Source: Phycisphaerales bacterium (lineage in GTDB: Bacteria > Planctomycetota > Phycisphaerae > Phycisphaerales > SM1A02). From it: 57,454 bases of DNA. A model generated the notes under the pieces. The model was not told where the DNA came from. It did no database searches and saw only the letters and a list, made by a program, of their open reading frames with translations. Location: contig SIAR01000013.1 in the NCBI GenBank assembly GCA_009691705.1, forward strand, positions 1 through 57,454, given 5' to 3'. Position numbers and translations under genes: made by a program. Of the stretch, positions 1-57,454 are shown in pieces (the first letter of the stretch is position 1; every line of letters starts with the position of its first letter).

Positions 1-404
1 TGTGCACCGATCATTTCGTCATACCACACCCAATCATGTTCGGTATCACTCGCCGCGTGGATGCCCGCAAAGCCGCCGCCAGATTCGATGAACTCTTGAA
101 AGGCTGTCTGTTGTGCATCGTTCAACACATCGCCTGTGGTCGAAAGAAACACGACTGCACGAAACGACTTTAGGTTTTCGGCGGTGAACTGCGCTGAGTC
201 TTCGGTGGCAACCACTTCGACATCGGGCGCCAGAAGTTCTTGCACGCACGTGATGCCTTGTGGAATCGAATCGTGGCGAAATGTTGCGGTCTTTGTGAAG
301 ACGAGAATGCGGGGCTTGGGTGCGGGCTCTTGCAATGCGATCATCGCAACAAGGGTCGCTGCTGCGAGCGTTGTGGCACTTATGATTGTCAAGATTGATC
401 GCAT
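1..404 (-). CDS. ThuA-like domain protein, secreted, 3'-truncated by the window edge
   Basis: The visible part is 134 codons from an ATG at 404 and runs off the left edge. The N-terminus (MRSILTIISATTLAAATLVA) is a hydrophobic secretion signal. It is followed by a ThuA-type fold start: a strand reading ILVFTKTATFRHDSIPQGI, then a strand VVFLST, then ESGGGFAGIHAASDTEHDW, typical of the ThuA-like (COG3828) glutamine-amidotransferase-like fold. In planctomycetes such proteins are often linked to sugar metabolism, but the substrate is unknown. It lies 16 bp after the HlyD-type gene on the same strand, so it is probably the last visible gene of the operon that starts at 6342. Confidence 0.8.
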   Translation of the reverse strand, partial: MRSILTIISATTLAAATLVAMIALQEPAPKPRILVFTKTATFRHDSIPQGITCVQELLAPDVEVVATEDSAQFTAENLKSFRAVVFLSTTGDVLNDAQQTAFQEFIESGGGFAGIHAASDTEHDWVWYDEMIGA

Positions 405-420
405 CGTGTGATCGAGAAGA

Positions 421-2103
421 TTAGTTGTCCCGCACCGGCCTGCCGCTCGTGGTATGTCCAGTCGTTAGACCGCTCGCCTTGGTTGAACTTTGATCTTTAG
501 GATTGGTCACTTCTGCCGGCAGTCGCGCGACAACCTCGTCGGCACCTGGTTCGCGCAAGAGCACTTGATCGCCCGCTTCGAGTCCAGAGAGAACTTCTGT
601 TTCCATTTCGTTTGATCGTCCGATGACGACCTTCTGCTGGCTGAATCCCATGCCATCTGGGATGTACACGAAGGTTACTGCGCCCATGCGAAACACTGAC
701 TGCACGGGAACGCTGAGCACATCATTGGCGCTCCCGAGCAGAATTGAGGCCTTGCAGCGCATGCTTGGTTTCAGCGCAAGCGACTCTGTCTCATCGAGCA
801 GGACGCGCACTTTGTAGTCACGGCGATTTGGGTCGCGCCATCCGCCGCTCTCTGCGAGCACGCTGACGTTCATGACTGTGCCGTGGATCGGTGTCGTGGG
901 GCTGGCGTCACTGAAGATGGTGACCCCTTGATCGGGCTTGATCTGTCCAGAGAGTGCTTCGCTGACTTTGAGATACGCAACCATCTGCGAAGTGTCTGGA
1001 ATGATCATCGCGAGCTCATTTGGTTTCAGTTCTGTGCCCGCGGCGAGTGGTGCCGAATCGCCCGTGCGACCCCATCCACCTGATTCGAGACTGCTTGCGT
1101 AGACCACGAGACCATCGGTCGGCGAACGAATGGTTGTGTTCTCGAGAGCGCGCTCTCCTTGCACGAGCCGCTCGCTCGCGTTCTTGGTTCGAAAGACCGA
1201 ACTCTCAAAATCGGATTGCGCTTTGACAATCTCAGAATCTTTCTTCTGCTCAGTTCGCGCTCGCTCAGCGGTCGCCTGCTCGAGATCAGAGCGCTTCTTC
1301 GCCTCATCTTGGGGGCGCTGAAACTTCTCGTATACCTCTATGTTGAGCGCGGACTGTTTGACCTTGGCGTCGGCTTGAATGAGTGCGATGCGATCGCGTT
1401 CGTACTCATCGCGGCTGATGAATCCTTTGGTGACTAGGGCCTCAGACTCGGCATATCGCTTGCGCAATCGTTCTGCATCGATCGTCGCCGCTTCGATCTC
1501 GGTTGCCAACGTCTGTCGTTTCGAGACGAGATCGCCGCTGATCCATCCCTCAAGAGCGAGTTGTGCGAGTTGCACTTGCAAGTTGGCTTTCTCGATCTCG
1601 CTTGCACGCTCGTTCTTCTTAATCGCCAGAGCTTGCTCGTTCGAGACGGCCTCTGCTTGCGCGGTCTTGAGTTTGTCCTGCAGGTCTTTGATCTTGTCGG
1701 CGGCCTCTTCGCTCGCGAATTTCAAAAGCACATCGCCCGTTGCGACCCGCCGTCCCTCGGCAACGATTTCGGTGATGACTGCGCGGCCCTCGAGCAGGTT
1801 GCGAACTTCGACTTGTCGAAGGGCGGCGAGTTCTCCAGAGACTGGAATCGCGATATCGAAATCGGTGCGTGCGACTGTGTGCAAGTCGAGATCGTGCCCG
1901 CTTTGCAGGCCGGGCGTCGCGCCGCGGCGGGTGCTCGAATCGCTCCAGGATCGACCGTCAAGGAGATAGTTCGTCGTAAAAACAAGCAGACCCACGAACC
2001 CCATGGCTATGAGCGCGAGGCGCCAGCTGAATCGGCGTGCGGCCTTTGGCAGCACTTCTGGTGCAACCGTTGACTCGTTTGGGGTTGTGAAATCAGCCGA
2101 CAT
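421..2103 (-). CDS. HlyD-type periplasmic adaptor (membrane fusion) protein
   Basis: At 560 residues this is a membrane fusion protein that would bridge an inner-membrane transporter and an outer-membrane channel. One transmembrane helix lies at about residues 26-48. A lipoyl-like half domain follows at about 80-125, with the typical VTGDVLLKF-like turn seen as ATGDVLLKF. A long Glu/Lys/Ala-rich coiled coil runs from about 130 to 310. The second lipoyl half follows (TTIRSPTDGLVVY), then a beta-barrel and a C-terminal domain with LSVPVQSVF and VLSGLEAGDQVL. The gene is 17 bp after the TolC-type gene and probably works with it. No pump (RND or ABC) is visible in the window, so the exported substrate cannot be named. 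Confidence 0.88.
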   Translation of the reverse strand: MSADFTTPNESTVAPEVLPKAARRFSWRLALIAMGFVGLLVFTTNYLLDGRSWSDSSTRRGATPGLQSGHDLDLHTVARTDFDIAIPVSGELAALRQVEVRNLLEGRAVITEIVAEGRRVATGDVLLKFASEEAADKIKDLQDKLKTAQAEAVSNEQALAIKKNERASEIEKANLQVQLAQLALEGWISGDLVSKRQTLATEIEAATIDAERLRKRYAESEALVTKGFISRDEYERDRIALIQADAKVKQSALNIEVYEKFQRPQDEAKKRSDLEQATAERARTEQKKDSEIVKAQSDFESSVFRTKNASERLVQGERALENTTIRSPTDGLVVYASSLESGGWGRTGDSAPLAAGTELKPNELAMIIPDTSQMVAYLKVSEALSGQIKPDQGVTIFSDASPTTPIHGTVMNVSVLAESGGWRDPNRRDYKVRVLLDETESLALKPSMRCKASILLGSANDVLSVPVQSVFRMGAVTFVYIPDGMGFSQQKVVIGRSNEMETEVLSGLEAGDQVLLREPGADEVVARLPAEVTNPKDQSSTKASGLTTGHTTSGRPVRDN

Positions 2104-2120
2104 CTCTGCAAAGCCTAGCT

Positions 2121-3971
2121 TCAGGCTGGGGGAATCTCGCCAGGCTGGGCGAGAATTCCAGGCCCGCGCCTATATCTGACCTCCATCCCATCGGGAGCAA
2201 TGATCTCGCCATCGTCTGAGACGCGCAGTTGCCCAGTCTGACGCAGATATTCAAGAATCGCCATTTGGACTTCGCGAAGACCGCGCGCCTTGTCGTTTTC
2301 TGCGGTGCTGAGCGCATCGACGGCATCTGTTCGATCGCGCGGAGTGGCGCGGTCTGGGGCGGCATCGATGCTCGCTTGCCGATTGCGCGCGATATCGATG
2401 TTGCGGTCCTGAAGAGAGACGCTGTACAGGGCGCGATCGATGCGGCGGATCGCCTGACGCACTTCGACCGCTGCGCCATTCTGCGCGAACACAAACGCGC
2501 GGTCGAGTTGTTCGAGACGTACTTGCGCCTTGCGCACATTCACCTCTTCGATCGTGCGGTCGAGTGGAAGATCAATCTGCATTCCAACCGTGTAATCACT
2601 GAACGAATCGTCGAGTTGAATGCCGTTGAAGAAATCTGGGTTCTTCAACATCGACGCAGATGCGACCAGATTTGCACCAGGCAACACGGCGTTGCGTGCG
2701 TTGTCGACTTGTCGCTTCGCATCGGCCACTTGATCACGGGTGTTCTGCAAATCGAGTCGCCACTCGAATGCGGATACAACCGCGCGCGCTGAATCGACCA
2801 CCGGAGGATCAAGATCGAGCATTTCGGGGTCTATCAGCACGGGAGCCTCGGTGTCGTAACCGATGCGCAACTTGAAGCGGTCGACGGCAAATTTGTAGAG
2901 TTCTTCGAGGGCAGAGAGTCGGTCGATGACAAAGAGTGCGCGCTGCTTGGCGAGATCGGCCTGGAATGCGACCTGCCGTCCACTTTGAACCAGCGCATCT
3001 TCGCGCTCGATGATGAGGCGCAGGCGATCGATTTGGTTGCGCGTGTTTGCGATGACCTGTTGTTGCACGACCAACTCATGAAAATCACTGGTAATCGCGA
3101 TGTAAAAGCGTCGTCTGAAGTCTTCGAAACTGCGCGCTCCGTAGATCATGTTGCGCTTCGCTTGAATAAGCCCTTCTTGCGCGACGAGACCGGCACCACG
3201 AAGAAGTGGAATCGAAAGGTTGAGGGCGATGTCTAGCGAGTTGGCCTGACCAGTCTCAACTGCGTCATTGAGTTGCGCAGAAGCCTGCGCGAGAATCGTC
3301 GCGCTGATTTCGCCGCCGTATGGAAGTTTCTGCCGCAGCGAGAGATCGTTGACGAGTTGCAGCGCGGTCGATTGGGTTCCGTTGATCCCCAGCCCTTGCA
3401 CTCGTGGGGTGATCGTGTCAAAGACCCGGGGACTCCAAACGTGCTGCTGGATGAGCAGATCAAGGGCGATCAGTAGGTACTGCTCTTCGGCGATTCGGTA
3501 CTCGAGACTATTATTGATTCCGTACTGCACACTCTTGGCGAGGGTGAGGCGCTCGGCGTTTGGAGGAGGCTCGACCTTCGTCATGACCTCGCGAATCGTC
3601 TTGTCGGCGTCGATGATTGCGCGTTTTCTCCCCTCGTACTTGAGGGTCTCTGGTGGTGGATTGACCGTGGGAGGTTCGTTGAGCCCAGGGGTGTCTGGGG
3701 TGAAATTCTGCCCGGGGTAACGCGACTCAGACTTCTTGATCGAAGGGACGCTCGACGGTTCGCCAATCGATTCGCTTGCGTTGCGAAGACGCTCTTCAGT
3801 CTCACGGTCAATCACCGCAAACCGTTGCTGTTCACAGGAGGCGAGAATGATAGTTGAGATGACCGTAATCGCGACGTACGACCATCTTCTTGATGTTTTC
3901 GCATTAAATCGCCAGTAATTCGACGACGTTCTAACATCCGTGTCGATTGTCTGTGATTTGTGACCGATCAT
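2121..3971 (-). CDS. TolC-family outer-membrane efflux lipoprotein
   Basis: This predicted 616-residue outer-membrane factor has the long Ala/Gln/Arg-rich helical hairpins of TolC proteins, with repeated segments such as LSLRQKLPYGGEISATI and LNLSIPLLRGAG. I place the start at the ATG at 3971, not at the longer reading to 4052, because the sequence upstream of it on this strand (TAGGAGATCGCCAC) holds a good Shine-Dalgarno and the longer form would overlap the preceding gene. The N-terminus then reads to a lipobox LASC with the Cys at residue 46, after a rather long 31-residue charged leader. The 11-bp gap to the preceding aldehyde dehydrogenase and the 17-bp gap to the HlyD-type gene indicate one operon. 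Confidence 0.88.
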   Translation of the reverse strand: MIGHKSQTIDTDVRTSSNYWRFNAKTSRRWSYVAITVISTIILASCEQQRFAVIDRETEERLRNASESIGEPSSVPSIKKSESRYPGQNFTPDTPGLNEPPTVNPPPETLKYEGRKRAIIDADKTIREVMTKVEPPPNAERLTLAKSVQYGINNSLEYRIAEEQYLLIALDLLIQQHVWSPRVFDTITPRVQGLGINGTQSTALQLVNDLSLRQKLPYGGEISATILAQASAQLNDAVETGQANSLDIALNLSIPLLRGAGLVAQEGLIQAKRNMIYGARSFEDFRRRFYIAITSDFHELVVQQQVIANTRNQIDRLRLIIEREDALVQSGRQVAFQADLAKQRALFVIDRLSALEELYKFAVDRFKLRIGYDTEAPVLIDPEMLDLDPPVVDSARAVVSAFEWRLDLQNTRDQVADAKRQVDNARNAVLPGANLVASASMLKNPDFFNGIQLDDSFSDYTVGMQIDLPLDRTIEEVNVRKAQVRLEQLDRAFVFAQNGAAVEVRQAIRRIDRALYSVSLQDRNIDIARNRQASIDAAPDRATPRDRTDAVDALSTAENDKARGLREVQMAILEYLRQTGQLRVSDDGEIIAPDGMEVRYRRGPGILAQPGEIPPA

Positions 3972-3982
3972 GTGGCGATCTC

Positions 3983-4864
3983 CTACGATCCTACGGTGTG
4001 CCAGGTGGTCTTGATTTCGGTGACTGCGTCGAACGCGCGTGGGGTGGTCCAAATGTCATTTTTCATGAAATCTGCATTTGGATCGACCAACCGCAGTCTC
4101 TTGAAGTTTTCTGAGACTCCCAACTGAAGGGTCTTGGCATGTTCTTGGTTGACCGATGCGACGACCGCGTCGATGTCTCTGTGGGAGGCAACCGCAGGCA
4201 CGAGTTCATCGCGACTGCCAGTCAGCAGATTCAAGACTCCCGCTGGAATGTCGGCGCTCGGCGCACACTCAGCCACGACAAGCGCTGGTAGCGGATCGGC
4301 GCTGCTCGCCACCGCGACAACCGAGCAGCCGCAGGCGATGGCGGGAAGGGTGAGGGTGAGGAATCCTAGGAGTGATGACTCTTCTGGAGCGAAAACTGCG
4401 ACAACGCCACTGGCCTCAACTTGCGAGAAGCAGTGAAAGGGGCCGCTCACGGGGTTGCGCCCGCCGACGACACAATCGAGTTTGTCGGTCCAACCAGCGA
4501 ACGAAACTGTGGTGTCGATCGCGGCCACAACTTCGCGTCGAGCGTCGCCCTTCCCGACTCGACCACTTACTCGGATCGCCTCAATGAGTTCTTCGCGGCG
4601 TCCTTCGAGAACTTCTGCCAGTCGATAGAGAATCTGCCCGCGCAGATAACCGCTCGAAGCAGCCCACTTCTCTTGCGCCGCGCGCGCGGCTTCGACGGCA
4701 TCGCGAAGATCTTTTCGAGATGCTTGCGCCGCGTACGCAACGGCGATGCCCGCCGCTGATTTGCGGGCGTGGACGACTGGCGCGACCCGCCCTGATTCGC
4801 TGCGGGGGTAGGCCCCACCGATAAACAACTTCCAAGTCTTCGTAATGTCTGCGCGATTGGTCAT
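3983..4864 (-). CDS. aldehyde dehydrogenase-like protein lacking the catalytic half
   Basis: These 293 residues match the N-terminal, NAD-binding part of the aldehyde dehydrogenase superfamily (KLFIGGAYPRSESGR at the start, then ASGVVAVFAPEESSLLG and the PAIACGCSVVAVAS region). The protein ends before the place where the catalytic Cys motif should be. The usual PWNFP is replaced by APEES and the ELGGKSP motif is missing. It is therefore unlikely to be an active dehydrogenase alone. It lies 26 bp after a full-length paralogue on the same strand. Full-length plus short ALDH pairs are known in other bacteria, so a partner or regulatory role is possible. There is no sign of a simple frameshift: the ORF ends with its own sequence and the next gene follows at once. 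Confidence 0.8.
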   Translation of the reverse strand: MTNRADITKTWKLFIGGAYPRSESGRVAPVVHARKSAAGIAVAYAAQASRKDLRDAVEAARAAQEKWAASSGYLRGQILYRLAEVLEGRREELIEAIRVSGRVGKGDARREVVAAIDTTVSFAGWTDKLDCVVGGRNPVSGPFHCFSQVEASGVVAVFAPEESSLLGFLTLTLPAIACGCSVVAVASSADPLPALVVAECAPSADIPAGVLNLLTGSRDELVPAVASHRDIDAVVASVNQEHAKTLQLGVSENFKRLRLVDPNADFMKNDIWTTPRAFDAVTEIKTTWHTVGS

Positions 4865-4890
4865 ATTTTATCTCTGAACTTCTGTGGCGA

Positions 4891-6342
4891 TCACGCCAAG
4901 TATGCGGCGAGCCCAGATCGACCGCCTTCGCGGCCAAAGCCTGACTCTCGGTATCCGCCAAACGGTGCCGCGGGGTCGAACTGATTGAATGTGTTGCACC
5001 AGATCACCCCCGCCTTGATCTGCCGCGCGATTTCGTATGCCTTCGATCCACGACTCGTCCAGATGCCTGCGCTCAATCCGTACATTGTGTTGTTGGCGCG
5101 CGCGACCGCCTCGTCTGGAGTGCGAAAGGTCATTACTGCGAGAACCGGTCCAAAAATTTCTTCGCGAGCAATTGTGTGTGCCGGTTGCACGCCAGTGAAG
5201 AAACATGGGCGACACCAGAACCCCTTGGGTGGCAGTGCGACATCGTTGTGTGCATTGTGCGCCGCTCCCTCGGCTATGCCCGCCTTGATGTAGTGCTCAA
5301 TGCGGTCGAGTTGGGCGCGACTGTTGATCGCGCCGACATCGGTGTTCTTATCGAGTGGATCGCCCACCCGCAGACTCTTCATTCGGTGTCGCAGTTTGGC
5401 GATGACTTCGTCGGCGACAGACTCTTCGACAAGCAGTCGACTTCCTGCGCAGCAGACTTGTCCTTGATTCGCCCAGATCGCAGAGACGACTCCTTCTATT
5501 GCTTGGTCGATGGCCGCATCAGCGAAAATGATATTGGGGCTTTTTCCGCCTAATTCAAGCGTCAATCGCTTCTTGGTGCCCGCAACTGAAGTCGCGATCG
5601 ATCGACCAACTTCGGTCGATCCTGTGAATGCGATCTTGTCGATGTCGTGGTGTGCGACGATCTCGCGACCGCTCTCGCCCCCACCAGTAATAATGTTGAC
5701 TACCCCAGGTGGTAGGTCAACCTCTTGCAGAATCTCAGCGAGTCGTAGCGCCGTTAGCGAAGTGGTCTCGGCTGGTTTCAACACAACCGTATTGCCGCAG
5801 GCGAGTGCTGGCGCGATCTTCCACGCCGCCATCAGCAGCGGAAAGTTCCACGGGATAATCTGTCCACAGACGCCCACCGACGCGGGGTGCTTTCCGTCGG
5901 AGGTTGGGAATGCGAAGTGCAACTTGTCGCACCATCCCGCGTGATGAAAGAAGTGCGCCGCCGCGAGTGGAACATCTTCGTCGCGCGTCTCGCGAATCGG
6001 CTTTCCATTATTCATCGTCTCGAGCACGGCAAGCTCACGGGCGCGCTCTTGAATGCGCCGGGCGATGCGGTAGAGATATTTCGCGCGTTCGATTGCCGGA
6101 GTGCGACGCCACCTCTTGAGCGCCTTGCGCGCTGCCTGCACAGCACTGTCGACATCTCTCCCGTCCGCTTCGGCAATGCGCGCAAGCGGTGCCTCAGTCG
6201 CTGGATTGATCGTGTCAAAGAAGCGACCAGACATCGGGTCGCGAAACGCGCCGTCGATGAAGAGACCATACTGCGTCTTGATTTCAACCTTCGTCGACTC
6301 GGGGGCGGGGGCATATTGCCAGTTTGCTGCTGAGCCAGTCAT
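4891..6342 (-). CDS. aldehyde dehydrogenase, NAD(P)-dependent
   Basis: This 483-residue full-length aldehyde dehydrogenase oxidises an aldehyde to the acid in the cytoplasm. PWNFP lies near residue 166, KPAETT near 189, FTGSTEVG near 239, LELGGKSP with the general-base Glu near 263, and GQVCCAG with the catalytic Cys near 297; EEIFGPV follows towards the end. I start it at the ATG at 6342 because family similarity begins there (YGLFIDGAF). A longer reading to 6618 would run antisense through the divergent kinase gene. A GATACT hexamer lies 6 nt before the ATG. It is the first gene of the operon that continues to the left edge, which couples aldehyde oxidation with an efflux pair. The substrate is unknown. 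Confidence 0.92.
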   Translation of the reverse strand: MTGSAANWQYAPAPESTKVEIKTQYGLFIDGAFRDPMSGRFFDTINPATEAPLARIAEADGRDVDSAVQAARKALKRWRRTPAIERAKYLYRIARRIQERARELAVLETMNNGKPIRETRDEDVPLAAAHFFHHAGWCDKLHFAFPTSDGKHPASVGVCGQIIPWNFPLLMAAWKIAPALACGNTVVLKPAETTSLTALRLAEILQEVDLPPGVVNIITGGGESGREIVAHHDIDKIAFTGSTEVGRSIATSVAGTKKRLTLELGGKSPNIIFADAAIDQAIEGVVSAIWANQGQVCCAGSRLLVEESVADEVIAKLRHRMKSLRVGDPLDKNTDVGAINSRAQLDRIEHYIKAGIAEGAAHNAHNDVALPPKGFWCRPCFFTGVQPAHTIAREEIFGPVLAVMTFRTPDEAVARANNTMYGLSAGIWTSRGSKAYEIARQIKAGVIWCNTFNQFDPAAPFGGYRESGFGREGGRSGLAAYLA

Positions 6343-6421
6343 GCGCGCAGTATCGCACGATGAACTCACTCGTGGCAAGACGTTCGGCCTACGTAAGGGC
6401 TCCGTGCTGTAGCCTCGAGTG
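6343..6421. promoter_or_regulatory. divergent promoter region, ALDH operon / ROK kinase
   Basis: These 79 bp separate two divergent starts. On the plus strand TAGCCT at 6410-6415 lies 6 nt before the ATG at 6422. On the minus strand GATACT lies 6 nt before the ATG at 6342. Neither gene shows a Shine-Dalgarno. Both would give transcripts that start at or next to the start codon. This is read by eye and not tested. Confidence 0.45.
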
Positions 6422-7111
6422 ATGCCACAACGGGTACTTGCGATCGATATCGGTGGAACAAACGTGAAGTGTCGCGTTGAGAGCGATCCCGAGAAACGGT
6501 CGTTCGCATCGGGACCATTACTCACCCCGACACTACTGGTGCAGGGAGTGAACACACTGGTTACTGGATGGGATTTCGACGTGATTTCGATTGGACTCCC
6601 AGCTCCGATTGTCGGCAATCAGCCCTCGAGTGATCCTGTGAATCTGGGGGCTGGATGGGTTGACTTCGACTTCGCGCACGCGTTTGGCAAGCCCGTCAAA
6701 CTCATCAACGATGCTGCGATGCAGGCGGTTGGTTCTTATGAAGGTGGACGAATGTTGTTCTTGGGTCTGGGCACAGGACTCGGTTCGTGCCTCATCGCTG
6801 AGCATGTGATTCTGCCAACAGAGCTTGCCCACATGCCATACCGCAAAGGCAAGTCGTTCGAACAATTCGTCGGCGTGCGCGCGCTAAAAAAGCTTGGCAA
6901 GAGAGAATGGACGCGCGAAGTACACAATGTCATCGCGATTCTCAGTGCGGGATTGCTGCCTGACTACGTTGTGCTCGGCGGCGGAAACTCGGTGCGGCTG
7001 AAGAATCTTCCTGAGAACTGTCGGCTCGGCGCGAATTCAAACGCATTCATTGGTGGTTTTCGCTTGTGGACCCGAGAGTGGGTGAAGTCGGTGGCGAGCA
7101 GCCCAACATGA
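6422..7111 (+). CDS. ROK-family sugar kinase, polyphosphate-glucokinase-like
   Basis: This protein of about 229 residues has the ATP/phosphate-binding start AIDIGGTNVK, the sugar-site region VISIGLPAPIV, the INDAAMQAVG segment and the second phosphate motif FLGLGTGLGS. It has no CxCGxxGC zinc motif, as in polyphosphate glucokinases and unlike most ROK kinases. LPDYVVLGGGNSV near the C-terminus also fits that group. The likely reaction is glucose phosphorylation with polyphosphate or ATP. The GTG at 6419 is an alternative start, but the ATG at 6422 has a TANNNT hexamer exactly 6 nt upstream. The stop overlaps the start of the porin gene (ATGA), so the two are probably translated together. Confidence 0.82.
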   Translation: MPQRVLAIDIGGTNVKCRVESDPEKRSFASGPLLTPTLLVQGVNTLVTGWDFDVISIGLPAPIVGNQPSSDPVNLGAGWVDFDFAHAFGKPVKLINDAAMQAVGSYEGGRMLFLGLGTGLGSCLIAEHVILPTELAHMPYRKGKSFEQFVGVRALKKLGKREWTREVHNVIAILSAGLLPDYVVLGGGNSVRLKNLPENCRLGANSNAFIGGFRLWTREWVKSVASSPT

Positions 7112-8487
7112 TTGTGACGCTTGTATCTACCGCACTGCTCTCGGGTGCGATCGCGCAGTCCCCCAACAATCCAAGTTCGGTCTTGCAGATGGCTCCAGGA
7201 GGAATATTCCTCTCGTCTGATCTCAGCATCACACAGAACTTTGCTGGGATGGATCTCATGGCCAACACGCCCGCGCTCTTTGGCACGGCGAAAAAACAAG
7301 CCACCTACAACATCTTTGATCTACAACCAAACGCTATGCCGTGGGGAGCGGTAAACGCGCTCTTGCCAGATCCGTTTTCGTATTGTTTCTCTCCCGTGCG
7401 AAATATCGAGATCGCATCGCGAGAACAACTCGGCATGCGCTGGGACATCTACAACGTGACGGTCTATCAAGCGTCGACTTCGACGATGGCTGGTTATAGC
7501 GACAGCGAAGGCGTCAACCGATTCAACCTTCGCGCTGATCTAAAACTGTGGGATTTCGGCGGTGGCGCGATGGGTCGCATCACCGCGCAGATGCGCCAGA
7601 CCAATGCGTTTCCAAATAGCAACGATCTCGGCACCAAGGTTGGTACTGACATCACACTTGATAGCAACTTCACTAGCCACCTTGGGACGCGTCTCGTGCG
7701 ACTTCGATATGAACAGGCGCTACTCGACAACCATGTGATGTTCGCTGTGGGAAAGATAAATCCCAATGATTACGTACTGAACAATCCATACGCTGGTGAT
7801 GAGACGATGCAGTTTCTCGCGTCGATCTTCGACGGCAGTGATGCAGCGCAATTTGGATTTCAGGGGTACCTGTTGGGAGCGGCACTGTTGGTTGTTCCCT
7901 TCGAGGGGGTGTATGCAAACTTTGTGGCGTCGGCGCCGTCGACTGGTGCAACTAATGGATTAGGCACAGATTTGTTGGGGACAGGTCTCTGGTGGTTCGC
8001 GAGTGAGGTTGGATTAGTAACGAATCTCTTTGGTGACGATGATGCTCCGGGTCGATACTCGGTTGGATTTAACACGACCAACTGCTCGTACGAATCGACC
8101 GATATCGCCACTGCAAGTTCTGGTAATGGATTTTGGTTGATGGCAACCGAGTACTTCACGCCAGACATCGGCGCGTGGGCGCAGTTCACCTACTGCGATC
8201 CTGATGTTGCTCTCTACAAGAGTGAATTCACGGCTGGGCTGTCGATCGAAAACTGTTTCGGGAGAAAACGTGATGGGTTCGGCGCGGCGTTTGGCTACAC
8301 GACGAATCCGCAGGGCGATCTGGGTGTGCAGACTGTGACTGAGATCTACTACCGAATTCAAGTGACTGACTCGCTGCAACTCGCGCCAGACATTCAGGTA
8401 ATCACGAATCCGACGAATCCGGTTGCTGGCACGAGTGATGGTGGAACGATCGTCGTCTTTGGAATTCGCGCGATGTTGCATTTTTGA
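7108..8487 (+). CDS. OprB-type carbohydrate-selective porin
   Basis: This 459-residue outer-membrane protein starts at the ATG at 7108 with a signal peptide (MIVTLVSTALLSGAIAQS). The body is rich in alternating beta-strand sequence with aromatic girdles and ends in Phe (FGIRAMLHF), as expected for a beta-barrel. The segment ALLDNHVMFAVGKINPNDYV followed by a short FLASIFDG, and the later GFWLMATEYF and GFGAAFGY, fit the OprB family of sugar porins. It overlaps the kinase stop codon by four bases, so uptake through the outer membrane and phosphorylation of the sugar appear to be co-expressed. A longer start at 7066 is possible but lacks the clean signal peptide. Confidence 0.8.
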   Translation: MIVTLVSTALLSGAIAQSPNNPSSVLQMAPGGIFLSSDLSITQNFAGMDLMANTPALFGTAKKQATYNIFDLQPNAMPWGAVNALLPDPFSYCFSPVRNIEIASREQLGMRWDIYNVTVYQASTSTMAGYSDSEGVNRFNLRADLKLWDFGGGAMGRITAQMRQTNAFPNSNDLGTKVGTDITLDSNFTSHLGTRLVRLRYEQALLDNHVMFAVGKINPNDYVLNNPYAGDETMQFLASIFDGSDAAQFGFQGYLLGAALLVVPFEGVYANFVASAPSTGATNGLGTDLLGTGLWWFASEVGLVTNLFGDDDAPGRYSVGFNTTNCSYESTDIATASSGNGFWLMATEYFTPDIGAWAQFTYCDPDVALYKSEFTAGLSIENCFGRKRDGFGAAFGYTTNPQGDLGVQTVTEIYYRIQVTDSLQLAPDIQVITNPTNPVAGTSDGGTIVVFGIRAMLHF

Positions 8488-8530
8488 TGGTGGGGGAGTG
8501 GGAACGCAATAGCGACTACTCGTTTGCGTG

Positions 8531-9517
8531 TCACTGGCCGCACCGCATCCCACCGATCTTCTCGCAGGTGCGGCGCCCCGCCCAGATGCAAAGTGCGATG
8601 CCAACCGCGATCATCGCGAGCGACAGCAACATTGGAAGCGTCACAGATCCAACCATGAACACCCCCTCATCGACGGCACGAAACTGCTCGCTCGTCATTC
8701 GCGCGGCTCCATATGCGATGAGAAAGACTCCCGAGATGACTCCGGGCTTCCTTGGACGCATCCACACGAGTGCCATCGCGGCGAATAGGAATGGTCCGTC
8801 GGTGAATGCCTGGATGAAATTATTCGGGTAGTAGGCAGTCAAGAGTGGCTCGAGTTTGGTGAGTACATCATGTCGATGCAGCATCGCTGCTCGGTAGACG
8901 GCATCTTGGATGGGCTCGCTCGGATTCACAAGCGACTGTAATGGTTTGAGTCGCTCGCTGGCAAAGGTCGGCTCAAACACTTCGCTTGGATATCGCACCG
9001 ACCACCACGGCGCACTCGCTTGCATTGCCTCGGGAAGTGCCTTGCCCCAGAGCTCTGCGTTCACCCAGTTGGCGAGTCGACCGAGACAGAGACCGAAGGG
9101 TGCGCCAAACGCAGTGCAATCAGCAATGTGCAAGAAGGGAACGTTGATGCGCCGCGCGAAGAGCAGTGCAGCAGCGGCGCATCCGATTATTCCGCCGTGA
9201 CTCGACATTCCCCCTTTGTGAATGTCGAGCAATCCCCACCATGGAAACTCGGCATGAAACGAAATCAATATATACGGCTCATAGAAGACAACGTGCCCGA
9301 CGCGCCCTCCAATGACGACACCCGCGATGAGGTAGGTCATCAAGTCGCCTACCTGCACAACTGAGAGCGCAATTCGCCCGCGCTTGGCGAGGGCGCGCAG
9401 CAAGAGATATCCCAGTAGAAATCCCATTGCGTATGCGAGGCCATACCAGCGAATGCCAACGCCAGGTGAAATCTCAAAGGCAAACGGACTCAGGTTGTGA
9501 ACAAGGGCTGCAATCAC
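8531..9517 (-). CDS. lgt: prolipoprotein diacylglyceryl transferase
   Basis: Lgt moves diacylglycerol from phosphatidylglycerol to the lipobox Cys of prolipoproteins in the inner membrane. The sequence has several membrane helices, the GIRWYGLAYAMGF start, GGRVGHVVFYEP, the segment KGGMSSHGGIIG and the Lgt signature GRLANWVNAELWG; RYPSEV precedes the variable C-terminal part. The ORF is open to a TTG at 9559, but that would overlap trpD. The GTG at 9517 gives a typical Lgt N-terminus and 328 residues, so I use it; the start is uncertain. It is convergent with the porin gene and divergent from trpD. The many lipoproteins in the window are its expected substrates. Confidence 0.93.
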   Translation of the reverse strand: MIAALVHNLSPFAFEISPGVGIRWYGLAYAMGFLLGYLLLRALAKRGRIALSVVQVGDLMTYLIAGVVIGGRVGHVVFYEPYILISFHAEFPWWGLLDIHKGGMSSHGGIIGCAAAALLFARRINVPFLHIADCTAFGAPFGLCLGRLANWVNAELWGKALPEAMQASAPWWSVRYPSEVFEPTFASERLKPLQSLVNPSEPIQDAVYRAAMLHRHDVLTKLEPLLTAYYPNNFIQAFTDGPFLFAAMALVWMRPRKPGVISGVFLIAYGAARMTSEQFRAVDEGVFMVGSVTLPMLLSLAMIAVGIALCIWAGRRTCEKIGGMRCGQ

Positions 9518-9540
9518 ATGCGTAGCATCCCCGACTTCGC

Positions 9541-10629
9541 ATGGAAGCGCCACTACCAAACCTCAATCCGAGCGAGTTCGCTCGACCCCAGCGCCCAGGC
9601 GATCTCACTCCATTCTTAAAGTTGCTGATTAGCGGGCAGACTCTTTCGCGAGAACAAGCGCGCGCCGCATTCACTGAGATCATGACTGGAACTGCGCACC
9701 ACGCCGAGATGGGGGCCTTTCTAGCCCTGCTCGCACGTCGACTTCCAACGGTCGACGAACTCACTGGCGCAGCGTTGGTGATGCGCGACTGCGCCGACCT
9801 GCTCACGACTTCGATTGACCCTGCGAATATTCTCGACACCGCCGGCACGGGCGGCGCGCCGAAATCGTTCAATGTCAGCACACTTGCGGCAGTCATTGCT
9901 GGATCGACGGGCGTCCACGTCGCCAAGCATGGCAATCGTTCGCGCACCGGTCGCGGATCGGCGGAAGTTCTGCAAGCCCTCGGCGTGTGCATCGACGCTC
10001 CTGCCGAAGTGCAGCGGCGCTGCCTTGAAGAGGGTCACGTCGCGTTCTGTTTCGCGCCGCGGCACCATCCTGCAGCGCGTCATGCAATGCCTGTTCGACA
10101 AGCGCTTGGTTTTCCAACGCTTTTTAATTTGCTTGGCCCACTCACAAACCCCGCCCGCGCGCGCCGCCAGGCGATCGGCGTTTACGACCGCAGCTTCGTG
10201 CCGCTCATTGCCCAAGTATTGCGCGAACTGGGCGCGATTCGGGCGATTGTCTATCACGGGCTCGACGGACTCGACGAGGTCACGATCGGGGCATCCACCC
10301 TCGTCGCCGAGGTCACGCCCGATGCCCAAGGTGGATCGGTGTGTGTTTACGAAACAACTCCTGAGTTGATGGGGGTCACGCGGGTGAATCCACTTTCTGT
10401 GGCACCGGATAGTGTCGCTGAGGCTGCTGCGCTTTTCGTCGCGGTACTAGAGGGCCGTGCTCCACTCGCGGCGACTGACTTCGCCCTTGTGAATGCTGGC
10501 GCCGCACTCGTCGCCGCTGGTCGCGCATACGATTTGCGCGAAGGTGTATCTCTCGCGCGAGCAGCAATCGCTTCGGGTGCGAGTCGCGACACGCTCAACA
10601 GACTTGTCTCACTTTCAAATCAGGCCTAA
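9541..10629 (+). CDS. trpD: anthranilate phosphoribosyltransferase
   Basis: This 362-residue enzyme of tryptophan synthesis joins anthranilate and PRPP to phosphoribosyl-anthranilate in the cytoplasm. The PRPP site DTAGTGGAPKSFNVST begins near residue 99, with GTGG at 102-105. KHGNRSRTGRGSAEVL begins at 129, and FNLLGPLTNPA and VYHGLDGLDEV follow, all at family positions. The length is slightly above the usual 340 because of an N-terminal extension. No other trp gene is in the window, so the pathway is scattered. It is followed after 11 bp by a mechanosensitive channel gene with its own Shine-Dalgarno. Confidence 0.95.
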   Translation: MEAPLPNLNPSEFARPQRPGDLTPFLKLLISGQTLSREQARAAFTEIMTGTAHHAEMGAFLALLARRLPTVDELTGAALVMRDCADLLTTSIDPANILDTAGTGGAPKSFNVSTLAAVIAGSTGVHVAKHGNRSRTGRGSAEVLQALGVCIDAPAEVQRRCLEEGHVAFCFAPRHHPAARHAMPVRQALGFPTLFNLLGPLTNPARARRQAIGVYDRSFVPLIAQVLRELGAIRAIVYHGLDGLDEVTIGASTLVAEVTPDAQGGSVCVYETTPELMGVTRVNPLSVAPDSVAEAAALFVAVLEGRAPLAATDFALVNAGAALVAAGRAYDLREGVSLARAAIASGASRDTLNRLVSLSNQA

Positions 10630-10640
10630 AGGGAACGCGC

Positions 10641-11498
10641 ATGCAACTCACGCCAACAATCGAATCATCACAGCGCTTCGTTCAAGACTCAGTTGGGTGG
10701 GGGATGAGCCTCTGGAATCAGTACGCCCACCCAACTATCAGTGCGGCGATCATTGTGTTTGTTATGGTCGTTGCGGCGAAGTGGACGAAACGATTGATTT
10801 TGTCGGCGTGTGCGCGCGGCGGGCTCGACGTAACGATCGGTCACTTCTTTGTGAAACTAGTTGGATGGGGATTGGTTCTGGTCGCTGGCATTCTCGTGCT
10901 CAGTAGCTTTGGGATTGACACGGCAAGCTTTACGGTCATTCTGGGCACGGTCGGTATCGCGATCGGTCTCGCCTTCCAGAGCACACTATCGAACTTCGCG
11001 GCAGGGGTGATGCTGATGATTTTCCGTCCATACAAGATTGGTGACTCCATTGTGGTTGCTGGGCAGACTGGTGTCGTCAATGAGATCGATCTCTTCTCGA
11101 CAACACTCGACACGGTCGACCGCCGCCGCATCTTTATTCCCAACAATTCAATCTTTGGATCGGTCATCACCAACACGAGTACACACGAGACGCGCCGCGC
11201 CGATGTAAATGTGCGGGTCGACTTTCGCGCAGATATCGATACAACCCAGCGGGTGTTGCTCGCCGCTGCGCTGGCGACTCCAGGACTGACAGACGAGGCC
11301 CCTGAAGTTGGATTGCTCGAACTCGGCGCAACGGGCGTCGACTGGCAGGTGCGCGTCTGGTGCAAAGGTGTTGATTATCCCGTGGTGCGCGGCGCGTTGG
11401 TGCGGGCGGTGAAGACAGCGCTCGATGCCGCTGGTATCGCAGTCGCTGTGCAAGTTGTCGACGTGCGGGTCATGGGCAATACCTCCAGTTTGCCCTGA
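10641..11498 (+). CDS. small-conductance mechanosensitive channel (MscS family)
   Basis: This 285-residue inner-membrane channel opens under membrane tension to release solutes after hypo-osmotic shock. Three hydrophobic helices lie in the first ~130 residues. The third is the Gly/Ala-rich pore helix (GTVGIAIGLAFQSTLSNFAA). The beta domain follows with YKIGDSIVVAGQTGVVNEID and the FIPNNSIFGSVITN segment typical of MscS. The size matches E. coli MscS. A Shine-Dalgarno (AAAGGGA) precedes the ATG, unlike many genes here. It follows trpD closely on the same strand, but a functional link is not expected. Confidence 0.92.
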   Translation: MQLTPTIESSQRFVQDSVGWGMSLWNQYAHPTISAAIIVFVMVVAAKWTKRLILSACARGGLDVTIGHFFVKLVGWGLVLVAGILVLSSFGIDTASFTVILGTVGIAIGLAFQSTLSNFAAGVMLMIFRPYKIGDSIVVAGQTGVVNEIDLFSTTLDTVDRRRIFIPNNSIFGSVITNTSTHETRRADVNVRVDFRADIDTTQRVLLAAALATPGLTDEAPEVGLLELGATGVDWQVRVWCKGVDYPVVRGALVRAVKTALDAAGIAVAVQVVDVRVMGNTSSLP

Positions 11499-11550
11499 AT
11501 CGCGCAAAAAGAAAAAGTGGCATGTTTTCAAGAGTGATCTGGCGGGGTTC

Positions 11551-11562
11551 TAGCGTGCGCTC
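11551..11562 (+). promoter_or_regulatory. putative -10 hexamer for comEC
   Basis: TAGCGT at 11551-11556 lies 6 nt before the comEC ATG and no Shine-Dalgarno is present. This is the same arrangement as at several other genes in the window. Confidence 0.35.
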
Positions 11563-14352
11563 ATGCCGCGCAGGACGAGCGGTACCAAAGCAGCGCGCCA
11601 CGCCTTCTTGCCGTGGATCGCCGCCGCCATGGTCGCGGGTAGCGCATCCGCCGCACTTGCGTGGCCAGCGTTCGCTTTGGATGAACGCGACGCACTCACA
11701 GGAGTCGTCGTGTTGGTCGCCGTCGCACTCGCCGCGCATGGACTCGCGCTGGCGTGGCGGCGGTGGCGCATCGCAGCGACACTGTGTGTATTAGTCGGCG
11801 CGGGCGCGGGCGGCGCACTGCGCTGCGTGTGGTTCGACCGCTCGTGGCAATCGACGCTCGTCGCCCTCGCAATAGAGTCGCAAGCCCCGCGGCGACTCGT
11901 CTGCGTCGAGGGAGTTGTCGTTTCTGAACCGCGCGCTGATGAGTCGTGCTTCCGTGATGCGCTCTTGCTCTGCGACGCATGCGACGAAGACACACTCGCG
12001 CGATTTGTTCCTGACACTCCAAACGTTCGGTTCAACATCGCCGTCGATCTGATGGGTGATGGCGCCGGTCGCCAACAACCCGTCTCAGCCACCCTGCGCG
12101 TTGCAATTGATGGTGTTGCTTCTGGATGCATCCCAGGAGACCGCATCCGCGCCCTGGGATGGATCTCCCCTTGTTCGCTGGCTCGCAATCCTGGTGGATT
12201 CGATTCGCTCAAGTGGGGACGCTCGCGCGGCATCGCAGGAACACTAGCCGTCGCTGACCCAGCGCTAATCACCAGACTCAACCCGCCCATCCGTTCACTC
12301 ACCGCGCAACTTGCCCGCTGGCGATCGTTTGTGGATGGCACACTGCGCGATGCACTCAGCCAGCAGGGTGGTGTGGTCGCAGGTGGCGCAGACTCGCCAC
12401 CCGAGCGATTCGACGTCTCGGCGTTGATCGCAGCATCGACCACTGGCGCGGCGTGGCCGGGATTGCGCTCGGTTTCAAAGGCATTCGCCGCATGTGGTGT
12501 TCAACACCTCGTCGCAATCTCTGGATTCAACTTTGCGATTCTCGCTGCCTGCGCCATGTGGTTGGTGCGCCGCTGCTCTCTTGCTCCGCGCCTGGGAGGA
12601 CTTGTTCTAGTCGCACTCGCACTGCTCTTTGTGGCCTCGATTGAAAGCGAGGTCTCATCTGTGCGAGCTGCGCTCATGGGTGGATCTGCCGCGCTCGCAC
12701 TCTCGTTCAATCGAACGCTATCGTTGGTATCTGTGCTTGGGGGGGCTGCGATCGTGATCGTGTTGTGCGATCCACTTGCTTCATCAGAGCCTGGATTTCA
12801 ACTGAGTTTCGCGGCAATTCTTGGATTGCACTTCCTCACACCACCGATCACGCACGTTTTTCGGCGGGTGGTGCACGGCTACGGCGTCTGCGCGGCTCTC
12901 ACGCGGCTCGCGCTCGTGCCAGTCGCCGCATCAATCGCTGCGTGGATCGCAACCGCGCCGATCGTTGCCTTGCACTTTGCAACCTGTCCACTTTGGTGTG
13001 TTCCGTGCACGCTCGTACTCTCGCCGAGCTTTGCTGTGATGGTTGTCTCGTCGAATGCGATGTTGGTGCTTCAGCCTGTTGCGCCTCCCCTTGCCTCGCT
13101 GGCGCGGCTCGTTGCTACCTTGAACGCGCGGCTCATTATCACACTCGTGCGCCAGTGCGCTGAGTTGCCTGGTGCGATCAAGTCTGGTGCCGCCGTGCGC
13201 GTAGTTGCTGATCCACACCATTGGATTCTTCGCGTCGACATGATCGATGTCGGCAATGGATCGTGCTATCTCGTGCGGTCGCTTGAATCGGCGGTTGTCT
13301 TCGATTGTGGAAGTCTCGGAGCCGCTACTGTTGGATCTCGCACAGTCGTGCCGGCGTTACACGCGCTCGGCGTCACGAGCGTCGACGCCGTCATTATTTC
13401 GCATCCAAATCTCGACCACTATGGCGCGTTGCCCGAGGTTGTGCGCGCCTTTGATGTTCGCCGCGTTATCGTCACGCCGCACTTTCTTGGGTGGTCACAG
13501 CGCGCGCGATGCGCGGCGGCGTGTGCTCTCGAGGCCGCACGCGCGGCGGGTGCAACGATCGAAACAACTGTGCGCGGCGATGAGCACTCTTTCGGTGGAG
13601 CTTCTTGGCGAGTGATCCATCCTGATGGATTGGCGCAGTATGCCGACTCGAACGACGGCAGTCTCATTATTCGTGTTGATCAAGGATTTTTCTCACTGCT
13701 CTTTTCTGGCGACGCGGCGCGCGAGGCGTGTGCGACGGTGTTGCGCTCGCCCCAAGCGCACCAGTTGCGGGGAATCACGCTGTTTGAGCTTCCACACCAT
13801 GGCAGCTTTCGTCCCGAATCTGCCGCGCTCGCCCAGCGTGTCTCGAGTGAGATCGTCATGCAGTCGACGGGCGCACGCCGGATTTTGAAAGATCCTTGGA
13901 CCGATCTTCTGGGGCAATCCACGCGGCTAATCACCGCGCGCGACTCGGCGTGTGCGATCGTCTGGAACTCCGACGGATCGATTGCACTGGGTTATTGGGA
14001 TGGCACCACCTATCTCTGGACCCCAAGCGCGCTGCACATCGCCGCGCCCCTACCCGTGACTCTCTGCCACGACGAGAATTGCCCGCCGCAGGATGATTGT
14101 GTCGCCGATGGGTCCTGCGCCACTCTCCTTGATCTCGATCTCGAGCGGCCCAGCGTGAATCGCAGTGTGTATCTCCACCGTTGGATTCTTTACAGACAGT
14201 TCATGCCGCGCGAGCTCATTCTGTGCTTGGCTAATGACAATGACACAATCGCCCCACGGTCGCAGCGACGTTGGGATCTCTGCTGTCGCATTGAAGGTGG
14301 TGAACCCTTGGGGGATTTCGTAGATGAGCCGCAGCGGCCCCCGGATCTCTAG
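11563..14352 (+). CDS. comEC: ComEC/Rec2-type DNA uptake channel with metallo-beta-lactamase domain
   Basis: This 929-residue inner-membrane protein is expected to take up single-stranded DNA during natural transformation. Two N-terminal hydrophobic helices lead to a DUF4131-like region. The competence domain follows at about residues 290-560 (AACGVQHLVAISGFNFAIL is the family hallmark, then many membrane helices). A metallo-beta-lactamase domain starts near 560 with DVGNGSC, ISHPNLDHYGALP and LFSGDAAREAC, and ends near LGYWDGTTYLWTP. The last ~100 residues, Cys- and Arg-rich and unlike the family, are antisense to the 3' part of the next gene (14050-14352). They are probably a read-on after loss of an earlier stop. 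No other competence gene is in the window. Confidence 0.9.
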   Translation: MPRRTSGTKAARHAFLPWIAAAMVAGSASAALAWPAFALDERDALTGVVVLVAVALAAHGLALAWRRWRIAATLCVLVGAGAGGALRCVWFDRSWQSTLVALAIESQAPRRLVCVEGVVVSEPRADESCFRDALLLCDACDEDTLARFVPDTPNVRFNIAVDLMGDGAGRQQPVSATLRVAIDGVASGCIPGDRIRALGWISPCSLARNPGGFDSLKWGRSRGIAGTLAVADPALITRLNPPIRSLTAQLARWRSFVDGTLRDALSQQGGVVAGGADSPPERFDVSALIAASTTGAAWPGLRSVSKAFAACGVQHLVAISGFNFAILAACAMWLVRRCSLAPRLGGLVLVALALLFVASIESEVSSVRAALMGGSAALALSFNRTLSLVSVLGGAAIVIVLCDPLASSEPGFQLSFAAILGLHFLTPPITHVFRRVVHGYGVCAALTRLALVPVAASIAAWIATAPIVALHFATCPLWCVPCTLVLSPSFAVMVVSSNAMLVLQPVAPPLASLARLVATLNARLIITLVRQCAELPGAIKSGAAVRVVADPHHWILRVDMIDVGNGSCYLVRSLESAVVFDCGSLGAATVGSRTVVPALHALGVTSVDAVIISHPNLDHYGALPEVVRAFDVRRVIVTPHFLGWSQRARCAAACALEAARAAGATIETTVRGDEHSFGGASWRVIHPDGLAQYADSNDGSLIIRVDQGFFSLLFSGDAAREACATVLRSPQAHQLRGITLFELPHHGSFRPESAALAQRVSSEIVMQSTGARRILKDPWTDLLGQSTRLITARDSACAIVWNSDGSIALGYWDGTTYLWTPSALHIAAPLPVTLCHDENCPPQDDCVADGSCATLLDLDLERPSVNRSVYLHRWILYRQFMPRELILCLANDNDTIAPRSQRRWDLCCRIEGGEPLGDFVDEPQRPPDL

Positions 14353-15222
14353 GGTGGATGCAGTGAGCGGTGCGTTCTGTGATGTGATTGTCGGGCGCGG
14401 ATATTCGGCGCGCGGCAGGGATGGTGTGGTCGGCGCGAGTATTGTCGGCTGTAACTCACTCAGGGCGAGAATGCGTTTTGTGCTCGTTCGAACTGCGAGC
14501 ACTTCTTGGGGCATGAGCGCGAGTGGTGGGCGTCCGGTCACGAGTGATACCCCATCAAGAATGAATGGTGTCTCGGCGCCGCTGAGTAGCGCGTGGATCG
14601 CCGTTCCGTCGATGACTGTTCCGTCGCTGATCCACACGCGCACTGCGCCACCTGGGCGCGCAGCAGTCACCAGCGCAAGCGATGCAACTCGGTCGATTGC
14701 AAACTCCTTTTTTTCACCAGTCGCGTCGACAACCATTGGATCGCCAAACTTCTCAATAAATCCGCGCACGACGTCTCCGTTGCGCAGCACGACTTCATCC
14801 GAGTCTCCAGCGTGCGGCGCGATCTTTGTCGGCTGAAACTGAATCGACGAGATTTGGTCGGTCGGAAGGTTGATCATCCCGAGGCCCAAATGTTTCCACC
14901 GCACCGACGATCCATCTGGTGCTTCGATGAATCCGCCGAATGCTCCTGGAACGACCTGTCCATCGTTAGTAGTAAGAACTGCGAACGGTCGCTGGGTCGG
15001 GGGTGGCACGAGACTCTCGAGTGGCATCCACGCAAGAGCCGTCGAGCCGACATCATGTCCCTGTTGGTTGCGAAACACACCCTTCTCGTCGACTGTGGCT
15101 TTGACCCACTCTGCGCGTGTGCTCAACACTTCGATCATTGGGATGAAGTCGCCCATCGCAATGCTCATCGCAGTTCCCACCGCAACACCCATCCACAGAA
15201 TGCTGATGAAGATGCTCGTCAT
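14050..15222 (-). CDS. secreted or anchored protein with NPCBM-like C-terminus
   Basis: This 390-residue protein starts with a hydrophobic N-terminal segment (FISILWMGVAVGTAMSIAM) that acts as a signal or anchor. The middle has short beta-rich repeats, each pairing a DG(x)VV-type turn with an I-S-I/F strand (for example VLRNGDVVRGFIEKFGD). The last ~95 residues (PLRLIYEIPQGFTTFNATAEI, then VIVISQAQNELARHEL) resemble the NPCBM carbohydrate-binding-like domain. I do not know its function. It lies 4 bp after the prenyltransferase-repeat gene and so is the last gene of the moxR operon. Its 3' 303 bp overlap comEC in antisense. Confidence 0.7.
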   Translation of the reverse strand: MTSIFISILWMGVAVGTAMSIAMGDFIPMIEVLSTRAEWVKATVDEKGVFRNQQGHDVGSTALAWMPLESLVPPPTQRPFAVLTTNDGQVVPGAFGGFIEAPDGSSVRWKHLGLGMINLPTDQISSIQFQPTKIAPHAGDSDEVVLRNGDVVRGFIEKFGDPMVVDATGEKKEFAIDRVASLALVTAARPGGAVRVWISDGTVIDGTAIHALLSGAETPFILDGVSLVTGRPPLALMPQEVLAVRTSTKRILALSELQPTILAPTTPSLPRAEYPRPTITSQNAPLTASTLEIRGPLRLIYEIPQGFTTFNATAEIPTSLRPWGDCVIVISQAQNELARHELSVKNPTVEIHTAIHAGPLEIEIKESGAGPIGDTIILRRAILVVAESHG

Positions 15223-15226
15223 GTGC

Positions 15227-16324
15227 TCACCGCTGAAAAATCGGCAGGTAACGATTGGGCATCTGAAGAACGATCAACGCCATCGCAGTTGCGTACGAAC
15301 TTCCGGTCTGGTGATCTATCCATGAACCATCCTCGGCTTGCATCTTGATGAGATCGTTGCGCGCACTTTCCCACCACTGAGCCCACCAACCACCACCGGC
15401 GAGATACATCGCTTGGCTTGTGTAGTACTGACCGTAAAAGTAATGCGCCTGCATCTGTGGGCCGGCACCGCTCGTTGTTGCATTTGCACGCAGGTACTCG
15501 AGCCCACGCATGATCGAGTCGTCTTCATAGACACCCGCATAGAAGAGGCTTGCAACTCCTGCGGCGGTGCGTGGCCACGCACTCGTGCCTGGTTGGCGCA
15601 TATATCGAAAGCCACCATCAGTGTTCTGGCATTCGCGCACATACCGCACCGCGCGATCGATGGTGTCTTTTGGAATTCGAATTCCCGCATTGCGCGCACT
15701 GCGCAGGGCCATCACCTCGCAGATTGTGACTGAAACGTCGGCGTCATACGGCACTGGGTTGTAGCGCCATCCGCCCTCATCATTTTGACTATTCAAGATG
15801 AGATCGACGGCACGCACCAACACATCGCGCACGCGTGAATCGTTTGGATTCATCCCATATATCTCACCAAGAAAAAGTGTTGCAAATCCGTGGCCATACA
15901 TCGGACCAGTCGTGCTCTCTGCGGCGAGTAATCCACTCTCCGACTTGTTCGAGAGCACATACTCGAGCGACCGCGCGACCTGCTCTCCAAACTGTCCACG
16001 ACCCGGAAGGTTGCCGTCAGCCATGAATGCCAACCCACAAAGCGCAGAGATGCCGGCGTGTCGACCGTAGCGACCGCGACCGAACGAGCCATCATCGTTC
16101 TGGGTTGATGCGAGATAGGCAAGTCCGCGGTTGATCGCCGCTGTTAGTTCTGGAGTGATCTCATTCGCCGCCGGTTTGTTTTCAGCGCCAGTAATCTCGA
16201 GCGCTTGTGGTGGTGGTGCTTGTGGTGGTGCTTGTGGTGGTGCTTGTGGTGGTGTCTGCTGTGAAGACACCGCCACTGTGAGTGTGAGGACGGCCATCCC
16301 GCATATTTTCAACATCACACTCAT
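15227..16324 (-). CDS. prenyltransferase/squalene-oxidase-repeat protein, exported
   Basis: The 365 residues begin with a signal peptide and a PPQA repeat linker. The rest is an alpha/alpha-toroid of the prenyltransferase and squalene oxidase repeat type. QW-like motifs recur: QNDDGSFG, QNDEGGWRYNP, QNTDGGFRYM and QAEDGSWIDH, each followed by a helix with GISAL or AAGVASL type sequence. No Asp-rich catalytic motif of cyclases (DXDD) is seen, so a binding or scaffold role is more likely than terpene cyclisation. The ATG overlaps the stop of the large DUF4175-like gene (ATGA). Such proteins are common in planctomycete VWA operons; their role is not established. Confidence 0.82.
   Translation of the reverse strand: MSVMLKICGMAVLTLTVAVSSQQTPPQAPPQAPPQAPPPQALEITGAENKPAANEITPELTAAINRGLAYLASTQNDDGSFGRGRYGRHAGISALCGLAFMADGNLPGRGQFGEQVARSLEYVLSNKSESGLLAAESTTGPMYGHGFATLFLGEIYGMNPNDSRVRDVLVRAVDLILNSQNDEGGWRYNPVPYDADVSVTICEVMALRSARNAGIRIPKDTIDRAVRYVRECQNTDGGFRYMRQPGTSAWPRTAAGVASLFYAGVYEDDSIMRGLEYLRANATTSGAGPQMQAHYFYGQYYTSQAMYLAGGGWWAQWWESARNDLIKMQAEDGSWIDHQTGSSYATAMALIVLQMPNRYLPIFQR
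16203..16255 (-). repeat. in-frame 12-bp repeat encoding PPQA
   Basis: About four copies of a 12-bp unit (GCTTGTGGTGGT on the plus strand, one with an extra triplet) encode PPQA-PPQA-PPQA-PPPQA. It forms the linker after the signal peptide of the prenyltransferase-repeat protein. Copy number may vary between strains. Confidence 0.85.
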
Positions 16325-19300
16325 GGCTTGGCTTCTTCAGCGATGCGGCGGTAATACGCCTCGGTCCATCGTTTATACACCGACGACATCTTTTCGCGAA
16401 CGCCCTGGCGAAGCACCTCGCGCGTTCGCGGCGGAAGATTTCCCCACTCTTCGTCGGTCTCCTCGATCGCGCCCCCCTCGATTGCGTCTACCCCGGGTGG
16501 CAACTCGCCAGCGCGATCGCCTTGGTTTCCCTGCTTTATAGCGTCGCCCGCCTGCTCTGCGCTCTTCTCTCCTCCTTCTTTCGCGCGGTTCTTAGCATCT
16601 TTTCGGCGCTTCGCTTCTGCTGCTGACTCGCCCTGACCACGGCCACTCTTTGGACTGGACGACTCGCCTTTTTGTTCGCCTGAAGATTGTGACGATGAGC
16701 TTGAAGAAGAAGAGGATGACTGTTGTTGTTGCGCGGACTGGATGAGTGCGTCGAGTCGCGCAAGAATGTCCTCATGAAGTCGCTGCACTGCTGTTCCTCC
16801 CTCATTCTCGTCGAGAAGAGTTGCGCTTCGTTTCATCTCGTTGATGGTCACCTCAAGTGTGTCTTGTGCCTCCTTCTCGGTGAGGGTGCGCGTCAGCGTC
16901 TCGTGTTGTGTGTGCGCGCTTTCATCCGCGGCCTTCTTCGCTTCGCTTGCGCCTGCGATACCAAGAAGTTCGTCGAGTGACTTTTCGTCGCTCGGCGCTG
17001 GTGGTGTCTGCGCTGGTGGTTGGGATTGTGATTGGGTTTGGATCGCGCCTAGTGTTGATGAAACCAGTAAAGAAGACTGCACGCCTTTCTGTGGTGGATT
17101 CAAAATGACTGGCGCTGACTCGTTCGCCTTTTCTTGCATCTTCTCTTCGAGCGCGCGGCGCAACTCGTCGGCGATCTTCACGATCGCCGCCTGCCTTGTG
17201 GCGAGTGATTTCAGCGCTTCCGCTTGCGCAACCTTGTCGTTGATCAGGTCTGTTCCCTTGGTGCGGTCGTAGACGCGCTGCTGCAGGGCGCGCAACACTT
17301 TCAGTTCTGCAAGTGGGGGAATGAGTGGTTTCTCGCGTTCGCTATCTCCGCCTCCGCTGCCCGCTCCACTAGATTGACCTTCGTCTGCGAATGGGTCTTT
17401 CTCTTTCTTTGATGCTTCCGAAAGCGCGTCTGTCAATCCCCTGAGAGTCTCGATCACTTCGCGCTCCATGTCGACCGTTGCATTTGTTGGAGGGCCGGCG
17501 CGTAGGTCTGTCACGACACCCTTAGATGCCTCAACCGCAACTCTGGTTGCTTCCATAAACGTCAGTGATTTTTTTACATCTTCAGACTCGTCGGCAATTG
17601 CGGTGATGGCGTGTTGAATGCTCTCTTGCTCTACGCCGATGCGGCGCGCTTCAACAAGTGTGCGGCGCTCTCCGCTCACTCCAACAAGTGGCTGAGTTGC
17701 GGTCAATACTCCTTCTTGCCGATCGACTAGTTTTTGGTAGGACTGGGCAAGTTCGCGTGCCCGCTGTTGGCGCTCTTGCTCTTCGTTGCGCTTTTCTTGT
17801 ACCAGCACCGCGTCGAGCGCCTCGCGAAAGACTGTTGTTGCGCGTCCGAGTTGTCTGTGGCCGGTGGTTATGTCAGGCGGCGCTGTTGCGAGGGCGGTCG
17901 CAGCGCGTCCAGCCGCCTCTGCGCCGCGGTCGATGAGTCGCACGACGCGTTGCGCGCTTGGACCAGTTGCGCGACCCTCGTCCGACACGCCAGCCGCGTT
18001 TAGTGCCAACTTCGCGGCTTCTTGTGAAACAGTTGGCGCTGCTTTGATGCTCTCTTGGGCTGGCGCCGCCACTAGATCGAGTCCGAGACCCTCGGCACTC
18101 GATGATTGAAGAACGAGTTGCTCGAGCGCCTCAGCGAGAGTTGCGAGTCGACGGCGAAGCGTCTCAGTGCGCGCCTTCTCATCGTCGGCAAGGTCTGCGA
18201 TCATTTCTTGAATCGTCTGCTGCGCAGCCGCTGAGTTGTTATGCGCTTCATCCATCCGATTCTCTCGCGTTGCTTGTTGGGCTTTGTCCATGCGAGCGGC
18301 GAGTGACTCCTTCTCGCCACGCTCGGCGGCTTGGCGCAGATTCATTGCGCGCACTGGATCATCCTGTTGCACATTCTCGGCGCGTTTATTGAGTTCTTCG
18401 ACTGCCTCGCGAGCCGCCTGGGCCGCCGCCTGGGCAGCGTCGGCGGCGCGATCAAGCGCTGCCACCTCATCCGCGCTCAATTGTTCGCGAGTTCTTCCTA
18501 GTGTGTTCGCCCCCGCGCGCGATCGCTCACTCTCTGCAGCTTTGATTGCCTCGGCGACGCGCTCAAGTTGGCGGGCGGCCATCCACGCATCTTTGTCTCG
18601 GTCGAGCAGTGTTGCGAGGTCGTCGAGTTCTTGACGCACTTCGGCCTGCGCGAGTCGAGCTTCTTCATGGTTGACTGGCTCGTCTTGAAGCGCATCGCGG
18701 GCCTTATCACTCTGTGCGTGGGCGGTTTCTGAAATCTCCTGGGCGGCATCAATGAGACTGCGTGTGGAATCGTCGGGTACTTGGTTCTTGTCGAGGCGCC
18801 GCCGAAGCGTCTGCATCATGCTGCTCAGCGCTGTGATGCGCTCGCCAATCTCGGACTGTGGACGCACCTGCGCAGAGTCGGCTTCGTCGCGCTCGATGAG
18901 GGCGCGCTGACGATCGTTCACGCGTATCGCGCCTTGACGGATTGCGGTGATTGTGTTGCGCGTCTCTTCTTCGAATTGTGGTCGTGTTAGCACGCGCAGG
19001 TGGCGCGGGGTCGAACGTGTCGCTGGTCGTAGCGCACTTTCTGTGCCGTCCAAGCGAAAGCTGTCTGTGGCTGTTGTCACAATCACGAAGACGTCGCCAG
19101 GTTGTGCGTTGGCCACCTGCAGGTCGAAGAGTGCTGTGACTTCTGTTGCGACGCCAACACCTACAGCAGTGGCGAGTTGCTTCGCCCAGCCAGGCGCGCG
19201 CGTCACCTCGAGGGTGACTTTGGTGAGTGCGACATCATCACGTGCCTCGCCGCGAACTGGTATCTGCGCCGTCGCTAGCACTGTCTCGTCGCCGCTCGGC

Positions 19301-20574
19301 TCAACAACAATCGCTTCTGGAGCGAGATCTTTCGCCACATCAAAGGCGCACGTGATGTCGTCTGTGTTCTGCACTCCATGTTCATCACACAACCGAATTG
19401 CGATCTTTCGCGATTGATCCGCGACCCATGTCAGGATCCATGATTCGTCGCGTTGCGTGAATGTGAGTGTTGGATTTGGTGTTGTTGGGGTTGGTTGACT
19501 CTCCCACACAAATGTTGTTGCGATCCATCGTGTGTGCTGGTCTGGTTGGGTTGGAATCGTTAGGGCGCGCGACAGAGCGATCTCAAGTGTTATTTGTGAT
19601 CCCTGCAGAATTGAAACTGTGACTCTTCCGTGGTTGCGCGTGCCATCGCCAAGGTCATAAGTCTGGGGTTGAAGGGTTGTCGCGTAGGGCGGAGGGGTGA
19701 TCGAGGCAATGATCGACTTTGCAGTTGGTGCTTGCACAAAGGTGATCTGCTGCAATTCACTCTCGACATCGCGCGTCAAGAACTGAAACTCGAGTTGGTC
19801 AGCCCGTGACTCGATCAATCGCTCGAAACGGGTCTGTCCCTGATGGATCAACCGTTGTTGTTCCCACGCACCCATCTGTCCATCAACCATGCTTCTCATC
19901 TTCACCCAGACTGGTTCACTCTGTGGATCGCCGCGAAAGAGGTCGGCCTTCAGTGAAAGTGCTGTGTTCTTTGGATGGTGTGTCGCGAAGGTGGTGCTGC
20001 GTATTCCTGTGCGGGCTGGCCACTCCGCGACGACCCACGGCGTGAGTGTTCGAAAGAGCCCAGTCGATGCGAGTTGTGGAGCAACGACGAGAAACCCAAA
20101 CCAAAGCAAGAGCACCACGGCTAGTTCTAGGCAGTCGCGCTTGATTCGTTTGGTGTTGACAAGTGCCTTGATCGCGCTCGGTTGTGCCAAATCGTCTGCG
20201 GCTGTGCGGACGTGCGTGGCGAGTGGATTGTTCGCGAACGAAACATCACTCGCGAACTCAACGCCTGAAGCTAGCCGTCCGCTCGCGTGTGGTGTCTCGG
20301 CTTCGATCCGCAGGGCTAGTGTGACCCGCGACTCTGCTGGCGCGCATGCCGCGATCACACGCTTGCGAAACAGCCACACCAATAGTGTGCCCAACAGACC
20401 GAGGATGATCCATCGCAGTACACCTGGAAAGCGCACCACTGCATCTGTTGCGACACACACCGACACCGCCATAACTAGTGTGCGAATCACAACCACACAG
20501 ACATCGGCGATGCGAATCGTGCGGATTCGCTGCGCGACGAGATCGAATTCGTGTGGAAGGTTTCTGTTGGTCAA
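16321..20574 (-). CDS. large DUF4175-like membrane protein with coiled coils
   Basis: This 1417-residue protein starts at a TTG with a GAGG Shine-Dalgarno. It has two N-terminal membrane helices (about 24-66), a third near 150-165, then beta-rich Ig-like segments (about 200-510). A very long Ala/Glu/Arg/Gln coiled coil runs from about 530 to 1250. A Gln/Ser run and a Lys/Ser/Gly-rich low-complexity stretch lie near 1280-1340, and the C-terminus is helical. The layout resembles the DUF4175 (TIGR02302-like) group. It sits between the VWA protein and the prenyltransferase-repeat protein in the moxR operon, so it may be a scaffold of a periplasmic machine. Its role is unknown. Confidence 0.72.
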   Translation of the reverse strand: MTNRNLPHEFDLVAQRIRTIRIADVCVVVIRTLVMAVSVCVATDAVVRFPGVLRWIILGLLGTLLVWLFRKRVIAACAPAESRVTLALRIEAETPHASGRLASGVEFASDVSFANNPLATHVRTAADDLAQPSAIKALVNTKRIKRDCLELAVVLLLWFGFLVVAPQLASTGLFRTLTPWVVAEWPARTGIRSTTFATHHPKNTALSLKADLFRGDPQSEPVWVKMRSMVDGQMGAWEQQRLIHQGQTRFERLIESRADQLEFQFLTRDVESELQQITFVQAPTAKSIIASITPPPYATTLQPQTYDLGDGTRNHGRVTVSILQGSQITLEIALSRALTIPTQPDQHTRWIATTFVWESQPTPTTPNPTLTFTQRDESWILTWVADQSRKIAIRLCDEHGVQNTDDITCAFDVAKDLAPEAIVVEPSGDETVLATAQIPVRGEARDDVALTKVTLEVTRAPGWAKQLATAVGVGVATEVTALFDLQVANAQPGDVFVIVTTATDSFRLDGTESALRPATRSTPRHLRVLTRPQFEEETRNTITAIRQGAIRVNDRQRALIERDEADSAQVRPQSEIGERITALSSMMQTLRRRLDKNQVPDDSTRSLIDAAQEISETAHAQSDKARDALQDEPVNHEEARLAQAEVRQELDDLATLLDRDKDAWMAARQLERVAEAIKAAESERSRAGANTLGRTREQLSADEVAALDRAADAAQAAAQAAREAVEELNKRAENVQQDDPVRAMNLRQAAERGEKESLAARMDKAQQATRENRMDEAHNNSAAAQQTIQEMIADLADDEKARTETLRRRLATLAEALEQLVLQSSSAEGLGLDLVAAPAQESIKAAPTVSQEAAKLALNAAGVSDEGRATGPSAQRVVRLIDRGAEAAGRAATALATAPPDITTGHRQLGRATTVFREALDAVLVQEKRNEEQERQQRARELAQSYQKLVDRQEGVLTATQPLVGVSGERRTLVEARRIGVEQESIQHAITAIADESEDVKKSLTFMEATRVAVEASKGVVTDLRAGPPTNATVDMEREVIETLRGLTDALSEASKKEKDPFADEGQSSGAGSGGGDSEREKPLIPPLAELKVLRALQQRVYDRTKGTDLINDKVAQAEALKSLATRQAAIVKIADELRRALEEKMQEKANESAPVILNPPQKGVQSSLLVSSTLGAIQTQSQSQPPAQTPPAPSDEKSLDELLGIAGASEAKKAADESAHTQHETLTRTLTEKEAQDTLEVTINEMKRSATLLDENEGGTAVQRLHEDILARLDALIQSAQQQQSSSSSSSSSSQSSGEQKGESSSPKSGRGQGESAAEAKRRKDAKNRAKEGGEKSAEQAGDAIKQGNQGDRAGELPPGVDAIEGGAIEETDEEWGNLPPRTREVLRQGVREKMSSVYKRWTEAYYRRIAEEAKP

Positions 20575-20595
20575 CGCATCCTCGTCATTGAAATC

Positions 20596-22884
20596 CTAGG
20601 CAAGTCGCAACCACTTTCGACCAATCCATTCGATCGAGAGAAGGAAGAGCACAAGTATGAGTGCTGCTGGGCTGTTCCAAAGTGGATCAACGATTGACTG
20701 TTCGCGATTCAAAGAGCGTTTGGGCAGCATTTCAGCCAAACTCGCCAAATCGTTTGGTTGCACAACCGCTCCGCCAGTGCGTGTCGCGAGATCGATCAGT
20801 TGGGCGTGATCGCTCTCTGGATGGGTGAGCTCTGAATCGGTGCGCACAACTTCGACAATGCGTTCGAGTGACCCTGTGTGCGATGAGTCAACACGCACGC
20901 GCCACTGGCCTTGCGTTTCTGGCGACCAGAGGCCAACCCACGCATCGCCCTCACGCACGAGTTGTGTCGACTGACTCACTCGGGATTGTTTCGTGTCGAT
21001 CAGTTCTAGTTCAGCGTCGATGGTCTCGCTTCCGGCAATATCGCCGGCCTTCGAATCTTGAATCTCAACGCGAATCATCGCAGGCATTGCAACCTCTGGG
21101 CGTTTCGGCTCGACCACCAACCGAAATGCGTTGCCGTCGGATTGCACCGCGCCGCGTGATAGATATCGGATGAACTGAATCCAGAAGCGTTCCTGATAGG
21201 TCTCGCCGATTCCATGACGCCAACGCCAGGTCTCGTCAGTTGCGACATATAGAACGAGTCCCGCGCCGTATCGCATCGAGATCGCCACCGGAAAAGACGC
21301 ACCGCCAGAGAGTGGACGGCCGCGCGCCAACACTTCTGCCGCTGGCTTCAGCGACTCTGGATCGACACGCTGCGCCCACTCCAATCGTCCACGCTCGCCC
21401 GTAGGTGATAGGGCTATTGGCCACTTCTCTTTGGCACTCTCACCTAACCGCATCACGCCAGCCCGCAATGCGCTTTCGGTCGGCTCGATATAAATCGCCT
21501 CGTCGAAGCGTTCTGGAACTCCGCGCATGGGCAGGAGGTCTTCGAGTTGCGTTGCCCGCCATGAATGGGGAGTTGACCGTTCGCCGCCAATCCACAAGAG
21601 TCCTGCTCCGCGTTCGCTAACGGCGCGCCGAATCTGTTCGATCTGCGTCTCTGAGAGACTTCCGGCCGGCACATCGCCGAGTATGAAGAGGTCGTAACTG
21701 GCGAACTCCTCGTCGCTTTGTGGAAGCCGTTCTAGTGGGGCGTTTCCTTCTTGCGCGAAATCTCGATCTGCTGAAAGCAACATCACCGAACTCTCAAAGG
21801 ATGATTCGCGCACCAAGAGATTCTTAAGATATCGATACTCCCAGCGTGGATACCCCTCGATGTAGAGGAGGCGCAGTGGCCGATCGACGAACTCCACCTC
21901 GACCGCCTGTTGGTCATTGGTGCGAACAAGGTCGTCGGGTCCGGCCCGAACACGAATGAGCCAGTGTGCTGATCCCGCTTCTGATCGAACGCCAGTAAGA
22001 ACTGCTTCGCATCGTTGATTGATGAACTCACTTGGTTCAACTTCGATCGTGTTCAACACATCGCCACTTTCAACATCGACCAGATCGACCTGAATGGTTG
22101 TGCGTGGAATACCTCCCGCGCATTGAAGTGTGGCGACAATCGGAACCTGATCTCGAATAAATGCGCGGTTTGGCGCATCTGTTTGGGCGATGCCGAGGTC
22201 GGTCATCGCCTCTGCTGAACCGAGTGGCACAACAAAGACTGGTACCGCGCGCGATTGCAAGGCGCGCAAGACTGTTCGGTCAAGCGGTCGTGTTGTGCGT
22301 CCGTCAGAGAGAATCACTATTCCACTTGCGGGCCGACCTGCGAGTCGACGCAAGGCGCTCTCTGTTGGCACAGTGAGATCGGTCGACCATCCGTCTGCTG
22401 ATGTTGGTTGTTGCGGATCGAGATCGAATGCGCTGGTGTGAAATCCGAGCCAGACAATCTCTTTATCTTTCGCGATCTCGCTCCACACACTTTCATTCAG
22501 TAGCGCGCGCGCGACCAGGTCGCGTGACTGAAGTTTTCCATCACTGCCGCGCGTGTCTTCAACCGACATACTGCGACTTCGATCAACGAGTACAGCGATC
22601 CAGTCGGGTTGTGTTTCGATGATGGGAAGTCGCAATAGTGGGCCAGCCGCGAGTGCGACCAACACGATCAGTAGTAGTGCGCGCGTTGTCGCAAGCGCGA
22701 CCCGCGTTGACCGCGCGCCAACGATCCATCGGTAACTCCAAACAGCCACACCGATGGCTCCCAAAATGATGAGTAGCCATCCCCAGACTGCGAGTGGGTG
22801 CTGCCACGACAACTGCAAACCATCTGCTCCTATTGGAATCGCATCGAGCCCAAACAACCAGCGCATACCTGGGGATTGACTCAT
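20596..22884 (-). CDS. VWA-domain inner-membrane protein with glutamine-amidotransferase-like region
   Basis: The 762 residues begin (from the ATG at 22884) with two membrane helices. They are followed by a von Willebrand A domain with an intact metal-site motif DRSRS at about 101-105. A beta-rich middle follows, then a class I glutamine-amidotransferase-like region (LLYIEGYPRWEYRYLKNLL, YDLFILGDVPAG, RGAGLLWIGGERS) without a clear catalytic Cys. Another beta domain and a C-terminal membrane helix end the protein. The start overlaps the stop of the BatA-like gene (ATGA). Such proteins are regular members of planctomycete MoxR-VWA operons and probably assemble with the neighbouring membrane proteins. 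Confidence 0.85.
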   Translation of the reverse strand: MSQSPGMRWLFGLDAIPIGADGLQLSWQHPLAVWGWLLIILGAIGVAVWSYRWIVGARSTRVALATTRALLLIVLVALAAGPLLRLPIIETQPDWIAVLVDRSRSMSVEDTRGSDGKLQSRDLVARALLNESVWSEIAKDKEIVWLGFHTSAFDLDPQQPTSADGWSTDLTVPTESALRRLAGRPASGIVILSDGRTTRPLDRTVLRALQSRAVPVFVVPLGSAEAMTDLGIAQTDAPNRAFIRDQVPIVATLQCAGGIPRTTIQVDLVDVESGDVLNTIEVEPSEFINQRCEAVLTGVRSEAGSAHWLIRVRAGPDDLVRTNDQQAVEVEFVDRPLRLLYIEGYPRWEYRYLKNLLVRESSFESSVMLLSADRDFAQEGNAPLERLPQSDEEFASYDLFILGDVPAGSLSETQIEQIRRAVSERGAGLLWIGGERSTPHSWRATQLEDLLPMRGVPERFDEAIYIEPTESALRAGVMRLGESAKEKWPIALSPTGERGRLEWAQRVDPESLKPAAEVLARGRPLSGGASFPVAISMRYGAGLVLYVATDETWRWRHGIGETYQERFWIQFIRYLSRGAVQSDGNAFRLVVEPKRPEVAMPAMIRVEIQDSKAGDIAGSETIDAELELIDTKQSRVSQSTQLVREGDAWVGLWSPETQGQWRVRVDSSHTGSLERIVEVVRTDSELTHPESDHAQLIDLATRTGGAVVQPNDLASLAEMLPKRSLNREQSIVDPLWNSPAALILVLFLLSIEWIGRKWLRLA

Positions 22885-25052
22885 CGTGCTGCGCTCACTG
22901 GTATCTGCGTTGTTGCACCAACTGATGATCGACGTGCCATCCAAGTCTCTACCAAGACGAGCGCAATAACTGCGCCAAAAAACCAGATCGCCAGTGAGTG
23001 ACCATCTAGCGCTTTTGCTTGTGGTTGCTGCAGCGCGTTTAGTGCTGCGCTCGGATCGTTGTTGCTGAAGTTTGTTGTACTAACAGTGAGTGATGCTCCC
23101 TTGAATTGGTTTGTCACCTCATCGATTGTTGTGCGCTTTGTTGATGCTGCCGCGACATCAATGTTGGCAACGATGTGGCCGGTGGGATGCCCTGTTGCGT
23201 CGAGGCCCACATACACCCCTGGTGTGAGAATTGGTGTTGCGAGAGATCCGTTTGGACCAACACTCAGAACCCGTGTCGCTTCGGTCGCCTCACCAAGTCT
23301 TCCTATGACGAGTTGAAGGGAGGTTGTTGACGCGAGTGTGATTGGAATGTGGTCACTGCCAACCGTTGTGCCACGGTGGCGATCAGCCTGCGTGATCGCT
23401 TGGCGTACACACTCTTGAAACAGCGGAACCATCAGTGGTTTCGCGGGCAAGTTTGTCCAGTTGAGATCGGGTGGTGTCGCCAAGACGATGACCGATCCAC
23501 GCGCTGATTCTGGAGAACCTTGCGCAATGAGTGGTGATCCACTGCTGAGTCCCAACACGCTTTCACCCCTGCCAGCAGGAATTGTGATCTCAAACCACCG
23601 ATTCACTGTGACTGGTTGGGTGAGGTCTTGTAATTCTGGGGCGAGTTGGCGCAACAAATCTGCTACCCCATCACCTGACGCTATTGTTTGTGTGATGGTG
23701 AGCGCGGGATCGCTCGTTGTTGGTTCGCGAGCAATCGTCCAACCAAGATTTATCGCCTGCAGAAGTTTGTCACTCCACCCACTGGTTGATGGCTGTGCTG
23801 GAGGAATGACAATGAGCACCTTTCCGTTGTGGATGAGTTGTGCGAGCAGACTCCACCCAGTTGTGTCGATGAGGTCAGGACGAATCACCACAATCGCGTC
23901 GAGTCCCTGGCACCGCTTGGTGTCGATTGATGTTGGGTCGATCGTCTCAACTTCAATGTCGCCATCCTCTGTTGGAGAAAGTGCGTGGTTCACCCACGCT
24001 CCCACCCCATGCTCGGTTGATTCGTTGTTCATCCGGTCGATCACCCCAACCTGAATCGTGCTAGCTGTTGTCACGACCGCGAATCGAACGTTGTCTGCCA
24101 TCTGCGAGTCTTGATCAACGAGTGTTGCGCGCAGTGGTACATCTGTGCGGCGTGTTGCGGCGGCAACGATCACGCTCTCAACAATATTCTCGGTTTGTCC
24201 ATCTTTCCACTCGACACGCAGTGATGTGTGGGCTCCATCGTCGAGGGCGATGTCAATGTTAGAGACGCTGGGGAGCAGTGAGTCGCCCTCGCGCATCAGA
24301 CGAAGGCGAAGTGGGATTCCACCCCGTGACGATGACGGACCGCGTGCTTGTGGTTCACAAGTCACAAGTTGCACATTGGTCACATCGTTCTGGTTTGGTG
24401 GGGTGACAACGACTTTTGTTCCTGTTTGTGTGGTGTTGTTGTCGACCGTGTCGGCGAGTGACCCCCGCCGAAATGCGCTGAGCACTCCAACTGTTCGACG
24501 ATTGATTTGGGTTAGTTCTAATGCCGCCGCAATGTCGGATGGTGCGCTTGAAACCGAACTCGACTCGACCGTTGATCGCGCTGCTGCGAGATCGCGCGAT
24601 GGTGGCCAAACGAGTGGTTGGGCTCCTGCTGCCAGAATGACTCCGACTGCATCTCGCTCCTGAAGTTTGTCTATCGCTGCCAACGCCTGTTCTTTGCTTA
24701 CCGCAAACGCTTCGCCCGCTTGGTCGGTTGTCTGTTGCGAAACTCCGTCATCGAGAATAATCACGAGTTCTTGTGGTGCGCCATCTGTTACTTGGGGTTG
24801 GCCGGTGGGATTCTTGCGTAATGGCCCAGCAATCGCGAGACCAGCTAGTGCGACAACGAGTGAACGCAAGAGAAGCAAGATGATCCTGTCAATTTTCTTA
24901 CGGCGTGTTGTCTGGGTGATGGCGATTCGTAAGAGATGCATCGCTGCCCATGGGATCGGTTGGTGGCGCCGCCTAAAGAAGAAATGAAGCGCCACTGGTA
25001 TCGCGATTGCCAGAACACCCGCCAGCGCAAGAATTGGACTCGTGAACATCAT
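22881..25052 (-). CDS. BatA-like membrane protein with degenerate VWA domain
   Basis: This 723-residue protein has a typical BatA N-terminal domain: SPILALAGVLAIAIPVALHF, the PWAAMHLL segment, and a second helix with LLRSLVVALAGLAIAGPL. A VWA-like domain follows, but the metal site reads DDGVS rather than DxSxS, so ion binding may be lost. A long beta region and a C-terminal membrane helix near residue 700 complete it. The ATG overlaps the DUF58 stop (ATGA), and its own stop overlaps the next start. Base use on the plus strand is rich in G and T over this gene. A start at 25049 is equally possible. Confidence 0.85.
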   Translation of the reverse strand: MMFTSPILALAGVLAIAIPVALHFFFRRRHQPIPWAAMHLLRIAITQTTRRKKIDRIILLLLRSLVVALAGLAIAGPLRKNPTGQPQVTDGAPQELVIILDDGVSQQTTDQAGEAFAVSKEQALAAIDKLQERDAVGVILAAGAQPLVWPPSRDLAAARSTVESSSVSSAPSDIAAALELTQINRRTVGVLSAFRRGSLADTVDNNTTQTGTKVVVTPPNQNDVTNVQLVTCEPQARGPSSSRGGIPLRLRLMREGDSLLPSVSNIDIALDDGAHTSLRVEWKDGQTENIVESVIVAAATRRTDVPLRATLVDQDSQMADNVRFAVVTTASTIQVGVIDRMNNESTEHGVGAWVNHALSPTEDGDIEVETIDPTSIDTKRCQGLDAIVVIRPDLIDTTGWSLLAQLIHNGKVLIVIPPAQPSTSGWSDKLLQAINLGWTIAREPTTSDPALTITQTIASGDGVADLLRQLAPELQDLTQPVTVNRWFEITIPAGRGESVLGLSSGSPLIAQGSPESARGSVIVLATPPDLNWTNLPAKPLMVPLFQECVRQAITQADRHRGTTVGSDHIPITLASTTSLQLVIGRLGEATEATRVLSVGPNGSLATPILTPGVYVGLDATGHPTGHIVANIDVAAASTKRTTIDEVTNQFKGASLTVSTTNFSNNDPSAALNALQQPQAKALDGHSLAIWFFGAVIALVLVETWMARRSSVGATTQIPVSAAR

Positions 25053-26029
25053 CGTGCCGACCTTTGCCGCGCAAACGCCTGTCGTTTCGCGAGGAGTGCT
25101 GAAAGCACGGGACCCACCGACTCGTGTGTATTGAAGACTGCGCTGTCGAATCCAAAACTTCTGCTGACTCGATTGAGTTCACTGAGGTGGTTGTCGAGTG
25201 CTGTGAGATAGGCCTGCCGTACAGAACGAGAGTCGACCTCGATTGTTGGTTCGCCTTCGAGTCCGTCGAATGGAGCGTTGGCGTCAATGTTGAAACGCAA
25301 TTCCATTTGGTCGAGTGTGACACAGCAGATCACGTCGTTGCCGCGGTGACGCAAACGCGCTAGGCAGGAGCGAATCTGATCGAGCGGCGCCAAGAAGTCT
25401 GAGATGATTATGAAGAGTGTGCGGCCAGAATTTTGACTCAGTGCCTGGTCGGCAACTTTAGACCAGTTCACGTGGTCGCTAACCGGCTCGGTCGCGAGTG
25501 CCTGCACAACAGCTCTCCAGTGATCATTACTGCTCGAGCGCCGCACTCCGCCGCGAATTCCATCTGCGAATATTCCAACACTCACTCGGTCGCGCTGTGC
25601 GAGCGAGAGAAATGAGAGGGCTGCTGCGATCGCTGTGGCGTGGTCATACTTCGTCCACTGATTCTCGGTGCTCTGCGCGCGCGTTCCGCCCCATCCACTC
25701 TTCGTGTTGAGTGTTCCAAACCGCATCGACGCTGATCCATCAACCAAGATCGCGATGTTGAGGTTGGTCTCTTGTTGAAACTGTTTTATATAGAGCTTGT
25801 CATTTCGTGCGAAGACCTTCCAGTCGAGGTGGCGCACGCTGTCGCCAGTTGTGTACTGGCGGTGTGTTGCGAACTCGACGGCGGCACCCTGCCGCAGTGA
25901 GACATGTTGCCCGTTCATCGCTCCCTCTGCCACCATCTTTGCCCGCAACTCAAATGGTGCTAATTGCGCAAGCGTCTCTGGAGCCAGATACTGCTCGGCT
26001 CGCAAGGGAGTCGTTGATCCCTCTGGCAT
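25049..26029 (-). CDS. DUF58 domain protein
   Basis: This 326-residue protein has the DUF58 signature YTTGDSVRHLDWKVFAR at about 59-75. A VWA-like core follows with the metal-site motif VDGSASM at about 96-102 and the later FIIISDFLAPL. DUF58 proteins act with MoxR ATPases and BatA/VWA membrane proteins; the exact process is unresolved in most bacteria. Here it starts 2 bp after moxR and overlaps the BatA-like start, so translation is coupled. Confidence 0.93.
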   Translation of the reverse strand: MPEGSTTPLRAEQYLAPETLAQLAPFELRAKMVAEGAMNGQHVSLRQGAAVEFATHRQYTTGDSVRHLDWKVFARNDKLYIKQFQQETNLNIAILVDGSASMRFGTLNTKSGWGGTRAQSTENQWTKYDHATAIAAALSFLSLAQRDRVSVGIFADGIRGGVRRSSSNDHWRAVVQALATEPVSDHVNWSKVADQALSQNSGRTLFIIISDFLAPLDQIRSCLARLRHRGNDVICCVTLDQMELRFNIDANAPFDGLEGEPTIEVDSRSVRQAYLTALDNHLSELNRVSRSFGFDSAVFNTHESVGPVLSALLAKRQAFARQRSAR

Positions 26030-26031
26030 TT

Positions 26032-27057
26032 TTATGCCGCGCTGTCGAGTGGAATTATCTTCACAAGGTCGCCCACAACCTGGTCTGTGTTGACTCCGTC
26101 CGCCTGGGCGTTGAAGTTCAACATGATTCTGTGCCGCATCACCGGAAGCACAACGGCGTGTAGGTGGTGCGGCATCACGTGGCGCTCGCCAGACATGAGT
26201 GCCTTAGCTTTCGCCGCGAGAATAAGAAACTGACTCGCGCGTGGCCCAGCGCCCCACGAAACATAATCGCGTATGAACTTCGGAGAGCGTTCGTCGAGCC
26301 GTGTCGCACGAACGATGCGAAGCGCGTACTGCACAACATGATCTGCCACTGGCACCTCGCGCACGAGTTGTTGAATGCGAATGCACTCTGGTGCGCCAAG
26401 CACTGGGGATGGCTTGCCGTGTACCACCCCGGTGGTCCGCTTCACGATTTCCATCTCTTGATTCTCGGTGGGGTATCCAATTCGCACGAGAAACATGAAT
26501 CGATCGAGTTGGGCTTCGGGAAGCGGATATGTGCCCTCCTGTTCGATTGGATTCTGCGTCGCAAGAACGAAGAATGGTTTGGGAAGGGCGTGTGTGTATC
26601 CACCGACAGTGACTTGTCCCTCTTGCATCGCCTCAAGAAGTGCGGCCTGAGTCTTAGGTGGCGTGCGATTGATTTCGTCGGCGAGAATCACATTCGCGAA
26701 CACTGGTCCCTTCACGAAGTGCAGGCTTCGCCCGCCTGTTTGTTTGTCTTCTTGGATCACCTCACTGCCGGTGACGTCGCTGGGCATCAGGTCTGGTGTG
26801 AACTGAATTCGTGAAAACCCAAGCGTGAGTGTTTGGGCGATCGTTGAGATGATCAGAGTCTTTGCCAGTCCAGGAACCCCTTCGACGAGGGTGTGTCCGC
26901 CACAAAACATCGCCAGCAGAATCTGATCGAGAATCGCCTCTTGCCCAACGATTGTCTTGGTGAGCTGTGAGCGAATCTCTGTGGCGGCAGCCTCGACGGC
27001 ACCAGCCGCTTCGATCATGTCTGAGCTGTGAAGACGTTCGATAAAGTTTGAAGACAT
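26032..27057 (-). CDS. MoxR-family AAA+ ATPase
   Basis: This 341-residue AAA+ ATPase has Walker A GVPGLAKT at 60-67 and Walker B VILADEINRTPPKTQAALLEAM. The sensor region LATQNPIEQEGTYPLPEAQLDRF and the C-terminal lid are also typical of MoxR. MoxR proteins act as chaperones that load cofactors or remodel VWA proteins. This is the first gene of a seven-gene operon that continues to 14050, and all partners expected of the MoxR-DUF58-VWA type are present. A GAGG Shine-Dalgarno lies 10 nt before the ATG. Confidence 0.95.
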   Translation of the reverse strand: MSSNFIERLHSSDMIEAAGAVEAAATEIRSQLTKTIVGQEAILDQILLAMFCGGHTLVEGVPGLAKTLIISTIAQTLTLGFSRIQFTPDLMPSDVTGSEVIQEDKQTGGRSLHFVKGPVFANVILADEINRTPPKTQAALLEAMQEGQVTVGGYTHALPKPFFVLATQNPIEQEGTYPLPEAQLDRFMFLVRIGYPTENQEMEIVKRTTGVVHGKPSPVLGAPECIRIQQLVREVPVADHVVQYALRIVRATRLDERSPKFIRDYVSWGAGPRASQFLILAAKAKALMSGERHVMPHHLHAVVLPVMRHRIMLNFNAQADGVNTDQVVGDLVKIIPLDSAA

Positions 27058-27505
27058 GTAGTGGGGACCTCAACGAAAGTATATTGCTGTGCTAGCTGCG
27101 GCTTCGCTGGTTATGCACTGAGTACACACAGACAAACCGTGCCGCAGTAGTCGCTGGTTGATCTGGTCGATCCGGTCCGCCATGCCTTGCTCGATCACCA
27201 ACCAAGCCGATTCGACCCGACAGATAATGTCTCTGTTCCTTGTAATAGAAGTCTCTTCCTCCTCCTAGTAGTGGTGTTTGTAAATTGTTGACAATAATAT
27301 CAACAACACCATAAACAACTACCCAACAACAACTTACAACCACCACAAACCACTAACCACCTGTCAACTCACAGTCGCACCACTCCAGCCGAGTTCGACC
27401 AACCAACCCCAACCGACAGCAGGCCTAGGTTTCGTTGTGTTTCGCGCCAAACCAACCATCTCTCGCCGACAGCAAACAGACGGTTTTCAACATAGCGAAA
27501 ACAAC
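27058..27505. other. gene-free region between dnaA and moxR with composition switch
   Basis: I see no convincing gene in these 448 bp. A short minus-strand reading at 27092-27346 has low-complexity start sequence and is probably chance. The region holds a 72-nt stretch without any G on the plus strand (27291-27362); the 60 bases 27301-27360 contain 30 A, 25 C and 5 T. Just before it is a dyad TTGTTGA/TCAACAA around an 8-nt AT-rich centre (about 27285-27306). The complementary strand of the tract carries several GG pairs and could form a two-tetrad quadruplex. No clear DnaA box (TTATNCACA) is present; the nearest is TTATGCACT near 27110. Confidence 0.6.
27078..27083 (-). promoter_or_regulatory. 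putative -10 element of the moxR operon
   Basis: On the minus strand TATACT lies 20 nt before the moxR ATG, with a GAGG Shine-Dalgarno between. That fits a short leader. No convincing -35 hexamer is visible. Confidence 0.4.
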
Positions 27506-28867
27506 TCAACCGACAGGCGCGTGGCGCTGAATGGTGCCCTCAATTCGATCGATCGCCTGGGCAAGCTCAAGATCTGTGTTGCGAGTGCGCTCAACCTTCT
27601 TTTCTGCATGCAGCACAGTCGTGTGATCGCGCCCACCAAAATAACCACCGATTTCTTCAAGGCTGTATCGCGTGTGTTTTCGAGCGAGCCACATGCAAAT
27701 CTGTCGCGGCAAAGCAATAGATTTGTGTCGGCGTTTTGACATGAGGTCAGAGAGTTTGATGTCGTAGTAAAGCGTCACCGCATCAATAATCATTTGAATC
27801 GTCGGCTTCGTTGAAACAGAAGATGGAGGACGGTCATCAGCCAACGCGCGCTTGGCCACATCGAGTGTCATAGTGAGACCGTTGGCCATCGCGAATCCAC
27901 GCACTTTCGTGAGCGATCCCTCTAACTCTCGGATGTTCGTGTCGATGCGCGACGCGATGAATGCCGGAATGTCGTCGGCGATATCAAGCCCCAACATCGC
28001 AGATTTTGCCTTTAAGATCGCAACACGTGTCTCGTAACAAGGCTTGTCGACACGGGCGACGAGACCACAATTGAACCGGCTCACCAACCGCGCCTCAAGA
28101 TCTGGGATCTCGTTTGGAGAAGCATCAGAAGAGAGAACAAGTTGTTTTCCAGCCTGATAGAGCGAGTTAAAGGTGTGAAAAAACTCTTCTTGCGTCTGAT
28201 CACGCTTCGAGAGAAAGTGAATGTCATCGATTACCAACATGTCGAGGTTGCGAAAGCGGTGTCGAAAATCTTGCATCCGTCCTGACTTCACACAACCCAA
28301 GAACAACTCAGAGAAAGTCTGACACGATAAATATCCAATACGCGCCGACGGGCGTTGTCGAAGAACAGTTTGACAGATCGCCTGCAGCAGATGCGTCTTA
28401 CCGAGTCCAACCCCACCATGAATGAAGAGTGGGTTGTATGCACCACCAAGGTTCGCGCTCACCGCGATTGCCGCAGCGTGGGCAAGACGGTTTCCAGGAC
28501 CAACAACAAACGTGTCGAATATGTAATCAGGCGAGAGAAGCAACTGTTCATCGAGTTCAGATGGGGCAAGTCCACCCACCAATGTCATCGGCGGGGCATC
28601 GCCACTCTCACACTCTTCACCAACAAAGCGAACCGCGAGCAACCGTCCTGTAATTGCCTGTGCCGCTTCAGTGAATGGTGCCAAACAAGTTCGTTGTAGG
28701 TAGTTGCGGCGAACCGGCTCACCAACAAGCAATGTCAGCACACCTCCATCGACATCAACAGGTTCAATCTCATCAAACCAATGACGACAGATTTCAGGAT
28801 AGTTCTTGCGTAGGAACGCAGTGAGCTGAACCTTCAGGTCATCAGTTGGCGCGGGCGTCTTTCTCAT
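27506..28867 (-). CDS. dnaA: chromosomal replication initiator DnaA
   Basis: At 453 residues this is a full-length DnaA, which binds DnaA boxes and opens oriC. The N-terminal domain I covers about 1-85. Walker A GGVGLGKT is at 151-158, Walker B LVIDDIHF at 211-218, and the arginine-finger region (LEARLVSRFNCGLVA) follows. The C-terminal DNA-binding domain carries the signature RDHTTVLHAEKKV. The neighbours are not dnaN, recF or gyrB, the usual oriC-linked genes, but moxR downstream and a metallo-beta-lactamase gene upstream. It sits next to the apparent strand-composition switch near 27.3 kb. Confidence 0.96.
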   Translation of the reverse strand: MRKTPAPTDDLKVQLTAFLRKNYPEICRHWFDEIEPVDVDGGVLTLLVGEPVRRNYLQRTCLAPFTEAAQAITGRLLAVRFVGEECESGDAPPMTLVGGLAPSELDEQLLLSPDYIFDTFVVGPGNRLAHAAAIAVSANLGGAYNPLFIHGGVGLGKTHLLQAICQTVLRQRPSARIGYLSCQTFSELFLGCVKSGRMQDFRHRFRNLDMLVIDDIHFLSKRDQTQEEFFHTFNSLYQAGKQLVLSSDASPNEIPDLEARLVSRFNCGLVARVDKPCYETRVAILKAKSAMLGLDIADDIPAFIASRIDTNIRELEGSLTKVRGFAMANGLTMTLDVAKRALADDRPPSSVSTKPTIQMIIDAVTLYYDIKLSDLMSKRRHKSIALPRQICMWLARKHTRYSLEEIGGYFGGRDHTTVLHAEKKVERTRNTDLELAQAIDRIEGTIQRHAPVG

Positions 28868-28922
28868 AGGTCAACTGACACAGGTGCCAGATGTTCCAAG
28901 TTAGAACTGACTATCAGCCCCG

Positions 28923-29873
28923 TCAACTTGTTTCGGTGATTTCTCCCGAAGAAACTTCAGTTGTTGGCACTTCGTCGAACTCAATAGCTTGCGCTTCGAG
29001 ACGCTTTCGATTGGCGCGAAAGTCCATGAGCATATGAACAGAATCTGCCCCGCGACTCCCCGCAACATCGTTGAGTTTCTCTCTCGCGAGTGCTAGCAAC
29101 GCGCGGCGCGAAGCGTGCACGACCACAACATACTGCGCTTTCCAGGCAGCAAGCAGTGGGCGTAGATCTTCAACGTGCAGGTGTTTTCCAATCTTCGCCT
29201 TGTCTTGGTGATCCAGATCAAAAAAGGTGCACTCAGTAATGACAACTCGCGCATTCACAAAGTCGGCGTGGTAGAGAAATGGAGCAGGTTCGGTGTCACC
29301 CGTGTACGCAACGAGCGGAACCTCCACAACCCGTGAGATTTCATCACCTGCCAATCGAAGTTGTCGCACGCGCTCTTGTGGAAGATCGATGAACTCTTCA
29401 CGCAACTTCTTGCGTCTCTCAACCAGCGCATACGCAAGGCTTGGTATGGTGTGACTAGAAGCATGGGCGCGCAGGTATGTGTTGGGCTTGACCTCAACCT
29501 CATCTCCAGGCTCCATCCCAACAATCTCAAATGGAGTCTCTTGACGCTCGAGAGCGATCCAAGAACGCATCATTGCCCGAAGCGGCTCAGCCATCACAGC
29601 TGGGCAGTAGCACTTTCCAGTGGGCAGTTTCTGAAAAAACCGCTGGCTGAAGTAGTATGGCAGGCCCGCCACATGGTCCATATGGGTGTGAGAAAGCGCC
29701 AATATTGGTGCAGAAAGCACGGGACGGGGGCAAAGACCAATATCGAAAACAATGTTGTATTCAGGAATTCCAACAGCTGTTTGCTCTCCAGCCACAGAAA
29801 TGCCCTGCACCCGAATTGGTGGCAAATAAAGAAAGCCAATTTGACCGTCGCGTGGGGCTTGTCTGGGGACCAT
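28923..29873 (-). CDS. metallo-beta-lactamase fold protein, RNase Z-like
   Basis: This 316-residue protein contains the metal motif SHTHMDHVAG at 61-70, a later ASSHTIPSLAY, AYTGDTEP and a C-terminal VVHAS. That is the metal ligand set of the ElaC/RNase Z-like branch of the metallo-beta-lactamase fold. RNase Z cuts the 3' trailer from pre-tRNA, but this protein starts with an unusual ~40-residue region and lacks a clear flexible arm. A tRNA-processing role is therefore not certain. It is transcribed away from the HPt gene and towards dnaA, 55 bp upstream of dnaA. Confidence 0.75.
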   Translation of the reverse strand: MVPRQAPRDGQIGFLYLPPIRVQGISVAGEQTAVGIPEYNIVFDIGLCPRPVLSAPILALSHTHMDHVAGLPYYFSQRFFQKLPTGKCYCPAVMAEPLRAMMRSWIALERQETPFEIVGMEPGDEVEVKPNTYLRAHASSHTIPSLAYALVERRKKLREEFIDLPQERVRQLRLAGDEISRVVEVPLVAYTGDTEPAPFLYHADFVNARVVITECTFFDLDHQDKAKIGKHLHVEDLRPLLAAWKAQYVVVVHASRRALLALAREKLNDVAGSRGADSVHMLMDFRANRKRLEAQAIEFDEVPTTEVSSGEITETS

Positions 29874-30009
29874 TGGTGGGCAGCCTGAAAGTTCGATTCG
29901 ATTGGGGGCGAATGTTCGATAGTAGCAAGGGCGGCTATTTCAAAAAGCAGCCACCTTAGTTTGCACACCAAACCAACAGAATCGACAATATGAACGGAAT
30001 CACAAGCGA

Positions 30010-30339
30010 ATGACAAATAACCAGGCCGACTACCAACATTTCAAACTTCACAGTTCAGCAGCCAACGATCTCGAGATTCGCGACCTAATCGAACTATTCG
30101 TTCGTGAAATGCCAGGGCGTATCAAGTTTGCCAACGATGCCTTTATGCGTGGCGATCGACTGCGACTTCAGTTCTGGGCCCACCAACTCAAGGGAAGTGC
30201 TGGTGGGTATGGATTTGCGCAGATCACAATTGAGGCAACCAAACTCGAGAACACAATCATTCGAAACGAATCAGCAGACTGCGTGTTTGTAGCGCTGCGA
30301 CGAGTGCTTGATCTTTGTGAGCGCGCAACAATCGAATGA
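30010..30339 (+). CDS. histidine phosphotransfer (HPt) domain protein
   Basis: This 109-residue single-domain protein has the HPt motif AHQLKGSAGGYGF with the phospho-accepting His at 58, embedded in a four-helix pattern. HPt proteins relay phosphate between a hybrid histidine kinase and a response regulator. The stop overlaps the start of the REC-GGDEF gene (ATGA), which points to that regulator as its phosphate partner. No histidine kinase is in the window. Confidence 0.9.
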   Translation: MTNNQADYQHFKLHSSAANDLEIRDLIELFVREMPGRIKFANDAFMRGDRLRLQFWAHQLKGSAGGYGFAQITIEATKLENTIIRNESADCVFVALRRVLDLCERATIE

Positions 30340-31268
30340 CAATGTCTGAGACAACAGAATCCAACCTCCCAACAGTTCTGGCGATCGATGACTCTGAGTT
30401 GATTCATCGACTTCTGCGCGCGCGCCTTCATAACGAACGGGTGCAACTCCACACAGCAATCAGTTCGCGTGAAGGACTCGAGATCGCGCGATCTCTGAAA
30501 CCAGACGTCATTCTGCTCGATCTCGACATGCCAGAAATGGATGGGTTCAAGGTCATTGAGCGACTCAAAGAAGATCCAACAACACAAGACATTGCAGTGA
30601 TCTTTGTGAGCGCATCAAACGATATGGCGAACCGCGTGCGCGGCCTTGATCTCGGCGCAGTCGACTTCATCGCAAAACCATTCGATGTTGTTGAGCTCAA
30701 GGCGCGATTGCGATCAGCGCTGCGCGTGCAACACCTCATCAAGATCCTTGCCCAAAAGGCACAGATTGATGGTGCAAGCGGACTCTGGAACCGCACCTAC
30801 TTTGATCAGCGCCTCGCGGCAGAGATCTCTGAGGCCAACCGCTACAACAAACCACTTTCACTCACCATCATTGACCTTGACGGGTTCAAGTCAACCAACG
30901 ATCAATTTGGCCACCTTTTTGGCGATCTAGTCATTGAGCGCTTCTCAAACATATTGAATAGCGGAAGAACGAGCGACGTCGCGTGCCGGTATGGCGGTGA
31001 GGAGTTCAGCGTCATTCTTCCGCAAACAACAGCCACAGAAGCGCGTGAGGTCGCCGAACGATGGCGCAATCAACTCGCGAACACGACCTGGCACGACCAC
31101 TCAGGTCTTATGCTAACCGCAAGTTTCGGCGTGTGTGATCTTGAATGCCTTGACTTTCCGCGCACCCCGGCGAAACTCGTCGCCGCTGCAGATCAGGCGA
31201 TGTACAACGCGAAGAAGTGCGGTCGCAACCGTGTTGATGTCTTCTCGCCAACACTCATCCGAAAGTAA
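30336..31268 (+). CDS. response regulator diguanylate cyclase (REC-GGDEF)
   Basis: This 310-residue protein has a receiver domain (acidic DD at 18-19, phospho-acceptor Asp 62 in LLDLDMPEMDGF, Lys in AKPFD). A GGDEF domain follows with the active motif GGEEF. The inhibitory-site motif RTSD lies five residues before it, so product feedback is expected. It makes cyclic di-GMP from GTP in the cytoplasm. The domain order resembles PleD but with one receiver. It is translationally coupled to the HPt gene. A PilZ protein, the usual c-di-GMP receptor, is encoded 2 kb further on. Confidence 0.94.
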   Translation: MTMSETTESNLPTVLAIDDSELIHRLLRARLHNERVQLHTAISSREGLEIARSLKPDVILLDLDMPEMDGFKVIERLKEDPTTQDIAVIFVSASNDMANRVRGLDLGAVDFIAKPFDVVELKARLRSALRVQHLIKILAQKAQIDGASGLWNRTYFDQRLAAEISEANRYNKPLSLTIIDLDGFKSTNDQFGHLFGDLVIERFSNILNSGRTSDVACRYGGEEFSVILPQTTATEAREVAERWRNQLANTTWHDHSGLMLTASFGVCDLECLDFPRTPAKLVAAADQAMYNAKKCGRNRVDVFSPTLIRK

Positions 31269-31279
31269 TCTCCACGGCA
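31266..31279 (+). promoter_or_regulatory. putative -10 for recO, overlapping a stop codon
   Basis: TAATCT begins with the TAA stop of the diguanylate cyclase gene and is 8 nt before the recO ATG. No Shine-Dalgarno is present. It fits the window-wide TANNNT pattern. Confidence 0.3.
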
Positions 31280-32050
31280 ATGACCGTGTTTGATGATGAG
31301 GCGGTTTGTATCCGCCACTGGGACTATTCAGAGACGAGCCAAACGGTCGGACTGTTTTCAAAACAGTATGGGATCGTTCGCGCAATCGCGAAGGGGTCGC
31401 GCCGAGAACGCGCCGCATTCTCGGGTGGAGTCGACCTTCTCACACACGCCGACCTTTCAATGACACTAAATCCCGGGAGCGATCTTGCAACTTTAACCCA
31501 ATGGTCACTACGCGAAAACTTCCCAAAGATTCGCTCGGACGTGCAGTCGAACAAGATTGCATACTTCGCAGCAGATCTTGTTGGCAGGTTGCTTGAAGTG
31601 AACGATCCCCATCCAAATGTCTTTGGAAGCTTGCTCTCGCTCTTACGCACAATCGGAACCAACCACAGCGAGTGTGGTGATCCAACCGAGCCAACACCAG
31701 AAATCAACGACTGCGCACTACTCGACTTTCAGTGGATCCTGCTGCGTGAAGCTGGCTACCAACCAATTCTTGGATATACGCCAGAGAGTGTCGAAGCCAC
31801 CCACTTCGATCCACGCGACGGTGGGCGAGTAACAGCGCTTCCAACCCCAACAACCTGGAGGGTGCGCCCAAGCACAATCGCCGCACTACAGCGCGTGAAA
31901 GAGCATGAGAGCGGCACATTACTCATGCTTGATCGCGAGGTGGTTGGTCGAGCAAACCGCTTACTCGCCGCATATGTTCGCGATGTAATCGGGGAAGAAC
32001 CATTCACACTGCGCAGGCTGTTTGGGGTGCTCCCCAAGCCAAATATGTGA
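31280..32050 (+). CDS. recO: DNA repair protein RecO
   Basis: The 256 residues open with an OB-fold of the RecO type: AVCIRHWDYSETSQTVGLFS, then YGIVRAIAKGSRRERA, the family hallmark. A helical domain follows with LLDFQWILLREAGYQP. RecO works with RecR and RecF to load RecA onto gapped single-stranded DNA. It begins 11 bp after the diguanylate cyclase stop. TAATCT (31266-31271), whose TAA is that stop codon, lies 8 nt before its ATG and may be a promoter element. Confidence 0.9.
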   Translation: MTVFDDEAVCIRHWDYSETSQTVGLFSKQYGIVRAIAKGSRRERAAFSGGVDLLTHADLSMTLNPGSDLATLTQWSLRENFPKIRSDVQSNKIAYFAADLVGRLLEVNDPHPNVFGSLLSLLRTIGTNHSECGDPTEPTPEINDCALLDFQWILLREAGYQPILGYTPESVEATHFDPRDGGRVTALPTPTTWRVRPSTIAALQRVKEHESGTLLMLDREVVGRANRLLAAYVRDVIGEEPFTLRRLFGVLPKPNM

Positions 32051-32060
32051 ATCCCGTGCA

Positions 32061-32072
32061 TAGACTCGCGAT
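32061..32072 (+). promoter_or_regulatory. putative -10 for the M16 peptidase gene
   Basis: TAGACT at 32061-32066 lies exactly 6 nt before the GTG start at 32073. No Shine-Dalgarno is visible, so a leaderless transcript is suggested. Confidence 0.4.
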
Positions 32073-33305
32073 GTGAAAACAATCTATCGAGAGACAACAC
32101 TTGCCAACGGTTTACGTATCGCCGCTGAGTGTGCGCCAGACGCAGCAAGTGCCGCGGTTGGGCTCTTTGTTGGTACAGGCGCGCGCGACGAGCCCAAAGA
32201 ACTTATGGGGGTGAGCCACTTTCTAGAGCACATGATGTTCAAAGGATCTGCAACACGCCTAGCGCGCGAAGTGAATGAGGCGTTCGATCGCATCGGTGCG
32301 CGAAACAACGCTTTCACATCCCACGAGATGACCGCGTATCACGCGCACGTGCTTCCAGAACACTGCAGCGAGTCACTCACGCTGGTGGCCGACCTGCTGC
32401 GACCAGCCCTGCGCGAGGAGGACTTTCAACAAGAGCGCCACGTGATTCTTGAAGAGATCGCGATGTACGAAGACAACCCATTTTGGGTCATCTACGAGCG
32501 CGCGCTTGAGGTCTACTTCAAAGACCATCCACTTGGATTTCGAGTGCTTGGAACCAAAGAGTCTGTCGGTGCCATGACGCGCAACCAGATGCACGAGTAC
32601 TTCACTGAGCGATATTCGCCAGCAAACACAGTGCTCGTTGCCGCCGGCAAAATCGACTTTGATGCCCTTGTGGCGCAGGCGGCGCGCGAGACGGCGGAGT
32701 GGAAGTCAACCAGTGTGAAGCGCGTGTATCCCACGTGGAGTCCAAATGCAGGCTCGTTCACGATCGCGATAACAAAGGCGACGCGTGGATACATGGTGCT
32801 CTTGTGGCCTGCGCCATCACAAACAGATTCACGGCGCTACGCCGCAATGCTCTGCGCCCAAATCATCGGAGATTCCGAAGGATCGCGCCTGCACTGGGCA
32901 CTCGTCGAAACAGGAATCGCAGTGCACGCAGCGGTCGGATTTCATGGGCGCGATGGCAGCGGCGAATGTGTGGCATCGATCGTGTGCGCGACCGAAGACC
33001 TCGACAAGGCTGAGAAAATTGTGCGCCGAGAGTGCCAGCAATTGAGCGAGTCACTCACAGAAGATGATCTCGTTCGGGCGCGAAGAAAAATTGCCACAGC
33101 CGTCGCGGTCGCTGGAGAGAGTCCATCAGGAAGGATGCAGCGTCTTGGAAGTGTGTTGACATCAATTGGTGTGTTCAGTCCGCTCGAGGCAGAACTGGAA
33201 AAGATCAACGCGTTGACGCTCGAAGACTTGCGCACACACTTACAAGAGTTTCCCTATGAGCCCGTTGTTGTTGCGCGCGCTGTTCCGCCGTCAGAGCAGA
33301 CGTAG
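32073..33305 (+). CDS. M16 family zinc peptidase (active type)
   Basis: This 410-residue processing-peptidase-like protein starts at a GTG. The inverted zinc motif HFLEH is at 49-53 in the context GVSHFLEHMMFKG, with a distal Glu in ILEEIAMYEDNP, so the active site is intact. The C-terminal half carries the substrate-binding-type region IGDSEGSRLHWALVE in place of the usual R/Y pair. M16 peptidases degrade peptides or cut leader sequences, often as pairs of an active and an inactive subunit. An inactive-type homologue is encoded at 42608-43855. Its 3' end overlaps the convergent PilZ gene by 15 bp. Confidence 0.92.
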   Translation: MKTIYRETTLANGLRIAAECAPDAASAAVGLFVGTGARDEPKELMGVSHFLEHMMFKGSATRLAREVNEAFDRIGARNNAFTSHEMTAYHAHVLPEHCSESLTLVADLLRPALREEDFQQERHVILEEIAMYEDNPFWVIYERALEVYFKDHPLGFRVLGTKESVGAMTRNQMHEYFTERYSPANTVLVAAGKIDFDALVAQAARETAEWKSTSVKRVYPTWSPNAGSFTIAITKATRGYMVLLWPAPSQTDSRRYAAMLCAQIIGDSEGSRLHWALVETGIAVHAAVGFHGRDGSGECVASIVCATEDLDKAEKIVRRECQQLSESLTEDDLVRARRKIATAVAVAGESPSGRMQRLGSVLTSIGVFSPLEAELEKINALTLEDLRTHLQEFPYEPVVVARAVPPSEQT

Positions 33306-33632
33306 TCCAGCATCCCACACATCGATGCGCCCCGACTCGTCGCGCACACCACGACACCACGAGATGACCGCCGCCCGATCAAAGGTGATCAAACCATCCT
33401 GAAACATCACCCGACCAGTCATTCCTTCGGGAAGAATGTTCGATGAACGAATGCGAAGACCACTCTCAGAGAGATCGAGCCCTGCGTACGAGTTTGTGAT
33501 CAGTGGAGAGTGATGCCAACGAATTGCCACCGAGCACGAGATACCACGCCGCCCAGCGTCACGGCGCTCATCCGCAAGCGCCTGTTCGGCAGCTCGCCGT
33601 AGAACCGCACGAATTGATTGATTTGGTTCCAT
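33291..33632 (-). CDS. PilZ domain protein
   Basis: This 113-residue protein starts at the ATG at 33632, which has a good Shine-Dalgarno (GGAGGG). A longer reading to 33725 has no such support. The basic stretch RRDAGRRG provides an RxxxR motif, and DLSESGLRI provides the (D/N)xSxxG motif that binds cyclic di-GMP. It is likely a c-di-GMP receptor or adaptor in the cytoplasm and may respond to the diguanylate cyclase encoded 2 kb away. It is convergent with the M16 peptidase gene. Confidence 0.82.
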   Translation of the reverse strand: MEPNQSIRAVLRRAAEQALADERRDAGRRGISCSVAIRWHHSPLITNSYAGLDLSESGLRIRSSNILPEGMTGRVMFQDGLITFDRAAVISWCRGVRDESGRIDVWDAGLRLL

Positions 33633-33777
33633 CGTGTGACCCTCCAAAAAGAACTCTAAGCCTTCATCACCGACACAAGTGAAGCAACACAACCAAACTC
33701 TGTTATATGCAGCGACGAGGCGCAAAACTGGTTTGCGATTTTTAAAGATTTCCCAAACATCACCATCAGTCTAGTTA

Positions 33778-34827
33778 TCAGTTTTCGAGCCGAAGTGCCT
33801 GTTCCTCAGCGTGATACGAACTTCGCACAAGGGGACCGCTTTCGCAGACACGAAAACCACGCGCGAGCGCTTCACGCTTGAACAACACGAATGTGTCTGG
33901 ATGCACCCAGCGATCCACCGGGAGGTGGTTGCGAGTTGGTTGCAGGTACTGGCCGATCGTCAAGACATCAGCGCGCGACGCTTTCTGGATGTCATCGAGA
34001 ACATCAAGCACCTCATCATCGCGCTCACCGATCCCAACCATTATTCCCGTCTTTGTCACCAGACCAGCAGCTTTGAACATCGCGAGCACATCGAGACTGC
34101 GCTCGTACTTCGCCTGTGGTCGCACCGCGCCATGCATACGGCGAACAGTTTCCATGTTGTGGCTGATTATCTCTGGCTTCGCATCACAGACTGTTTGGAT
34201 AGCGGCACGATCTCCACAAAAATCTCCAACTAATACCTCAACACTCATCGTTGGACAGGCTTCATGCACGCGGCGAATCGTTTCAGCCCAAATCGCGGCA
34301 CCACCATCGGATAGTTCATCGCGGTTCACACTCGTGATGACGACATGTTTGAGTCCGAGTAGCGCCAAACTCGCCGCAACGCGCCGAGGTTCATCGAGAT
34401 CAAGCAGTGGTGGACGCCCCGTCTTGACATTGCAGAATCCACACGAGCGCGTGCAAGTGTCACCAAGAATCATGATCGTCGCCGTACCACGACTCCAACA
34501 CTCGCCCATGTTTGGACAACTCGCCTCTTGGCAGACGGTGTGCAACTTGTGTTCGTCGATAATTCCCTTGAGTCGCAAGTATCCCTCACCACCAGGCATT
34601 TTGGCGCGCAACCATTCTGGTTTTCGTCGAACGCCGAGTTGTTGGATAGCACCACCACCATCCTGGGCACGGTTGTTTAGTACTTGATCACTCAGACTGA
34701 ATGCGGCACTACCAGCCGAGCGAAGAGTGTCCCCTCCTAGGGCTCGAGGATGGCGCGATAGCGTGCGCTCGACAGCGCTTGAAACCCGGCTTTCGCCCGC
34801 TTGATTTTTACGCTCTTGGTTCAACAC
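33778..34827 (-). CDS. lipA: lipoyl synthase
   Basis: This 349-residue radical SAM enzyme inserts two sulfurs into octanoyl groups on lipoate-dependent proteins. It has the auxiliary cluster motif CQEASCPNMGEC, the radical SAM motif CTRSCGFC, TSVNRDELSDGGA, and the C-terminal RSSYHAEEQ with the third-ligand Ser. The N-terminus is about 65 residues before KPEWLRAKMP, where most LipA proteins begin within about 20-30 residues. The GTG at 34827 has TAGAAT exactly 6 nt upstream, which supports this long start. No lipB is in the window. It follows a lipoprotein gene by 9 bp. Confidence 0.95.
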   Translation of the reverse strand: MLNQERKNQAGESRVSSAVERTLSRHPRALGGDTLRSAGSAAFSLSDQVLNNRAQDGGGAIQQLGVRRKPEWLRAKMPGGEGYLRLKGIIDEHKLHTVCQEASCPNMGECWSRGTATIMILGDTCTRSCGFCNVKTGRPPLLDLDEPRRVAASLALLGLKHVVITSVNRDELSDGGAAIWAETIRRVHEACPTMSVEVLVGDFCGDRAAIQTVCDAKPEIISHNMETVRRMHGAVRPQAKYERSLDVLAMFKAAGLVTKTGIMVGIGERDDEVLDVLDDIQKASRADVLTIGQYLQPTRNHLPVDRWVHPDTFVLFKREALARGFRVCESGPLVRSSYHAEEQALRLEN

Positions 34828-34833
34828 AACTTG

Positions 34834-34839
34834 ATTCTA
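34834..34839 (-). promoter_or_regulatory. putative -10 for lipA, overlapping a stop codon
   Basis: TAGAAT on the minus strand begins with the TAG stop of the upstream lipoprotein gene and lies 6 nt before the lipA GTG. No Shine-Dalgarno is present. Confidence 0.4.
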
Positions 34840-35574
34840 TGGAGCGGTGGGCACAGACAAAACAGGTGGTGGCGCAACGAAAATGCGATCGGGAGTCAAC
34901 ACTATGCGTTGTTCATCATCAAGCGAAACAACCATCTTGCCAGCGACCACCTCAAAAGTTCCCAGCGATATCGGCACACCATCAATACCACCAGTCTTAA
35001 TGCCACTCTCAGCCGTCCATGTCCAGCGACCATCTTCGATCTTGCCGCTCTTCCAAGTACGCATTCTGCCATCCGCAAGAAAGAGGATTGAATCAGCTTC
35101 AACGAAACCAACGCTCGACAGCGCAATGTCGACACGCCACTTTCCAAAGAGGGCGGCAGCAGCGCGATTTACCGGCACAGCCTTACGAACCCCACCAACC
35201 CGCGCAGCCTTCTTACCCGTTGGATCACGAGATGGCATCGACGTCTTTCGCGCCGCAGCACTCTGTGAATCAGCGACAACAGCACCACCATCTTCATTCG
35301 TCTGTTTCGCCGCAGAATCAGCCACAGCAGGCGCTGTTGGAGCGGTCAAGAATCGTCGCTCTTGAGCCATCTGTGACTCGGTGTAGAAAGGCACGATCGC
35401 ATCCTCATCGTGCACGGTGAGTGTTGTCTCGACGACGGGAGCCACCTCTGGCGGTTGCTCGAGCGCGGGATCAACTGCCGTTGGGGCGCAGCCGCTAATC
35501 ACACCAACCCAACAACCCAATAGCATTGTGGTGAGAAAACGATAAGTCATAAAAATCGGTTGCATATGTCTCAC
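34837..35574 (-). CDS. hypothetical lipoprotein
   Basis: The 245 residues begin with a signal peptide ending in the lipobox ISGC (MTYRFLTTMLLGCWVGVISGC is the core, so only three N-terminal choices remain). A Pro/Ala-rich linker and a C-terminal beta-rich domain follow (ALFGKWRVDIALSSVGFVEA, ILFLADGRMRTW, KIEDGRWTW), which resembles a lipocalin-like fold with one strand pattern per 10 residues. I do not recognise the family. The GTG at 35574 has TAGCGT exactly 6 nt upstream, which favours it over the ATGs at 35565 and 35550. It lies between the M48 peptidase and lipA. Confidence 0.7.
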   Translation of the reverse strand: MRHMQPIFMTYRFLTTMLLGCWVGVISGCAPTAVDPALEQPPEVAPVVETTLTVHDEDAIVPFYTESQMAQERRFLTAPTAPAVADSAAKQTNEDGGAVVADSQSAAARKTSMPSRDPTGKKAARVGGVRKAVPVNRAAAALFGKWRVDIALSSVGFVEADSILFLADGRMRTWKSGKIEDGRWTWTAESGIKTGGIDGVPISLGTFEVVAGKMVVSLDDEQRIVLTPDRIFVAPPPVLSVPTAP

Positions 35575-35580
35575 ACTAAT

Positions 35581-35586
35581 ACGCTA
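35581..35586 (-). promoter_or_regulatory. putative -10 for the lipoprotein gene, overlapping a stop codon
   Basis: TAGCGT on the minus strand begins with the TAG stop codon of the M48 peptidase gene and lies 6 nt before the GTG at 35574. This is a third case of a stop codon shared with a TANNNT hexamer. Confidence 0.4.
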
Positions 35587-37356
35587 TGGGATAGGTGGCA
35601 TGGGGATTCCCAACCGTTCCGAGATCGCCCGCAACAACAGATATTCACGCGCGGTCGTTTGTTGATCAGTGCTGACGCAGATAGCGGCCGCATTTACCAA
35701 AATTCCAGCGGCAGAGGGGCGGAGTTTCTCAAGTGCATCGAGGTCGGTGGCGATCGAATCAAGGGTGCGCTCCAATCGATTTGGCAATCCAGCTTCTGGG
35801 AGACCAGCTGCTTTCAATCCAGCACGCAGTGCATTTGCCGCCGCCGCATCATCATCATGCCCCTGCAGGGCGAGCAGTCCAAGTATCCGCAGCGCATTAG
35901 CCGCGACGCCATCGAGCGACGCGCGACGCGTTGGTGGACTGACTCCGCCACGGGCCGCAAGAGGAACCTCAACGCGCGTGCGTAAAACTTGTGTGATTGT
36001 CCACTCGAGTAAGTCAATCGTGCCATCCACGCGAATAGAGTCTGATAGCAGGGTTCGAAAGTGCTTGTACGACTCGGTTGATCCAACCACAAGCGTCGCA
36101 CACGCGCGGTCAACAAGCTCGAGCCGCGTTTCAACCCCAAGCGCGCTGACCTCACTTTCAAGTCGCGCAAACACCAGCGCAAGTTCTGGCGCGCGCGCCA
36201 CGATCAACGCGCGTTGTAGGGCAGACTTGGTCGCATCCTCAGACTGCGCACACAAGAGCACAACCGCCTCGGCCTCGTGCGAATCATGAATGGCAGTGTC
36301 GAGCGGAGCGCTCAACGAAGCGTGCCCCGACGCAATACGCGCGAGCCCAATCGCGTCGATCGATCCGACAGACGCAACACACTGCGCGGGTGAAGTGATT
36401 GGTGCTTGGGCAAGAACACCACCAGCCATAGAACGAATGCGCTCGATACGAAGTGGGAGCGGTGGATGCGATGCAAAGAGCGTGCTCACCCCCTCCGCAA
36501 AGAGCATGTGATTGAACTGACTCGCTTCGGCATGGTGCATAGCACCAGAAGACTGCTGCGCAATCTTCGCCAACGCACCAGCGATTCCAGCGGGATTGCG
36601 GGTGTATTGCACAGCACTGGCATCGGCCAGAAACTCACGCTGACGACTTATCGCGGCTTGCATCAGCCGGCCGAAGAACGTGCCGATACAACCGACCACA
36701 ATCAGTCCAATGCCCAAGAGAGCGATACCAGCGGTCGCTTTGCCATCAGATCGACGCGATGTGCGCGGTGAATACATCGTTGTACGCAAGATGAAATAGC
36801 CGATGTACCCCACCGCCATCACCGAGAAGATCGCAGCGATCGCCCGCATGTTGATGCGCATATCTCCATGAAAGATGTGGCTGAATTCATGCGCCATAAC
36901 TCCCTGCAACTCATCGCGCGTGAGGGTTTCTATCGCACCACGCGAGACACCGATCACTGCGTTCGAAGGAAGCGTTCCGGCCGCGAACGCATTAATACAC
37001 TCTTCGTCGAGCACATAAACCGGCGGCACGGGCATCCCACTGGCAATCGCCATCTCTTCGACAATATTGAGAATTTTGCGCTCGTGCGGATCGCGCGATG
37101 CTGGGTCGATGCGCGTTCCACCAAGCGACTGCGCCACCACTGCTCCGCCCGATCCAACGGTTGAGAGTTTGAAGAAAAACGGGATCGCAATCATCAGCGC
37201 GCTCACGCCAATTGCGAGCGGCACCGAGTTGGGAATGAACAGCGCCATCAAGAGTGTGATCGCGGCGGTCACACCAAACGCCCCAAAGAGAAATAGCACA
37301 ACGAGCCACAGTGTTGCGCTCTGAGCCCGATCTTGATGTTCAAAGAAGCTTGTCAT
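35584..37356 (-). CDS. M48 family membrane metallopeptidase (HtpX-like)
   Basis: This 590-residue protein has two N-terminal membrane helices (about 17-40 and 45-62), the segment DEECINAFAAG near 118-128 and the zinc motif HEFSH at 156-160 with MAHEFSHIFHGD. Two more membrane segments follow near 172-190 and 205-228, and the third ligand region EFLADASAV. The C-terminal ~250 residues are extra to HtpX and are soluble. It lies 13 bp after the LemA gene. LemA plus M48 pairs are common and suggest membrane protein quality control. No Shine-Dalgarno precedes the ATG. Confidence 0.9.
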   Translation of the reverse strand: MTSFFEHQDRAQSATLWLVVLFLFGAFGVTAAITLLMALFIPNSVPLAIGVSALMIAIPFFFKLSTVGSGGAVVAQSLGGTRIDPASRDPHERKILNIVEEMAIASGMPVPPVYVLDEECINAFAAGTLPSNAVIGVSRGAIETLTRDELQGVMAHEFSHIFHGDMRINMRAIAAIFSVMAVGYIGYFILRTTMYSPRTSRRSDGKATAGIALLGIGLIVVGCIGTFFGRLMQAAISRQREFLADASAVQYTRNPAGIAGALAKIAQQSSGAMHHAEASQFNHMLFAEGVSTLFASHPPLPLRIERIRSMAGGVLAQAPITSPAQCVASVGSIDAIGLARIASGHASLSAPLDTAIHDSHEAEAVVLLCAQSEDATKSALQRALIVARAPELALVFARLESEVSALGVETRLELVDRACATLVVGSTESYKHFRTLLSDSIRVDGTIDLLEWTITQVLRTRVEVPLAARGGVSPPTRRASLDGVAANALRILGLLALQGHDDDAAAANALRAGLKAAGLPEAGLPNRLERTLDSIATDLDALEKLRPSAAGILVNAAAICVSTDQQTTAREYLLLRAISERLGIPMPPIP

Positions 37357-37369
37357 ATAAGCGAACGAA

Positions 37370-37957
37370 TCAGAACCGCACCTCTGGCACGAGACGGCTT
37401 GCTGAATCAGCCTCGAACAAGGTCATCGAACGGAACGCAAACATCGCCGCGACGAGACTCGAAGGAAAGGTGGCGATATTGGTGTTGAAAGTCATAACAC
37501 TGTCGTTGTACGACTGTCGAGCGAAAGCGATGCGGTTTTCAGTCGAAACAAGTTCTTCTTGAAGGCCCAACACGTTTGTGCTTGCTTTGAGATCTGGATA
37601 CTTCTCTATCGAGATACTCAATCGCATCAAGAGTTGATCAAGTGCACCACTCGCCCCAGCCACAGCGCGAATCACCACCGCGTCGCGCGGCGCGGCGCTC
37701 AAAGCAGAGAGCCCAGCTACAGCAGAGTTGCGCGCTGTGATCACCGCTTCAAGGGTCTGGCGCTCATGCGCCATGTATCCCTTGACCGCCTCAACAAGAT
37801 TTGGAATGAGGTCACACCGCCGCTTGAGTTGCACGTCAATCTGGCTGAGGCTGTTGCCCGCCCTGATTCGCCCGCGGGCGAGGCGGTTGTAGAGAGCGAC
37901 GATCCACAACCCAACAACAAGTAGCACCAGAACCAAGAAGCCGATGAAGTATTCCAC
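37370..37957 (-). CDS. LemA family protein
   Basis: From the GTG at 37957 this gives 195 residues: a membrane helix (VEYFIGFLVLVLLVVGLWIV), then the LemA helical core with NRLARGRIRAGNSLSQIDVQ, LKRRCDLIPNLVEAVKGYMAHE and ARQSYNDSVMTFNT. The open reading frame continues to 38956, but that part is antisense to the helicase and unlike the family. TATTCT lies exactly 6 nt before the GTG. It is followed by the M48 peptidase. The helicase gene starts only 36 bp away on the opposite strand. Confidence 0.9.
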   Translation of the reverse strand: MEYFIGFLVLVLLVVGLWIVALYNRLARGRIRAGNSLSQIDVQLKRRCDLIPNLVEAVKGYMAHERQTLEAVITARNSAVAGLSALSAAPRDAVVIRAVAGASGALDQLLMRLSISIEKYPDLKASTNVLGLQEELVSTENRIAFARQSYNDSVMTFNTNIATFPSSLVAAMFAFRSMTLFEADSASRLVPEVRF

Positions 37958-37993
37958 ACTCAAAGAATACGGTGGCACTACCCTTGTGTTGAA
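37958..37993. promoter_or_regulatory. compact divergent promoter, lemA-like / DEAD-box helicase
   Basis: The two starts are only 36 bp apart. On the minus strand TATTCT (37964-37969) lies 6 nt before the LemA GTG. On the plus strand TACCCT (37979-37984) lies 9 nt before the helicase TTG. There is no room for ordinary leaders, so both transcripts probably begin at or near the start codon. Confidence 0.45.
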
Positions 37994-39511
37994 TTGACCG
38001 CTCCACAACCAACCACAGCCATTCCAACCGCCGTCGCAGAGACTCTTGCGCGGCTCGGTTTCGCCACACCAAAGGAGATTCAAGTCGCGATGCGCGATCC
38101 CATTCTGCTCGGGAAGGATGTGCTCGCACTTGCCCCCACCGGGAGCGGCAAGACCCTCGGATTCGGTGTGCCGATGATCGTAAATCTGCTCAAGAACGCA
38201 CCCAAGGCAAAGCGGGGACCAGGTGGCGCGCGCTACGTCGAGCCTTGCGAGCGATTGCGGGCCGTCGTCATCTCGCCAACACGCGAATTGGCGCAGCAAG
38301 TCGCTAGCGACATCGCAGCGGTGGCCAAGGGAGGTGTTCTGCGCATCGCTTCGGTCTACGGCAAGAGCCCAACCGCGCCGCAACGCGCCGAGATTCGCGC
38401 AGGACTCGACCTCATCGTTGGAACGCCAGGGCGACTGCGTGAGTTTCTCGACGATGGAACATTGACCTTCGCAAACGTGCAGACCGTCGTCATCGATGAG
38501 GCAGACCGAATGGCCGACATGGGATTCCTGCCGCAGATCGAGCAACTCCTCAGCACGATTCCGTCGCCGAGGCAGGTCATTTGCATGAGCGCGACACTTC
38601 CCACGACGATCGAGGCGCGCGTTCGTTCGCTGTTGCGCGATCCTGTTGTTGCAGAGGTGGGCAGTCGAAATGCTCCAGCGAGTCGGGCGAACAAGCACTT
38701 CAATGTCGCTGACGATGACAAAGTTGCACTGCTGCTCGCTCTGTTGCGCGACAACCATCGCAAGGGAGTCGCCGTCTACGTGCGAACCCGTCGCCGCGCA
38801 GGATGGGTGGCGCAAGCCCTTCGCCGCAACGAGATCACCGTCTCGCTTTTGCACGGCGACCGAAGTCAGCGATCCCGCAATGAAGCGCTGGCCGCGTTCG
38901 CCGAAGGAAATGCCGATGTGCTTGTGGCAACAGATGTTGCCGCGCGCGGATTGCATATTCCACGCATCAAGACCGTGGTGAATTACGACGTTCCGCTAAT
39001 GCCAGAAGATTTCGTGCACCGCATCGGTCGCGCCGGTCACGGCGGCGGGATGGCAGAGAGTTTCACGTTCGTCGATGTACTCGAACACGGCGCATGGGCG
39101 CGGGTGAATGAACTTGTTGGCGCAGTGAGTCAACCAGCGGCGGCGCTTGACTTTGAGAAGTTCAAGCGACGCATTGAGCCATCGCTCGAAGAACGCACCG
39201 CTGCACAACTCGCGTGGAGACCCGCGGGAGTTGATGCGCCGGCTGCGAAACCATTCGTATCAAAGAAGCCATTTGAGAAGCGCAAGCCAGGTGCGACCAA
39301 GAAGCTCTCACCGAAGGGGCGCGCCAAAGCGAAAGGCGAGAAGAAACTACTGCTCGCACTCGAGCGCGGAAAGACGAAGAAGCTCTTTTCAGTCAGCGGA
39401 AAACTGCTCACAACGCGCGAGATTCGTAAGAAGCGCGAGCGATCAGCACCACTGAACCGCGAGAACCGTCCTGGTGGTGGAATCCGCCGTTCAGGATCCA
39501 GCGCGCCATGA
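37994..39511 (+). CDS. DEAD-box ATP-dependent RNA helicase
   Basis: This 505-residue helicase starts at a TTG. The Q-motif-like FATPKEIQVAM, motif I APTGSGKT, motif Ia PTRELAQQ, motif II DEAD, motif III SATLP and motif VI HRIGRAGHGG are all present in order; VATDVAARGLHI is motif V. A Lys/Arg-rich tail of about 100 residues follows, with RNA-binding character. It unwinds short RNA duplexes in ribosome assembly or mRNA turnover. The stop overlaps the start of the next gene (ATGA). Confidence 0.95.
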   Translation: MTAPQPTTAIPTAVAETLARLGFATPKEIQVAMRDPILLGKDVLALAPTGSGKTLGFGVPMIVNLLKNAPKAKRGPGGARYVEPCERLRAVVISPTRELAQQVASDIAAVAKGGVLRIASVYGKSPTAPQRAEIRAGLDLIVGTPGRLREFLDDGTLTFANVQTVVIDEADRMADMGFLPQIEQLLSTIPSPRQVICMSATLPTTIEARVRSLLRDPVVAEVGSRNAPASRANKHFNVADDDKVALLLALLRDNHRKGVAVYVRTRRRAGWVAQALRRNEITVSLLHGDRSQRSRNEALAAFAEGNADVLVATDVAARGLHIPRIKTVVNYDVPLMPEDFVHRIGRAGHGGGMAESFTFVDVLEHGAWARVNELVGAVSQPAAALDFEKFKRRIEPSLEERTAAQLAWRPAGVDAPAAKPFVSKKPFEKRKPGATKKLSPKGRAKAKGEKKLLLALERGKTKKLFSVSGKLLTTREIRKKRERSAPLNRENRPGGGIRRSGSSAP

Positions 39512-40089
39512 TGAGATTGGCGCGCGTTGTGATCGCACTCGTTCTTGGGGTGCTCTCGCTTGCGACGGCGACCTGGGTACTGATGGATCGCTGCTCGAAT
39601 CTCACATCGATCCCACCACGCTTCGCCGTTCGCGGTGGCACTAGCGTTTGGACACTCAGCGGCGCCGACGCCACAGGCATTTGGTGGCGGCTCGCCCAAC
39701 AAACATCAGACCTTCGTGTGGCGCAAGCCGATATCGAAGCAACATCTGGGCAGTGGGATGACGGAGTAACGACAGGATGGTGTCTGCTCGAGCCCACACC
39801 GTGGCGAACAGCATCGATCGCCGTTGGATGGCCAGAACCATGGATTCTCTGGCGCTTTTCAGCACAAACGTCAACCGAAGCGTTTCCACCATCCCCCGAG
39901 GTTGCCGATGAGATTGAGGGGCTCATTCGCGGCGTCGACCGCGCGTTGCAGGGTGAGGGTCAAATCGCATTCACTCCTGCCAGTGCTGGGATGGCACTAC
40001 TAGCCACCACACTCGCCTCGTTTGCCTGGTGGTTGCTATTGCGTCGGCTACCCAACGCGAAGCAGCGGAATGATCATGTAGACAAATAG
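39508..40089 (+). CDS. hypothetical membrane protein
   Basis: This 193-residue protein has an N-terminal hydrophobic helix (RVVIALVLGVLSLATATWVL) and a second near 155-175 (MALLATTLASFAWWLLL). The part between is probably outside the cytoplasm, rich in Trp and without a recognised motif. It overlaps the helicase stop by four bases, so they are probably translated together. Its 3' end overlaps a convergent small membrane protein gene by 42 bp. Confidence 0.65.
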   Translation: MMRLARVVIALVLGVLSLATATWVLMDRCSNLTSIPPRFAVRGGTSVWTLSGADATGIWWRLAQQTSDLRVAQADIEATSGQWDDGVTTGWCLLEPTPWRTASIAVGWPEPWILWRFSAQTSTEAFPPSPEVADEIEGLIRGVDRALQGEGQIAFTPASAGMALLATTLASFAWWLLLRRLPNAKQRNDHVDK

Positions 40090-40323
40090 ATACATCGCCG
40101 CACCGAGTGATCCCATCGCGATCGTCGATTTCACCGTGAAGACGACCACGCGCCACCAGAACCCAACAAGTTGCGTCTCATGGGTCGCGCGGTATGCGAT
40201 CGAGATGCCAAACACGAGCGGAAATAGCAGTAACCACCAGTAGTTGCCGAGTGATCCGCCTGGTTGCAGAATAGGAATCCAACCAAACAAGTGACCGGGC
40301 AAATGATTGGAAAAATGAGTCAT
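40048..40323 (-). CDS. small hypothetical membrane protein
   Basis: The 91 residues hold two hydrophobic helices (YWWLLLFPLVFGISIAYRA and MGSLGAAMYLFVYMIIPLL) separated by a short charged loop. Family unknown. The ATG at 40323 overlaps the TGA of the preceding gene by one base, so the two are coupled. The protein is probably an inner-membrane partner of its neighbour. Confidence 0.65.
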   Translation of the reverse strand: MTHFSNHLPGHLFGWIPILQPGGSLGNYWWLLLFPLVFGISIAYRATHETQLVGFWWRVVVFTVKSTIAMGSLGAAMYLFVYMIIPLLRVG

Positions 40324-40802
40324 CAACGCCTTCCCGCAGACGCACTTCGCTCGACGGGGCGGCGCTTGAGGGCGTCAAAAATGACCACCACATTCATCAA
40401 TCCAGCAAGCGCGCAGTAGAGAGTGCCGATCTCATTCGCTGGGGTGACAGTCTTGAACGAACTAACCATGGCGGGCGTTGCTCTGGGCATCGCCGCTGGT
40501 GTTTCAACAAGATCACCAACCTTGCCCGACTTCAAAAGAGCTGAGTTTGCCCAGTCCGATGCCAAAGCAATTGGACCGGCACCAGCCTGCGCGTAGAACC
40601 AGAGTGGGTCTTCGTGTCGATCGACACAATCAACACCACCAATGAGAAGTCCGCCAAAAAACAATCCAAGAACTCCCACACCAGCGAGTACGCCGCGCCG
40701 CGCATGACCGATTGAAATCTGTCCAAATCCAGGCAGAATCCAGCCAAAAAAAGCGGCTCCCCAGTTGAGCGGTTCATCGGTTTGATCGGAGTCGTGTGTC
40801 AT
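40323..40802 (-). CDS. membrane protein, DUF6677-like
   Basis: From the ATG at 40802 this gives 159 residues with a start typical of a small planctomycete membrane family: NWGAAFFGWILPGFGQISIGHARRG, then two or three hydrophobic segments (VLAGVGVLGLFFGGLLIGGV and IGTLYCALAGLMNVVVIF). I place it with the DUF6677 group from memory of that pattern, so treat the family name as tentative. The open reading frame extends to 41099, but that part is antisense to another gene. It is coupled to the small membrane protein downstream. Confidence 0.6.
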   Translation of the reverse strand: MTHDSDQTDEPLNWGAAFFGWILPGFGQISIGHARRGVLAGVGVLGLFFGGLLIGGVDCVDRHEDPLWFYAQAGAGPIALASDWANSALLKSGKVGDLVETPAAMPRATPAMVSSFKTVTPANEIGTLYCALAGLMNVVVIFDALKRRPVERSASAGRR

Positions 40803-40805
40803 CGA

Positions 40806-40841
40806 GAACGAGTCAATTACAAGGCTACAGTACTCTCGTTC
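40806..40841. promoter_or_regulatory. dyad in a divergent promoter region
   Basis: GAACGAG at 40806-40812 and CTCGTTC at 40835-40841 form a perfect 7-bp inverted repeat with a 22-nt spacer. It lies between the divergent starts at 40802 and 40861. It could be an operator, but the arms are short. Confidence 0.25.
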
Positions 40842-40860
40842 ACCAACAGAAGGAATCCAA

Positions 40861-41265
40861 ATGCCGCACGAGAACGCACCACGCAAAGACAGTTCGAAGA
40901 AGTCAGCAGATGAATCGGTCGTTGATCGTCGTCTTGGCGTCGACCGGCGCGATATTGATCCTGCGTCGCCGACAAACCTTGAGCGGCGGCGTGGTCCTGG
41001 TCGGCGACTCACCGACTTTGTGAAGTCGGCTGAAGAAGGAGAGATGTCGCGCGAGCAATACACCTTCTTGTTGGCGATCGACGCCTTCAAGCGAGTCAAT
41101 CACAAGACATTCCCGAGTTGGACCGACGTTCTCGAGGTCGTGCGCAAGCTCGGATACCGGAAGACTATGCCATCAGAGCTGAACCTAGGTGGCAAGGCCC
41201 AAGATTGGACCGAAAAGCCAGAATCAATCAGTGGCGTCAACAAGCCGTCGACTGAGGCAGACTGA
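40861..41265 (+). CDS. small basic hypothetical protein
   Basis: This 134-residue cytoplasmic protein has a clear Shine-Dalgarno (AAGGAA, 7 nt before ATG). The N-terminal third is charged and Arg-rich (VVDRRLGVDRRDIDPASP, then LERRRGPGRRLTDFVKSA). A compact helical part follows (SREQYTFLLAIDAFKRVNHKTFPSWTDVLEVVRKLGYRK, split here into two helices). The start of that part looks like a small DNA- or RNA-binding fold, but I know no family for it. Confidence 0.65.
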   Translation: MPHENAPRKDSSKKSADESVVDRRLGVDRRDIDPASPTNLERRRGPGRRLTDFVKSAEEGEMSREQYTFLLAIDAFKRVNHKTFPSWTDVLEVVRKLGYRKTMPSELNLGGKAQDWTEKPESISGVNKPSTEAD

Positions 41266-41266
41266 C

Positions 41267-41306
41267 CGCCACCACCTAGTTGGGGGGAGTGACAATCTTG
41301 GTGGCG
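41267..41306. terminator. possible hairpin between convergent genes
   Basis: CGCCACCA at 41267-41274 and TGGTGGCG at 41299-41306 form an 8-bp inverted repeat with a 24-nt loop that contains a GGGGGG run. It sits between the ends of the gene at 40861 and fdxA. For the minus strand a small AT-rich hairpin followed by T residues (about 41317-41337) could serve instead. Either is weak evidence for a terminator. Confidence 0.3.
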
Positions 41307-41335
41307 CCCCCGGGGCAAAAAATATTTTAGAATAT

Positions 41336-41596
41336 CTACTTCTTGAACCAGTTTGCGTTGATCTCGATGTACTTGTGCCACTCGGCGGGCAGGTCATCCT
41401 TTGGAAAGATCGCCTGCACTGGACACTCGTCAACACACAAACCGCAATCGATGCACGTCTCAGGATCTATGTAGAGCTGCTCAACTTTTTGATAGCCATC
41501 ACCCTTCTTCGTTGGGTGGATGCAATCAACGGGACAGACTTCAATACACGAGGCATCTTTTGTCCCGATACATGGTTCAGCAATGATGTGAGGCAT
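41336..41596 (-). CDS. fdxA: seven-iron-type ferredoxin
   Basis: This 86-residue ferredoxin has Cys 9, 17, 21 and 25 in a CIGTKDASCIEVCPVDC pattern, as in FdxA, where the usual second Cys of the first motif is replaced (here Thr 12). That suits a 3Fe-4S cluster. A second motif CIDCGLCVDECP holds a 4Fe-4S cluster. It carries electrons in the cytoplasm. TAGTAT on the minus strand lies 9 nt before the ATG, so transcription may start next to it, separate from the tiny gene upstream. Confidence 0.92.
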   Translation of the reverse strand: MPHIIAEPCIGTKDASCIEVCPVDCIHPTKKGDGYQKVEQLYIDPETCIDCGLCVDECPVQAIFPKDDLPAEWHKYIEINANWFKK

Positions 41597-41642
41597 AGTC
41601 GAAAAATACTAGCAAACAGCGGGAAAAATTGGTCCAAAACGC

Positions 41643-41673
41643 ACCGGAAGCCGGCACAAGGCCGGCTTCCGGT
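41643..41673 (-). terminator. strong hairpin after the tiny Lys/Ala ORF
   Basis: ACCGGAAGCCGGC (41643-41655) and GCCGGCTTCCGGT (41661-41673) are perfect 13-bp arms with a 5-nt loop (ACAAG). On the minus strand it begins 23 nt after the stop of the 18-codon ORF and is followed by GCGTTTTGG, a short T-rich part. It is most likely an intrinsic terminator or a stable RNA 3' end. It would isolate the tiny gene from fdxA. Confidence 0.7.
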
Positions 41674-41696
41674 ACAAAACATTCTGTCTGTGCGAC

Positions 41697-41753
41697 TTAC
41701 CGGCTCTTCTTAGCCTTCTTCGCAGCCTTCTTAGCAGCTTTCTTCTTTGCCAT
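41697..41753 (-). CDS. 18-residue Lys/Ala-rich peptide gene
   Basis: The ATG at 41753 opens a reading of 18 codons: MAKKKAAKKAAKKAKKSR, with nine Lys and six Ala. A Shine-Dalgarno AAAGGA (41764-41769) lies 10 nt before it. The sequence looks like the Lys/Ala tails of histone H1-like proteins, so the peptide would be strongly positive and may bind nucleic acid. Eight of nine Lys codons are AAG. A 13-bp hairpin follows the stop. Upstream lie two interleaved inverted repeats that end one base before the Shine-Dalgarno. The alternatives are a leader peptide or a structural RNA with a chance ORF. Dedicated signals on both sides argue for a real unit. Confidence 0.6.
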   Translation of the reverse strand: MAKKKAAKKAAKKAKKSR

Positions 41754-41770
41754 GGTATGGGCATCCTTTA

Positions 41771-41824
41771 GTTACGCTGTTGCGTCGGAGAGAGTGCTCG
41801 CTAGCGTAACGAGGGCGAGCACTC
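41771..41824 (-). promoter_or_regulatory. candidate H-type pseudoknot in the leader of the tiny gene
   Basis: Read on the minus strand: GAGTGCTCGC (41824-41815), 4 nt, GTTACGCT (41810-41803), 1 nt, GCGAGCACTC (41801-41792), 13 nt, AGCGTAAC (41778-41771). The first and third parts pair perfectly (10 bp), as do the second and fourth (8 bp). The order is that of an H-type pseudoknot. Loop lengths of 4, 1 and 13 nt are workable. The last paired base is one nucleotide before AAAGGA. As DNA the same arms are overlapping dyads and could instead be a protein site in the dapB divergent promoter region. Confidence 0.55.
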
Positions 41825-41861
41825 AGGAACAATCAACACTGTTATCGACTGTTCGTGATCG

Positions 41862-41907
41862 GGACTTGACACCATGATTCCACAATCACCCCCTATCTGT
41901 CAAGTCC
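41862..41907. promoter_or_regulatory. dyad around the dapB start
   Basis: GGACTTGACA (41862-41871) and TGTCAAGTCC (41898-41907) are perfect 10-bp arms with a 26-nt spacer that contains the dapB ATG. Each arm contains TTGACA on one strand, a -35 consensus, so the arms may be promoter parts for both directions or an operator. Folded as RNA it would place the start codon in a loop. Confidence 0.4.
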
Positions 41908-42611
41908 ACCCACTAAAAATTTGTCTCTTCGGGTCATCTGGACGAATGGGACAGCGCATCGAAGAGGCGTCGAAGCAATCAAATGAGAATGCGACGATCA
42001 CACTTCGACCCACGCGCGATGAGCATGCGATCGATGCATCACAACCCTTCAATGTGATTGTCGATTTCTCATCCGAAGGTGGGACAAAGTCAGCTGCAGC
42101 ACTCGCGATCGCGTCCAAATGTGCGCTACTTGTTGGCACGACAGGGCTCAGCGCAGCCACACACGCCATCCTGAAGAGCGCATCAATGAATGTCGCGGTG
42201 TTGAAGGCCCCCAACACGTCGATTGGCATCATTGTGATGCGTGCGCTCATCGCCGATGCAGCCCGAATGCTCGGAAGCGACTTCAAGATATCAATCACCG
42301 AGGTTCATCACACAAAAAAACTCGATCGCCCCTCTGGCACAGCACTTGCGCTCGCCGATGCCGTTGCGCGCGGGCGCGGTGAACCACCCGATCAATCACA
42401 GATTCATTCGATTCGCACCGGCGATGTGGTGGGTGATCACGATGTCGTCTTCACCAGCGAAAACGAAGTCGTCACACTGCGCCACCATGCCAAAAACCGC
42501 GATCTTTTCGCCGTAGGAGCCATTCGTCTGGCTCATTGGATCGCCAGACAGCCGGTCGGCATGTATGGTCTGGACGATTTGTTCAACGACCGCAAGGAAG
42601 CAGCGAAGTGA
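41874..42611 (+). CDS. dapB: 4-hydroxy-tetrahydrodipicolinate reductase
   Basis: This 245-residue enzyme of the lysine and diaminopimelate pathway reduces the dipicolinate precursor with NAD(P)H. The nucleotide-binding start KICLFGSSGRMGQRI is at about 15-29, FSSEGGTKSA near 65, GTTGLS near 90, and the active-site motif HHTKKLDRPSGTAL near 145. GHDVVFTSENEVVTLRHHA-type sequence completes the family pattern. The stop overlaps the GTG of the second M16 gene (GTGA). The promoter region is shared with the Lys/Ala peptide gene on the other strand. Confidence 0.94.
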   Translation: MIPQSPPICQVHPLKICLFGSSGRMGQRIEEASKQSNENATITLRPTRDEHAIDASQPFNVIVDFSSEGGTKSAAALAIASKCALLVGTTGLSAATHAILKSASMNVAVLKAPNTSIGIIVMRALIADAARMLGSDFKISITEVHHTKKLDRPSGTALALADAVARGRGEPPDQSQIHSIRTGDVVGDHDVVFTSENEVVTLRHHAKNRDLFAVGAIRLAHWIARQPVGMYGLDDLFNDRKEAAK

Positions 42612-43855
42612 CGAGACAATCAACGAGCGTATTTTCGGTGGCCGGCGGAATGCAGGTTGCGGTTGAGCCAATCGCGGGGGCTACAACCACGTCAATCGTT
42701 TGGCAGGTGCCGGTTGGTACGGCGGGCGATCCCATTGATGGGCTTGGTTGCGGCGAGTCGGCGGTGCTTGCAGAGGTCATTTCTCGGGGCGCTGGCAATC
42801 TTTCTAGTCGCGAATTCAGCGATTCAATGGATCGCCTCGGAGTGCAACGGTCGACCTCGAGCGCCACCTATTCGATCACCCTGACCGCCGTCTGCCTCGC
42901 CGAAGCGCTTGATGGACTGCTCGAACTGCTATCACTGGTTGTTCTTCGTCCCCGCATCGAGCAGGATGCCCTCGATGCGAGTCGCGACCTAGCGTTGCAG
43001 TCGTTGGGATCGTTGCAGGATGATCCACAGCACTTCGCGAGTATCAAGATCGGCGAGATCGCGCTGCCAGCACCCTTCAATCGACATGGCTTTGGAACAG
43101 AAGCGGGGCTCGCCGCGCTGACAACCGAGAGCCTGCACGCAACCTGGAAGCGTCGCTGCCGTCCAGGTGGCAGCATCCTCGGTATTGCCGGCGCGGTTGA
43201 TGAGAATCACGTGCGCGCACTCCTCGAGAAACTGCTCGCGCAGTGGAGTGGTGCCGCAACCGAACCAGCTGTGACAGCCGCCGCAATTGGCGGAACAGTT
43301 CATGAACAACAATCTTCAGCGCAATCCCACATCTGCATCGCGCTGCCAGCACCGAGGCAGGCCGATCCAGAGAGTCTTGCTCACCGCCTGATGGTGCGAG
43401 TTTTGGGCGGCGGCGGTATGTCCAACCGACTCTTTTGTGAGGTTCGCGAGAAGCGCGGGCTTTGCTATTCGGTCGGAGCCAACTATGCCTGTGGGCGTGA
43501 CCGAGGGTTGCTCTCGATCTACGCGGGAAGTACGCCAGAAAGGGCAGCTGAGACGCTCGCATGCATCCGCAGCGAGTTACTCAGGATGGCAAACGGAATC
43601 TCAAACGAAGAATTCAAACGCGCCGTCATCGGACTCAAGAGTGGCATCGTCATGAATGGCGAAAGCACATCGGCGCGAGCAGCGGCGCTTGTTGGAGATC
43701 TGTTTCGCATCGGCAGAGTGCGATCCCTACAAGAGATCGTGCAAGAGGTCGAAGCACTGACGCTTGCCCAAGTGAACGACCACGCATCAAGAGTTTTGAC
43801 ACAACCCCACCTCGACAACGCGTCACTCGTGGTCGTGGGTCCATCGGCGCTCTGA
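42608..43855 (+). CDS. M16 peptidase homologue without the zinc motif
   Basis: From the GTG at 42608, which overlaps the dapB stop, this gives 415 residues of the M16 fold. The position of the zinc motif reads GCGESAVLAEVISRGAG, with no HxxEH, so it cannot bind zinc in the usual way. The C-terminal substrate-binding part is kept: LFCEVREKRGLCYSVGANY carries the conserved Arg and Tyr. This is the pattern of the inactive subunit of two-subunit M16 peptidases. The active homologue at 32073-33305 keeps HFLEH but lacks the R/Y part, so the two may form a heterodimer although encoded 9 kb apart. Confidence 0.9.
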   Translation: MTRQSTSVFSVAGGMQVAVEPIAGATTTSIVWQVPVGTAGDPIDGLGCGESAVLAEVISRGAGNLSSREFSDSMDRLGVQRSTSSATYSITLTAVCLAEALDGLLELLSLVVLRPRIEQDALDASRDLALQSLGSLQDDPQHFASIKIGEIALPAPFNRHGFGTEAGLAALTTESLHATWKRRCRPGGSILGIAGAVDENHVRALLEKLLAQWSGAATEPAVTAAAIGGTVHEQQSSAQSHICIALPAPRQADPESLAHRLMVRVLGGGGMSNRLFCEVREKRGLCYSVGANYACGRDRGLLSIYAGSTPERAAETLACIRSELLRMANGISNEEFKRAVIGLKSGIVMNGESTSARAAALVGDLFRIGRVRSLQEIVQEVEALTLAQVNDHASRVLTQPHLDNASLVVVGPSAL

Positions 43856-43876
43856 GGGTCGTCGCCATCCCCTTCG

Positions 43877-43889
43877 TATACTCGCACCC
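43877..43889 (+). promoter_or_regulatory. putative -10 for the 82-residue protein gene
   Basis: TATACT at 43877-43882 lies 7 nt before the ATG at 43890. It is the best match to TATAAT in the window-wide set. No Shine-Dalgarno is present. Confidence 0.45.
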
Positions 43890-44138
43890 ATGCTTGAATT
43901 CGCTGCATTGAAGGCCGGAACTCGGGTGCGCGTGACGCAACAGATGCCAACACCCACCGGCGCGTGGACAACGACCGTTGAGGGAGTTGTTCAGCGGTGG
44001 AGACAAGCCACTACCGGATCATGGTTCGCGCACAGCAAAGACGATCGACTCTGGCTCGATCGTCTCGAAGTGCAGCTTGATGATGGCGAAATCACACTGT
44101 TGAACCTCGACCAGTATTCGCTCGTCGAATCGGTCTGA
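43890..44138 (+). CDS. small conserved-looking hypothetical protein
   Basis: This 82-residue soluble protein has an all-beta look: LKAGTRVRVTQQMPTP, a TTTVEGVVQRWRQ strand pair, then WFAHSKDDRLWLDRLEVQL and DDGEITLLNLDQYSLVE. The pattern suits a small barrel such as an SH3- or Tudor-like fold. I do not recognise a family. It follows the M16 homologue by 34 bp but has its own -10-like hexamer. Confidence 0.65.
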   Translation: MLEFAALKAGTRVRVTQQMPTPTGAWTTTVEGVVQRWRQATTGSWFAHSKDDRLWLDRLEVQLDDGEITLLNLDQYSLVESV

Positions 44139-44169
44139 GTAAGTTGGCGCGGCGCCCGCACCGCAAAAA

Positions 44170-45060
44170 CTATTTCGGCGTCGTCGCAGATCGTTGTGGC
44201 GCAGCAGCTGGACGCCCACGCGCATCCTTGTCATTGGGAGCATTGGGTGTTCCAGGGACGGGCGGCATAGTTGGCGACGATCCCCGCACGAACGGTGGTG
44301 GCTGCAATGGCGCTGGCAGCGGCACGTGCTTCCAAGGTTGTGTCGCGATTGTGAAGTCCTTGGTAGTTGTGCCACGACGAATCGTCAACACGATTGACTC
44401 CCCAGCAGTCATCCCCGCCAACCGCTGGCGAATGTCGGCGGGTGAAGCGGGCGACTTTCCATCGATCGCCGTTACGAGATCGAAGTCTTCAACTCCTGCC
44501 ACGTATCCAGGGCTATTTTCGAGAACAGCAACGACAATCGCGCATTTCGACGCATCGCCAGGGAGGTGCTTTGCGAGCGCCTTTCCAGGCGTTTCGAAGC
44601 GCACGCCGATCATGACTGGTGGATGTTCGGTCGGTTGCGGAATAGCGATCGTCTGCAGCACAACGCCAGCACTGCTGATGATCTCGATGGCGCTCTCGGT
44701 TCGTCGCAAGTGTTCCTTTGCGACCCGTTGCCCATCGATCGAGACACGAACCTCTTCGCCGACAAACTCAACATCAATCCGCGGGTTGCGAACTGGTGTA
44801 GGTGGCACCGGATCGACCGGCGCAGGTTCAACCAGTGCGACGGCCTCAGCGGCCGCCACTGGTTCGACAGACACAGCGGGATCCACCGGTTCTACAGGCT
44901 CAACCGCCGCGACAACCTCAGCGACCTCAACAGGAGGCACATCCATCCCAGCGGCACCGACTTCTCCAACCCCTGGGCTCTGATCCGACGCACATCCAAC
45001 CACTATTACCGAAATGGTTGCCGTGATGAGTGCGACGATGAACGTGATGCGTGGCATCAC
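44170..45060 (-). CDS. PDZ-domain lipoprotein
   Basis: The 296 residues begin with a signal peptide ending in the lipobox VVGC. A low-complexity Val/Glu/Pro/Ala linker of about 80 residues follows, then a PDZ domain at about 145-245 (GVRFETPGKAL, VLENSPGYVAGVEDFDLVTA, IDGKSP, GESIVLTIRRG). A Pro-rich tail ends the protein. PDZ domains bind C-termini or tails of other proteins; here no protease domain is attached, so it may be an adaptor at the outer membrane or in the periplasm. It lies antisense to chance readings on the plus strand, which I reject. Confidence 0.82.
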   Translation of the reverse strand: MMPRITFIVALITATISVIVVGCASDQSPGVGEVGAAGMDVPPVEVAEVVAAVEPVEPVDPAVSVEPVAAAEAVALVEPAPVDPVPPTPVRNPRIDVEFVGEEVRVSIDGQRVAKEHLRRTESAIEIISSAGVVLQTIAIPQPTEHPPVMIGVRFETPGKALAKHLPGDASKCAIVVAVLENSPGYVAGVEDFDLVTAIDGKSPASPADIRQRLAGMTAGESIVLTIRRGTTTKDFTIATQPWKHVPLPAPLQPPPFVRGSSPTMPPVPGTPNAPNDKDARGRPAAAPQRSATTPK

Positions 45061-45087
45061 GCAAGCCTACCCGTACCATTGCGGACA

Positions 45088-45606
45088 ATGTGTATCTGGC
45101 GGTACTCTCTCGTCGCGATCGCTTTGGCGTGTTCAAGTTGTGCGCCAACGATTTCAACACTGCTCGATGGTGGGGTGGTTTACCCATATGGGCCCAATAC
45201 CTTCAACATTCATCCGTTGAGTCGTCTGGCTGGACCATCCACAAGCCAAGTGACAACCGCGTGGCTCTGCATCGAGTTCACCGACACCGATGGCCAAACG
45301 ACTCGCGCAACTGGCACGCTCTGGGCGCGCATAAAGATTGCTGGTCGTCCAGATGTCGAGCAGTCATTTGACCTCAATAATCTGAGCGTGAACAATGATC
45401 TGTGGGATCGTCCCACCCGCATGTACCAACTTCGCTTTCAGATCGATCCGCCGCTGGTTGATACGCAGCGAGCCGCGGTGAGCGCGGATGTGCGCTGGAC
45501 CCCTGTCAACGCGGGGTCGGTGCAGCGGCAGGGAGTGTTGCGGGTGCCTGAACATCACGCGCAGGGAGCGTCAGCGCCTTGTACTTCTGATCGTATTTCG
45601 CTTTGA
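45088..45606 (+). CDS. hypothetical lipoprotein
   Basis: From the ATG at 45088 this gives 172 residues with a signal peptide and lipobox CSSC (MCIWRYSLVAIALACSSCAP). The rest is beta-rich (VTTAWLCIEFTDTDGQTTRATGTLWARI, shown here as strand pairs TAWLCIEF and TGTLWARI). The last ~35 residues overlap the convergent amidohydrolase gene by 101 bp. TACCAT lies 8 nt before the ATG. An upstream extension to 44566 is antisense to the PDZ lipoprotein and is not used. Family unknown. Confidence 0.65.
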   Translation: MCIWRYSLVAIALACSSCAPTISTLLDGGVVYPYGPNTFNIHPLSRLAGPSTSQVTTAWLCIEFTDTDGQTTRATGTLWARIKIAGRPDVEQSFDLNNLSVNNDLWDRPTRMYQLRFQIDPPLVDTQRAAVSADVRWTPVNAGSVQRQGVLRVPEHHAQGASAPCTSDRISL

Positions 45607-46876
45607 GATCGCTCTGGTGGCTGCGCAATTCGAGCGCGCGTCCATCAATCCACGCCCGTTGCACATGGGTCGTGACCTCAAGTGGATCACCATCGAGCAG
45701 TAGCAACGTGCCACTACTCCCAACAGCAATCGTGCCATAACGCGCGCCGACCCCGGCGAGTTGCGCAGGGACGCGCGTGATGGCAGCAAGCGCCTCTTCG
45801 CGCGGCAATCCAAACGCGGCAGCCATCGCCGCATGGTGCACAAGATTGCGATCATTCGAGGGTTCATCGCCAGTGGCGATCGCCACCACGATTCCCTTAG
45901 ATGCCAAACGCGACGGAAGCGTGTACGCACTGTCGTAAGCGTCGTGATCGAAGCGCGGTAGTCGCAAGACTCCTTGCACGATGACTGGAACATTGTGCGC
46001 GAGCAGTAGGTCGGCCACGACTGGCGCTCCATCTCCGCCCACGATGATTGGCTTCATGCCGCGCGCGGTCGACCAGAGCACAGCAGACTCAATCTGGCCA
46101 CTGCTCGCCGCCTCGATGAACACAGGTCGCGTGCCATCAAGCACGTCGGCTAGTCGCTCAAAGCGCAGGTCGAGCGGCAACGATTTGTCTGCACTGCGCG
46201 CCCGCACATAGGCCTGCGCAGAATCAAAAAAGTCATCGAAAGCGCGCAGTGTGGAGCGTCGCTGCTTCTCTTGCTCTTCAGCGCTCTTGCTGGTGAACCA
46301 GCGTGGCGCGGGCTCTGTCGCGGGCCAGCGAAGCACTGTGCCAGCATCCTGAACAACCGCGAGTTCTTCGGTCGTCCATCCATCGAGTTGAATCAAGCTC
46401 GCTTCACCGCTGACGTTGCCACCCTGCGGCATGACGAGCGCCAATAGCACGCCACCCATGCGAGCCACCGGCAGCAGGTTGCTGTCTGGATTCACTGCGA
46501 GCCACGCAGAAGCCTCAGGATGAAACGTGCCGAACTCTGCGCGATCATCGGTCGCGCGCACCTGCAGAGTCTCGACGAGTCCAAGCGTCGTCGCAGGAGA
46601 GATGAATCCAGGCGTGACGTGCATACCAGTCGCATCGATGCGCAGGGCATTGGATGGCAGCTCTCCTCCCTGCGCGTTGCGCGGTGTTCCGCTGCCGACG
46701 GCAACAATCGTTGCGTGGTCGATGATCACGTATCCATCGAGCAAGGGTGGAGCGCCAGCAACGGCAGTGTGAATGATCGCGTGTTCGATGACGAGCGGAA
46801 CGCTTTGTGGAATGGCCGGCACGAGTGTGCTTTGCGCTATGACCGAAGTGACAAGAGTGGCGATGAAAGAACTCAT
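45506..46876 (-). CDS. secreted amidohydrolase-superfamily protein
   Basis: This 456-residue protein has a signal peptide and the composite-barrel start of amidohydrolases (HAIIHTAVAGAPPLLDGYVIIDHATIVAVG, here a strand plus turn; TGMHVTPGFISP). It also has the typical C-terminal PAQLAGVGARYGTIAVGSSGTLLLLDGDPLE. The first metal motif reads PGFISPATTLG instead of D-x-H-x-H, so the metal site looks incomplete and activity is doubtful. The ATG overlaps the stop of the 1061-residue amidohydrolase, so the two are coupled and may work as a pair. Confidence 0.82.
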   Translation of the reverse strand: MSSFIATLVTSVIAQSTLVPAIPQSVPLVIEHAIIHTAVAGAPPLLDGYVIIDHATIVAVGSGTPRNAQGGELPSNALRIDATGMHVTPGFISPATTLGLVETLQVRATDDRAEFGTFHPEASAWLAVNPDSNLLPVARMGGVLLALVMPQGGNVSGEASLIQLDGWTTEELAVVQDAGTVLRWPATEPAPRWFTSKSAEEQEKQRRSTLRAFDDFFDSAQAYVRARSADKSLPLDLRFERLADVLDGTRPVFIEAASSGQIESAVLWSTARGMKPIIVGGDGAPVVADLLLAHNVPVIVQGVLRLPRFDHDAYDSAYTLPSRLASKGIVVAIATGDEPSNDRNLVHHAAMAAAFGLPREEALAAITRVPAQLAGVGARYGTIAVGSSGTLLLLDGDPLEVTTHVQRAWIDGRALELRSHQSDLKAKYDQKYKALTLPARDVQAPATLPAAAPTPR

Positions 46877-49800
46877 TGTGACACCTCATCGCAGCCACAC
46901 ACACCAGCGCGATCTAGTGATCGCAAATCGAGTCCGCGCCTCCAGAGGTCGAGGTAGTAGTCGTCGCGCATATTCATCATTCGCGCCCGCAGGCGGGTCG
47001 CCCCGACTGCTGGCGCAACAGTCACCTCTTTGCTCGTGGGCTTATCCGCATCAGCCGTCTTGCCCATCTGCATAGCCGCGACGATCAACTGCTGTCGAAG
47101 CGCTTCGCGACCTGCGCGTGCGGCAAGATCTTCGCTTCGGTCGAAGCGCTTCGTGCCTTCGACCCAGGTTTGTTCACAGATGCTGAGTGGACTAAGCGGA
47201 TCACCCGACCAGACAACAAGATCGGCATCTTTACCAATCTCGATACTGCCCGTGCGCGCGCCAAGACCGAGTTGTCGTGCCGGATTGATCGTGACAAACT
47301 CAAGCGCACGCGCGGGCGAGAGACCTCCATACTTCACAGCCTTCGCCGCCTCTGTGTTGAGATGCCGCGCGAGTTCGCTCGAATCTGAATTGAATGACAT
47401 CAACACTCCCTGGCCTTGCATCATCGCTCCCGCCCAAGGAATCGCATCCATCACTTCTATCTTGTAAGCCCACCAATCACTGAAACACGATCCACCTGCG
47501 CCGTGTCGTGCGATTGCGTCGGCGACCTTGTATCCCTCGAGGATGTGCTGAAATGTGCCGATTCGAAAACCAAACTCATCTGCGAGACTAATCAGCATCA
47601 CAACTTCGTCTTGGCGATAGGAGTGACAGTGAATAATGCGCGTGCTATCGAGAATCTCAGCGAGCGCCTCAAGTTCGATATCAACACGCGGCGCAGCCTC
47701 GCGTGAGTGTCGGTCGGTGTGCGCGGCATATTCCTTCTGTCCATCGTGGTACTCCCGTGCAGCGCGAAAGCGATCACGTATGAACGCTTCGACCCCCATG
47801 CGCGTCTGCGGATAGCGACCCTTTGGCCGCACCACATTCTCACCGAGCGCGAACTTGATTCCAGGAAGAGCACCAGTGGCGGGCCACTCGGCGAGTGGTG
47901 ATCCCCACTTTATCTTTACAACGCTGTTCTGACCGCCGATCGGATTGGCGCTTCCATGCAACTGATTTGCGCAGGTCAGTCCACCAGCGAGCTCGCGATA
48001 CCAACCAACATCATCAGGATCGATGACATCGCCGATGCGAACCTCGGCGGTGCATGCTTGGGTCCACTCATTGACCGAACCGTCGATCCCAGTGTGGCTG
48101 TGACAGTCGATGAGTCCAGGCGTAAGGTGACGACCAGCGCACTCGATGACGCGACCATCAACTGGCGCAGCGAGATTCGTGCCGATCTGCGTAATCGTTC
48201 CATCACGCACCAGCACATCTGTGCCAGTGCGGATGCCATCGGGTGAACTCGTCCAGACGGTGGCGTTGCGAAAGAGCACATGCTCACGAGTCGGAACTGC
48301 CGCAAGGCCAAAGTCACCGACCGGTTGTGTGAGCACAACAGATGGTCGCACTCGCGTCACATCAGGCTTCTTCTTCGCCTCTTCTGCGGCGGCAGCAGCA
48401 GCGGTCGCGACGAATCGGCAAGTACCACCACCTGGCGAGAGCGCATCCACCGATAGAGCACCCCGATCGATTCGCAGTGCGCAGCGCGTAGGTCCCGTCA
48501 ATCCCAACACTGCACCATCCACGACGAATCCGCCGCGCAGTTCATCGAGAGCGACCGATTCGGCAGCAACAGACCTCGGCGAACCATCGGCGTTGATTAG
48601 TTCGAATTCGATTGCGCTCTTCTTTGGATTGATCACCATGATGCAAGGTTTCTGATCAGATCGCGCGACTGAAAAGCGCCCAGAGAATTGAAACTCGCTC
48701 TCGAGTGGCGCACTGCCGGCTGGCGCGGCGTCATATTCGCGACCGGCGATCCACACCGCTGTGATACGCGAGTCTTTCGCGAAGAGTGGTCCATCAGAAA
48801 CAGTAAGGTTTGCCATGCGACCCACTGCGATTGTGCCCAGAGTGTCGCTCAATCCAAGCAGGGCAGCCGGAGTGGTCGTGAGCGCCGCGAGCAACTGCGA
48901 TTCTGTGAGACCTGCGTCGAGCGCCTCACGAACGCGCTGTGGAAAGTCGCTTCTCTGATCGAGTCGGGCCGTGGTCAACGAAGCTGCGGCGCCGGCGGCG
49001 ATGAGACGACTCAAATTGGATGGCGCCGCCGCCCAGGTGGTGAGTTCGCGCAAGGAGGCACTCTCTGCGAGGCGCGCTGTGGTGAGCTGTGGAGCAACTG
49101 GATAGTCGAGTGGAACAATGATCGGCAACTGCAATGCAACGATTTCGTTCAGATGTCGAAACTCAGTGCCGCTTCCGAGCAGCGACGCTTGCAATCCAAA
49201 CTCGCGGGCGAGCGACCCTCCGCGCAGTGCATCAAGTTCGGTGGCGGCATCAAAGAGCACCCGCTCACGACCTGCGATTGCTGGCGCAAGTGCGTCGAGC
49301 GCAGGAGCGGCGGTGGGCGGATCATTGCCAACGGGATGAACATTCCAAACCGCGACAGACTCAGCGCGCCACTTCGCATCATGAAGTGTCTGGCGCATGA
49401 GAGCAACAGCTCCCATGATTGAGTTGGGATAGACAACGATTCGATCATCATCGTCGTCATCGCGTGGCGCGTTTCGAGCAGAACGACCGAAGGCGAGAAA
49501 CTCTCCAGCACTGCCCGGAAGTTTTTGCATGCCGCTTGGCGCGTCGCCAAGCAATTGAACTGAGCCCCGTCCTCGAAATATTCCCGTGTCTGGATAAGCG
49601 GCGGCGACGGCAAAGCCAAGTTGACGCAACTCGCCGCGCAATTTGCTCGAGATCTCCGGCAGATCTTCAGTTGAAACCTGCGGAGTCACATACGCATTCC
49701 AGTGCGCACCAGCCTGCGTCGAAGCCCGCTGCGATTGTGCGGCAGAATCGAGCAAGAGCGCGGGCTCGATGAATCCAGCCATCACGCGCTTGCCACGTCC

Positions 49801-50058
49801 ACCATGAATGGTCGCACCCGCCGGAATGAGAGTTGTCGCACTTGGACCGACCGCTTCGATCCATCCACCACGCATCAGAATGGTGGCGTCATCGAGTTGC
49901 ACGCCAGGGGAAACCAAGACTGTTGCGTGTTCGATTGCGTCCCAGCGAACGTCCGAAGGAGCGATCCCATTGATGGGCGGCGACTGAGCGACGGCCGCTG
50001 AGCCCCCAACGGCCAGCGCGATCAGCGAGAAGTACGTCTGAACTGTTTGTAAGCGCAC
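46873..50058 (-). CDS. large secreted protein with two amidohydrolase modules
   Basis: The 1061 residues start at a GTG with a signal peptide. The first half (to about 455) has an amidohydrolase-like start (VLVSPGVQLDDATILMRGGWI, truncated here) and end (LGTIAVGRMANLTVSDG) but PGFIEPALLL-type sequence replaces the metal motif. After a beta-rich linker the second module (about 590-1010) has the metal motif IDCHSHTGIDG, a later RIIHCHSYR and GTIE-type end SIEIGKDADLVVWSGDP. So one active and one inactive module seem joined. TACACT lies exactly 6 nt before the GTG. Confidence 0.85.
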   Translation of the reverse strand: MRLQTVQTYFSLIALAVGGSAAVAQSPPINGIAPSDVRWDAIEHATVLVSPGVQLDDATILMRGGWIEAVGPSATTLIPAGATIHGGRGKRVMAGFIEPALLLDSAAQSQRASTQAGAHWNAYVTPQVSTEDLPEISSKLRGELRQLGFAVAAAYPDTGIFRGRGSVQLLGDAPSGMQKLPGSAGEFLAFGRSARNAPRDDDDDDRIVVYPNSIMGAVALMRQTLHDAKWRAESVAVWNVHPVGNDPPTAAPALDALAPAIAGRERVLFDAATELDALRGGSLAREFGLQASLLGSGTEFRHLNEIVALQLPIIVPLDYPVAPQLTTARLAESASLRELTTWAAAPSNLSRLIAAGAAASLTTARLDQRSDFPQRVREALDAGLTESQLLAALTTTPAALLGLSDTLGTIAVGRMANLTVSDGPLFAKDSRITAVWIAGREYDAAPAGSAPLESEFQFSGRFSVARSDQKPCIMVINPKKSAIEFELINADGSPRSVAAESVALDELRGGFVVDGAVLGLTGPTRCALRIDRGALSVDALSPGGGTCRFVATAAAAAAEEAKKKPDVTRVRPSVVLTQPVGDFGLAAVPTREHVLFRNATVWTSSPDGIRTGTDVLVRDGTITQIGTNLAAPVDGRVIECAGRHLTPGLIDCHSHTGIDGSVNEWTQACTAEVRIGDVIDPDDVGWYRELAGGLTCANQLHGSANPIGGQNSVVKIKWGSPLAEWPATGALPGIKFALGENVVRPKGRYPQTRMGVEAFIRDRFRAAREYHDGQKEYAAHTDRHSREAAPRVDIELEALAEILDSTRIIHCHSYRQDEVVMLISLADEFGFRIGTFQHILEGYKVADAIARHGAGGSCFSDWWAYKIEVMDAIPWAGAMMQGQGVLMSFNSDSSELARHLNTEAAKAVKYGGLSPARALEFVTINPARQLGLGARTGSIEIGKDADLVVWSGDPLSPLSICEQTWVEGTKRFDRSEDLAARAGREALRQQLIVAAMQMGKTADADKPTSKEVTVAPAVGATRLRARMMNMRDDYYLDLWRRGLDLRSLDRAGVCGCDEVSQ

Positions 50059-50070
50059 CCCAGAAGTGTA
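50059..50070 (-). promoter_or_regulatory. putative -10 for the amidohydrolase operon
   Basis: TACACT on the minus strand (50065-50070) lies exactly 6 nt before the GTG start. No Shine-Dalgarno is present. Confidence 0.4.
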
Positions 50071-50145
50071 GAAGGATTAGCGTGAATAAATCCAGAGCCA
50101 GTGCTGATTCAGGCCGCGCAAACCAGCCAAAACGGGTTGGTCAAA

Positions 50146-50415
50146 TCACGCAGACTGCTGTCGCAACTCGTCGACCATTCGATCAATCGCAGCCGAGAGG
50201 CGCTCTTCGGTATCGAAGGTGCCATCCGCAATCATCCTCTTGATCTTGGCGATGCGATCTGCGCGCACATCAGGAAGAGAGCGCAGGTACGAAAGGTGCC
50301 GCGTATGTTCGTCGCTGTGATCGTCGCCATCGCTGATGCGGGTGCGCACATTCGAACAGGCATCGACAGAGATGGGCGCCGCGGATGGAATCGTGATATT
50401 CGTGACTTCAAGCAT
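50146..50415 (-). CDS. FlgM-like anti-sigma factor
   Basis: From the ATG at 50415, which has an AGGAG Shine-Dalgarno, this gives 89 residues. The C-terminal half reads DVRADRIAKIKRMIADGTFDTEERLSAAIDRMVDEL in pieces typical of FlgM (VRADRIAKIKRMIADGTF and LSAAIDRMVDEL). The N-terminal half is variable, as in FlgM. FlgM holds the flagellar sigma factor inactive. No flagellar gene is in the window, so this copy is unlinked. The reading extends to 50538 but has no support there. Confidence 0.75.
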   Translation of the reverse strand: MLEVTNITIPSAAPISVDACSNVRTRISDGDDHSDEHTRHLSYLRSLPDVRADRIAKIKRMIADGTFDTEERLSAAIDRMVDELRQQSA

Positions 50416-50574
50416 TGATGCAACTCCTAGGGCCGCTGCTTCAGTTCCATCTTCAGCAAAGGTCCGACGTCGATTGTGACATCCTTGTATTGAGTCCAAA
50501 CGTGGGCTCAAGGTACCTATCGTCGCATTGAATCCCAAGTCTTCAACAATTCAAATCTGGATCCGCAAGCGAGT

Positions 50575-50588
50575 TATGATCCCCGCCG
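50575..50588 (+). promoter_or_regulatory. putative -10 for the 50589 gene
   Basis: TATGAT at 50575-50580 lies 8 nt before the ATG. A TTCAAA 18 nt further upstream is a weak -35 candidate. Confidence 0.4.
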
Positions 50589-51677
50589 ATGTTCAGATCG
50601 CCCCTACATGTAGTTGCAAGTTTCGCTGGTGCGGTCGCGGTGTTTGTCGCCTTCGCCTGCACGTCGGACCCCCATAATTCAAAGAAAAACAAAGTTTCCA
50701 AAGGGAAGGCCGACCCTGAGGCGCTCTTTGCCGACGAAGCTGTCGACGACGCTGCTGGGGCAACTGCCAAAGGAACACCTAAGGCTGGCGCCAAACTTGC
50801 CACCACTCCCAAAGCCATCGGACCGGTTGCGAAGAAAAAATCTCCGAACTGGTCAGTTCCCGGATCTCCACCAACTGGCGCCGCACCCCTGCAAGTCGAA
50901 ACAGAGAGTGACGCTGTGGCGAATGAATCTGAAGCCGGCCAGGTGAGCAAGGTGGCCAACGTGGCCAAGGCAAGCGAGAGCGAATCAACCGATGCCGATC
51001 GACGGTGGAGCATCGTGTTGTTGAGTTTCACTGGCGAAGATAACGCGTTGCTCGCAGAAGCGGCGTGCGTGAATGTGCGCGGGCGCTATCCGAATCTCGC
51101 AAAATCATTTGTGCGTCAGAGATCGAGTGGATCGGTCGTCGTCATCGGTCGCTTTGCTGGACCAGGCGACCCAGCAGTAAAGCCAATGTTGAATGAGCTG
51201 CATTCCATAGTCGACGGCGCAACCCGCCCATTCGCCCGTGCCATGCTCGCGCGACTTGAGACCTCAAAGGAAAGCGCGATGGGAGCGTTCGATCTGCGAC
51301 GGGCGCGGCAGGCGAATCCAACGGCACGCGCTCTCTACTCAGTAGAGGTCGCGGTGTGGAGCGATTTTGGATCGAACGAGATTTCACTCGAAGACATTCG
51401 CAAGAATGCTGAGGCGCACACAAAGAAACTGCGGTCCCAAGGATTCACCGCCTTCTTTCATCACGACGACGATCGTCGCATGAGCATCGTGACGATTGGG
51501 TTGTTTGGTCCTGATGCATACAACGCGCAAACGATGCTCCATTCGAGTGAGGTCGATGCGATCAAGAAGAAGTTTCCGAAACTATTGGTGAACGGAGAAG
51601 AACTTCGCCGCCCAATCCGCAAGGGATCGCAAGAGACCGTCGCCGATGCCAGTTTGCTCATCGAGGTACCGCGTTGA
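50589..51677 (+). CDS. hypothetical exported protein
   Basis: The 362 residues begin with a signal peptide that may end in a lipobox-like VAFAC. A Lys/Ala/Pro-rich linker of about 110 residues follows. The C-terminal ~220 residues have two similar alpha-beta units (RRWSIVLLSFTGEDNALLAEAACVNV and ALYSVEVAVWSDFGSNEISLEDI start them), with aromatic and Val-rich strands as in SPOR-like folds. I do not recognise the family. TATGAT lies 8 nt before the ATG. The stop overlaps the holB TTG start, so it may be co-translated with replication genes. Confidence 0.65.
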   Translation: MFRSPLHVVASFAGAVAVFVAFACTSDPHNSKKNKVSKGKADPEALFADEAVDDAAGATAKGTPKAGAKLATTPKAIGPVAKKKSPNWSVPGSPPTGAAPLQVETESDAVANESEAGQVSKVANVAKASESESTDADRRWSIVLLSFTGEDNALLAEAACVNVRGRYPNLAKSFVRQRSSGSVVVIGRFAGPGDPAVKPMLNELHSIVDGATRPFARAMLARLETSKESAMGAFDLRRARQANPTARALYSVEVAVWSDFGSNEISLEDIRKNAEAHTKKLRSQGFTAFFHHDDDRRMSIVTIGLFGPDAYNAQTMLHSSEVDAIKKKFPKLLVNGEELRRPIRKGSQETVADASLLIEVPR

Positions 51678-52873
51678 CGCCTTCGAGTGCACCCAAAAGT
51701 GCGAAGGCGGTACGCGCACCCCGCGCCGACATTCCACCACAAAATGCTGGTGACTCGTTTGTCTCGGCGTTGGCCAGTTCAGCACTCGATAACGAATTGC
51801 TCGGACAAGATCGGGCAGTGCAAACACTCGCAAAAGCGCTGGGATCTGGCCACTTTCCACACGCGTGGATTTTTTACGGACCAGCAGGTACTGGCAAGTG
51901 CACCACGGCGATGCGCGTCGCGGGGGTGATTGCCGATCCACTTTCTGAGGATGCGCAGCGATTCGCCTGCGCTCCCAAGCGCGATACACACAGTGCCAAA
52001 CTGTTGCGGGCCGGAACGCATCCCGACGTGCGAGTCATTCGCGCCGAGCTCGCATCGTCGAGCGCCGACCGTGAACTGCGCGACCGCAAGCAACTCAACA
52101 TTCCAGTTGGATTGCTGCGAGAACACATGATCGGTGGTCTCGATAGTGGTGGAGGGCGACTCGATGCGCCGGTCTATCGATCGAGCGCTCTTGGCGGTGG
52201 GAAGGTGTTCATCATCGATGGAGCCGACGGACTCGAAGCCGATGGTCAGAATGTGCTGCTCAAGACACTCGAAGAACCGCCATTGGGCACGGTCATCATC
52301 CTTGTCACGAAGAGTTTGGATCGCCTCTTGCCAACGATTCGCAGTCGCTGTCAATCGGTTGCGTTCTTTCCGTTGGCCCCAGAGTTGATGGGTCGTTGGC
52401 TCGACAAGAATCTTGGCGAAGTGTCCGGCGCATCCCGCGCATTCGTTGAGTCGTTCGCTGCCGGATCGCCCGGTGCAGCGGTCACAGCCGTCGAACTTGG
52501 ATTGCAAGCCTGGCACGCTGAACTCGTCCCGATGATCGACCGACTTGCGCGCGGCAAGTGTCCGCTCGAGATGGCCCAGCGGATGCACGAACTCGCCAGT
52601 GAAGTTGCCGAAACAGCAATCAAACGCAACGAGAACGCGAGCAAAGAAGCCGCAAATCGCACCGCAATGGGCTTGCTCTTCGCGGTCATTGGCAGTGAAG
52701 TTGGACGGCGCCTGCATGCGAACGCCCGCAACCCGCAAGCGCTGGCATATTGGTCGAAAGTTCCGGCGCTTATCGCGGCTTCTGAGACCAACCTTAGGGC
52801 CAACGTCAACCAGAAACTCGCGCTGGCAGACTTCGTCGCGCAGTGGAGCGTGCTCGCGGATGCGACGGCGTGA
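51674..52873 (+). CDS. holB: DNA polymerase III delta'-type clamp-loader subunit
   Basis: This 399-residue protein starts at a TTG that overlaps the preceding stop (TTGA). LLGQDRAVQTLAKALGSGHFPHAWIFYGPAGTGKCTTAM carries the P-loop (GPAGTGKC). VFIIDGADGLEADGQNVLLKTLEEPP and LPTIRSRCQSVAFFPL are the delta' hallmarks. The four Cys of the usual zinc module are not present at that place. The delta' subunit helps open the sliding clamp for loading on DNA. The stop overlaps the CYTH gene start. Confidence 0.88.
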   Translation: MTPSSAPKSAKAVRAPRADIPPQNAGDSFVSALASSALDNELLGQDRAVQTLAKALGSGHFPHAWIFYGPAGTGKCTTAMRVAGVIADPLSEDAQRFACAPKRDTHSAKLLRAGTHPDVRVIRAELASSSADRELRDRKQLNIPVGLLREHMIGGLDSGGGRLDAPVYRSSALGGGKVFIIDGADGLEADGQNVLLKTLEEPPLGTVIILVTKSLDRLLPTIRSRCQSVAFFPLAPELMGRWLDKNLGEVSGASRAFVESFAAGSPGAAVTAVELGLQAWHAELVPMIDRLARGKCPLEMAQRMHELASEVAETAIKRNENASKEAANRTAMGLLFAVIGSEVGRRLHANARNPQALAYWSKVPALIAASETNLRANVNQKLALADFVAQWSVLADATA

Positions 52874-53370
52874 AAGACGCACTTGAGATCGAACGTGTCT
52901 GGCTGCTGCGCGGGTTACCACCCATGCCATCCCACCGCCAGACATTGCAACTCGATCAGGGATACCTCGTGGCGGATGATGGCACGGCGCAGGGTCGGGT
53001 GCGTCGAACGGTTTTTGCAAGCGGAGTGAACGAGTTTCACTTCAACATCAAGAGTGGGTCGGGGCTCATTCGCCACGAACGCGAGGAGTCAATGAGCGCC
53101 GCGGCGTTCGAGCAGGCATGGATGCGAACGGACGGGCGCCGACTTCGCAAGCTGCGCCACCGCGTTTGCGATGGCGATTTGACCTTCGAAATAGACCAGT
53201 TTCTCGATTTCGCGCTCGTGCTCGCCGAGGTCGAACTCCCGGCGGCTGACCACCGGGTCTTGCTGCCAACTTGGCTCGATGGATGGGTTTTGCGTGAGGT
53301 CACCGACGATGTTCGCTACAGAAACTTCAATCTCGCCGTGCATGGCGCACCTGCGCCGACGGGCGGTTAG
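52870..53370 (+). CDS. CYTH domain protein
   Basis: From the GTG at 52870, which overlaps the holB stop (GTGA), this gives 166 residues. The CYTH entry motif reads EIERVWLL, where most members have EIERKWLL, so the conserved Lys is replaced by Val. Later strands (GYLVADDGTAQGRVRRT, EFHFNIKSGSG, LTFEIDQFLDFALVLAEVEL) match the triphosphate tunnel fold. CYTH enzymes act on triphosphates or adenylate. The loss of the Lys puts activity in question. Neighbours are holB and atpC. Confidence 0.82.
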   Translation: MKDALEIERVWLLRGLPPMPSHRQTLQLDQGYLVADDGTAQGRVRRTVFASGVNEFHFNIKSGSGLIRHEREESMSAAAFEQAWMRTDGRRLRKLRHRVCDGDLTFEIDQFLDFALVLAEVELPAADHRVLLPTWLDGWVLREVTDDVRYRNFNLAVHGAPAPTGG

Positions 53371-53391
53371 TATCAGGATTGGACAATTGCC

Positions 53392-53805
53392 ATGACTACT
53401 TTTCACTGCAGAATCGTGACTCCCGCTGACTCCGTGCTTGACACCGAAGTCACGTACGTGAGTTTCCAATCGTTCGACGGTCAACAAGGCGTGATGCGCG
53501 GCGCTTCGCCGTTTCTTGCCAAACTTGGCGGCGGAGTCTGCCGCGTCGATACAGAAACAGGCAGCACGCAGTACGTTCTCAACGGCGGGTTTGCGCAGAT
53601 GAATCACAACACGCTCATCCTCTTGGCGGATGGCGCCGAACTTGCTTCGTCCATCGATCCAGAGAATTCCCAGAAGCAGGTCACAAACGCTGATGCAAAG
53701 GTCCACGCCGTAAGCGCCTCACCGCACACACTCGCACAACGCGAAGTGATCGAAAACGAACAATCACTCGCGCGCGCCCGTCTCGCGGCGTCGCGCCGGC
53801 GCTAA
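53392..53805 (+). CDS. atpC: F1-type ATP synthase epsilon subunit
   Basis: The 137 residues match AtpC: TFHCRIVTPADSVLDTEVTYV, GVMRGASPFLAKLGGGVCRV, LNGGFAQMNHNTLILLADGAE and a C-terminal helical pair (AQREVIENEQSLARARLAA). The subunit links the F1 head to the rotor and can inhibit it. No other atp gene is in the window, so this one is separated from the usual atpHAGDC cluster. It is followed after 2 bp by scpB on the same strand. Confidence 0.9.
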   Translation: MTTFHCRIVTPADSVLDTEVTYVSFQSFDGQQGVMRGASPFLAKLGGGVCRVDTETGSTQYVLNGGFAQMNHNTLILLADGAELASSIDPENSQKQVTNADAKVHAVSASPHTLAQREVIENEQSLARARLAASRRR

Positions 53806-53807
53806 TC

Positions 53808-54380
53808 ATGTCGGCAACGCCATCCGCCGAACTTCAAGAGATTCCCTGCGCCGATCAACCGCTCGCACGCCGCGTCGAAGCACTCTTGTTTGCCGCAGAC
53901 CGTCCACTCTCAGATGGACGAATTGTCGAGCTGCTCGGATTCGCTGGCAAGAGCAAGGCAGCCGCGCAGATTCGCGATGCGGTCGACGAACTCAATGCGG
54001 CATATCTCGCAGCGGGATGCGCCTTCAAGATCGAACAAGTTGCTGGTGGACGACAAGTGCTCACGCTCGCAACATTTGCGACAGTCGTTGCGCGACTGCG
54101 AGGGGAGAAGCAGCAGACGCGCCTGACGCAACCCGCAATAGAGACGCTCGCCGTGGTTGCCTATCGGCAACCCATCCAACGTGCAGAGATAGAAGCAATT
54201 CGCGGCGTCGCCTGCGGAGAAGTCTTGCGCGGATTGTTGGAGCGCCGACTAGTGCGCATCGTTGGTCGCGCAGAAGAACTTGGACGCCCAATGCTTTATG
54301 GAACAACGGGTGAGTTTCTAAAAGTGTTTGGACTCGCCGGACTCGGCGACCTTCCGCAGTCAAAAGAACTGCGCGTCTGA
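53808..54380 (+). CDS. scpB: segregation and condensation protein B
   Basis: This 190-residue protein has two winged-helix domains. The first runs from VEALLFAADRPLSDGRIVELLGF, the ScpB start, to the second with LTQPAIETLAVVAYRQPIQRAEIEAIRGVA and VLRGLLERRLVRIVGRAEELGRPMLYGTTGEFLKVFGL, where the family hallmarks lie. ScpB binds ScpA and the SMC heads to help chromosome segregation. No scpA or smc is in the window. It is tightly spaced after atpC. Confidence 0.93.
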   Translation: MSATPSAELQEIPCADQPLARRVEALLFAADRPLSDGRIVELLGFAGKSKAAAQIRDAVDELNAAYLAAGCAFKIEQVAGGRQVLTLATFATVVARLRGEKQQTRLTQPAIETLAVVAYRQPIQRAEIEAIRGVACGEVLRGLLERRLVRIVGRAEELGRPMLYGTTGEFLKVFGLAGLGDLPQSKELRV

Positions 54381-54382
54381 GG

Positions 54383-54415
54383 CTTGAAACCCGCTTGAAT
54401 CCCGCATGAAACCCA
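54383..54415. repeat. three 11-bp imperfect tandem repeats
   Basis: CTTGAAACCCG, CTTGAATCCCG and CATGAAACCCA follow without gaps, directly after the scpB stop and before the end of the convergent PEP-CTERM-like gene. It may be a slippage remnant; no function is evident. Confidence 0.7.
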
Positions 54416-54424
54416 GCGGTGCGT

Positions 54425-55147
54425 TCAGCGCCGGCGTCGCGAACCAAACAGCGGAGTCAACGCAAGAATCGCGATCGATGCTGGACCAGGAATGGTTTGG
54501 AACGAGAAAGCACTCGTGAAACTCGCCTCGCCACCAGCCGAGATGCGAAGTGAAAAGCGAATCGCTGTTTGCGAACCAATCGAGTTGCTAACCGCGATGT
54601 TCGCGAAGTTGAAATTGCCCAAAGAGATGATCTGAAATGGGGCAGCGAAGAAGAGCGCATTCGGAAGTTGGCTGTTGACGGTCGATCCATCAATCAGTGC
54701 GCTCCAGAGTGGACCACTGCTCGTCACTTGTCCTAGCGATCCCGAGCCGTTTACGAACTGTCCGCCGATCGATCCACTTGCCAGGGTTTGATTACCAGCC
54801 GCAGTGCCGTTCATCGCGGCAGTGAAGACGAAGTCTTGCGCTGCACCGGTGTTGTTGCGGATGACGATGTTGGCGTTCATGAATCCAGTATTGGTTGATG
54901 GATTCCAACCCCACACATTGTTCGCCCACGTGACAGAGGCCGTAGATCCTGCGGTCACCCATCCGCCAGAGTTCATCCAGGCGGTTGGCGAGAGGTCTAC
55001 GGTTGTGTTCGTCTGCGATCCACTGCCGGCCGACGAGCTCACGGAGTAAACGCATCCAGACGAAGTGAATCCGGCGAATGAGGCGCTCGTCAGCAAGGCC
55101 GTTGTGCCGGTGAAAATGACAGCGAAGTTCTTGATATTTACCTTCAT
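54425..55147 (-). CDS. exosortase-sorted (PEP-CTERM-like) secreted protein 1
   Basis: From the ATG at 55147 this gives 240 residues. A signal peptide (about 1-26) leads into a Ser/Thr/Asn/Gly-rich, beta-type body. The C-terminus has a PGP motif, a short hydrophobic helix (ASIAILALTPLFG) and Arg residues (SRRRR), the layout of PEP-CTERM sorting tails, although PGP replaces PEP. An exosortase would cut there; none is in the window. The Shine-Dalgarno GGAAAAGGG matches that of the second copy. The body is related in layout to the next gene. Confidence 0.85.
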   Translation of the reverse strand: MKVNIKNFAVIFTGTTALLTSASFAGFTSSGCVYSVSSSAGSGSQTNTTVDLSPTAWMNSGGWVTAGSTASVTWANNVWGWNPSTNTGFMNANIVIRNNTGAAQDFVFTAAMNGTAAGNQTLASGSIGGQFVNGSGSLGQVTSSGPLWSALIDGSTVNSQLPNALFFAAPFQIISLGNFNFANIAVSNSIGSQTAIRFSLRISAGGEASFTSAFSFQTIPGPASIAILALTPLFGSRRRR

Positions 55148-55282
55148 GTTCAACCCTTTTCCTTCGATGTGAAGCGCGAAAATAGTGACAAAAATCACGT
55201 CTCCGTCATGGCCTCGAACGATCCATCCACTAATCCATCCTGAACAAACAACTTATTTTCCTACGCAACGAGTCAGAGGCAA

Positions 55283-56014
55283 TCAGCGCATGCGGCGCCG
55301 ACCGCTTCTTGTAAAGGCACCCGCGAAGAAGCCGAGCGCCATCACACCAGGTGCTGGCACATTCGCAACAAAGATGCTCGAGAACGACACAGAATCGCCG
55401 GCGCTCAGTGTGAACGCGTAGCGAATTCCAATTGTGTTATTGATCGCGGGGCCAGCTATCGCCGTTGGCTGGCCAAATGAACCGCCACTGAATGAGGTCG
55501 TGCCATACTGGTTTGAAACCGCGTGGCTCGCGTTACTCATGAGCGACCGCACGAACACATCGTCGGCAAGGGCGGTGTAAACAGCGCCGCCCGCGGTTGA
55601 TGTGAGAAGCGCCCCACCCGAACCATTACTGTCGGTGAGCGATCCTGAGACTTGCCCCGAGACGAGGCTGCCAGACATAGGCGGGGTGATGCCAAGGGAG
55701 AAATCAACGATGTATGACCGCTCAATCAGGCTTTCGTTGGTGATCGAGAGTGATCCGGTGATAAATGGATCGGGGTCAACGAGATAGGCCCAATTCATCG
55801 ATGTGCCCGTCATTGCCGAACACGATCCCTGAAAGAACCACTCTGTTGGCGAGACGTTGGTCGTTGACCCGAAATCGCCAGCACTCCCGTTAATCGTCGA
55901 CCCGGCGGAGTGCAACGAGAATCCGAAGGTTGGTGGGATGAGGGTTGCGTGTGCACCTACAGCCGTGACGGCGAGCGACAACGATGCAACGGCAGCAATG
56001 GACCTATTTTTCAT
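55283..56014 (-). CDS. exosortase-sorted (PEP-CTERM-like) secreted protein 2
   Basis: The 243 residues have a signal peptide ending near AHA (about 1-23), a Ser/Gly/Thr-rich body and a sorting tail VPAPG, a hydrophobic helix and GRRRMR. It resembles protein 1 in length, in the stretch before the tail (IRYAFTLSAGDSVSFSSIF against IRFSLRISAGGEASFTSAF) and in the Shine-Dalgarno (GGAAAAGGG). A small hairpin (CGAGTT/AACTCG, 56029-56044) stands just before it. The pair is probably a tandem duplication that has diverged. Confidence 0.85.
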   Translation of the reverse strand: MKNRSIAAVASLSLAVTAVGAHATLIPPTFGFSLHSAGSTINGSAGDFGSTTNVSPTEWFFQGSCSAMTGTSMNWAYLVDPDPFITGSLSITNESLIERSYIVDFSLGITPPMSGSLVSGQVSGSLTDSNGSGGALLTSTAGGAVYTALADDVFVRSLMSNASHAVSNQYGTTSFSGGSFGQPTAIAGPAINNTIGIRYAFTLSAGDSVSFSSIFVANVPAPGVMALGFFAGAFTRSGRRRMR

Positions 56015-56028
56015 TCCCTTTTCCTTCT

Positions 56029-56044
56029 CGAGTTTCCCAACTCG
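56029..56044 (-). promoter_or_regulatory. leader hairpin before the Shine-Dalgarno of PEP-CTERM protein 2
   Basis: On the minus strand CGAGTT-GGGA-AACTCG forms a 6-bp hairpin with a GGGA loop. It is followed directly by AGAAGGAAAAGGGA and the ATG. It may stabilise the mRNA or tune translation. Confidence 0.35.
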
Positions 56045-56180
56045 TTTCCCATTTCCGATCGATGCGCAAATAACAATCGCACCGTCGACATTGAACCGCC
56101 CAAGTTCACATCGACACTGTCAAAGTACAAGCACCAGCATTAAAAGCAAAAGAAGCCCCAGATTTTTTGCATTCAACCTC

Positions 56181-57218
56181 TCATGCGCGGCTTGAGCATG
56201 GAATGGCGCCCGACTCTCTCTCGATCCAGATGTCGACCGCGTCAACCATTTCCTGAAGAGAAATTGCGGTTCTAATCGCCTCTTTGAGCGGTTTTATCGG
56301 TCCCATCGTCTTGCTGTACCAAGCAATTCTCGACCGCATCGTGTGCAGGGCGTGTCGCTCGCTCGACGCGTACTGCTTGAGCAGGTCGAGATGCCTTGCG
56401 ATCATTTGGCACTTATAGAGGAGGGTCGGCGCGAAGAGGCGCGAGGTATCGGGAGATTCACCCATCCTGATGAGCTCGAGCGCTTGGCGAAAGAGCCACG
56501 GTGTGCGCAATGCGCCACGCCCGATCATCACGCCGGCGCATCCAGTCTTCGCCATCATTTCGGTGACGTGGTGTGGCTCGGTGACATCGCCGTTGCCAAT
56601 CACTGGGATAGATGAAACCGCAGCGACCACTTCGCCGATGCGATCCCAATCTGCCTGGCCCGAAAAGAATTGCACAGTCCAGCGTCCATGCACAGTGATG
56701 GCCTGAATGCCAATCGAAGCAAGATCGCGCGCGAGCGTTGGCGCAACGAAATGTTCTCGGTCCCAACCGAGGCGCATCTTTGCGGTGACGGGAACTCGCG
56801 CGCCGCTGTGTTTGTGCACCGCATTGACGATGCGCTCTGTCAGTCGCTGGGTCGAGGCGCAGTCGCGCAACAGCAGCGATCCGCCGTGTTTCTTCGCGAC
56901 TTTGTCGACGGGGCATCCCATATTGATGTCGATGAGCTTTGCTCCGTGATCGATCGCCCAACACGCCGCCTCGGGAAGTGGGTCATCTGAGTTTCCATAG
57001 AGTTGCATTCCGCACGGTGTGTCGTGTTCGTTTGTTTCGGCGAGCTCTAGCGTTCGAGGTGATTCATTCAAGATCGCTCGCGAGTTCAGAAGGTCGGTAG
57101 ACGCGAGTCCAACGCCGCCTTGTTCACGGCAGAGAATGCGAAAAGGAAGGTCGCAGTGACCCGCGATGGGGGCGAGTAGGAGCGGCGAGTCGAGAGTGAG
57201 TGGACCGATCTGCAGCAT
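56181..57218 (-). CDS. tRNA-dihydrouridine synthase
   Basis: From the ATG at 57218 this gives 345 residues, the usual Dus length. [16 protein letters not shown] begins the FMN barrel. [21 protein letters not shown] holds the catalytic Cys. [23 protein letters not shown] and GVMIGRGAL are further Dus motifs, and a C-terminal helical domain follows. The enzyme reduces uridine in tRNA with NADPH. The Dus subgroup cannot be fixed by eye. The reading continues to 57368 but the family starts at [17 protein letters not shown]. Confidence 0.94.
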
Positions 57219-57238
57219 TAGGAGTGACCATTGTGGCG

Positions 57239-57251
57239 TAGAGTGCGCCCA
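57239..57251 (+). promoter_or_regulatory. putative -10 before the interrupted lipoprotein start
   Basis: TAGAGT (57239-57244) lies 7 nt before the GTG at 57252. That GTG is in frame with the lipoprotein gene at 57285 but is followed three codons later by a TAA. Confidence 0.35.
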
Positions 57252-57284
57252 GTGAAGCAATAAATTCAACCGATTTTCTTCGCC

Positions 57285-57454
57285 ATGTTTGGAGCAGTTC
57301 TTGCGCTGACAGGATGCACAAACGAGTTTCTCACGAGTTACATAGGCGAGTGCTTCGAGCCAACCCACGCAGCGATTCTCGTCACGAGCAGACCAACCAA
57401 CAGCGGACTCATCGGAACATCAAACTTCGTGAGCGCTGGCAGCTTTGGATCGCC
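57285..57454 (+). CDS. lipoprotein, 5' part only, with an in-frame stop in its leader
   Basis: Fifty-six codons are visible from the ATG at 57285. The start reads [15 protein letters not shown] with a lipobox LTGC, but eleven residues are too few for a lipoprotein signal. In the same frame upstream a GTG at 57252 would give MKQ, then TAA, then [18 protein letters not shown], which would be a perfect signal peptide without the TAA. So the gene may carry a nonsense change, start at an ATT or use reinitiation. The rest ([33 protein letters not shown], in pieces) shows no known family. It is cut by the right edge. Confidence 0.55.

Follow-up and report, generated by a model that had tools for sequence, protein, structure and literature searches.

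A short Lys-rich gene on the minus strand of a 57,454-nt stretch of DNA from a Phycisphaerales bacterium (hereafter, the window) is preceded by a leader whose two interleaved helices are maintained by compensatory changes among relatives. We consider it probable, at about 0.6, that this leader would act in cis as an H-type pseudoknot controlling the translation start of a basic mini-protein. The structure, as traced by compensatory change, its linkage to one gene, its single copy and its fixed distance to the ATG were computed; we infer that the gene is transcribed, that the knot forms in vivo, that it controls translation and that the product feeds back on it.

Layout of the locus and its neighbours

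Along the minus strand (41824-41643, 5' to 3'), helices A and B interleave in the order A-B-A'-B', followed by a Shine-Dalgarno sequence (SD), an ORF for MAKKKAAKKAAKKAKKSR and a 13-bp hairpin (Table 1), and the pseudoknot of the window has loops of 4, 1 and 13 nt. The two stems, the loops, the SD, the ORF and the hairpin are all present where a preliminary description of this DNA had placed them. That description also spoke of a strong terminator, which is apt for the perfect 13-bp hairpin but less so for the short T-run that follows it (GCGTTTTGG); the structure is better described as a strong hairpin with a modest U-tract.

Table 1. Features of the locus, with positions in the window and the basis of each assignment.
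Feature	Positions	Strand	Basis
Helix A, 5' arm	41815..41824	-	perfect 10 bp; family covariation
Helix A, 3' arm	41792..41801	-	perfect 10 bp; family covariation
Helix B, 5' arm GTTACGCT	41803..41810	-	8 bp; compensatory changes
Helix B, 3' arm AGCGTAAC, 1 nt 5' of the Shine-Dalgarno	41771..41778	-	8 bp; distance to ATG conserved
Loop 3 of the pseudoknot, with CUCCGAC	41779..41791	-	CUCCGAC in 80/80 aligned leaders
Shine-Dalgarno AAAGGA	41764..41769	-	sequence; conserved in alignments
ORF MAKKKAAKKAAKKAKKSR including stop, ATG 41753-41751	41697..41753	-	Lys-rich ORF at the same position in 80/80 aligned loci
Terminator-like hairpin, 13 bp, 5-nt loop	41643..41673	-	perfect stem; starts 23 nt past the stop
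-35-like element GTCAAG (divergent promoter)	41865..41870	-	-35-like string in 77/77 upstream regions
-10-like element GATAAC, 18 nt from the -35-like element	41841..41846	-	CGAT/CGAA block in 77/77
FdxA-like ferredoxin, downstream neighbour	41336..41596	-	Fer4 domains; NCBIfam FdxA families below cut-offs
dapB, divergent neighbour	41874..42611	+	TIGR00036 above cut-off

The interleaved repeats had been considered hard to explain by chance, and the counts bear this out. The window contains a single pair of interleaved perfect stems of at least 10 and at least 8 bp within a span of up to 60 nt, and no such pair appeared in 100 dinucleotide-preserving shuffles of the whole window, which rules out chance palindromes. 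Likewise, the 207-nt stretch 41836-41630 is more stable than its shuffles (z -3.7; 0 of 200 as stable), and its best fold contains helix A and the terminal hairpin and lacks helix B. In a rough energy count, made of the stacking of A and B plus a pseudoknot penalty of 9.6 kcal/mol and omitting other helices on the knot side, the knot comes out ahead of the best nested fold in just 8 of 79 leaders; folding energy is thus no proof that A and B coexist. Their coexistence would follow instead from the geometry of the loops and from covariation. ARAGORN found no tRNA or tmRNA in the window, and we discarded these candidates.

A -35-like string lies 14-21 nt 5' of a CGAT/CGAA block in all 77 distinct upstream regions when a permissive expression (eight alternatives, no shuffled control) is used, and in 58 of them with a stricter one. 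The block itself was present in 77/77; other genera add a second conserved block, of the GTACAA or GTATAAC type, which leaves the exact -10 uncertain. At the other end of the gene, 17 loci of the same genus have the terminal hairpin with a perfect stem, which measures 13-14 bp in 15 of them and 9 bp in the other two (L009 and L015); L006 shows a compensatory change.

Of the 77 aligned loci that extend a further 600 nt upstream, 73 have a divergent dapB there; of the 66 that extend a further 1,200 nt downstream, 65 carry the ferredoxin gene on the same strand. The leader is kept where dapB (4/77) or the ferredoxin (1/66) is not recognised, and locus L191 retains both leader and ORF with no ferredoxin downstream. 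Since it persists without either neighbour, the leader is linked to the Lys-rich gene and not to them. A plus-strand dapB leader or a DNA operator was rejected because the distance to the minus-strand ATG is conserved, because the four loci lacking a recognisable divergent dapB keep the leader, and because on the plus strand the loops would be of 13, 1 and 4 nt, leaving 4 nt to cross the 8-bp helix.

Two other features of this neighbourhood were observed. Positions 41862-41907 of the window hold a perfect 10-bp inverted repeat, GGACTTGACA/TGTCAAGTCC, with arms 26 nt apart, which covers both the start predicted for dapB and the -35-like element that serves the Lys-rich gene and is perhaps a shared operator or a pair of promoters. 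Adjoining the ferredoxin gene, a plus-strand ORF of 134 aa (40861-41265), ca. 60-90% identical in related loci where found, is a conserved unnamed protein, with no Pfam family above cut-off.

Distribution and compensatory change of the leader

The DNA of the window matches 29 of the 61 genomes searched, its own included. Matches outside the genus are short and fall mostly on the Lys-rich ORF. Within the genus, 16 of the 18 other genomes match; the remaining two (G004 and G017) have no dapB match and only weak, partial ferredoxin matches, so the absence of the locus is probably an assembly gap. In the alignment of loci from the same genus, the promoter-like block, helices, loop, SD, ORF and hairpin are conserved, and the flanks vary.

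A scan of 84,980 species genomes for the exact pattern of the helix B arms plus CTCCGAC, leaving helix A unconstrained, retrieved 74 stretches. In 70 of them ATGGC and a Lys-rich frame come 15-20 nt after the pattern (a few share one genome, and some frames are truncated at contig ends); the other four are unrelated. Of these 70, 53 are labelled as planctomycetes, 15 carry no taxon label and two, labelled Chitinophaga and Limnohabitans, look mis-titled. The same pattern yielded no matches in viral contigs, and we therefore rejected a presence in viruses.

The preliminary description had proposed to search relatives with a covariance model, and one built from 34 leaders matched at least 81 of 151 genomes of the family, in 21 of 45 genera; 79 of the 81 have it at a single place. 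Eight of these belong to a deep-branching type (L184-L190 and L194; four genera; E from 1.9e-4 to 0.0099), leaving 73; from its sequence, we read this type as having a separate 5' hairpin in place of the interleaved arms. Among 251 genomes of the order at least 57 matched, two of them outside the family, both weakly and with no Lys-rich ORF nearby (L192 and L193). Among 392 genomes of the phylum at least eight matched, again with two weak ones outside the family, and loci L245 and L246, which are weak matches outside the family, had no Lys-rich ORF. The counts from these three sets are lower bounds, as stricter filters apply above 40 genomes.

A weak model match was also seen at L247 (near 1501-1600), in the distant phylum genome G655, where a loosely similar leader, containing CTTCCGACACCCAAGCGTT and AAGGAG, lies ahead of a Gly/Lys repeat ORF; this may be a chance match. 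In nine loci (L067, L094, L095, L123, L132, L133, L173, L185 and L190) the contig ends near the leader or the Lys-rich gene, within ca. 200 nt; assemblies thus often break there, perhaps through repeats or strain variation in that gene.

For the analysis of pairing we selected 80 leaders (79 distinct) from 211 loci, leaving out the deep type, the unrelated L192 and L193, the knotless L022, L024 and L026-L030, four chance matches and duplicates. In this set, 84.5% of cells pair, as opposed to 70.3% after shuffling, and the covariation score is 0.349 against 0.131 ± 0.009 (0 of 500 shuffles as high), falling to 0.104 or less when partners are slid by 1-3 columns. Less telling is how many pairs show any double change (12, as opposed to 10.2 in shuffles, 28 of 500 as high). 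Double changes occur at all of the outer eight pairs of helix A, with 74% of cells paired, and the inner two have 68% paired, so the helix is imperfect; the alignment was fitted to the structure of helix A, and these counts lean towards it.

Helix A was also evaluated independently of that alignment, in 54 distinct leaders, with loci dropped if they lay less than 25 nt from a contig end or lacked ATGGC downstream; the exact pattern does not fix this helix. Its summed score was 1151, against 722 ± 27 when arms were dealt among leaders, and the highest of 20,000 re-dealings reached 835. Taken singly, 78% of the leaders exceed the 95th percentile of their letter shuffles, and about a fifth are unremarkable.

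Helix B requires more caution, because the pattern fixed both it and CUCCGAC in 39 of the 80 leaders, whose columns are conserved by selection and uninformative on B. In the other 41, found by DNA similarity or with model R1, itself partly built on pattern loci, all 284 scorable cells pair, with 22 double-change cells at three of seven pairs. In a quickly built tree of dapB, which covers 73 of the 80 loci and leaves 29 of its 69 inner branches open, the nine types of helix B, one of them a gapped row (L191), change at least ten times, and GCTACGC/GCGTAGC appears in two separate starred clades; other restored forms are GGTACGC/GCGTACC, GTTGCGC/GCGCAAC and GTCACGC/GCGTGAC. The family thus has interleaved A-B-A'-B' helices with compensatory changes in both.

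Taking helix A as the best-scoring stem of each leader, 78 of 79 leaders have an inter-helix loop of 0-2 nt, and likewise 78 have 1-5 nt in loop 1; loop 3 measures 11-21 nt in all 79. These lengths fit a stacked H-type pseudoknot. From the end of the aligned helix B to the ATG there are 16-22 nt in all 80 leaders, and 16-19 nt in 73. The leader lies upstream of one homologous gene on the same strand, both in the 70 of 74 pattern matches and in all 80 aligned loci. The compensatory changes that had been anticipated in both stems were found (eight outer pairs of helix A, three of seven pairs of helix B), as was the Lys-rich ORF, which stands behind 80 of 80 aligned leaders; the opposite outcome, that relatives would keep neither stems nor ORF, did not occur.

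CUCCGAC is present in the 80 aligned leaders, including the 41 in which it was free to vary. We also read, by eye and with a stem search, 26 distinct knotless leaders, of which 19 are from the family and seven from other families of the order. CUCCGAC occurs in 16/19 and 1/7 of these, respectively, and CUCC in 17/19 and 7/7. For instance, in L054, L214 and L228, all from the family, the motif sits inside a plain stem, often preceded by a separate hairpin of the GGCGG/CCGCC type, enclosing stems having been scored with no chance control; no enclosing stem was seen in L213 and L223, and L217 and L222 lack CUCC. Because knotless leaders keep the motif, its presence next to the SD would seem to be the older feature, with the interleaved helix A added later. 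A switch in which CUCC acts as an anti-SD was rejected: the genus of the window has GGAA or GGAT as SD while keeping CUCC, and nested ensembles pair CUCC with the SD ca. 7% of the time on average.

The Lys-rich gene

Where the contig allows their full reading, the proteins behind the 80 aligned leaders range from 7 to 161 aa; all are of Lys-rich low complexity, with at least 40% Lys plus Arg. This H1-like composition does not by itself make them members of the histone H1-like proteins (Hc1, Hc2). Within the genus, the ORF has 16-19 residues and its length differs by whole codons; among the eleven eighteen-residue ORFs only 4 of 54 sites vary, three of them silent third positions. Judged by these sequence patterns, the ORF is genuine; its 18-residue product may bind DNA or RNA. 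The gene had been called stand-alone, which is true of the ORF itself, although that ORF stands at the lower end of the size range of a broader group of Lys/Ala/Thr/Arg repeat proteins. Likewise, of the two readings first offered, a small regulated gene is supported, and a structured RNA that carries a tiny ORF is disfavoured, since ORFs in the same place reach 161 aa and their length changes by whole codons.

Four Lys-rich relatives (23-89 aa) retrieved no NCBIfam family at E up to 1 and nothing above cut-off in Pfam, whose one match, NNH2, was far below it (E 0.21); these searches require at least 20 residues, more than the 18-mer has. Behind the 26 knotless leaders, the ORFs are of 28-172 aa. 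Of 19 further loci that were read, 15 have a Lys-rich ORF close to this ferredoxin gene; among them are L225, L229 and L230, from other families of the order, where it is a Lys/Thr/Ala repeat gene. The pair formed by the Lys-rich and ferredoxin genes may be older than the pseudoknot.

What the leader may control

As we picture it, the minus-strand mRNA would be short, roughly 200 nt, and probably monocistronic. Its 5' leader would fold into an H-type pseudoknot with helix A (ca. 10 bp) stacked on helix B (7-8 bp), the CUCCGAC loop running along helix A and the knot ending at the SD of the Lys/Ala-rich gene. To load at this site, a 30S subunit requires the RNA that helix B and the loop take up, and the knot would therefore be placed to control initiation, setting it in cis: stabilising the knot would turn the gene down, and opening it would turn it up. 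One place per genome, the link to one gene and persistence in the absence of the neighbours together indicate that control is most likely in cis, on this gene. The deep-branching family members with a separate 5' hairpin count against this explanation.

By analogy with the T4 gene 32 leader, the highly basic product itself, which is the simplest input, would be the foremost candidate for what acts on the knot, a feedback step that we put forward tentatively. Somewhat more doubtful is the whole idea of a dedicated pseudoknot RNA that gauges how much there is of its own product, a polycationic microprotein with as few as 16-18 residues. Should it hold, a minimal histone-like protein would be under cis-RNA feedback that is kept in about half of the sampled genomes of the family, the protein having become very short in many of them. 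Peptides so basic bind nucleic acids with little specificity, which counts against feedback. So does L198 (near 2174, plus strand), with an intact leader and a restored helix B ahead of an ORF of only seven residues (MAAKKKK), odd if the product is what is sensed; two relatives from its genus have Lys-rich ORFs of 27 and 30 residues.

Control of this general kind has precedents. In T4, gp32 recognises a pseudoknot 5' of its own ribosome-binding site and represses its own translation (PMC535899). The gene 32 operator resembles our leader in placing a knot 5' of the ribosome-binding site of a gene whose product binds nucleic acids, binding being presumed in our case. It differs in sequence and host, and the T4 knot (PMC535899) is followed by more than 40 nt of less structured RNA, whereas the knot described here ends 1 nt before the SD. 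The leaders of S15, in E. coli and other bacteria, are similarly structured at the ribosome site of a small RNA-binding protein, and are structurally diverse among phyla and sometimes knotted (PMC4137082). In contrast, the product studied here, a low-complexity repeat of Lys and Ala, reaches the cut-off of no family, ribosomal-protein families included, and its leader has no Rfam match. In the PVC group, PMC4355289, PMC3469542 and PMC8343073 describe the post-transcriptional control of a small basic DNA-binding protein, the histone-like HctA of chlamydiae, by the sRNA IhtA; that RNA acts in trans, unlike the cis-acting leader proposed here, and the proteins are likened here by description.

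Against control by the knot, it might be a constitutive 5' cap with no sensor role, guarding a short, strongly expressed mRNA against decay or keeping the ribosome site open for a protein that would be needed in bulk. The conserved promoter-like block immediately upstream, which would put the knot near the 5' end of the RNA, is consistent with such a cap, as are the single gene and copy and the freedom of the helix A sequence to vary while pairing holds. However, the conserved CUCCGAC and a helix B of restricted sequence resemble a recognition site, beyond what a stability clamp needs, and a knot that abuts the SD is awkward for an enhancer. We regard the cap as unlikely, if worth keeping in mind.

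The knot might instead bind a metabolite, such as lysine or a polyamine, and gate the SD. The preQ1 and SAM-II riboswitches are compact H-type pseudoknots adjoining the SD. For preQ1, this arrangement is set out in PMC11625349. Our leader shares with them the position next to the SD and a conserved loop, and the lysine-pathway gene dapB is its divergent neighbour in most loci. Yet it matches no riboswitch family in Rfam, it is tied to one gene in one bacterial family, with one place per genome in nearly all matching genomes, and there is no convincing match outside that family; a small-molecule riboswitch thus appears quite improbable. Helices A and B could also be alternative hairpins of a two-state switch and never form one pseudoknot, and indeed the two compete in nested folding: the best nested fold keeps at least 70% of A in 44 of 79 leaders and of B in 25. 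A switch has no need of the tight inter-helix loop and loop 1 seen in 78 of 79 leaders each, and in the window neither helix overlaps the SD, so that a swap would not obviously gate it; we hold this to be very improbable. Least credible is a functional noncoding RNA whose ORF is incidental, or a Lys-codon attenuator peptide acting on the ferredoxin gene, as a short Lys-codon-rich ORF, a terminator-like hairpin and a ferredoxin gene in succession on one strand might suggest. Against both, ORFs in the same place reach 161 aa with in-frame indels, ferredoxin does not belong to the lysine pathway, and in L191 the leader and ORF persist with no ferredoxin gene downstream.

We return to the preferred reading, a cis-acting pseudoknot at the start of the Lys-rich gene, to consider its novelty. 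Knotted leaders of genes for nucleic-acid-binding proteins are a known kind. The preliminary description knew of no family with this arrangement, and we found none in Rfam 15, which at gathering scores gave no matches in the window or in 20 relatives; at an E-value cut of 10, the only match within 41600-41920 was of the terminal hairpin to DnaX (E 8.7). Likewise, among the open-licence PMC papers listed by our searches, none describes the leader or the gene. The Rhodopirellula-1 motif (Weinberg 2010), from Planctomycetes and Proteobacteria, is tabulated as ambiguous as RNA and probably cis-regulatory (PMC2864571); in 392 genomes of the phylum, our model gave weak matches in two out-of-family genomes. 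With Rhodopirellula-1 considered by its table description, we regard this RNA family as new to the sources searched, together with its CUCCGAC loop motif and the microprotein that is its target.

In all, our results define a well-supported RNA family with an obvious linked gene, in planctomycetes that are represented here mainly by metagenome-assembled genomes. They also point to a conserved, uncharacterised Lys-rich repeat protein that is shortened to 16-19 residues in the genus of the window. If the leader senses its product, this would be a very small feedback circuit, and it would offer a means of studying how these bacteria adjust their quantity of a polycation that coats nucleic acids.
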